A stretch of 28,808 nucleotides of DNA from a virus. The notes beneath the pieces are model-generated. The model saw only the letters and a program-made list of their open reading frames with translations, had not been told where the DNA came from and did no database searches. Location: positions 1 to 28,808 of IMG/VR virus record IMGVR_UViG_3300045284_000365. One strand, written 5' to 3'. Below are positions 1-28,808 of the stretch, in pieces. The position numbers and the translations under genes are program-made. Position 1 is the first letter of the stretch. Each line of letters begins with the position of its first letter.

Positions 1-38
1 GTCCGATTTCTCCCTGCACGAAAAGTTTGAGGTCGCCC

Positions 39-404
39 GTGCTCAGTGCCGCACTAGCCGCCACGATCGCTCAGATGCGCTCCGAGGGGCGTCTGGCGGC
101 AGGTTCGGAGGCGGTAGTGGCTTTGGCGGAAGGGTTGGCGGCAGCTGTTGAGCTCGACGTGTCGAACGCTGCGCTCTGGAAGGAATATCGGGCAGCACTG
201 GCGACTCTGATTGCGATTGAAGGCGATGGCGACGACGAGACGCAACGGTTCCTCCTCGAGGTGCGTACCCCGGTTCGCAACTCCTCGCGATCGAAGGCGG
301 CCGACTCTGGGGCCGGCAGTCGCCGTGGTGCTCGGGCGAATGGGGCTTCCGCCGATGCCTTGGCAGCAGCGGGTCCTCGACGTCGGTCTCGAGCTGCTCC
401 CTGA
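39..404 (+). CDS. Terminase small subunit (putative)
   Basis: Probable DNA-recognition subunit of the packaging terminase, acting with the large subunit encoded just downstream. The first ~80 residues are a helical, Ala-rich region followed by ALWKEYRAAL and RTPVRN, a pattern I recall from small terminases of actinophages. The GTG start is chosen because GAGG lies six bases upstream. A TTG twelve bases earlier is the alternative, and the frame is open to the window edge. After RTPVRN the frame runs another ~40 Arg/Ala/Ser-rich residues through the start of terL, which looks like non-conserved read-on. The identification rests on position and weak sequence similarity. Confidence 0.65.
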   Translation: MLSAALAATIAQMRSEGRLAAGSEAVVALAEGLAAAVELDVSNAALWKEYRAALATLIAIEGDGDDETQRFLLEVRTPVRNSSRSKAADSGAGSRRGARANGASADALAAAGPRRRSRAAP

Positions 405-1638
405 CGGGAGGCCGGCTTTCCGTGATGTCGGTATCACCGTGCCGCGTCAGTCGGGGAAGACGACAGTCGTGCTGGGTGTCGAAACCCAGCGGGCGATCGG
501 CTGGGATGAACGGCAGCACATCCGCTATTCGGCTCAGACGGGCGCCGATGCCCGCAAGAAGCTCCTGGATGACCAGTTCCCGCTGTTGGAACCACATAAG
601 AACCTGCTCGGTATCCGTCAGTTCATGCGGGCTAACGGGTCGGAGGGGATCGTTTGGCGGAATGGTTCCCGTCTGTCGTTGATGGGTTCGACGTCAGAGT
701 CTGGTCACGGCCCGACGATTGATCTGGCGGTGAAGGACGAGTTGTTCGCCGATATCGATTTCCGTCGGGATCAGGCGTTGGTGCCGGCGATGGCGACTCG
801 TGAGCTGGCGCAGGCGTGGAGTCTGTCGACGGCCGGGACGGACGAGAGTGTCGCGTTGAATCAGATGGTGCAGCGTGGCCGCGCCGCCGTCGAGGCCGGT
901 GTCTCCGAGGGGACCGCCTATTTCGAGTGGTCGGCGTGTGAGGGTTCCGATCCGAACGACGAGGCGGTGTGGGTGTCGTGCATGCCGGCGCTCGGTCACA
1001 CGATCAGCCTCGCCGCGATCCGTCATGCCCGCCGGCAACTCGAAGATGACGCCGAGTTCATGCGTGCCTACTTGAACATTCCGACCGGGTCGGTTGACGG
1101 TCGGGTGTTCACCGTCGCTCAGTGGGATGCGGTGTGTCGTAAGGCTGTGAAGGTTGACGGCGATCTGGTTTTGGCGATCGATTGCACCCCGGAGCGCGAC
1201 GCGGCGACTCTGGCTGTGGCGGATGAGCGGGGCCGGCTCGAGGTGTTCGATCATCGGGCGAATCTGTCCTGGGTGGTCGGCCGTGCCGTCGAGGTCGCCG
1301 CTGCTCGGTCGTTGCCGGTTGTTCTCGATCCGTCGGGGCCGGTCGCGTCGGAGATCCCAGCGTTGCACGCGGCCGGGTTGAAGGTGGTCGAGGTGTCGGG
1401 CCGCGAGTACGCGCAGGCGTGTGGCGCGTTCTTCGATGCTGTTGTCGAGCGACGGGCCGCTATTCGTAGCCATCCGGGGTTGGATGCTGCGGTGATGGGT
1501 CTCCGTAAGCGAACTTCGGGCGAGTCGTGGGTGTGGGCGCGCCGTGACAACACCGTCGATGTATGCCCTGCCATCGCTGCCACCTTGGCCTATTGGGTTG
1601 CGACCCAGGTGGAGGTGTTGCGGCCTTTCGCCTATTGA
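226..1638 (+). CDS. terL: Terminase large subunit
   Basis: Motor ATPase and nuclease that translocates DNA into the prohead. About 470 residues. Walker A is PRQSGKTT at residues 73-80, preceded by the adenine-contact region MPWQQ near 44-48. Walker B is LAVKDE at 167-172, with the catalytic Glu at 172. The C-terminal RNase H-like nuclease begins near residue 315 (LAIDCTPERD), with its acidic metal ligand in AID. Length and motif order match actinophage terminases. The ATG start is chosen over an in-frame TTG fifteen bases upstream; neither has a strong ribosome site. The 5' end overlaps the terS frame by ~180 bases, much more than other overlaps in this window. Confidence 0.95.
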   Translation: MATTRRNGSSSRCVPRFATPRDRRRPTLGPAVAVVLGRMGLPPMPWQQRVLDVGLELLPDGRPAFRDVGITVPRQSGKTTVVLGVETQRAIGWDERQHIRYSAQTGADARKKLLDDQFPLLEPHKNLLGIRQFMRANGSEGIVWRNGSRLSLMGSTSESGHGPTIDLAVKDELFADIDFRRDQALVPAMATRELAQAWSLSTAGTDESVALNQMVQRGRAAVEAGVSEGTAYFEWSACEGSDPNDEAVWVSCMPALGHTISLAAIRHARRQLEDDAEFMRAYLNIPTGSVDGRVFTVAQWDAVCRKAVKVDGDLVLAIDCTPERDAATLAVADERGRLEVFDHRANLSWVVGRAVEVAAARSLPVVLDPSGPVASEIPALHAAGLKVVEVSGREYAQACGAFFDAVVERRAAIRSHPGLDAAVMGLRKRTSGESWVWARRDNTVDVCPAIAATLAYWVATQVEVLRPFAY

Positions 1639-1646
1639 GGAGCGTC

Positions 1647-1793
1647 ATGCGCCAAAAACTGTCGACGGCGCTCGAGGTACTCGGAGCGGCTCTGGTTGTT
1701 GTCGGGGTCGCGGTGATCTATCTGCCGGCTGCGGTGATTACTGCCGGTTTGATGGCGTTGGGTGCCAGCTATCTCGCATCGGATGACTCGTGA
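1647..1793 (+). CDS. Small hydrophobic protein between terL and portal
   Basis: A 48-residue protein with a long hydrophobic stretch (residues ~7-42) that could form two short membrane helices around a Pro at residue 27. Its ATG has GAGGAG five bases upstream, which also covers the terL stop. Its stop overlaps the GTG start of the portal gene (GTGA), so it is probably translationally coupled. A longer in-frame ORF exists upstream inside terL but lacks support. Short membrane peptides occur at this place in some actinophages; function unknown. Confidence 0.6.
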   Translation: MRQKLSTALEVLGAALVVVGVAVIYLPAAVITAGLMALGASYLASDDS

Positions 1794-3055
1794 CCTTGTT
1801 GCGTCGTATCCGGCGCCACGGTACCGATGATCTCGAGGAACGGTTTCAGATCTACTGGAACCTCGCGGGTATCCCCGGCCTGATCGCTCAGAACGCGTCG
1901 GGTTCGGCCGAACTCGAAGAGGCCTTGATGAACGCGGCCTCGTGGGCGTGTATCGATGTGATCTCGGATGCACTCGGGCGTACCCCGCTCGACGCCTTCC
2001 GCGGCGACAAGGTATCGATACCGGTCGTTCCGGTTCCGAGGGTTCTCGACAAGCCATCGTCGATTGTGCTGCGCGACGTCTGGCGTTACCAGCTCGGTTT
2101 CGCTCTGGCAACCGACGGCAACGCGTTCGGTCAGATCACCGGTTTGACGGGTGCCGGATATCCAACCGGGATCGAATGGTTCAACCCGGCGGCGGTGACG
2201 AAACGCAAGGTTGTCGACGGGATAGCCCAGGTCGAAATCGAACGGATCGTCCACCGGCTCTACCCTGACGGCGACATCTTCCACATCCCCGGACGGATGA
2301 TCCAGCCGGGGACCCCGTTCGCTCTGTCGACCGTCGAATACGCGGGACGCAACAGCAGGATGTCGTTGTCGGCCGAGAAGTTCTCGAACGACTTCTTCAC
2401 CGGTGGCGGCCACCCTGACGCCATCCTGAAGGCGAAGACGAACTTGACGAACGAACAGGCCCTCTCGATCAAGGGCGCCGTCCGGCAGGCCTTGTCGGGT
2501 AACAGTCGGGAACCGCTCGTCCTGTCCGACATGATCGACTGGCAGCAGATCCAGTCTGATCCGTCGAACACCCAGTTCATCGACGTCATGCGGTTCTGCT
2601 GCGAACAGGCGTCACGGTTCTGGCATGTCCCCCCGGCCATGATCTTCGCCGCCGTATCCGGCCAGAACGTCACCTACTCGTCGGTGTCGGACGCAGACCT
2701 GAACCTCCTCAAGTACACACTCGACGGCTACTGGGTTCGGATCGAGACGGCTCTCACGGAGTGCATTCCTCGCCCGCAGTACGTGAAGGTGAACCGCAAC
2801 GCCGTCCTTCGTGGCGATCCTCTCAACCAGATCGAATACATCACGAAGGCGATCGCCACTCGGACGATGACCCCGAACGAGGCCCGCGCCCTCCTCGAGA
2901 TGCCACCCATCACCGATGGCACCGGCGACCAGTTCTACGGGCCGGTCGCCCCCGGAAAGGCAGAACCGCAGGTTCCGGGTGACGCACCGGCGACCGTGCC
3001 GACACCGACGACTCAACCCGCCATGCCATCGGGCAACGGTAAGGGGATGAAATGA
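1790..3055 (+). CDS. Phage portal protein (HK97 type)
   Basis: Forms the dodecameric portal at one capsid vertex through which DNA is packaged and to which the tail attaches. At 421 residues it has the length of HK97-family portals. It shows the N-terminal NAASWACIDVISDALGRTPL motif typical of the family, a central region with SAEKFSNDFFTGGG, and the conserved tail PNEARALLEMPPI. The last ~30 residues are Pro/Thr-rich and probably disordered. It is coupled at both ends: GTGA overlap with the membrane peptide gene and ATGA overlap with the protease gene. Confidence 0.95.
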   Translation: MTLLRRIRRHGTDDLEERFQIYWNLAGIPGLIAQNASGSAELEEALMNAASWACIDVISDALGRTPLDAFRGDKVSIPVVPVPRVLDKPSSIVLRDVWRYQLGFALATDGNAFGQITGLTGAGYPTGIEWFNPAAVTKRKVVDGIAQVEIERIVHRLYPDGDIFHIPGRMIQPGTPFALSTVEYAGRNSRMSLSAEKFSNDFFTGGGHPDAILKAKTNLTNEQALSIKGAVRQALSGNSREPLVLSDMIDWQQIQSDPSNTQFIDVMRFCCEQASRFWHVPPAMIFAAVSGQNVTYSSVSDADLNLLKYTLDGYWVRIETALTECIPRPQYVKVNRNAVLRGDPLNQIEYITKAIATRTMTPNEARALLEMPPITDGTGDQFYGPVAPGKAEPQVPGDAPATVPTPTTQPAMPSGNGKGMK

Positions 3056-3750
3056 CCGCAAACGACGACGGGATGATCGAACGTTCCGTCCAGTTCACAC
3101 TCGCACGGTCCGACGGTGACGGCCAGACCCTCGAAGGATACGCGGCGGTGTTCAACTCGCCGACCAGGATCGATTCGTGGGAAGGCGTCTTCGACGAGGT
3201 AATCGCGCCGGGCGCGTTTGCTCACACGATCCGCAACGGCACCCCAGCGCTCATGTTCGAACACGGCAAACATCCGCTGTACGGGTCGATGCCGATCGGG
3301 TCGATCACCAAGTTGAAAGAAGACGCACGCGGCCTGTTCGTATCGGCCCGCCTGTTCGAAAACTGGATGATCGAACCGCTACGCGACGCGATCCGCAGTC
3401 AGGCGATCGACGGGATGTCGTTCCGGTTTTCGGTCCCGCCCGGCAAAGACGAGATCGACCATTCCGGTGACGTCCCGTTGCGGACGATTCACGAAGTGAA
3501 GCTTTACGAGTTGGGGCCGGTCGTGTTCCCCGCCTACGCGGATACCACGGTCGCGCTCCGCTGTCTCGACGAAGTACGCAGCACCATCGGCAGTCCCGAG
3601 CAACCCGCCGAAGAGGCAGTTGCGACGGACCCGCCTTCGGATGACCCGGGCGACCAGTCATCCAGAGAACGGCGACTGAAGTGGTGGAAGAACCGCTCGG
3701 CACCGTTCGAGGAATACCTCGCCCAACACTCCGAAAGGCCTACAGAATGA
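3052..3750 (+). CDS. HK97-type prohead protease
   Basis: Serine protease (peptidase U35 family) that matures the prohead by cleaving scaffold and capsid N-termini. The family core spans residues ~10-170: LEGYAAVFN, the catalytic His in FEHG (H71), the catalytic Ser in DGMSFRF (S123), and the strand VKLYELGPVVFPAYADT. The last ~50 residues are Pro/Glu/Arg-rich and could be a tail removed during maturation. The gene overlaps the portal stop and the capsid start by four bases each, so portal, protease and capsid form a coupled set. Confidence 0.93.
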   Translation: MTANDDGMIERSVQFTLARSDGDGQTLEGYAAVFNSPTRIDSWEGVFDEVIAPGAFAHTIRNGTPALMFEHGKHPLYGSMPIGSITKLKEDARGLFVSARLFENWMIEPLRDAIRSQAIDGMSFRFSVPPGKDEIDHSGDVPLRTIHEVKLYELGPVVFPAYADTTVALRCLDEVRSTIGSPEQPAEEAVATDPPSDDPGDQSSRERRLKWWKNRSAPFEEYLAQHSERPTE

Positions 3751-5129
3751 GTCTCAACCCGCTCGACTACGTACTGAAACAGATGGAGGAACTGAAACCC
3801 ACCATCGACGAACTCGCCGCCTTCGAAGGCCGGTTCTCCGACGACCAGCAACGTTCGTGGGACGCGACGAACGCCAAATGGGACGAACTCGACGAACGCC
3901 GCAAGGAACTCGAGGAACGAGCCCGCCGCTCGGCGAGTGTCTCCGGCATGACGTTCACCATCAACCGCGACCCCGATCCCTTCAAGGCCGAGCTGCGTAA
4001 CGTGACCCGTAGCGACGCGCTCGGCATGGGCCGCACCGCCGTCGAACGGATGTCGTCGAAGTTCGTGTCCGACGAATCAGCCGACCAGGTCACGAAACTC
4101 ATGGACCGCGGCGGATCGGTCGGCGAAACCGCCGCCCGTCTCGCCGTCACCACCGGCTCGGACGAGTACCGGGAAGCGTTCTGGGCGTACATGACCGGCA
4201 GCGCGTCGGCGAACCACGCGATCCTGCAACGAGCCAACGACGAGTACCGCGCCATGACCGCCGGCACCGGTAACTCGGGCGGATTCATGGTCCCCCTGTA
4301 CATGGACCCGAGTTTCTCGATCACCGGCACCGGTGCGTACAACCCGATCCGCGACGTCGCCAACGTCAAACAGATCACGACGCTGACCTACAACGGGTCG
4401 AACGCCGCTCAGGTCACCGCGGCGATCCTCGGTGAGAACGTGCCGTACACGGACAACGCGCCGGTCGTCGCCCAGATCCAACTGCCCACCTACAAGTATG
4501 GCGCTTACATTCCCGCCAGCTTTGAGGCCTTCGAGGATATCGACACTCTCGCCGTCGACGTCGGTGAGCTGTTCGCCGACGCCAAGAACAACCTTGAGGC
4601 CACCCAGTTCGAAACCGGGTCCGGTACCGCACCGCACGGCGTCGTCACCGACGTCACCGCGATCACGGCATCCCGTGTGACCCCGACGACCGGTGGCGCG
4701 TTCGTTGTCGCCGACTTGTACAAGGTCCACTCGGCGCTGCCGCCTCGCTACCGGCGTACGAGCGGCCGGACCAGGGCCTGGCAGATGTCGGTGAACATCA
4801 TCGACACGATCCGCCAGTTCGCGACGGCGAACAACTACCACGCCTACCTCGCCACATTGGCGCAAGGGCAACCGCCGGTGCTCCTCGACGACACACTGAT
4901 CGAGGCGTCGACGATGTCGACGACGATCACGACTGGCCAGAACATTCTCCTGTTCGGCGATTTCAACCAGTTCCAGATCGTGGACCGCGTCGGTGTTTCC
5001 GTCGAGTTCATACCGAATGTGTTTGATCAGGCAACCGGCCGGCCGTCCGGTACGCGTGCCTGGCTGATGCACTGGCGGTTCGGTTCGGGTGTGCGTGACG
5101 CGAACGCGTTCCGCGTACTGCTTTTGTAG
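3747..5129 (+). CDS. Major capsid protein (HK97 fold)
   Basis: Main shell protein, about 460 residues. Residues ~10-75 form a charged, probably coiled-coil delta domain that the upstream protease would remove (ELKPTIDELAAFEGRFS, then RRKELEERARR). The HK97-fold body follows, with SGGFMVPLYMDPS near residue 173 and family-like strands NVKQITTLTY and KYGAYIPASFEAFED. The C-terminal segment FGDFNQFQIVDRVGVSVE and a final Arg/Phe-rich strand are typical of actinophage capsids. The ATG overlapping the protease stop is chosen over an upstream in-frame start because GAAAGG lies eight bases before it. Confidence 0.93.
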   Translation: MSLNPLDYVLKQMEELKPTIDELAAFEGRFSDDQQRSWDATNAKWDELDERRKELEERARRSASVSGMTFTINRDPDPFKAELRNVTRSDALGMGRTAVERMSSKFVSDESADQVTKLMDRGGSVGETAARLAVTTGSDEYREAFWAYMTGSASANHAILQRANDEYRAMTAGTGNSGGFMVPLYMDPSFSITGTGAYNPIRDVANVKQITTLTYNGSNAAQVTAAILGENVPYTDNAPVVAQIQLPTYKYGAYIPASFEAFEDIDTLAVDVGELFADAKNNLEATQFETGSGTAPHGVVTDVTAITASRVTPTTGGAFVVADLYKVHSALPPRYRRTSGRTRAWQMSVNIIDTIRQFATANNYHAYLATLAQGQPPVLLDDTLIEASTMSTTITTGQNILLFGDFNQFQIVDRVGVSVEFIPNVFDQATGRPSGTRAWLMHWRFGSGVRDANAFRVLLL

Positions 5130-5153
5130 AAGTTCGACAACTCGACAACGGGT

Positions 5154-5182
5154 GAGGCCGGGAGTTCAGCGCTCCCGGCCTC
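5154..5182 (+). terminator. Strong hairpin after the capsid gene
   Basis: Perfect 11-bp GC-rich inverted repeat (GAGGCCGGGAG / CTCCCGGCCTC) with a 7-base loop, 24 bases after the capsid stop. There is no run of T after the stem, so it is not a textbook intrinsic terminator. It may lower readthrough from the highly expressed capsid gene, protect the capsid mRNA 3' end, or act as a leaky terminator. Confidence 0.6.
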
Positions 5183-5215
5183 GGCCGAACACCTCAACGT
5201 GGGGAGGTGCCCGAC

Positions 5216-5827
5216 GTGGCGCAGCGTACTTGTCCATGCGGCAATCCTGTGACTACGAAGGTCGGCCTTCCGCGCTGTGATGATTGTCGCGTTGCGGCGA
5301 TACCGGGTCGTCACCCTCTGGTGGGCGAACGGATTTGTCCGTGTGGTAAGCCGGCTCGCAGAAGGTATGGGGTAGCAGTTTGCAATGACTGCGCCTGTCG
5401 ACCGGATCGACAGGCCGAGTATCCGTGTGGCAAGGGTTGTGGGCGTTTCATCGCACGAGGATTAGGCCGACGACGGGCCACGGTGTGTGATGAGTGTCAA
5501 GCTTCAAGGAGAACGAATCAGGAATCGGTACGGCGCATCCGTCGACACGGGTTGACACTCGACCGATACGAAGATTTGTTGCGCCAGCAAGGATTCGCCT
5601 GCGCTAATCAAGGATGCGGCGCCACGAATCCTGGTGGACGGGGTACGTGGCACGTTGACCACGACCATCGGTGCTGTCCGGGACCGTATTCGTGTGGGCT
5701 ATGTGTGCGCGGTCTGCTTTGTGCTCGATGCAATGTGATCCTTGCGCTAGCGGAGGATGATCCCGCTCTTCTCCGCAAGGCGGCGGCGTACATCGAGGCG
5801 CACCGTCAACTCAGACTGATTGTTTAG
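5216..5827 (+). CDS. Endonuclease VII-like HNH-type nuclease with N-terminal zinc ribbons
   Basis: Predicted metal-dependent DNA nuclease of the recombination endonuclease VII family, which cuts branched DNA and is also carried by mobile genes. The C-terminal nuclease has HVDHDH at residues 146-151, CCPG next to it, and CGLC / LLCARCN zinc ligands (160-173). The N-terminus has three CxCG...CxxC-type zinc ribbons (around residues 6-24, 41-59 and 71-94). GTG at 5216 has GGGGAGG eight bases upstream; a GTG nine bases earlier is in frame but lies against that site. Codon use is less GC-biased than in the neighbouring head genes, and the gene separates the capsid from other head genes, so it may be a late insertion. 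Confidence 0.85.
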   Translation: MAQRTCPCGNPVTTKVGLPRCDDCRVAAIPGRHPLVGERICPCGKPARRRYGVAVCNDCACRPDRQAEYPCGKGCGRFIARGLGRRRATVCDECQASRRTNQESVRRIRRHGLTLDRYEDLLRQQGFACANQGCGATNPGGRGTWHVDHDHRCCPGPYSCGLCVRGLLCARCNVILALAEDDPALLRKAAAYIEAHRQLRLIV

Positions 5828-5841
5828 GAAAGGTTGTCCCC

Positions 5842-5949
5842 ATGCCGATCACATCGAAGGAGTTCGCCGTCATGTCTGACACACCCGCAGAGGAAGTCCC
5901 CGAAGAGGAAGCACCCGAGGAGGAAGCACCCGAGGAGGGAAGCGGCTGA
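5842..5949 (+). CDS. Acidic microprotein with EEEAP repeats
   Basis: A 35-residue ORF, too short for usual gene calls. AGGAAAGG lies about eight bases before its ATG. Its stop overlaps the next ATG by one base (TGATG). The C-terminal half is a Glu/Pro/Ala repeat (EEVPEEEAPEEEAPEEG) encoded by near-exact 15-base tandem units. An internal ATG at codon 11 gives a 25-residue alternative. Function unknown. It could be a linker peptide or a small head component; its coupled position supports real translation. Confidence 0.5.
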   Translation: MPITSKEFAVMSDTPAEEVPEEEAPEEEAPEEGSG

Positions 5950-6146
5950 TGGCGAAACGTATCCTCGAGTCGATCGCGCTCGGGAACGAGGACGGCTCGA
6001 TCACCGTCATCGAACCCGGTATCTACGACGACAAGGACGAGGTCATCCTGCGGTTGACCCGTGACAAGCGGACCCAGCTGTTCGAGGATGCGTTCCCCGC
6101 CGTGGAGCAGGCAACCGCGGCTCCCGGCGAGAAACGCGGCAAATGA
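5949..6146 (+). CDS. Small hypothetical protein (head region)
   Basis: A 65-residue protein with mixed charge and no membrane segment. The core (residues 4-45) looks like a small beta-rich fold: RILESIALGNEDGSITVIEPG, then DEVILRLTRDKRTQLFEDAFP. It ends in a Lys/Arg tail. It is coupled upstream (TGATG) and downstream (ATGA). I do not recognise the family. Its place between the capsid and connector genes suggests a minor head or decoration role, which is inference only. Confidence 0.55.
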   Translation: MAKRILESIALGNEDGSITVIEPGIYDDKDEVILRLTRDKRTQLFEDAFPAVEQATAAPGEKRGK

Positions 6147-6880
6147 CGAAGGTGCTGGTCGGGTTCGTCCACCCGGCCGGCGCCGTCAGCCCGTTGTGGC
6201 GTCGTTCGTTGAATCAGGTGTACGTCCGCGACGGGTTCCGTCGGATCATCGGCGAACTCGACCAGGAGTCATCGGCGAACATTTCGGCCGGCCGTTGCAA
6301 CATCGTGCGCAACTTCCTCGCCCACCCGCAGCGCCCAGAGTGGCTGTGGATGGTCGACACCGACATGACGTTCGGTGACGGCATCCTCGACCGGTTGCTC
6401 ACCACCGCACATCCGAAGGCGCGTCCGATCGTCGGCGGGCTCTGTTTCGGTGTGCGTCCGTTGAAGATCGACGGCGTCGAGCGGTTCAACGCCTGTTTGG
6501 GGACGCCGCTCGAGTTGTTCCCGACGATCTACACGCTCGACGACACGGGCCGGATGCAGCACTGGTCGTCGTATCCGCGGGATTCGGTCGTGCAGGTCCA
6601 TTCGACCGGGGCGGCCTGTCTGCTCGTCCACCGTTCGGTCCTGTCCGACCCTCGGTGGACGGCGGCAGGTCATCCGTTGCCGTGGTTCCGGGAAGCGGTC
6701 CTCCACGGTGACCTGTGTTCGGAGGACCATTTCTTCTGTCTGACCGCCGGCTCGTTCGGCTATCCGATCCACCTCGACACGGCGGCGAAGACGGGACACG
6801 TCAAGTCGTTCGTAGCCGATGAGGACGTGTTCCTCGCCCAGCAGACGGCGCGCGCCGTCCGTGCGGAGGTCGACGCGTGA
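6143..6880 (+). CDS. Glycosyltransferase (GT-A fold, family 2-like)
   Basis: Predicted to transfer a sugar from a nucleotide sugar to an acceptor. About 245 residues, essentially a bare catalytic domain. The metal-binding DxD is in MVDTDMTF (D72-T-D74), after the RCNIVRNFLAHP region common in phage-encoded members. IVGGLCFGVRP and the STGAACLLVHRSVL segment form the acceptor-side core, and a likely catalytic acidic pair is in SEDHFFC. No signal peptide or membrane segment, so it acts in the cytoplasm. It overlaps its neighbours on both sides. Lying among head genes and next to a methyltransferase, it may modify capsid or tail proteins during assembly (inference). Confidence 0.85.
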   Translation: MTKVLVGFVHPAGAVSPLWRRSLNQVYVRDGFRRIIGELDQESSANISAGRCNIVRNFLAHPQRPEWLWMVDTDMTFGDGILDRLLTTAHPKARPIVGGLCFGVRPLKIDGVERFNACLGTPLELFPTIYTLDDTGRMQHWSSYPRDSVVQVHSTGAACLLVHRSVLSDPRWTAAGHPLPWFREAVLHGDLCSEDHFFCLTAGSFGYPIHLDTAAKTGHVKSFVADEDVFLAQQTARAVRAEVDA

Positions 6881-7443
6881 AAGTAAACCTCGGCGCCGGC
6901 CGACGAGCGATGGCCGGCTGGGTGAACGTCGACTGTGTCCCACTACCCGGCGTCGACGTCGTCGTCGAACTCGACGACCCGGAGAAGGTGACGTTCCCGT
7001 GGCTCTACGACACGGTCGACGAGTTCGCCGCCTTCCACGTCCTCGAGCACATCCGCTGGCCGCTCCCACTCATGCAGGAAGCGTGGCGGTGTGCGAAACC
7101 CGACGCCACCTTCACGGTCGCGTGTCCGTACGGAAGCTCGGACGATGCCGACGAAGACCCGACCCACGTCCGTCGCCTGTTCCTCAACAGCTTCCTCTAC
7201 TTCTCTCAGCCCGCCTACCACCGCGCCGACTACGGCTACCGCGGTGACTGGGAGGTCGAGACGATCACCCTCGATCTACCGGCGCACTACTCCGGTGTAG
7301 CGAAGGAGGACATCTTGCAAGACATGATGTCGCTCCGCAACGTCGTGGTTCAGATGACCGCCGTTCTGCGTGCCGTCAAACCTGCGCGTGAACCGCTCGC
7401 CGAGTTGCAGCGGCCTCCGAGTGTCCAGCTGAGGATCACCTGA
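6877..7443 (+). CDS. SAM-dependent methyltransferase
   Basis: Class I methyltransferase-like protein of 188 residues. Motif I is VNLGAG at residues 3-8, followed by GWVNVD, and the post-motif acidic residue region is GVDVVVEL. The FHVLEHI signature near residue 51 is typical of Methyltransf_11-type enzymes. The C-terminus is divergent. It starts at GTG overlapping the glycosyltransferase stop (GTGA) and its stop overlaps the connector ATG by one base. The tight pairing with the glycosyltransferase suggests methylation of a transferred sugar or of the same target protein; the substrate is unknown. Confidence 0.82.
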   Translation: MKVNLGAGRRAMAGWVNVDCVPLPGVDVVVELDDPEKVTFPWLYDTVDEFAAFHVLEHIRWPLPLMQEAWRCAKPDATFTVACPYGSSDDADEDPTHVRRLFLNSFLYFSQPAYHRADYGYRGDWEVETITLDLPAHYSGVAKEDILQDMMSLRNVVVQMTAVLRAVKPAREPLAELQRPPSVQLRIT

Positions 7444-8033
7444 TGCCGAACTACACGACTGCTGATGAGATGGCGACTCGGCTCGGGAACATCTCACCGA
7501 ACTCGGAGTCGTGGACGGTGCTGATGTCGGCCATCGACGCCGCCGAGGCTGCTGTCGAGGATTACTGCGGTCGGGTTTTCACGTTGCAGACGTCGGCGAC
7601 GGCTCTCACGTTCTGCCCTCCCGATTCGAAGGTGCTCGAAACCGGAGACATCGGATCGACGTCCGGGCTGATCGTCGCCGACACGCTCGGGACGCACACG
7701 ACCTACCAGCTGGAACCGTTGAACGGGATCGGCCCCAACAATCGTCCGTGGCCGTACACCCGAATCCGGTTGGCGCTCGATTTCTTCGCCTATCCGATCT
7801 GGCCCGGCCAGGCGACGGTCACCATCACTGCCCGATGGGGTTGGCCGTCGGTGCCGGTACCGGTGAAGGATGCCTGCCGCATCCTCGCCGCCGACCTCTA
7901 TCACATGAAGGACAACCAGTTCGGTGTCGCCGGGTTCGGTGAGATGGGTGTACTGATGGTCCGCGAAAACAGGATGGTCGCGAATCTGTTGGCGCTCTAC
8001 CGGTACACGGACAACGTCTTCGGCATCGCCTAA
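7443..8033 (+). CDS. Head-tail connector protein (gp6-like)
   Basis: Likely the ring protein docked under the portal. About 196 residues. The N-terminus (YTTADEMATRLG, then AIDAAEAAVEDYCGR) is the helical start seen in HK97 gp6-like connectors. A beta-rich middle follows, including VTITARWGWPSVP, the family's typical strand before the C-terminal helices (VKDACRILAADLYHMKDN). Overlaps by one base at each end. Position right before neck and tail genes fits. Confidence 0.82.
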   Translation: MPNYTTADEMATRLGNISPNSESWTVLMSAIDAAEAAVEDYCGRVFTLQTSATALTFCPPDSKVLETGDIGSTSGLIVADTLGTHTTYQLEPLNGIGPNNRPWPYTRIRLALDFFAYPIWPGQATVTITARWGWPSVPVPVKDACRILAADLYHMKDNQFGVAGFGEMGVLMVRENRMVANLLALYRYTDNVFGIA

Positions 8034-8467
8034 TGGATATTCTCGCTATCCGCCAGGCGCTCGCCGCCGTGGTCGAAGGGGTTACTGGCAGGTGCTATTC
8101 GCATCCGACCCGGTCGCCGAACGCGCCGTGTGGAGTGATCGCCCCCGCCGAAGGCGAGTTCATCGACTACCTCCAAGCCATGCACCGGGGCCTCGTCGCC
8201 GTCAACTTCCGCGTCATCCTCCTCGCGTCACTCGGCGACGACGAAGGTACCGCCAAGATCTCGTCCTGGTTGTCGACGGGCACGGGCACCTCCTCGTCTG
8301 TGCCGGACGCGCTTGCCGGCGCGACGGCGGATAAAACGCTCGGTGGTTTGGTCGGCGATCTGGTGGTGCGTCGCGCGGAGAACGCCGGGTGGATACCGAT
8401 CCCGCCGGATACGAACAACTGGTTTGCGTCGGCCGAGATCGCCGTCGACATCTCCCTCCCGCAATAA
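8033..8467 (+). CDS. Neck / tail-terminator-like protein
   Basis: A 144-residue protein. The start (DILAIRQALAAVVEGV, then CYSHPTRSPNAPCGVI) and the later FRVILLASLGDDEGTAKISSWL segment are the layout of tail-terminator or neck proteins in actinophages: a helix, a strand with a Pro, then an alpha/beta core. It lies one gene after the connector, where a stopper or tail terminator is expected. I cannot decide between these from sequence alone. Confidence 0.6.
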   Translation: MDILAIRQALAAVVEGVTGRCYSHPTRSPNAPCGVIAPAEGEFIDYLQAMHRGLVAVNFRVILLASLGDDEGTAKISSWLSTGTGTSSSVPDALAGATADKTLGGLVGDLVVRRAENAGWIPIPPDTNNWFASAEIAVDISLPQ

Positions 8468-8482
8468 TCAAGGAGCGTTTGC

Positions 8483-8821
8483 ATGGCCCTTCTCACCACC
8501 CAAAACATTGCGCGCACCGGAATCACCCCCACCTATGCGGCGGTGGCGGCGACGGACACGTTCACGCCGGGTGCTCAGGTGTTCCTCCATGTGAAGAACG
8601 CCGGTGGTTCACCCGACACCTGTGTCGTACAGGTTCTCGCCGGCGACCCGCCCGGCCTTGTGATCTCCGATAACTCGGTGTCGGTAACGAACGCGCAGGA
8701 ACGGATGATCGGTCCGTTTCCGGCGCAGTTCTTCGCGGATCCGACGACCGGTTTGGCGACGGTGACGCACGGGTTCACTACGTCGGTAACAGTCGGCGTC
8801 TTCAACTTGACGCAGCCATGA
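8483..8821 (+). CDS. Small beta-rich virion protein (decoration-like)
   Basis: A 112-residue, largely beta protein. It opens with LLTTQNIARTGITPTYAAV, then FLHVKNAGG, and includes ERMIGPFPAQFFADPTTGLATVTH. This arrangement is common in small structural proteins of actinophages that I associate with capsid decoration or head-tail joining, but the exact role is uncertain. AAGGAG lies about eight bases before the ATG. The stop overlaps the next start (ATGA). No membrane segment. Confidence 0.6.
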   Translation: MALLTTQNIARTGITPTYAAVAATDTFTPGAQVFLHVKNAGGSPDTCVVQVLAGDPPGLVISDNSVSVTNAQERMIGPFPAQFFADPTTGLATVTHGFTTSVTVGVFNLTQP

Positions 8822-9126
8822 ACCGCTACAAGGTCCTTCTGCCTCTCACCGTGCATACGGCCGACGCCTCGTATGCGCAGGGCGAAGAGTTCGACCAGGA
8901 GTTCTCCGTCGAGGATGAGGCCGCGAACCTGGCGTCCGGGCTGCTCGAGCTACTCCCCAACACCTACCGGGTGATCGGCGGTAGCGAAGTCCACGGCACG
9001 AAACCGGGTGGGACGTTCACGATGGCGATACCGCTCGGGCAGGAAGCCTTGCTCATCGAAGGCGGCCACATCGAACGTGTCGACGACGAACCGGTCGTCG
9101 AATCCAGCGAAACACCCAAGGAGTAA
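8818..9126 (+). CDS. Hypothetical protein (head-tail region)
   Basis: A 102-residue acidic protein. The first half (YKVLLPLTVHTADASYAQGEEFDQEF) reads like a small beta domain, and DEAANLASGLLEL is a helix. The C-terminal ~30 residues are acidic and probably disordered. It is coupled to the preceding structural gene and precedes the tail tube gene by three bases. Family not recognised; probably a virion or assembly protein from context. Confidence 0.5.
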   Translation: MNRYKVLLPLTVHTADASYAQGEEFDQEFSVEDEAANLASGLLELLPNTYRVIGGSEVHGTKPGGTFTMAIPLGQEALLIEGGHIERVDDEPVVESSETPKE

Positions 9127-9129
9127 ACG

Positions 9130-9555
9130 ATGGCCGCATTCGTACTGACCGATGGACTAGTGATCGTCAACGGTGTGACGTTGAGCGACCACGCGTTCAA
9201 CATCACTGTCGAGGACACCCGCACCGAAGTGGACATCACCGCGTTCGGTGCGACGTCGAAGGCGATCACCAAAGGTCTCGGTGACGCGTCGATAACGATC
9301 CAGTTCTACCAGGACTTCGCTGCCGGCAAGACCCACGCGACGTTGCAACCGTTGATCAGCTCGACGACCGGCGTGACCGTCGAGGTGAGAGCGACGTCCG
9401 CTGCGCGCTCGGCGACGAACCCGGCCGCGCTCCTCACCGCCTTGTTGACGACGTACAACATGCTCCAAGGCGGCGTCACCGACACGCAGGGTAATAACAC
9501 GACGGCGGTGTTCAAGAACTCGAGCCAATCCGGTATGACTTACCCGACTTCATAG
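9130..9555 (+). CDS. Major tail (tube) protein, putative
   Basis: At 141 residues it is a compact tail-tube candidate. Features are VNGVTLSDHAFNITVEDTRTEVDITAFGA, the strand-rich start of many siphophage tube proteins, followed by KGLGDASITIQFYQD and a domain of alternating polar/hydrophobic strands ending in DTQGNNTTAVFKN. It lies before an HK97 gp10-like gene and the chaperone/tape-measure genes, where the tube gene is commonly located. It is short compared with most tubes, so a minor tail protein cannot be excluded. Confidence 0.7.
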   Translation: MAAFVLTDGLVIVNGVTLSDHAFNITVEDTRTEVDITAFGATSKAITKGLGDASITIQFYQDFAAGKTHATLQPLISSTTGVTVEVRATSAARSATNPAALLTALLTTYNMLQGGVTDTQGNNTTAVFKNSSQSGMTYPTS

Positions 9556-9558
9556 CCG

Positions 9559-9984
9559 ATGCCGATCGTCGTCACCGGCCTGAAAGAGGTCAAGGCCGGC
9601 CTGAAGGAGATCGGCGACGCCGGCGCCCAGAAAGAGGTTCGCCTCGCCCTGAAGAAAGGCGCCGAGATCGTCGCCGCGGACGCGCGAGGACGTGTCCCGT
9701 CGAGGACCGGACGCGCTGCCGGTTCGATCAAGGCGGGCACCTCGGGTGCGTCGGCGTTCGTTGTCGGCGGCAAAGGTTCGGTCCGCTACTACGGATGGCT
9801 CGATTTCGGTACCCGCAACCCGCGCCACGGCAACCCCCGCTCGGTGGGTCCGTGGTCCGGTTCCGGTACGGGGCCGGCGAAAGGTCGGTTCATCTACCCG
9901 GCGCTCGAAGCGAAGCAGGACGAGGTCGCCGCACAGATCGAGCAAGGCGTGAACGAGGTCATCAAGAGAGTGGGGCTCGACTAA
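9559..9984 (+). CDS. HK97 gp10-like tail-completion protein
   Basis: A 141-residue protein with the family's pattern: an N-terminal amphipathic helix (GLKEVKAGLKEIGDAGAQKEVRLALKKGAEIVAADAR), the conserved VPSRTGRAAGSI motif near residue 46, YYGWLDFGTRNP, and a C-terminal helix. Members of this family act at the head-tail junction or in tail completion. The start codon comes three bases after the preceding stop. Confidence 0.82.
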   Translation: MPIVVTGLKEVKAGLKEIGDAGAQKEVRLALKKGAEIVAADARGRVPSRTGRAAGSIKAGTSGASAFVVGGKGSVRYYGWLDFGTRNPRHGNPRSVGPWSGSGTGPAKGRFIYPALEAKQDEVAAQIEQGVNEVIKRVGLD

Positions 9985-9997
9985 ACAAGGGAGCAGC

Positions 9998-10189
9998 ATG
10001 GCCGTTCTTACTGACCACGAACTAGGCCTCAGGGGTTTCTCGAAGGCCTTGCTCGTGGCGCAGGGCATCGATCCTCGTACCGTGAGGAGTTACACGATCG
10101 ATTGCGATGTCAACGAAGCAGCGATGATGACCGTACGCGTCTACATCAACGATGCGGCGGCTGAACTGCTGCGGTCGATCGACCGATGA
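9998..10189 (+). CDS. Small hypothetical tail-region protein
   Basis: A 63-residue protein with AAGGGAGC about six bases before its ATG. Composition is alpha/beta: an N-terminal helix (RGFSKALLVAQG), then VRSYTIDCDVNEAAMMTVRVYIND and a short C-terminal helix. It overlaps the next gene by four bases, so it is probably coupled to the tail-assembly chaperone. Family not recognised. Confidence 0.6.
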   Translation: MAVLTDHELGLRGFSKALLVAQGIDPRTVRSYTIDCDVNEAAMMTVRVYINDAAAELLRSIDR

Positions 10190-10509
10190 TCCCGTGGCGA
10201 TACAAGGTGACATGGGGCGAACGCTCGGAGGAGGTGACGATCCTCTTCGGTGATCTGGCCCGCTTCGAGGTAAAGGTCGGCAAGGCGTACCAGCAGCTCC
10301 TCGACGAGAAGGCGTGGACCTCGTACTGCGACGCCCTCCTCGTCTACACCTGCCTGCAACGGTTGAAGATCCACGAACAGTCGTTCGACGACTTTCTCGA
10401 CACCGCCGATGTCGAGCTCGTGCAGTACGGCGAGGCGACTCAGGGAAAAGCGCCCCGCCGGGCAGCGTCTTCTGGACGATCTCGGCGCTCGCCGTCGAGT
10501 GCGGCCTAG
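10186..10509 (+). CDS. Tail assembly chaperone, short (gpG-like) product
   Basis: First product of the frameshifted chaperone pair that guides polymerisation of tail tube subunits around the tape measure. The 107-residue zero-frame product has an N-terminal strand pair (YKVTWGERSEEVTILFGDLARFE) and helices up to residue ~85. The ending after the slippery site (QGK, then APRRAASSGRSRRSPSSAA) is low-complexity, as expected where a second frame constrains the DNA. It sits directly before the tape-measure gene. The longer frameshift product is listed separately. Confidence 0.85.
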   Translation: MIPWRYKVTWGERSEEVTILFGDLARFEVKVGKAYQQLLDEKAWTSYCDALLVYTCLQRLKIHEQSFDDFLDTADVELVQYGEATQGKAPRRAASSGRSRRSPSSAA

Positions 10510-10601
10510 ATCCCCTGAGGCTGTTCCGTCTGGCCGAGGTCGAACCCGATCTGTTCGAGACGGTGAAGACGTACGCGCTGAGGAGGGCGGACCGTGGCTA
10601 A
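10186..10601 (+). CDS. Tail assembly chaperone, -1 frameshift fusion (gpG-gpT-like)
   Basis: Predicted fusion made when ribosomes slip back one base at GGGAAAA. Residues 1-88 come from the zero frame; about 50 residues follow in the -1 frame from base 10449 (SAPPGSVFWTISALAVECGLDP, then LRLFRLAEVEPDLFETVKTYAL). That frame has no good start of its own, is protein-like and rich in hydrophobic/acidic helices. It ends only eight bases after the tape-measure start. Expected length is about 138 residues. The same arrangement is known from phage lambda G/GT and is conserved in siphophages. Confidence 0.85.
10443..10449 (+). promoter_or_regulatory. Programmed -1 ribosomal frameshift site (GGGAAAA)
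   Basis: The heptamer fits the X XXY YYZ rule in the zero frame (G GGA AAA). It falls close to the point where conserved-looking sequence passes from the zero frame to the -1 frame. A small GC stem (GCCC/GGGC) can form three bases downstream. Confidence 0.88.
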
Positions 10602-12549
10602 GAACGAAGTCAAAGTCGCGATCATTGTCGACGACAAAGGCGCCAAGTCGGGCATCAAGTCGGTGCAGGGCGAGTTCGACAAGCTGGGCAAGACGGCCGA
10701 GCAGTCGGTAGCGGGCATCGGCGGCAAGGTGTCGTCCGCGTTCACCAAGTCGTTCGGTAAGGGCTCGATCGCGTCGACCTCGATCAGCAGCCTCGGTTCG
10801 TCGGTCGACGGCTTGGCGTCCGGTGCGCTCTCCGGTGCTCTCCCGTTGGCTGCGGCCGGCGCCGGGGTGGCGATCGCCAAGTTCGCGGTGAACAGCGCAG
10901 CGAAGTTCACCGAACTCGGCAAGCAGGTCGAGAAGTTTTCTGTGGTGTCCGGTACGAGTACGGATGCGGCGTCCCGGTTCATTGCCGTCGCCGACGACTA
11001 CGGCGTCTCTGCGGAGACTCTGGCCGGTTCGGTGGGGAAGCTCGGCAAGGCGCTCGGCGCGAACATCGGTGCGCTCGACAAGTACGGCGTGGCCGTGGCG
11101 AAGACTAAGGACGGCAGCGTAGATCTGACGCAGTCCACGTTCAACGTGATCGACGCCTACAACCACACGACCGACCCGGCGAAGAAAGCTGCGCTCGGTA
11201 CCGCCGCGTTCGGCAAGTCGTATCAGGAACTCATCCCGCTGATCGATGTCGGTTCCGACAAGATCAAGGCGTCGTTCGACAAGGTCGACAAGGCGCAGGT
11301 GTTCTCCGATGCCAAGGTCAAAGAGGCGAAGGATTACGGCGTCGCTCTCGACAACCTGAAGGATCAGTTCTACGACTTCCAGCTCACGGTCGGTAAGCAG
11401 GTCATCCCGGTCCTGACCGAACTGACGGGCACCGTCTCGTCGATCGTCGGCCCGTTGAACGATCTCGGTGACGCCATCCCCGGTGCGAGCCTCGGGAACT
11501 TCGTCAAGGCGTTGCAGGTGGCGATCAACCCGATCAAGCTCGTACAGGTCGCGACGGGTGATCTGACCGACAAGTACAACAAGGCGTTCAACACGGCCGC
11601 GCTCGGCGTCAACATCTTCGCCGGGCTCGACAAGTCGGTGACCTCGGTGGCTGCGTCGTTCAAGTCGGCGAAGATCGAAGGCGACGGCCTCGGCACCGGC
11701 ATCCTCGCCGTGACTGCGGCAGCGAAAGCGGCGTCGGCTGGTCACGACGGCCTCGGCGACAGCATCATGGGTGTCGTCCGTGCGCAGAAGCTGGCCGCCG
11801 ATCAGGCGAAGGTTGCGACGGATACCTACAACGAGCAGCAGACTGCGCTCAAAGATTTGCAGGACGCGCAACATGGGACGACGGACGCGGCGCTCGCTTC
11901 GCAGCAGGCCGACCTCGACGCGGCCACGTCGATCGACACGTACAACACGTCGTTGAAGAACAGCAAGTTGACGGTCGGCGAGCACAAGCAGGCGTTCCTC
12001 GACGTGCAGACCTCGATCTTCGGTGCGTCGGAGACGTTCGGCGATTACGTGGTCGCGCAGGAGAAAGGCGCAGGCCGGATCGTCACGGCGACGGAGGAGA
12101 CGACGGTCAAGAACGAGGCGCAGATAACAAGCCTCAGCCAGTTGCAGTCGACCGTCGCGCCGGGGTCCGAGTTGTGGAACGCCATCCAGCAGTACATCGA
12201 CCACCTCAACTCGATCCCGAAGTCGGTCTACACGAATATTGACACGCGGCTAGGCAATCCGACGGGTGCCGGGGCCGGCGCGAAGTACGGCCCTCGAGCA
12301 GCCGGTGGTCCGGTAGTGGGCGGTTCCACCTACCTCGTCGGTGAGCAAGGACCGGAACTGTTCATGCCGTCCTCGAGCGGGTCGATCGTTCCGAACAACA
12401 AAATGGCGATGGCCGGTGGTGGCACGACGATCGTCAACAACAACTACTTCACTGTCGACCGGTCCGCCGACCAGGCGAGCGTCGGCCGGGCGATCGCCGA
12501 AAGCCTGAAAGCCTACGAACGGTCCTCAGGGACGGCGTGGCGTAGCTGA
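10594..12549 (+). CDS. Tail tape-measure protein
   Basis: Scaffold that sets tail length and may pass into the cell envelope during DNA entry. 651 residues; by the usual ~0.15 nm per residue this implies a tail of roughly 100 nm. The N-terminus is helical (VQGEFDKLGKTAEQS), then a Gly/Ala-rich hydrophobic segment (about residues 76-105), long helical regions, and a Gln-rich coiled coil near 405-450. It ends with the TMP-like GGGTTIVNNNYFTVDRSADQASVGRAI region. The GTG start has AGGAGGG about six bases upstream and lies inside the end of the chaperone -1 frame. Confidence 0.93.
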   Translation: MAKNEVKVAIIVDDKGAKSGIKSVQGEFDKLGKTAEQSVAGIGGKVSSAFTKSFGKGSIASTSISSLGSSVDGLASGALSGALPLAAAGAGVAIAKFAVNSAAKFTELGKQVEKFSVVSGTSTDAASRFIAVADDYGVSAETLAGSVGKLGKALGANIGALDKYGVAVAKTKDGSVDLTQSTFNVIDAYNHTTDPAKKAALGTAAFGKSYQELIPLIDVGSDKIKASFDKVDKAQVFSDAKVKEAKDYGVALDNLKDQFYDFQLTVGKQVIPVLTELTGTVSSIVGPLNDLGDAIPGASLGNFVKALQVAINPIKLVQVATGDLTDKYNKAFNTAALGVNIFAGLDKSVTSVAASFKSAKIEGDGLGTGILAVTAAAKAASAGHDGLGDSIMGVVRAQKLAADQAKVATDTYNEQQTALKDLQDAQHGTTDAALASQQADLDAATSIDTYNTSLKNSKLTVGEHKQAFLDVQTSIFGASETFGDYVVAQEKGAGRIVTATEETTVKNEAQITSLSQLQSTVAPGSELWNAIQQYIDHLNSIPKSVYTNIDTRLGNPTGAGAGAKYGPRAAGGPVVGGSTYLVGEQGPELFMPSSSGSIVPNNKMAMAGGGTTIVNNNYFTVDRSADQASVGRAIAESLKAYERSSGTAWRS

Positions 12550-14399
12550 TGGCCTGGTCGTGGGATGGCGCCACGCTCGACGTACAGATGGGGTTCGGGT
12601 TCGCCCCGGCCACGGCGATCGCTTCGATCACGTGGACCACGATCACCCCGTATGTGCGGTCCCTGTCGTTCGATAACGGCAAGTCCGACGAACTCGACAC
12701 CTACCAGGCAGGGCGTCTGTCGATGGTGCTGTCGAACGCGGACCGTCGCTTCGATCCGCTGCACACGACCGGCGCCTACTACCCGAACCTGAAACCGATG
12801 ACCCCGATGCGGATCCGGTTCACATACTCGGGTACGACCGTCACTCTCTGGACCGGGTTCGTCTCCGGGTTCCCGCAGTCCTACGACCCGCCCTACGACG
12901 CGACGGTCGCGGTCACCGCGTCGGACGGGTTCGGTGTTCTTTCCCGAACGATCATGCCGTCGCTCTACGCCGCCGAGGTCACCACCGACACCCCGTCACT
13001 GTGGTGGCGGCTCGGTGAGCAAGCCGGTACGACGGCGGTCGACGCGTCGGGCAACGCGCTCGACGGCACATACGATGGCGGCGCGACGTTCAACTCCCGC
13101 ACGGGGTTGGTGGTCGACTCTGACAACGCGATCGCGTTTGACAGTGACGATGCCGTGGCGAAGCACGGGTTCACCTGGCCGGCGTACCCGTTCAGTATTG
13201 AACTATGGGTGAGTCTCCCGGTTTCGGCGGCCGGTAGCAGCGGCGTCATCGTGGCATGTCAAGGTACGGGTGCGATCGTTTCCTTATCGTGCGACAACAT
13301 CACTCCCAGATTGCTCGTATCCATTGCGGGTTACGTCTCGCCGCCGAACTGGTTGAGGACATACACAGCCAACCTGCTGGACGGTCTGACGCACCATGTC
13401 GTAATCACTTTTGCGAGCGGAGCCGCCGCCCCAATCTTGTATGTCGACGGTGTAGCCGTCGGATCAAGCAGTGGTTCGGGAACGGTCCCGGCTGTCGGTG
13501 CAGCTGACCTATTCGTCTACGGCGCAACGATCGTTGCCACCGTAGACGAGTTCGCTATCTACGGCTCTGCCCTGTCGGCGGCTCGTGTGCTCTCCCACTA
13601 CAACGCCGGACACGCACCGTTCTCGGGACTCGACACCGGTGCCGCGGTCACGAAGATCCTCGACATCATCGGTTGGCCCTCGGCCGACCGAACGATCGAG
13701 ACCGGCAAGACCACCGTCGTCGCTTTCGACACGTCCGGCATGACCGCCCTCGGAGCGATCCAGGCCCTCGAGAAGACCGAGCAGGGACGGTTCTTCATCG
13801 CTCCCGACGGTAAGGCCACGTTCTACAACCGGCACCACACGCTCACCACCGCCGCATCGACGACATCGCAGGCGACGTTCGGTGACAGTGGCGGCGAGTT
13901 GCCGTACGGCGACCTCGACCTCGACTACGACGACTCGAAGATCCGAAACTCGATCACGACGGCGCGCGTCGACGGCTCTCCGTTCCCCGCGAAGGACACG
14001 ACGTCGATTACGAGCTACCGGGAACGCGGCTACTCGTTGACCGGTCTCCTCAACTCGTCCGACGCCGAGCTCCGCGACATGGGCCAGTGGCTCCTCACCC
14101 ACTACAAGGATCCGGCGACCCGTGTCCCGCAGATCGTGATCCAACCGCGGGCTCTACCCGCGTCGCTGTTTCCGCAGGTTCGTGACCGACTCCTCGGCGA
14201 TCGGGTAACCGTGAAACGTCGCCCCCAGAACGTCGGCTCGGCCATCTCACTCGCCGTGCTCATTGAGGGCATACAGCACGATCTCACCCTCGACGACTGG
14301 ACAGTGAAGTTGTTCCTGTCACCGGCCGAGACGACCGGGTTCTTCCGTCTCGACGACACCACCTACGGGTTGCTCGACAGCAACCGCCTTGCCTTCTGA
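12549..14399 (+). CDS. Large tail-tip protein with embedded LamG-like domain
   Basis: A 616-residue minor tail protein right after the tape measure, the position of distal-tail or tail-hub proteins. Residues ~1-145 (SFDNGKSDELDTYQAGRLSMVLSNADRRFDP) and ~360-616 (IIGWPSADRTIETGKTTV, then FIAPDGKATFYNR) look like one tail protein. Between them, residues ~146-356 form a concanavalin A/LamG-like jelly roll, with SLWWRLGE, FSIELWV, HHVVITFASG, LYVDGVAVG and DEFAIYGSALSAARVLSHYNAG. Such domains bind glycans, so the insert could aid host recognition. Overlaps the tape-measure stop by one base (TGATG). Confidence 0.82.
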   Translation: MAWSWDGATLDVQMGFGFAPATAIASITWTTITPYVRSLSFDNGKSDELDTYQAGRLSMVLSNADRRFDPLHTTGAYYPNLKPMTPMRIRFTYSGTTVTLWTGFVSGFPQSYDPPYDATVAVTASDGFGVLSRTIMPSLYAAEVTTDTPSLWWRLGEQAGTTAVDASGNALDGTYDGGATFNSRTGLVVDSDNAIAFDSDDAVAKHGFTWPAYPFSIELWVSLPVSAAGSSGVIVACQGTGAIVSLSCDNITPRLLVSIAGYVSPPNWLRTYTANLLDGLTHHVVITFASGAAAPILYVDGVAVGSSSGSGTVPAVGAADLFVYGATIVATVDEFAIYGSALSAARVLSHYNAGHAPFSGLDTGAAVTKILDIIGWPSADRTIETGKTTVVAFDTSGMTALGAIQALEKTEQGRFFIAPDGKATFYNRHHTLTTAASTTSQATFGDSGGELPYGDLDLDYDDSKIRNSITTARVDGSPFPAKDTTSITSYRERGYSLTGLLNSSDAELRDMGQWLLTHYKDPATRVPQIVIQPRALPASLFPQVRDRLLGDRVTVKRRPQNVGSAISLAVLIEGIQHDLTLDDWTVKLFLSPAETTGFFRLDDTTYGLLDSNRLAF

Positions 14400-14411
14400 A
14401 ACGGGGAACTG

Positions 14412-14786
14412 ATGGCCGTTCCGAAGACGTGGTCCGCGTCCGAGCTGTTGACCAACACCGACCTGAACGCCTCGCTGGCCTCGACGGCGTGGACGGCGGT
14501 GACGTACACGAACTCGTGGGTCGACTTCGGCGCCGGCAACCAGGCCGTCCAGTACCGCAAAGTCGGAGACATGGTGCAGATGCGTGGACTGATGAAGTCG
14601 GGCACCATCGGACTCGCCTCCTTTACGCTGCCGTCCGGGTTCCGCCCGCCTGCCCCTCTAGCCATGGCAACAGTTTCGAACGGGCTGTTCGGATACTTCT
14701 CTATCAGTACCGCCGGTGTCGTCGTCCCTGCCGCCGGTTCGAACGTCTCGTTCGAGGTCGACTACCAGTTCTCGGTGACGACCTGA
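14412..14786 (+). CDS. Tail protein / receptor-binding-like beta domain
   Basis: A 124-residue beta-rich protein. KTWSASELLTNTDLNASL is a helix-turn seen at the start of many phage tail and fibre proteins. The body (SWVDFGAGNQAVQYRKVGDMVQMRGLMKSG, then LPSGFRPPAPLAM and the final VSFEVDYQFSV) resembles the C-terminal jelly-roll tips of actinophage tail fibres. It lies after the tail-tip gene and before endolysin. Role in receptor binding is inferred. Confidence 0.65.
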   Translation: MAVPKTWSASELLTNTDLNASLASTAWTAVTYTNSWVDFGAGNQAVQYRKVGDMVQMRGLMKSGTIGLASFTLPSGFRPPAPLAMATVSNGLFGYFSISTAGVVVPAAGSNVSFEVDYQFSVTT

Positions 14787-15067
14787 TGGCCCGCCTCGTC
14801 TACCGAGACGGCACCCGCTCCGTCTACGAAGTCGACGACCAGCCCGGTGTCATCGATCACGTCGACTACGGCGCCCCTCAGATGGATGGGTCGCTGCTCC
14901 CGTTGCCGATGGCGAACCGGATGGACCAGGCGTTCGACGGGCTCAAACAGATCCGTGACTCGTCCGGCGCGCTCACCCTTGCTCAACTCTCGAACGCCGT
15001 ACGCGTCCTCGCCGGGGCCGTCATTGCCCTCGGGCGGCTCTACCTCGGCCGCATCGAGACGGACTGA
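14786..15067 (+). CDS. Small tail-region protein
   Basis: A 93-residue protein beginning at the ATG overlapping the previous stop (TGATG). A longer reading frame upstream is a shadow of the preceding gene. Residues 1-35 are beta-like (RLVYRDGTRSVYEVDDQPGV); residues 50-93 are helical (RMDQAFDGLKQIRDSSGALTLAQLSNAVRVLAGAVIALGRL) and moderately hydrophobic. Its stop overlaps the endolysin start. Family not recognised; either a tail accessory or a lysis-associated protein. Confidence 0.6.
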   Translation: MARLVYRDGTRSVYEVDDQPGVIDHVDYGAPQMDGSLLPLPMANRMDQAFDGLKQIRDSSGALTLAQLSNAVRVLAGAVIALGRLYLGRIETD

Positions 15068-15813
15068 TGACCCCCCTCTACCCGGCTGCTCACGTCGACC
15101 TGCTTCTCCCCGAGGCGACGACGCAGCCGAAGATCCAGCCCCGCCTCGTCATACTCCACACGAACGCCGGCAGCTCGAGCACGAGCCCGGTGCAACTGCG
15201 GGCGTTCATGGCGCGCGCCGACATCAACGTCGAATGCCACTTCGACATTGGAATGCAAGGCGACGTGTGGCAGTTCATGCCGTGCAACGTCCGCGCCGAC
15301 TGCAACGCCCAGGCCAACCCGTTCGCCATCTCCATCGAGACGCAGGACACCGGCTCCGGGCCGTTGAACTCGACACCGTGGACCGCCGGCCAGGTCGACG
15401 CCATCGTGAAACTCCTCGCCTGGTTCCGCGACGAATGGCATATCCCGATGGTCCGGGCGGCGCACTGGTCCGGGTCCGGGGTCGGCGCCCACCGCGACTT
15501 CCCGCAATGGTCGTCGGCGGCGCATTCGTGCCCCGGTAACGCCCGCTTCGCCCAGGTTCCCGACATCATCGCTCGAGCAGCCCGCTACGGCCGGAACCCG
15601 CCGGCACCCGACGAGGAGTACGACATGGCGCCCTACCGCATCACGAACCCGGACCGGGCAACCCAACTCATCCGCTGGCCCTCAGGTGCCCTCGGATGGT
15701 GTTCGCATGCCGAAGCCCCGCTCTACCCGGACGCCTACGTAGAAAGCGATCCAGGCACCTTTGACGCCCTCGTAGCCGCTTGCACCGTCCCCGCCGTACC
15801 GCCAGGGCAGTGA
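15067..15813 (+). CDS. Endolysin: N-acetylmuramoyl-L-alanine amidase (Amidase_2)
   Basis: Cuts the bond between muramic acid and the stem peptide to lyse the cell wall. 248 residues. The Amidase_2/PGRP domain covers residues ~20-180. Zinc ligands are His31 (VILHTN), His142 (GAHRDF) and Cys155 (SCPG), with the SIET acidic residue Glu91 lining the site. The C-terminal ~65 residues (MAPYRITNPDRATQLIRWPSG) may be a small cell-wall-binding part. There is no signal peptide, so release depends on the holin-like proteins encoded next. Confidence 0.92.
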   Translation: MTPLYPAAHVDLLLPEATTQPKIQPRLVILHTNAGSSSTSPVQLRAFMARADINVECHFDIGMQGDVWQFMPCNVRADCNAQANPFAISIETQDTGSGPLNSTPWTAGQVDAIVKLLAWFRDEWHIPMVRAAHWSGSGVGAHRDFPQWSSAAHSCPGNARFAQVPDIIARAARYGRNPPAPDEEYDMAPYRITNPDRATQLIRWPSGALGWCSHAEAPLYPDAYVESDPGTFDALVAACTVPAVPPGQ

Positions 15814-15855
15814 CACCCTCTCGTCGTTCTCGCAAGCCCTGAAGGAGGACAGCCG

Positions 15856-15882
15856 ATGGGCGACGTATATCGGTGTCGATAG
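15856..15882 (+). other. Eight-codon leader ORF, in frame with the holin-like gene
   Basis: ATG with an ideal GAAGGAGG site (15841-15848, spacing seven) opens an ORF of eight codons (MGDVYRCR) that ends in TAG. It is in the same frame as the holin-like ATG three bases after that stop. The holin-like start itself has no good ribosome site. The arrangement suggests termination-reinitiation coupling, or an amber-interrupted longer start. Confidence 0.5.
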
Positions 15883-15885
15883 GTC

Positions 15886-16209
15886 ATGTCGCGGATTTAC
15901 GGCGACATCAGCCCAGCCTTGGCGACGGCGATCGTTGCCATCCTCGTCGCGGCCATCAGCGGCTACTACTCGCTCAAAGGTGCCAAGGTTGCCGGCAAGG
16001 CAGAAGAACGCCGAGCGGCGACCGAGGAGTTCACCGCCGTCATCAGGGAGCTACGCGCCGATCTCACCAGGGCACACAAACGTCTCCGCGCGTGCGAAGC
16101 GGGACGTATCGGAGAAGCCGAACGAATCTCAGCGTTGCAGGCACAAGTCAACAACCTGCGCCGCACCGTCGAGATTCTGGAGGCACGAGATGAAGGCCCC
16201 AACCTTTGA
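15886..16209 (+). CDS. Holin-like membrane protein with coiled coil (DUF2746-like)
   Basis: A 107-residue protein with one N-terminal membrane helix (about residues 10-30, ALATAIVAILVAAISGYYSL). A long charged coiled coil covers the rest (EERRAATEEFTAVIRELRADL, then AERISALQAQVNNLRRTVEIL). This layout matches DUF2746-type proteins found next to endolysins in actinophages and considered holin-like. It probably helps time lysis. Its translation seems to depend on an upstream strong ribosome site in front of a tiny in-frame ORF. Confidence 0.7.
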   Translation: MSRIYGDISPALATAIVAILVAAISGYYSLKGAKVAGKAEERRAATEEFTAVIRELRADLTRAHKRLRACEAGRIGEAERISALQAQVNNLRRTVEILEARDEGPNL

Positions 16210-16282
16210 CTGGCGCTGGCTCGCCGTTTTCACCGTGTTCCTGGTGGTGCTCGCGTTCATCCTGGTCGCCGTCGTCACCTGA
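16190..16282 (+). CDS. 30-residue membrane peptide
   Basis: ATG preceded by TGGAGG, overlapping the end of the coiled-coil holin-like gene by 20 bases. The sequence is a short polar/aromatic head (MKAPTFDWRW) followed by one membrane helix of ~19 residues (LAVFTVFLVVLAFILVAVV). Probably part of the lysis block. It is too short for family assignment, and reality rests on its ribosome site and position. Confidence 0.5.
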   Translation: MKAPTFDWRWLAVFTVFLVVLAFILVAVVT

Positions 16283-16295
16283 AAGGTGGTGGGAC

Positions 16296-16478
16296 ATGGC
16301 TCACTACGCGAAGTTCATCGCCGCCCTCGCCGCCGCCCTGGCGGTGACCGGCACCTGTCTCGCCGACGGCCAGATCACCGCGGCGGAATGGGTCGCCATC
16401 GCCGTCGCCTTCGTCGGAGCGCTCGCCGTCCGCCAGGTCACCAACGCACCCGCCGAGGAGCAGCATGACGCAATCTGA
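16296..16478 (+). CDS. Holin-like small membrane protein
   Basis: A 60-residue protein with two hydrophobic segments (residues ~5-22 and ~32-47) separated by a short polar turn (DGQITAAEW), ending in the NAPAEE tail. This two-helix plan with a polar C-terminus, next to endolysin, is typical of small holins of actinophages. AAAGGTGG lies upstream. Upstream in-frame codons belong to a shadow of the preceding gene. Likely holin or partner of the other membrane proteins here. Confidence 0.65.
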   Translation: MAHYAKFIAALAAALAVTGTCLADGQITAAEWVAIAVAFVGALAVRQVTNAPAEEQHDAI

Positions 16479-16608
16479 TGTCGCCTACCTGATAGCCGCC
16501 ATCCTGTTCGCCGTCGTGTTCGTCATGAACCTCGTCGAACGAGCCGTCGTCGCCGCCTTGTACGCCGCCGGGCTGACCGCGCTCGCTGTCGGCCTGCTCA
16601 TCACCTAA
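16465..16608 (+). CDS. Small two-helix membrane protein
   Basis: A 47-residue ORF with GAGGAG seven bases before its ATG, overlapping the end of the previous gene by 14 bases. Two hydrophobic helices (residues ~7-22 and ~28-46) flank a single charged pair (VER). It is the fourth membrane-protein gene in a row after endolysin. A second holin, an antiholin or a lysis accessory is plausible; nothing distinguishes these. Confidence 0.6.
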   Translation: MTQSDVAYLIAAILFAVVFVMNLVERAVVAALYAAGLTALAVGLLIT

Positions 16609-16624
16609 ACCCATAGGGAGCAAC

Positions 16625-17344
16625 ATGCAATCAGAAGGAATCATCGCCCCCGACGGCGACCTGTTCCTCAAGGTCATACGCGGTGAGACATGGTCGACCC
16701 CCGAATATCCGCCCGACCCGACACACCGTGAGATCGCCCGCTGGGCGCTCCCGCGCGCCGACCTCCCCGCGGCGGTGAACGACTGGCGCACCGCCAACTT
16801 CCGGCACTTCTCCAAAGGCTGGGGGAAACTCGCCGTCGCTCGAGCGGCGCAGCGCGTCCACGGGATGCCGTTCATCTACGGCGCGCTCTGGCTTCGGGTG
16901 TTCCGCGGGGACGGCGACATCGAAGAGCTCGGCCTCGCATCGCTCCGGGTTGTCACGAACGCCGGTGTCGCCTACCTCACCGCCGACATAGCCGGCGGCG
17001 CCAGCGACTCGAACCTGTTCAAGTTCCACGGCTTCGGCACCGGTGGCACCGCCGAAGCCGCCGCCGACACCGCACTCGTCACCGAAGAAACCACCCAGTA
17101 CAACCCGGACAACACCCGCCCCACCGGATCGCAGAACTCGAGCACCAACACCTACACGACCGTCGCCACCTACTCGCCCGACTCGGGTGCGACGAGAGCG
17201 ATCACCGAGCACGGCATCTTCACCCAAGCGGCGACCGGTGGCGGCACCCTGTGGGATCGCACCCTGTTCTCGGTCGTCAACCTCGTCGCCTCGAGCGACT
17301 CGCTCCAAGCCACCTACGTGGCGACCTTCCCCGCAGGGAGCTGA
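16625..17344 (+). CDS. Structural protein, tail or fibre type
   Basis: A 239-residue protein. The N-terminal ~95 residues are mixed alpha/beta with RFFSKGW-like basic/aromatic parts. The C-terminal half (LRVVTNAGVAYLTADIAGG, FKFHGFGTGGTAEA, then ITEHGIFTQAATGGGTLWDRTLFSVVNL) is a beta domain I recall from phage tail or fibre genes in many high-GC phages. AGGGAG lies about six bases upstream of the ATG. It begins a second structural block downstream of the lysis genes. Confidence 0.65.
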   Translation: MQSEGIIAPDGDLFLKVIRGETWSTPEYPPDPTHREIARWALPRADLPAAVNDWRTANFRHFSKGWGKLAVARAAQRVHGMPFIYGALWLRVFRGDGDIEELGLASLRVVTNAGVAYLTADIAGGASDSNLFKFHGFGTGGTAEAAADTALVTEETTQYNPDNTRPTGSQNSSTNTYTTVATYSPDSGATRAITEHGIFTQAATGGGTLWDRTLFSVVNLVASSDSLQATYVATFPAGS

Positions 17345-17347
17345 CCG

Positions 17348-17902
17348 ATGCCCGTCAACTTGTTCGACGCCCCGCTCGGACCGCTCATGCCGGGCGCGTC
17401 CATCGCGCAGAACACATTCACCGCAGCGAAGGATCTGCCGGTCGGTGAGAACGCCACGGCGTTGTATACCGTGTTCGGTCAGACGGTTCACCCCGGAACG
17501 CAGATGGTCGTCGAGGCGTGGGGCGTCGCATCGAACACCGCCACACCGACTCTCATCCTCGGCGTCTACTGGGGAGGCGTCGCCGGCACCGCACTCGCCG
17601 CGTCGACCGCAAAGACAACGACGACAGCGATGAGCAACTGGGAATGGCACCTCTGGTTCGCCGGACGGTTCACCAACGTCGGGACGGCCACCACCGGCGG
17701 TTCGTTCATCGGTTCCGGCTATTGGAACCTTCCGACGTCGTTGACGGCCTGGACGCAGATTCGGCTACCGGAAACAGCACCGGCCGCCGTCGCCATCGAC
17801 ACGACGATCAACAAGACCGTGACGATCGGCGCGACCTGGTCGGCGTCGAGCGTGTCGAACACGATCACCTGCCACTATTGCAACGTCGATATCCGCGGCT
17901 GA
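17348..17902 (+). CDS. Predicted virion protein (beta-rich)
   Basis: A 184-residue Thr/Ala/Gly-rich protein dominated by alternating beta strands (TQMVVEAWGVASNTATPTLILGVYWGG, then WEWHLWFAGRFTNVGTATTGGSFIGSGYWNLP). GCAGGGAGC precedes the ATG. This composition and the repeating strand pattern are typical of capsid- or tail-surface jelly-roll proteins. No family recognised. It is one of five consecutive surface-type proteins before the late terminator. Confidence 0.55.
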   Translation: MPVNLFDAPLGPLMPGASIAQNTFTAAKDLPVGENATALYTVFGQTVHPGTQMVVEAWGVASNTATPTLILGVYWGGVAGTALAASTAKTTTTAMSNWEWHLWFAGRFTNVGTATTGGSFIGSGYWNLPTSLTAWTQIRLPETAPAAVAIDTTINKTVTIGATWSASSVSNTITCHYCNVDIRG

Positions 17903-17914
17903 TCGGAGGTCGAA

Positions 17915-18175
17915 GTGGCCGGCTTCGTTCTCCCCTACACCGACCCGGCGACCTGGCAGCCGATCCCCGTATCCGGTTCGGCCGGACAGGTACACGTAAC
18001 GAACCCGTCGAGCGACGCGCCCTGCTACATCAACATCTACACGCAGGGCGGCACGTTCATCTTCTCCGGCTGGAAATGCCATCCGCTCGAAACGATCATC
18101 GTCACGTTTCCCGCCGGTGCCACCTGTAGCGCGGCGTCCTGCGGTCCGATGACCGCCGACGTCACGGCCGGCTGA
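17915..18175 (+). CDS. Small beta-rich virion protein
   Basis: An 86-residue protein. GTG start with CGGAGG about six bases upstream. It reads as a single small beta sandwich (WQPIPVSGSAGQVHVTNPSS, YINIYTQGGTFIFSGWKCHPLETIIVTFPAG) with four Cys residues. Its stop overlaps the next ATG by one base. Family not recognised; a small fibre or decoration subunit is the likely class from context. Confidence 0.55.
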   Translation: MAGFVLPYTDPATWQPIPVSGSAGQVHVTNPSSDAPCYINIYTQGGTFIFSGWKCHPLETIIVTFPAGATCSAASCGPMTADVTAG

Positions 18176-19740
18176 TGGCCGTCGCCTTCGACGCACTAGG
18201 TCCGTCCGGTACCGGACAGATCGCCGGGATAAACCCGCCTGGCGTCGCGTTGACGTGGTCGCACACCTGCACCGGGACGAACCTCCTTCTCGTCGTCGGT
18301 GTCAACTGCACCGTGAACCCGGACACCGGACTTTCGACGACGGCGACGTACAACGCGGTGTCGATGACATCGCTCGGTGTCGTGCATTCCGGCGGGTCGA
18401 CGTCGGGTTACGTCCAGTTCTTCTATCTGATCAATCCGGCGTCCGGCGCTAATAACGTCGTCGTCACCGCAGCCGGCAGCACCGGGGGGTCCGTCGACTA
18501 CGGCGGCGGTTCGATCAGCTTCACCGGCGTCCACCAGACGACGCCGCTCGGTTCGCCGTTCACCAACACGGCGAACGGGACCAGTGTCTCGGTCAACGTG
18601 ACCGGCACCACCGCCGGCAACATGGTCGTAGACACCGCGTGCGCCGGGACGAGCATGACATCCGTCGGCGGCTCCCAAACGCAACGGGTCCACGCCAACA
18701 CCGGTAGCGGCGCCGCCGCCAACCAACTCGGCATGTCCACCGCGGCGGCCGGCGGCACGGTCACCATGACGTGGAACGGTGGTGCCGACTTCTGGGGCAT
18801 CATCGCCGCCGAAGTCCTAGCCGCCGGCGGTGCGGCGGTCACCGCGACGTCATCTCCACTGTTCGCGCTGGCCGGTCCCGGCGCAGTTGGAACGCCGCTC
18901 GCCTTCCAGTGGCAGCAGCTACACGGTGTCGACCCGAGCGGCGGTCTGTTCACGGCGAGCCTGTCGGGTTCGGTCACTCCGACCGGCGCTATCGCCAAAC
19001 AGGCGAACAAGGCGTTGGCCGGGTCCAGCACCGCTACCGGTACACCGGCGAAACAGGCACAGAAACCGCTAGCCGGGAGTTCGACCTCGAGCGGTGCGCT
19101 CGCCAAACAGGCACAGAAAGCCTTTGCCGGGTCGGTGACGCCGTCGGGTGTCCTGACCGCCATCAAAGTCGTGCTCCGCTCGTTCGCCGGCAGCGTCACC
19201 GCGACCGGTGCGTTGGTGAAACAGGTCGCCAAAGCCCTCGCGGGGTCGACCAGCCCGAGCGGCAGCTTGGCGAAGCAGGACGCCAAAGCGTTCGCCGGGT
19301 CGGCGACCCCGGCGGGCGCGTTGGCGAAACAGGCACAGAAAGCTCTCGCCGGGTCGAGCACCGCAACCGGCGCTCTGACGACGGTCCGCGTCATCCTCCG
19401 CTCCTACGCCGGGACGGTCACCGCGGCCGGTGCCCTCGTACGGCAGGCCCAGAAGGCGCTCAGCGGCTCGAGCACGGCGTCGGGCACCATCACACGCCAG
19501 ACGGCCAAAGGGCTCGCAGGAACCGTCACAGCATCCGGCGCCCTCGCCAAGCTCGTCCGCAAGGCGTACGCCGGGACACTCACCGCCGTCGGCACGCTCA
19601 CCACTCAACTCGCAGGCGCCCAGCTCCCCGCGGCCGAGAAGGCGAAACGAACCTGGCGCATCGACAACCGGCGCACCGCCGCCGCCGACAACCGGCGGAT
19701 CTGGCGCATCGACAACCGGCGCACCTGGAAAGAGGACTAG
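18175..19740 (+). CDS. Repeat-containing surface / fibre-like protein
   Basis: A 521-residue protein of three parts. Residues ~1-225 form a beta-sandwich domain (TWSHTCTGTNLLLVVGVNCT, NNVVVTAAGS, VDTACAGTSM, VTMTWNGGADFWGIIAAEV) of a kind found in surface and phage proteins. Residues 262-483 are twelve tandem repeats of 18-20 residues with consensus ALAGSxTxxGALAKQAQK. The end holds WRIDNRR repeats. It has no Cys in the repeat region and is Lys-rich, so the repeat is probably an extended fibre or a flexible stalk. No signal peptide. Tail fibre role inferred from location in the late block. Confidence 0.65.
   Translation: MAVAFDALGPSGTGQIAGINPPGVALTWSHTCTGTNLLLVVGVNCTVNPDTGLSTTATYNAVSMTSLGVVHSGGSTSGYVQFFYLINPASGANNVVVTAAGSTGGSVDYGGGSISFTGVHQTTPLGSPFTNTANGTSVSVNVTGTTAGNMVVDTACAGTSMTSVGGSQTQRVHANTGSGAAANQLGMSTAAAGGTVTMTWNGGADFWGIIAAEVLAAGGAAVTATSSPLFALAGPGAVGTPLAFQWQQLHGVDPSGGLFTASLSGSVTPTGAIAKQANKALAGSSTATGTPAKQAQKPLAGSSTSSGALAKQAQKAFAGSVTPSGVLTAIKVVLRSFAGSVTATGALVKQVAKALAGSTSPSGSLAKQDAKAFAGSATPAGALAKQAQKALAGSSTATGALTTVRVILRSYAGTVTAAGALVRQAQKALSGSSTASGTITRQTAKGLAGTVTASGALAKLVRKAYAGTLTAVGTLTTQLAGAQLPAAEKAKRTWRIDNRRTAAADNRRIWRIDNRRTWKED
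18958..19623 (+). repeat. Twelve tandem coding repeats with four-unit higher-order period
   Basis: Units are 18,18,18,20,18,18,18,20,18,18,18,20 codons long. Each has the core (A/S)GSxTxxG. Units 4, 8 and 12 carry a different C-terminal half (VLTAIKVVLR, ALTTVRVILR, TLTTQLAGAQ). Units 5 and 9 both start S(F/Y)AG(S/T)VTA. The real period is therefore four units, 74 residues or 222 bases. Confidence 0.9.
19651..19737 (+). repeat. C-terminal WRIDNRR repeats
   Basis: Three tandem copies of a DNRR motif, two of them TWRIDNRRT/IWRIDNRRT and one a shorter AAADNRR, ending WKED. The two full copies share an almost identical DNA core (TGGCGCATCGACAACCGGCG). Confidence 0.8.
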
Positions 19741-20088
19741 ATGGCCGACGGCCCGATCACCAGGTTCATCAACGACGAACAACCCGACATCGTCGTCACG
19801 TTCATCTCGAACGGTGTCTCACCCGACATGTCGACCGGCTGGACGTTCACGTTCGTCGTCGTATCGGCGGCCGGCGCCACGCTCCTCACCAAAACCACCG
19901 GGATCACCGGCGCCACCGGAGGAGTCGTCACCGTCCTCCTCACCGGCACCGAGTTGTCGAGCGCGGCGGTCACCGCGACGTTCGCCGTCGACAACGTCAG
20001 CTATCCGGTCTACCTCACGGCGCGCCGTACCTCCGACTCGTCGGACCTGACCGCCAAAGAGGTGCTCGTCATGAAATGGCGGCCGTGA
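19741..20088 (+). CDS. Small virion protein (Ig-like, baseplate/fibre type)
   Basis: A 115-residue protein starting immediately after the stop of the repeat protein gene. It looks like one beta-sandwich: DIVVTFISNGVSPDMSTGWTF, LLTKTTGITGATGGVVTVLLTGTEL, ATFAVDNVSYPVYLTARRTSD. Proteins with this plan often form the N-terminal domain of upper baseplate or fibre adaptors. It is the last gene before the late terminator. Exact role unknown. Confidence 0.55.
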   Translation: MADGPITRFINDEQPDIVVTFISNGVSPDMSTGWTFTFVVVSAAGATLLTKTTGITGATGGVVTVLLTGTELSSAAVTATFAVDNVSYPVYLTARRTSDSSDLTAKEVLVMKWRP

Positions 20089-20120
20089 ACTAACCTCACC
20101 GTCGCTACCTTCCACGCATT

Positions 20121-20172
20121 CAGCCCACCGGTCGGTCCCCTCAGACTGCTACCGGTGGGCTGTTTGCGTTCT
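20121..20172 (+). terminator. Late-region terminator
   Basis: Perfect 12-bp inverted repeat (CAGCCCACCGGT / ACCGGTGGGCTG) with an 18-base loop, followed by TTTGCGTT. It lies 32 bases after the last late gene and just before the end of a convergent gene, so it separates the two transcription units. The T tract is weak, but position and stem are good. Confidence 0.8.
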
Positions 20173-20410
20173 AGCGGTAGGTCTTCGGAGTCGGCGGCAA
20201 GCGTCGCATCGCTTCGGCTTGTGCAGCCGATTTCCGACGGCTGTGGATGACGAACGGGACGAGGATGGCAACGGCGACGAAGCTGACGATGATCTCTGCC
20301 GCCGAGGTGCTCCCGATCCGGATGCCTACCAGCGCGCCGTACGCGCCGGCGAGGATCGCTGCCACCGATATGAGTATCCGCCGGGCCTTTACCTGATCTG
20401 CTGTCGCCAT
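20171..20410 (-). CDS. Small two-helix membrane protein
   Basis: A 79-residue protein on the minus strand. Two hydrophobic helices (residues ~12-30 and ~37-55: ILISVAAILAGAYGALVGI and AAEIIVSFVAVAILVPFVI) are followed by a basic tail. The ATG at 20410 has AAGGG about seven bases upstream. Earlier in-frame ATGs at 20425 and 20476 read through the arm-site DNA (SRDIRGMG) and are less likely. It lies between the late terminator and attP. It could be a lysogeny-expressed membrane protein, such as a superinfection-exclusion factor; that is inference. Confidence 0.6.
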   Translation of the reverse strand: MATADQVKARRILISVAAILAGAYGALVGIRIGSTSAAEIIVSFVAVAILVPFVIHSRRKSAAQAEAMRRLPPTPKTYR

Positions 20411-20423
20411 GTCGTCCCTTCCC

Positions 20424-20442
20424 ATCCCGCGGATATCCCGCG
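20424..20442 (+). repeat. Integrase arm-type site pair, left of attP (putative)
   Basis: Two direct copies of ATCCCGCG eleven bases apart (20424-20431 and 20435-20442). The same pair recurs on the other side of the tRNA-derived core with a single mismatch in 22 bases. Direct repeats on both flanks of a tyrosine-integrase core are the usual arm sites. Confidence 0.65.
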
Positions 20443-20575
20443 ACCCGAACCTACCAACGACCACCAAGAAACCCATAACACCTGCTAGAGCCTACTAACC
20501 CGTTTGCCGGTCTGACCTGCCCCGATACCAAGCGTTTCCGCAGGTCACAGCATCAAACCACCCACACGGACTCCA

Positions 20576-20621
20576 CCCTTACAAGGAAGGGGTCGGGGGT
20601 TCGAGTCCCTCAGCGCCCACC
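20576..20621 (+). other. attP core: 3' half of a tRNA-Val(TAC) gene
   Basis: From the anticodon loop on, the sequence reads as a tRNA 3' half. Anticodon loop CTTACAA (anticodon TAC), 3' anticodon stem GGAAG, variable GGGTC, T arm GGGGG-TTCGAGT-CCCTC, acceptor strand AGCGCCC, discriminator A, then CC. The matching 5' half is absent: upstream CCACC cannot pair with GGAAG, and no D arm or 5' acceptor strand occurs. This is the identity segment a phage carries to rebuild the tRNA on integration, so this is attP rather than a tRNA gene. Confidence 0.85.
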
Positions 20622-20681
20622 CCCGAAACCCCTGCTCAGCGCCTGTTTGTCTCGGGATGACAAACCCGGCGGCCGGTGCCC

Positions 20682-20720
20682 ATCCCGCGAATATCCCGCG
20701 GCTCACGTCGCCGTCCCGCG
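20682..20720 (+). repeat. Integrase arm-type sites, right of attP (putative)
   Basis: ATCCCGCG at 20682-20689 and 20693-20700, eleven bases apart as on the left side, plus a variant GTCCCGCG at 20713-20720 inside the 3' end of the neighbouring small gene. These are 60-100 bases from the core. Confidence 0.65.
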
Positions 20721-20975
20721 AAGTTGAGCCGCCAAGTCCTTTCGTCGCTCATTGACACAGCCCCATCCGCCGAGGTCGATTTGCATGGCGCCGCACGCGC
20801 ATCGCTCAACAAGCGTGAACTCATCCATCCATCCCCGCGTTTGTGTCCAGCACTTGTGTCGCTTCCGGGGAAGTGGCGCGTTGTACCAGCCGACGCCATC
20901 GAGGTGCCACAGTTCGGCTCGGCCTCTGACCGACACCGACTCGTCGTAGACGTAGCGGTCAGTTTCCGCGGTCAT
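20703..20975 (-). CDS. Small Cys-containing protein downstream of integrase
   Basis: A 90-residue protein. Its ATG overlaps the integrase stop (ATGA), so the two are coupled. Sequence: VYDESVSVRGRAELWHLDGVGWYNAP, then KRHKCWTQTRGW and the CACGAM motif (with CWT and a later WGC), suggesting a small zinc-binding or beta fold. Similar short genes occur in actinophages without known function. Its position in the integrase operon makes an integration or lysogeny role possible. Confidence 0.7.
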   Translation of the reverse strand: MTAETDRYVYDESVSVRGRAELWHLDGVGWYNAPLPRKRHKCWTQTRGWMDEFTLVERCACGAMQIDLGGWGCVNERRKDLAAQLRGTAT

Positions 20976-22105
20976 TTTGCTTCCTTTCGGATCGGTACCA
21001 CCGGCGCCCGTTCGACACGCTGCGTTCGCGCCGTCTCGACCATCGCGTCAAGGCCGCGCGCCACCGCACCGTCACGGGTCTGGACGGTGTGTTGATACTT
21101 CGCGGCGGCACGCGTCGACGAATGGCCGATGCGCGCCATGATGTCGCGCGGTGTCGCACCGGTCGCCGCCGCCATCGTCCCCGCCGCATGCCGTAGATCG
21201 TGCAGGTGCAACTCGGGACGGCCGATGGCGTCGCGCGCCGTCGCCCATGCCCGGTAGATCGCCTTCGGCCGCAACGGCACACCCCGCGCGCCGACGAACA
21301 CCGGCGCGTCACGGTCGGCCGGGGTGAACCGGTCCAAGTGTTCGGCGAGCACGTCGCGCACGACTGCCGGCAGTGTCACCGTCCGATACCCGGCACGCGT
21401 CTTCGGTTCCTTCACGACACGCCGGCCGCCGTCGACGAACACATGCTCCACCTCGACGACCACGACGCCGTGGACCAGGTCGACGTGGCGGCGCCGCAGG
21501 CCGATCAGTTCACCGCGACGCAACCCGGCGAACCCGGCCAACACGACAACGGCACGGAACCGTTCGTCGATCGCGTCGACCAGCTCGAGCACCTCGCTCG
21601 GTGACACGTACGGCCGCTCCGCAGACCGGTCCTCCGAGGCGCCAGAGATGCGACACGGGTTCTTCGCGATGATGCCGTCACCGACGGCCTCGTTGAGCAC
21701 ACGCCGCAACACCCGGTAAGCCGACGCCGCCACCGACCACGACCGCCGCTCCACCAGCTCGCTGTGCCACAGCCGCACGTCTTCCGGTCGTAGCTTTCCC
21801 AACGGCCGGCGGCCGAGCACGTCGGCGATGTGCAGGTTCCACGCCTGCTCGTATCGTGCCCGTGTCGTCTCGGCGAGCCGGGCCCGGTTCGACGCCCACC
21901 ACGACACCCAGTAGTTGTTCAGCGTGCGTCGACCGTTGGCCGGGTCGATGGCGATACCCAACACCGCGGCCGCTTCCTCGGTGGCGGCATGAGCACGCGC
22001 GTCGGCGAGCCGATCGAAACTACGGGAACGCTCCCTGCCGTCGACGCGCCAGCGCACCTCGTAGCGGACACCGCCAGCGGTCTGCCGTTTCTCGATGTGT
22101 GCCAT
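20972..22105 (-). CDS. int: Tyrosine site-specific integrase
   Basis: Catalyses attP x attB recombination. 377 residues from ATG 22105; a longer frame upstream lies inside the preceding HTH gene and is rejected. The N-terminus (residues ~1-50) is an arm-binding-like beta domain (GVRYEVRWRVDGRERSRSFDRLADARAHA). The core-binding SAM-like domain spans ~60-155, and the catalytic domain ~165-360 with Arg196 (GLRRGEL), Lys235 (PKT), His302-xx-Arg305 (HDLRH), His328 (IGHSS) and nucleophile Tyr337 (KYQHT). The gene faces away from its promoter towards attP, 350 bases away. The upstream HTH gene ends one base before its ATG. Confidence 0.95.
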   Translation of the reverse strand: MAHIEKRQTAGGVRYEVRWRVDGRERSRSFDRLADARAHAATEEAAAVLGIAIDPANGRRTLNNYWVSWWASNRARLAETTRARYEQAWNLHIADVLGRRPLGKLRPEDVRLWHSELVERRSWSVAASAYRVLRRVLNEAVGDGIIAKNPCRISGASEDRSAERPYVSPSEVLELVDAIDERFRAVVVLAGFAGLRRGELIGLRRRHVDLVHGVVVVEVEHVFVDGGRRVVKEPKTRAGYRTVTLPAVVRDVLAEHLDRFTPADRDAPVFVGARGVPLRPKAIYRAWATARDAIGRPELHLHDLRHAAGTMAAATGATPRDIMARIGHSSTRAAAKYQHTVQTRDGAVARGLDAMVETARTQRVERAPVVPIRKEAK

Positions 22106-22106
22106 C

Positions 22107-22397
22107 TCAGCCGCGACCGTATTTGCGTTGCGCCGCCTGCCGGGAGGACAGGCCGAGTTCATCGGCGATCTCCACCCACGACGCCTTCTGTGCCCGTGCC
22201 GCGTCCACGGCGTCCTGCACGACCTGCTCGGCGGCTGCCAGTTTCGCGTCAGCTTGATTGCGCTCGCGAGCGGCGCGTCCAACGGCGACGAGCGCGTCCC
22301 ACCGGTCCCTGTCCATGTCGAGTGGTGGCCGTCCGCGGGGCACAAGTCCCTGACTAGGACGTTCGCCCACGTTTATCAATTGTGTCATCACCTTCAT
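22107..22397 (-). CDS. Small HTH DNA-binding protein, first gene of the integrase operon
   Basis: A 96-residue protein, helical and Arg/Ala-rich (RWDALVAVGRAARERNQADAKLAAAEQVVQDAVDAARAQ). It ends in a helix-turn-helix (ASWVEIADELGLSSRQAAQRKYG, residues ~70-93), a motif common in small actinobacterial DNA-binding proteins. The predicted promoter places transcription start within about three bases of the ATG at 22397, so that start is chosen; ATG 22388 is the alternative. Candidate lysogeny regulator, possibly acting on the twin dyads in its own promoter. No typical cI-like repressor is seen elsewhere. Confidence 0.7.
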   Translation of the reverse strand: MKVMTQLINVGERPSQGLVPRGRPPLDMDRDRWDALVAVGRAARERNQADAKLAAAEQVVQDAVDAARAQKASWVEIADELGLSSRQAAQRKYGRG

Positions 22398-22404
22398 GAC
22401 ACAA
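22380..22404. promoter_or_regulatory. Operator-like dyad over the operon start
   Basis: Perfect 9-bp inverted repeat TTGTGTCAT-N7-ATGACACAA. Its inner part has the form TGTCA-N9-TGACA, shared with a second dyad 47 bases away. It covers the predicted transcription start and both possible start codons of the HTH gene. Confidence 0.7.
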
Positions 22405-22405
22405 G

Positions 22406-22435
22406 GTATTACCCCCAGAGGGTGAGAGTTGTCAA
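22406..22435 (-). promoter_or_regulatory. Promoter of the integrase operon
   Basis: On the minus strand, consensus -35 TTGACA (22435-22430), an 18-base spacer, and -10 TAATAC (22411-22406). Transcription would begin at about 22398-22400, giving a leaderless or nearly leaderless mRNA for the HTH gene, integrase and small Cys protein. Confidence 0.75.
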
Positions 22436-22448
22436 CGTCATGGTGACA
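22430..22448. promoter_or_regulatory. Second operator-like dyad on the -35 box
   Basis: TGTCA-N9-TGACA, the same half-sites and spacing as the dyad over the start. The left half is the complement of part of the -35 hexamer, so a protein bound here would block RNA polymerase. Confidence 0.65.
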
Positions 22449-22643
22449 TTTTTGCACCTTTTATCCCTGCTTGGTAGCTATTTGTGGACTTTGGTGGATA
22501 TCAGAATTCACAGCCTGTGGATTGTCGTAACCGCTTGTAATGTCACGGGTAGTGGGAGCAGACTACCTACCGGTAGCGACCAACACGGAACGCCCAAGAC
22601 CCCGGCGCTCACGCTGGCCTCGAAAGAACGAGGTTCGAGCACG
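22449..22643 (+). promoter_or_regulatory. Upstream region of the early operon
   Basis: 195 bases with no gene and lower GC than the surroundings, between the divergent integrase and early operons, so it should hold the rightward early promoter. A weak pair TTGGTA (22471-22476) / TGGATA (22495-22500) with an 18-base spacer is the best I can offer. GGTAG half-sites recur: 22473-22477, 22548-22552 and, inverted at CTACC, 22563-22567, ending in the palindrome CTACCGGTAG (22567-22576). Promoter assignment is tentative. Confidence 0.4.
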
Positions 22644-22847
22644 ATGGGGAACGAGGATTCAGACTGGCTCAGGTCCGACGAACTCGCCGTCTACGTACGA
22701 CGATCGATCTGGACCATCTACGACTGGCGCAAACGCAAAGTCGGGCCGCGCCCACAGAAAATCGGCGGCCTCCTCATGTACCCGAAAGACGTCGTACACG
22801 ACTGGATCGACGACGGCGGCCGGCTCGAACCGTGGGACCAGCAGTGA
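22644..22847 (+). CDS. Excisionase-like HTH protein (MerR/AlpA type)
   Basis: A 67-residue protein that is essentially one winged helix-turn-helix: LRSDELAVYVRRSIWTIYDWRKRKVGPRPQKIGGLLMYPKDVVHDWIDD. This is the HTH_17/excisionase pattern, with the recognition helix near SIWTIYDWRKR and wing GGLLMYPK. Upstream in-frame sequence has no protein-like character, so ATG 22644 is used, with ACGAGG about ten bases ahead. First gene of the early operon, divergent from the integrase. It may be Xis or an early transcription regulator. Confidence 0.8.
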   Translation: MGNEDSDWLRSDELAVYVRRSIWTIYDWRKRKVGPRPQKIGGLLMYPKDVVHDWIDDGGRLEPWDQQ

Positions 22848-23005
22848 CCCCCAACGAGGAAGGGGTCACCGTGAAGTGTGAACGATGCGGTCGAACGCGG
22901 GAAGCCGTGCACCTCTTCGCCTACGGCGATGGACCCATCACCATCGCCTACCTCCGATGCCCCTGCACCGACACCCTGCCCCCTAACGACGGTTCTGTGG
23001 CATGA
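22844..23005 (+). CDS. Zinc-ribbon microprotein
   Basis: Short protein of 53 residues from a GTG overlapping the previous stop, or 44 residues from GTG 22871, which has AGGAAGGGG upstream and is perhaps the better start. It carries CERCG and CPC Cys pairs about 30 residues apart, a likely zinc ribbon. Its stop overlaps the nuclease ATG. Function unknown; such small zinc proteins are common in actinophage early operons. Confidence 0.6.
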   Translation: MTPNEEGVTVKCERCGRTREAVHLFAYGDGPITIAYLRCPCTDTLPPNDGSVA

Positions 23006-23337
23006 CGACCGCGGCCAAGAGAAAAGGCGACCGCTACGAGTTGGAGCTCGCACGCCAACTCCACGACCAGACCGGTTGGCCCGTACGCCGCAAACTCGGC
23101 GCCGGCCGCCAAGACGACACCGGCGATTTGGACGGCCTCCCCGACTGCGTCGCCCAAGTCAAAGCGTACGTCGACATCGCACGCGCCATCCGCGAAGGCC
23201 TCCCCGAGTTGGAACAGCAACACCGCAACACGACCTTGACGCACGCCGTCCTGTTCGTACGCCGCCCCGGTGGCCGCTGGATCGCCGTCCAGACACTCGA
23301 GCAATGGGCAACCGAACACCGAGAAGCAACCACATGA
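23002..23337 (+). CDS. PD-(D/E)XK nuclease, Holliday-junction-resolvase-like
   Basis: A 111-residue protein. Basic N-terminus, then RKGDRYELELARQLHD (helix with Glu13/Glu15), VRRKLGAGRQDDTGDLDG (acidic Asp in GDLDG, 42-44) and VAQVKAY (Q52-V-K54), the E-D-(E/Q)xK order of this fold. Size and spacing match Hjc-like resolvases and small VRR-type nucleases. It probably processes branched DNA before packaging. Overlaps neighbours at both ends. Confidence 0.75.
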   Translation: MTTAAKRKGDRYELELARQLHDQTGWPVRRKLGAGRQDDTGDLDGLPDCVAQVKAYVDIARAIREGLPELEQQHRNTTLTHAVLFVRRPGGRWIAVQTLEQWATEHREATT

Positions 23338-23585
23338 CCCGAACAGAAATGGCAAACGTCATGACCGCCAACCACCCGTCCACCGGCGCCGACCTGTCCG
23401 CCACCAAATGGCGCACCCAACGAATGAACGAAGTCACCGCACCCGAACGCATCGGCGCTGAACTCACCATCGCCTTGGACATCATCGAACACATGGACGC
23501 CGACGAATCCGAGTTCCACGAACTCGCATTGGTCATCTGGCACGGCTTGAAAGCCGTCTGCATCGCACTCGACAAACGCGCATGA
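23334..23585 (+). CDS. Small hypothetical early protein
   Basis: An 83-residue acidic protein from the ATG overlapping the nuclease stop. A longer reading frame upstream is a shadow of the nuclease gene. Mostly helical C-terminus (GAELTIALDIIEHMDADESEFHELALVIWHGLKAVCIALDKR). No motif recognised. Its stop overlaps the next ATG, so it is co-translated between two nuclease genes. Confidence 0.6.
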   Translation: MTRTEMANVMTANHPSTGADLSATKWRTQRMNEVTAPERIGAELTIALDIIEHMDADESEFHELALVIWHGLKAVCIALDKRA

Positions 23586-24493
23586 CCGTCCTCCCCCTGC
23601 ACGGCGACAAGTTGCCGTGGACCGCTCAAGCCGAAGCCGACGCCCCCGAAACCGCGAAGAAGGACGACGAACGGTTCTGGTCCGTCACCACCATCATCGG
23701 CAACATCGGCGACAGCGGCGGGTTGACCGGCTGGACCGCCAACCGTGTCGCCACATCCGCCATCAACAACGAAACCATCTGGCGGGCGATGCTCGCCCGC
23801 GGGCAACACGACGAAGCCGTCCGCTATTTGGCCGGGTCACGCTTCCAACCCCGACAGGGCCACACGCTCACCGACAAAGACATCGGCTCCGCATTCCATG
23901 CCCTCGCCGAACAATGGATCTACGACGGCACCCGCCCCACCGTCGAAACCGGCAACCAACAGGACCGGCACGCCATCGGCCAGCTCCTCGACAGCTTCGG
24001 CCGCTGGCTCGACATCGCCCAACCCGTCTTCGAAGCCTTAGAGATGACCGTCTACCACCCCGACCTCCACTACGCCGGCACCCTCGACGGCATCTGTGTT
24101 GTGAACGGTGTCCGCTACGTCATCGACTACAAAACGTCGCTCGACCGCGACGACAACCGACGCAAACAACCGTGGAAAACCAACGCGTTGCAAGTCGCCG
24201 CCTACCGGCACGCCCAGTTCGTCGCCGTCTGGAAAGCCCGCCGCTACGAGAAGTTCTCACGCCGCTACTACCTACTCAACCCCACCGAACGCGCGTTGGC
24301 CGTCCCGATGCCCGCCACCGACACCGGACTCATCCTCCACGTCACCCCCGACCACGCCGACAGCTACGTCGCCAACACCGGCGACCAAACCTTCGAAGGA
24401 TTCCTAGCGGCCATCGACGCCACCGCCTGGCTCGAGTTGGAAGCCGACAACGTGTTCATCGAAACCACCATGCTCAACACCGGGAGCCACTGA
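23582..24493 (+). CDS. RecB/Cas4-type PD-(D/E)XK exonuclease
   Basis: A 303-residue single-domain nuclease. Motifs in order: GSAFH (His106), Glu154 in the following strand, GTLDG (Asp169), IDYKTS (Asp182-Tyr-Lys184) and QVAAY (Gln204, Tyr208). These are the H / E / D / DxK / QxxxY set of RecB-family and Cas4-like exonucleases. No Cys cluster for an iron-sulfur centre is seen. It could resect DNA ends for phage recombination. No RecT/Erf/Sak annealing protein was recognised beside it, though the next protein could be a partner. Confidence 0.85.
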   Translation: MTVLPLHGDKLPWTAQAEADAPETAKKDDERFWSVTTIIGNIGDSGGLTGWTANRVATSAINNETIWRAMLARGQHDEAVRYLAGSRFQPRQGHTLTDKDIGSAFHALAEQWIYDGTRPTVETGNQQDRHAIGQLLDSFGRWLDIAQPVFEALEMTVYHPDLHYAGTLDGICVVNGVRYVIDYKTSLDRDDNRRKQPWKTNALQVAAYRHAQFVAVWKARRYEKFSRRYYLLNPTERALAVPMPATDTGLILHVTPDHADSYVANTGDQTFEGFLAAIDATAWLELEADNVFIETTMLNTGSH

Positions 24494-25695
24494 TGCCGCT
24501 TCTTGACATTCAACGCGGTCTGCGTGAGGTGGGTCGTATTCGTTGCGGTGACCAGGTCGTCGCGAAGAACGGCAAGAGCGCGCCGCGCAAACTGGACAGG
24601 TTCCGGTTCACCGCCGACGACAACAACCTGCTCGCTCAGGTCGCCAACCTGTACGGCGGCGAAGTCACCAAATGGGAAGGCGCCCCCGTCGGCGACCAGT
24701 GGCAGGTGTACACGACAGCCGAACGGATCCCGGTCGCCATCGCCCCCGGCTTGGAAGTGTTGAGCCAGTGGCATGAGCTGTGGTCCGGTGGTGGCTGCCA
24801 GCGGCGCTGCGACGGCCAAACCGAACAACTCTCCCGCGCGCCGTGCATCTGTCTGAAAGAAGGTGAACGCCAGTGCAAACCGACCACCCGACTCTCGGTC
24901 ATCCTGCCCGAGGTACCCGGTTTAGGCGTGTGGCGGTTGGAGTCGCACGGCTACTACGCCGCACGCGAACTCGGTGGGCAGTTGGCGCTCGTCGACCGGG
25001 TCGTACAAACCGGTGGCGTCGTCATCGCCTCCCTACGGTTGACGTTCCGCGAGGATCGCAGACCCGGACAACCAATCAAGCGTTACAGCGTCCCGGCGCT
25101 CGACGTGTCGCAGACCTTTGCCCAGTTGGCCGCCAACGCCGGCCTGGCAACACCACCCGCGGTTGACGGCACCACCAGCGCACAGCTCGAGCACCTCTAC
25201 CAACCCAACACCGCCGCCACCGCAGCCGACGCCGCCGCACACGCCACCATGCCCACCGTCGACGACATCGCCGCCGCCGAGCGCACCGCGACAGCCCGCC
25301 ACACAGCCACCAGAGCGGCGAAGAACGCGAAACCGGCTCTCGGTACCGGACGCCAACGAAACACCACACCGACACCACCGGCCGCGCTCGTCGAGATGAT
25401 CTCCGAAGGCCAAAAAAAGGCGATGTTCGCCATCTGCAAAGACATCGGCCTCGACGACCGCGACGACCGCATGCGCCTCTGCATCTCAGTCGCCGGCCAC
25501 GACCTGAAGACATCCGCCGACATGACCTACGACGAAGCCGGCGCCGTACTCAACACCCTGTCACTCGTCCAAGACGGACGCCGCGCCTTCACCCTCAACC
25601 CCGACGGCCAAGTCATCGGCACCCACCCCCACGACCACAACCCCGGCACCCTCACCGCCAACGACGTACCAGCCGACCCGACCCTGCCCCTCTAA
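24493..25695 (+). CDS. phiC31 gp3-like protein (recombination directionality factor-like family)
   Basis: A 400-residue protein starting at the ATG overlapping the exonuclease stop. The N-terminal ~230 residues carry the layout I recall from the phiC31/phiBT1 gp3 family: LDIQRGLREVGRIRCGDQV, FRFTADDNNLLAQVANLYGGEVTKWEG, the Cys-rich LSQWHELWSGGGCQRRCDG, then APCIC and LPEVPGLGVWRLESHGYYAA. A flexible Thr/Ala/Pro-rich linker (~240-310) leads to a helical C-terminal domain (ISEGQKKAMFAICKDIGLDDRD). In phiC31 gp3 is the directionality factor of a serine integrase. Here the integrase is a tyrosine enzyme, so another DNA role is likely. Family assignment is from memory. Confidence 0.7.
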   Translation: MPLLDIQRGLREVGRIRCGDQVVAKNGKSAPRKLDRFRFTADDNNLLAQVANLYGGEVTKWEGAPVGDQWQVYTTAERIPVAIAPGLEVLSQWHELWSGGGCQRRCDGQTEQLSRAPCICLKEGERQCKPTTRLSVILPEVPGLGVWRLESHGYYAARELGGQLALVDRVVQTGGVVIASLRLTFREDRRPGQPIKRYSVPALDVSQTFAQLAANAGLATPPAVDGTTSAQLEHLYQPNTAATAADAAAHATMPTVDDIAAAERTATARHTATRAAKNAKPALGTGRQRNTTPTPPAALVEMISEGQKKAMFAICKDIGLDDRDDRMRLCISVAGHDLKTSADMTYDEAGAVLNTLSLVQDGRRAFTLNPDGQVIGTHPHDHNPGTLTANDVPADPTLPL

Positions 25696-25715
25696 CAGGA
25701 CGAGGCCCATGCGAA

Positions 25716-26105
25716 ATGACCGACAAAGCATCCGGCCGCTGGATACGCGTCTCAGCGAACTACCAGATGGACCCCCGCATCATCACCGCCGGCGCACAAG
25801 CCGAACTCGTCTACATCCGCGCCCTCGCCCTCTCACGCCAGATGGGAACCGACGGCCACATCTCAGCCGAACACGACAAACACCTGACCCGCGGCCTCGC
25901 CCGACCCAACCTGATCATGCCGAAACTCGTCGCCGTCGACCTCTGGGAGGAGTGCGCCGACGGGTGGCGAGTGCCGTCGGATCGGTGGGAAAAGTGGCAG
26001 ACCACCGAAGCCGAATACCAGGCCCAAGTCGAAGGAAACGCCGAACGTCAACGCCGCTACCGGGAGAACCTAAAAAAACAGCAGAAACGCAGGTCAACCC
26101 CGTAA
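25716..26105 (+). CDS. Replication-initiator-like protein
   Basis: A 129-residue protein. WIRVSANYQMDPRIITAGAQAELVYIRALALSRQMGTDGHIS followed by LTRGLARPNLIMPKLVAVDLWEECADGWRVP is the winged-helix N-terminal plan of phage replisome organisers of the DnaD-like/DUF1376 type. The C-terminus is a highly charged helix (RQRRYRENLKKQQKRR) that could bind DNA. ATG 25716 is used; another ATG seven bases earlier lies in a different frame. It is followed by a gap with dyads, as expected for an initiator next to its origin. Confidence 0.65.
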   Translation: MTDKASGRWIRVSANYQMDPRIITAGAQAELVYIRALALSRQMGTDGHISAEHDKHLTRGLARPNLIMPKLVAVDLWEECADGWRVPSDRWEKWQTTEAEYQAQVEGNAERQRRYRENLKKQQKRRSTP

Positions 26106-26280
26106 CGCGTAGACAAAACGTTACGCGACGTCGCGTTGGTCGTGGTCGTGGTCGTGGTTTTGTCTTTGATCTTGTACGGCCAAAAAGTCAAAAGCTGCTG
26201 CTGCGACTGGTTCCAGACGCGCGCGCACGCGAGGCAACCGCGCCGCCAGACGCAACAGCAGCAGCGCGAGGAAATCTCAC
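26106..26280 (+). other. Dyad-rich gap: candidate origin or control site
   Basis: 175 bases without a supported gene, less GC-rich than the neighbours. It starts with an inverted repeat CGTAACG...CGTTACG (26101-26107 / 26119-26125), which begins at the end of the upstream gene, and a 14-base perfect palindrome ACGCGACGTCGCGT (26123-26136). A GTCGTG triplet-of-hexamers run follows near 26138-26156, then an AT-richer stretch (TTTTGTCTTTGATCTTGTACGG). Function inferred only from structure and position. Confidence 0.4.
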
Positions 26281-26730
26281 ATGACCCGCACCGACTGCCG
26301 GCTGCTCCTCATCCGCCGCCGCGAACTCACCGGTGAAACCTTCAACGACGGCACCATCGACGCCTGGACCGAAACATTCCCCGCGCTCACCCTCGACGTC
26401 GCCCTAACCACCATGGGACGCGCCGCCCGTACCCGCGACCGCGTCACCGTCCACGCCTTCACCGAAGCCCTCCCACCCCGACCACTCGCAACCACCGAAC
26501 CGCCAGCCGACCCCGACTTCACCCCCGTACCCGCCGACCGCGTCCGACAACTCCTCGCCGAAGGCATCGAACAAGGACGCGCCCAACGATTCGCTCGAGC
26601 GGTACTCGGCGACCCGGTAGTTCTCGCCCGGCTCGAGTGGTGGCGTGCTGGTGGTGACGGCCACTACCCCGGCTGCACCTGTAAACGCTGCCGCGACACG
26701 GCGCTGTTCATGCGGGAGGACCGCTCATGA
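26281..26730 (+). CDS. Possible replicative helicase loader / zinc protein
   Basis: A 149-residue protein. The N-terminal ~65 residues (RLLLIRRRELTGETFNDGTIDAWTETFPALTLDVALTTMGRAARTRDRVTVHAFTEAL) match the helical plan of small phage helicase-loader N-termini. A Pro-rich linker follows, then a helix (RVRQLLAEGIEQGRAQRFARAV) and CTCKRC (residues ~134-139) as a zinc ligand set. It sits after the initiator-like gene. I cannot confirm the loader family; a DNA-binding zinc protein is the alternative. Confidence 0.5.
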   Translation: MTRTDCRLLLIRRRELTGETFNDGTIDAWTETFPALTLDVALTTMGRAARTRDRVTVHAFTEALPPRPLATTEPPADPDFTPVPADRVRQLLAEGIEQGRAQRFARAVLGDPVVLARLEWWRAGGDGHYPGCTCKRCRDTALFMREDRS

Positions 26731-27197
26731 AAGCCGTCCTCGCCGCCATCACCGTCGTCGTCCTGCTCTACCCGCGCGCCGTCGACGTCGCCCACGCGGA
26801 CGCCGTCCCCGTCGACGCCACCGCCATCGCCCCCGCCCTACGACTCGGAGTGCTCGAGCCCGAACCCGAACCGGAGTTGGTCGCCCCGCCCGGCTCCCGC
26901 TGCCCCGATCTCTACCCGGTCGCCGTCGAGCACTGGCCCGGCGCCGCCCTCCATTGGCCGGTGCTCGACCGGATCTTCTGGCGCGAGAGCCGATGCCACC
27001 CGACCGTCGTCAACCGGTACGGGTGTATCGGCGTGATGCAGATTTGCCGGGGGAACCATGCCCGCCTCGGTGTCACCCGCTGGGAGCTACAGGACGCCGG
27101 CACCAACATTGCCGTCGGCTACCAGCTCTGCCTCGAGCAGACGGCGCGCGGCCGGTCGTGTTGGCGGCCTTGGTGGCTGGGACGGTGGCGGCCATGA
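26727..27197 (+). CDS. Secreted lytic-transglycosylase-like protein
   Basis: A 156-residue protein with an N-terminal signal peptide (residues ~1-26, hydrophobic core LAAITVVVLLYPRAVDVAHA ending ADA). The SLT/goose-lysozyme-like domain (~77-140) shows FWRESRCHP (catalytic Glu87), NRYGCIGVMQI and GTNIAVGYQLCL. It would cut peptidoglycan outside the membrane. It is placed in the early operon, not the lysis block, and overlaps its neighbours (ATGA). Could be used for envelope modification during entry or early infection. Pfam-level family is likely but not verified. Confidence 0.75.
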   Translation: MKAVLAAITVVVLLYPRAVDVAHADAVPVDATAIAPALRLGVLEPEPEPELVAPPGSRCPDLYPVAVEHWPGAALHWPVLDRIFWRESRCHPTVVNRYGCIGVMQICRGNHARLGVTRWELQDAGTNIAVGYQLCLEQTARGRSCWRPWWLGRWRP

Positions 27198-27343
27198 TCG
27201 CCGTCTGGGTCGTCGTGATCGTCGGCGGATGGTGTGCCGTCATCGCCCTACGCCGCAGCGTGCACCGCGCCCACGTCTTCGACGACCTCGTCGACTACCG
27301 CAGCGAACGACGCCGACGCGACCCGCTGGACGGTGAGACATGA
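27194..27343 (+). CDS. Single-pass membrane peptide
   Basis: A 49-residue protein whose ATG overlaps the transglycosylase stop. One membrane helix (residues 2-20, IAVWVVVIVGGWCAVIAL) with a basic, Arg-rich cytoplasmic tail (RRSVHRAHVFDD, then YRSERRRRD). It is too short for a family name. Pairing with the secreted enzyme suggests a shared envelope job. Confidence 0.55.
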   Translation: MIAVWVVVIVGGWCAVIALRRSVHRAHVFDDLVDYRSERRRRDPLDGET

Positions 27344-27513
27344 CCCCCAACGCCGATTATGGGCGAGCCTGTCTGAGCGGGCCGCCGATCAACGTCGACC
27401 TTGACCGATGCGTCGCGCAGTGCCCACGGTGCGGCTACACGTTCTCGATCATCGAGCCCGATGCCGTGTGCCCCGCTCACTGGATATCCCCTACCGACGG
27501 TTCGCGGACATGA
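27340..27513 (+). CDS. Zinc-ribbon microprotein
   Basis: A 57-residue ORF below usual length cut-offs, coupled at both ends (ATGA before, TGATG-type overlap after). CPRCGYTF and VCPAH form a Cys-rich zinc ribbon around residues 27-47. Similar single-ribbon peptides are frequent in actinophage early genes. Function unknown. Confidence 0.6.
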   Translation: MTPNADYGRACLSGPPINVDLDRCVAQCPRCGYTFSIIEPDAVCPAHWISPTDGSRT

Positions 27514-27671
27514 GCCGCGCCGTCATCGACGACCACGTACGCATCGCCCTCCACGACCTCGCCACCATCTACGTCGCCGGCACCCTCTACGACAACGCGA
27601 CCGTCTACGCCCACCTGTACCGAACCCGCGACCACCTCGACGCCGCCCTCGCCATCCTCGAGCAACCATGA
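27510..27671 (+). CDS. Small hypothetical early protein
   Basis: A 53-residue protein (MSRAVIDDHVRIALHDLATIYVAGTLYDNATVYAHLYRTRDHLDAALAIL). Predicted as two helices joined at the LYDNA turn. The upstream in-frame extension is a shadow of the zinc-ribbon gene, so the coupled ATG is used. No family recognised. Confidence 0.55.
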   Translation: MSRAVIDDHVRIALHDLATIYVAGTLYDNATVYAHLYRTRDHLDAALAILEQP

Positions 27672-28144
27672 CCCGCCCCGACCATCGCACCTTGCAAGCC
27701 GCCTACACGCTCGAGCAACTCGCCCCCGACGTCACCGCCGCACTCACCAACCTCCACCGCGAACGCGCCATCTGCGATGGCTACACCGCCGGCATCGGCA
27801 GTGGACGAGGAACCTCCGACAGCTCCACCACCGAAGCCGCCGCCCTCCAAGCCGACCGGCTCGACACCCGCGCCCAACGGATACGCAACGCCATCGCCGA
27901 CATCGAACGCGACATCCACCACCTCTCCCGTCTCACCCGCGACTCACTCGGCCTACGGGCACCCGTCGCCATCGCCCGCTGCCGGGACAACCACACCGGC
28001 CGGCAAGGCGCCATCGAATGGGGCGACCCCACCTGCGAGAACCTGCCCGACAAAGCCGGGCTGTGTGTCGCCTGCTACCACCGGGAACGACGATGGCGAC
28101 AGGCCCACGGCCTACCGGCCCGAGAGATAGAACCAGCAGCATGA
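27668..28144 (+). CDS. Helical protein with C-terminal zinc site
   Basis: A 158-residue protein starting at the ATG overlapping the previous stop. Residues ~8-38 and 55-95 are long amphipathic helices (QADRLDTRAQRIRNAIADIERDIHHLSRLTRDSL). The C-terminus has CRDNHTG, CENLP and CVACYHRERRW, a likely four-Cys zinc site. It resembles small zinc proteins of phage early operons. Role unknown; nucleic-acid binding is plausible. Confidence 0.6.
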   Translation: MTRPDHRTLQAAYTLEQLAPDVTAALTNLHRERAICDGYTAGIGSGRGTSDSSTTEAAALQADRLDTRAQRIRNAIADIERDIHHLSRLTRDSLGLRAPVAIARCRDNHTGRQGAIEWGDPTCENLPDKAGLCVACYHRERRWRQAHGLPAREIEPAA

Positions 28145-28344
28145 TCGGCGCCGATTTCATCACGATCCGCGTGCCCATGGAAGACGGTCGCACCGTGCTC
28201 ATCGAGTTCCAGCATGTGGCCGATCACTGGATCGTACGGGTAGCTGACGAACTGGTACTCACCATGCCGGAAGCGGTGACCGCCGCACTGGTAATGGCTT
28301 TCCGTGAACTACCCAATGTAATACGGGCAGGGAGTGAGTCATGA
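28141..28344 (+). CDS. Small hypothetical protein
   Basis: A 67-residue alpha/beta protein (ITIRVPMEDGRTVLIEFQHVADHWIVRVADELVLTMPEAVTAALVMAF). Coupled by ATGA overlaps on both sides. Codon use is less extreme in GC than in the neighbouring genes. No recognisable family. Confidence 0.55.
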   Translation: MIGADFITIRVPMEDGRTVLIEFQHVADHWIVRVADELVLTMPEAVTAALVMAFRELPNVIRAGSES

Positions 28345-28508
28345 TCGGCGCCTCGACAGTGCAGGCCGAACTCACCGCCTACTGGAACGCCCGACGCCCC
28401 GTGCAACCGGAAACCGGGCGTGCAACCTGGCCCCCCACCAGCACAATGCTTGATATCCACAAGCAGAAGCACTACCGTGCCCGCCAGTCTGGCGACGAGC
28501 AACCCTGA
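28341..28508 (+). CDS. Small hypothetical protein before HNH gene
   Basis: A 55-residue ORF (STVQAELTAYWNARRPV, then a Pro/Thr-rich middle and MLDIHKQKHYRARQSG). Its ATG overlaps the previous stop and its stop overlaps the HNH ATG. The first eleven bases of the coding sequence (ATGATCGGCGC) equal those of the preceding gene. Below usual length cut-offs; supported by coupling only. Confidence 0.5.
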   Translation: MIGASTVQAELTAYWNARRPVQPETGRATWPPTSTMLDIHKQKHYRARQSGDEQP

Positions 28509-28756
28509 TGGCCAAGCCCCAGTACGCCGGCAACTGGCCCGCCATCCGCCTCTTCGTCCTCGAGCGCGACGGCTACCGATGCCAGATCCGAGGGCCACAC
28601 TGCGAAGGCACGGCCAGTCACGCCGACCACATCGTGGCAGTAGCACACGGTGGCAGCGCCCACCCATCCAATCTTCGTGCCGCCTGCCCCACCTGCAATC
28701 TCGGTCTCAGCTCGAGTCAACGTCATCGCATCGCCGTCGCGTCCCGCGAATGGTGA
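28508..28756 (+). CDS. HNH endonuclease (terminase-associated type)
   Basis: An 82-residue nuclease. Zinc ligands are Cys25 and Cys32, then Cys60-xx-Cys63. The HNH core is SHADHIVAVAHGGSAHPSNLRAACPTCN, with His41 as general base, Asn55 and the final Asn64. Small HNH genes of this kind typically lie beside the terminase genes and in HK97-type phages help cos cleavage. It is the last gene in the window, and terS is the first at the other end. Confidence 0.87.
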   Translation: MAKPQYAGNWPAIRLFVLERDGYRCQIRGPHCEGTASHADHIVAVAHGGSAHPSNLRAACPTCNLGLSSSQRHRIAVASREW

Positions 28757-28808
28757 ATCGTCCAACTTTTTTTAGCGATCGGGGTCCTCTCGGAAGACCT
28801 CGCCGTCC
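28757..28808 (+). other. Non-coding right end
   Basis: 52 bases after the HNH stop, including a run of seven T and a GGTCCTCTCGGAAGACC imperfect dyad. If the window ends join, this forms the HNH-terS junction where a cos site would lie. The only end-to-end identity seen is four bases (GTCC). Confidence 0.35.

Follow-up and report, generated by a model that had tools for sequence, protein, structure and literature searches.

At this locus a small HTH gene heads a leftward operon that continues into a tyrosine integrase gene and a further short ORF, while a gene for an excisionase-like HTH_17 protein points the other way (Table 1); the window referred to throughout is the whole stretch of viral DNA analyzed, 28,808 nucleotides long. 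The integrase matches phrog_1 in a profile search (E 2e-63) and is ~32% identical to L5-type integrases, and the HTH protein matches phrog_686 (E 5e-6), a family of small actinophage proteins. The 90-aa ORF at the end of the operon has no counterpart at the same place in the relative L273, described below. Rightward past the excisionase-like gene lie RusA-like, exonuclease, possibly RecT-like, and replication genes. A scan of a subset of the ORFs, on a contig that may lack a short end, detected no cI-like protein; in family-level searches no toxin gene was recognized beside the HTH gene, whose neighbors are the integrase gene and the divergent excisionase-like gene.

Table 1. Features of the integrase operon, its upstream region, and the attP region (window coordinates)
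Feature	Position	Strand	Remarks
Arm-type repeat, copy 1	20421..20442	+	Presumed integrase arm-type repeat, CCCATCCCGCGGATATCCCGCG
attP core	20576..20621	+	46 bp, identical in L273; looks like a tRNA 3' half (Val-TAC by eye)
Arm-type repeat, copy 2	20679..20700	+	Presumed integrase arm-type repeat
90-aa ORF	20703..20975	-	Overlaps the integrase stop (ATGA); no family match
Tyrosine integrase	20972..22105	-	L5-like; starts one base past the HTH stop codon
96-aa HTH protein	22107..22397	-	phrog_686/RelI/ClpC2-N-domain family; proposed autorepressor
Operator O1 (predicted)	22380..22404		TTGTGTCAT-N7-ATGACACAA, perfect 9-bp arms; HTH gene start codon(s) within; kept in L273
Candidate -10 hexamer TAATAC	22406..22411	-	Predicted, weak; partly conserved (TACTTA in L273)
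-35-like hexamer TTGACA	22430..22435	-	Predicted from sequence; identical in L273; absent from promoter-scanner calls
Operator O2 (predicted)	22430..22448		TGTCA-N9-TGACA; overlaps the -35-like TTGACA of the leftward promoter; kept in L273
Conserved intergenic block	22472..22540		58/69 identical to L273; repeated TCCACA/TGTGGA motifs
Excisionase-like HTH_17 protein	22644..22847	+	Divergent

A pattern search of the window located two exact copies of TGTCA-N9-TGACA, one at 22383-22401 and one at 22430-22448, with a start-to-start distance of 47 bp; no others occur in the 28,808-base record, the search having covered the whole IMG/VR virus contig. Dinucleotide shuffling of the 298-bp intergenic region produced an arm of at least 9 bp in 48 of 5000 trials (~1%) but never a twin dyad of any kind (0/5000; 5-bp arms, gap 3-12, within 100 bp). 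When up to two mismatches were tolerated, the window contained 11 dyads against 9.6 expected; there is no enrichment and therefore no dispersed operator network in the genome. A candidate third half-site, AATGTCAC at 22539-22546, was dropped because it is not kept in L273.

Read along the minus strand, O2 ends in TTGACA and is followed by 18 nt, TAATAC, 8 nt, and the ATG at 22397 inside O1, with a second in-frame ATG of the HTH ORF at 22388. The short distance from TAATAC to the ATG suggests that the predicted mRNA would be leaderless or nearly so. TAATAC matches TATAAT at only three of six positions and drew no call from the promoter scanner; the promoter and its start point therefore remain predictions. 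The first-pass annotation had described an operon whose leading gene encodes a small HTH protein and twin dyads with identical half-sites and gap, 47 bases apart, the one at the start codons extending to a perfect 9-bp arm, and all of this is borne out by the profile match and the exact search. It had also placed the dyads over the -35 hexamer, the predicted start site, and the start codons: the overlap with TTGACA and with the start codons stands, and the start site keeps the status of a prediction.

The relative L273 came from a search of viral contigs with the attP core, which matched this one other record alone. Its integrase DNA is 81% identical to that of the window, its HTH protein is identical at 50 of 99 aligned columns, and the excisionase-like gene is conserved. 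Both dyads are kept in a promoter region that has otherwise diverged strongly; they are again 47 bp apart, and O1 again contains the HTH start codon. Of the half-site bases, 19 of 20 are identical, as against 26 of the 71 other bases at 22370-22460 (Fisher p 1.8e-6) and only 10 of the 28 bases between the dyads. Elsewhere the L273 record has a single further dyad site, with one mismatch. Conservation of the dyads in diverged relatives, which the earlier annotation had proposed as a check, is thus observed in this close relative and, as described next, family-wide. HTH, integrase, and portal peptide patterns recovered no usable close relative from viral and genome contigs (one search led only to a 5.8-kb contig whose portal is 22% identical), and the exact 25-bp dyad had no match in viral contigs.

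Protein-similarity searches of IMG/VR and GenBank phages yielded homologues of the HTH protein, which were reduced to 23 at <85% identity, 21 of them with upstream DNA. All palindromes with 5-bp arms and gaps of 3-15 were ranked across these 21 loci between -450 and +60 of the HTH gene; the top three, GTCAA with a gap of 7 (12 loci), TGTCA with a gap of 9 (10 loci), and GTGTC with a gap of 11 (6 loci), are registers of one motif, GTGTCAA-N7-TTGACAC, and the best unrelated motif occurs in 3 loci. Counting only the 19 loci found by protein alone, which leaves out the window and L227 (G001, found via its own dyads), 14 have TGTCA-N9-TGACA, exact or with one mismatch, no more than 450 bp upstream of the HTH gene or just inside it, and in the other 5 no such motif was found from -450 to +60. 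Near the HTH gene, exact sites are 44-fold denser than in the remainder of these loci (9 versus 3; p 3e-9).

Arthrobacter phage Maggie gp20, Gordonia phage GMA5 gp18, Microbacterium phage PensacolaC28 gp19, and Nocardia phage NBR1 gp51 belong to the same phrog_686 family, and, as in the window, most of the actinophage loci inspected have a dyad at or upstream of the gene. The Maggie dyad ends 2 bp before the gp20 ATG, the GMA5 dyad occupies the 3' end of the HTH gene, ahead of the integrase, and the operons of two Streptomyces plasmid homologues have at their start twin dyads spaced by 28 bp; twin-dyad spacings within the family are 47, 46, 27, and 28 bp. In GMA5 and PensacolaC28 the HTH gene precedes the integrase gene, as it does in the window, but a separate repressor gene stands in front of it, and other family members lie in structural and replication regions with no integrase annotated in the stretch fetched. 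These loci also differ from the window in having mostly single dyads and a GTGTCAA half-site consensus, from which three of the four window half-sites depart by T or C in place of A at the inner base; the window protein has one extra residue in the turn.

Searched against the PDB, the family profile matched RelI (9sdc, E 8e-11) and the ClpC2 N-domain (8ada, E 0.003), and a profile built without the window protein recovered that protein at E 7e-10 and RelI at E 6e-13 (search space set to 10,000). The homology spans both the HTH and the helical dimer part, shows a conserved SW...SRQ.AQ..(Y/F/W)G, and places the window protein in the ClpC2-N-domain/RelI/phrog_686 family. A structure model of the 96-aa protein, confident in the HTH, has helices at residues 30-45, 49-69, 74-81, and 86-93; its Foldseek comparison with the PDB gave no significant match, the hits being generic HTH proteins (Fis, DeoR; Z about 5), with 8ada and 9sdc absent.

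ClpC2 (Rv2667) represses its own promoter via CGTCAAC-n5-GTTGACG, as established by reporter, deletion, and gel-shift experiments (Taylor et al. 2023, PMC10030653). Its operator, clpC2o, lies 1-2 nt before the ORF, and many actinobacteria have a second copy upstream; the copies overlap the -35 and -10 elements, the mRNA is probably leaderless, and dimerization through the N-domain matters (PMC10030653). The window matches this layout closely, with a homologous N-terminal domain, a palindrome in the same register (GTCAA-N7-TTGAC, the inner base deviating in three of four half-sites) at the start codon, a second copy over the -35 hexamer, and a proposed leaderless mRNA. It differs in that the phage protein ends just past the HTH, at 96 aa, and so lacks the C-terminal ClpC1-like, cyclomarin-binding Clp domain and, for want of it, any known inducer; in that its gene heads an integrase operon; and in its half-sites, which read TGTCAT, TGTCAC, or TGTCAA where ClpC2 has CGTCAAC. 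RelI (Rv2664, PDB 9sdc) is likewise a small protein with the same domain and an RQ-containing HTH, but its gene lies beside a toxin gene; the RelS-RelI study found no upstream inverted repeats, its authors question whether RelI binds DNA, and the RelI HTH contacts the toxin (PMC13284704). Autorepression therefore need not be common to all members of the family. The recognition helix of the L5-type repressor begins with an R-Q pair that touches guanines on both strands (PMC9283540); by analogy, the conserved R-Q pair of the window family suggests a reading of the GTC of each half-site. The open-access papers searched do not connect the phage family with the ClpC2 operator.

We propose, at a probability of about 0.8, that the twin dyads form the tandem operator of a ClpC2-type autorepressor, the 96-aa HTH protein, which would control the integrase operon. 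An HTH dimer would set one recognition helix (SRQAAQ) on each TGTCA half-site; when occupied, O2 would cover the -35 hexamer and O1 the transcription start and the start codon, and once enough HTH protein had been made, the HTH-integrase operon would shut itself off, giving a burst of integrase early in infection and low steady expression afterward. The sites, their conservation, the family-wide association of gene and motif, and the homology come from the present analysis, and the action of ClpC2 on the same motif in the same layout comes from the literature; from these we infer dimer binding and repression in the phage, the start point, and the timing. Self-regulation by the first-gene HTH protein, already suggested by the first-pass annotation, thus stays a prediction but one strongly supported by dyads kept in L273 and across the family and by a homologue, ClpC2, that is an experimentally established self-repressor on the same motif. 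The mechanism is ordinary; what is new, and well supported, is a stand-alone phage autorepressor of the ClpC2/RelI type with twin operators on an integrase operon.

The same annotation went further and suggested a compact lysogeny switch without a classical cI-type repressor. In a full switch of this kind, the dyads would be the operators and the HTH protein an immunity repressor that also silences the divergent excisionase/early promoter in place of cI. The divergent layout and the lack of a cI-like protein among the ORFs scanned accord with this idea, as do the twin TGTCA-N9-TGACA dyads between XRE repressor-integrase and divergent genes in unrelated Clostridia-type phages and the dyads of this form in several intergenic places of phage G003. 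However, cI-type and stoperator systems have operators at lytic promoters or dispersed, and this genome has two sites only: no dyad marks any other promoter, lytic ones included (in L273, one 1-mismatch site lies beyond the pair), O2 is ~200 bp from the excisionase start, and homologues occur in regions with no annotated integrase. The gene order of GMA5 and PensacolaC28 (repressor, HTH, integrase) includes a separate repressor, and the HTH protein therefore fits the role of an integrase governor better than that of an immunity repressor. We consider the switch unlikely, and the claim that the locus replaces cI is not supported. Mycobacteriophage BPs gp33 offers a related comparison, being a small HTH regulator that adjoins the integrase and has operators in the divergent region; its operator is a 12-bp palindrome, CGACATATGTCG, found at several loci, and the repressor gene contains attP (PMC4557955). 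Assignment of the window to this type, with integration-dependent immunity, was rejected, since its attP core lies downstream of the operon, outside the HTH gene, and its dyads are confined to one locus; membership in the L5-type repressors was also considered and rejected.

The identity of the binding protein can be questioned as well. The motif differs little from the ClpC2 operator, CGTCAAC-n5-GTTGACG (PMC10030653), and a host protein such as host ClpC2 might bind the phage dyads, so that integrase expression would follow a host stress signal; yet the window half-sites depart from the ClpC2 consensus, and the motif accompanies the phage HTH gene in unrelated genomic locations and hosts, an association that points to the encoded protein and leaves the host reading quite improbable. 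Still less probable is binding by the excisionase-like HTH_17 protein, the region's second small DNA-binding protein, whose gene is conserved in L273: the motif is linked with phrog_686-type genes in phages that have no such excisionase annotated beside them, and the GMA5 dyad sits by the HTH-integrase junction, away from the excisionase. That the dyads are RNA hairpins or chance palindromes is scarcely credible, for although shuffling can yield the 9-bp arm by itself, it never yielded twin identical arms and gap, and in L273 the gap and spacer bases diverge while the half-sites persist at constant spacing.

With autorepression of the integrase operon as the preferred reading, the HTH family gains a predicted binding site and, through it, a predicted function, self-repression. 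Annotated members, so far listed only as "HTH DNA binding protein" or "hypothetical protein," become tied to a biochemically proven mycobacterial regulator, and low integrase in a temperate actinophage with no visible cI receives a testable account. On a broader and distinctly doubtful conjecture, the stand-alone ClpC2/RelI DNA-binding domain and its palindromic operator would form a portable self-limiting cassette, spread by actinophages and here metering integrase; since host ClpC2 or RelI recognize almost the same site or partner, the phage protein might even cross-talk with the host Clp stress response or with RelS-type toxins.

Similar dyads also occur elsewhere. A scan of viral contigs for twin dyads returned at least 119 loci, mostly enterobacterial-looking and repeat arrays, and a scan of genomes matched mainly Opitutales (Verrucomicrobiota). 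The viral scan also found a set of Clostridia-type phages (L047, L059, L067, L094, L097, and similar ones) in which an XRE repressor-integrase pair is separated from a divergent Cro-like gene by twin TGTCAA-N7-TTGACA dyads 47 bp apart; these dyads are apparently convergent with those of the window, because the protein beside them is XRE and not of the window HTH family. The 68% GC phage L228 (G003) has seven TGTCA-N9-TGACA sites, one with a mismatch (record positions 21656, 21699, 22442, 22471, 29019, 34522, and 34580), plus an XRE-like repressor-integrase pair, and thus combines this motif, in a dispersed set of operators, with another protein family. Two Rhodococcus plasmids (L269, L272) carry HTH homologues with a different nearby dyad, TGTAAAGGTAGTCTTTACA, which may reflect a specificity change inside the HTH family. 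The repressor genes of GMA5 (L240, 2930-3217) and PensacolaC28 (L246, 2022-2435) read in part like a translated tRNA 3' end (RDSNPEPADL and WEFESLRAHT, respectively) and contain what reads as a tRNA-derived attP, as integration-dependent immunity would predict.

The remaining conserved elements surround the operon. No tRNA gene or Rfam tRNA match was found at attP, as expected for half a tRNA. The repeats that flank it (CCCATCCCGCGRATATCCCGCG) do not resemble the dyads and are likely the integrase arm sites; the dyads themselves were rejected in that role, the flanking repeats being of the CCCATCCCGCG type, another sequence. Between the operators and the excisionase-like gene, the block at 22472-22540 contains no dyads and looks like a set of binding sites (excisionase or DnaA-like); it may be the site of the divergent early-gene promoter or of excisionase sites. 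Adjoining the attP core, a dyad GTTTGTC-N7-GACAAAC at 20645-20665, kept in L273 (GTTTGTCTCCGGATGACAAAC) amid differing surroundings, is possibly an excisionase or terminator element. A stem, TGACCTG...CAGGTCA, lies near attP at 20513-20548; L273 keeps it (TGACCTGGGGA...TCCCCAGGTCA) with in-stem changes, and because the stem survives these changes it may be a structured RNA or a terminator.
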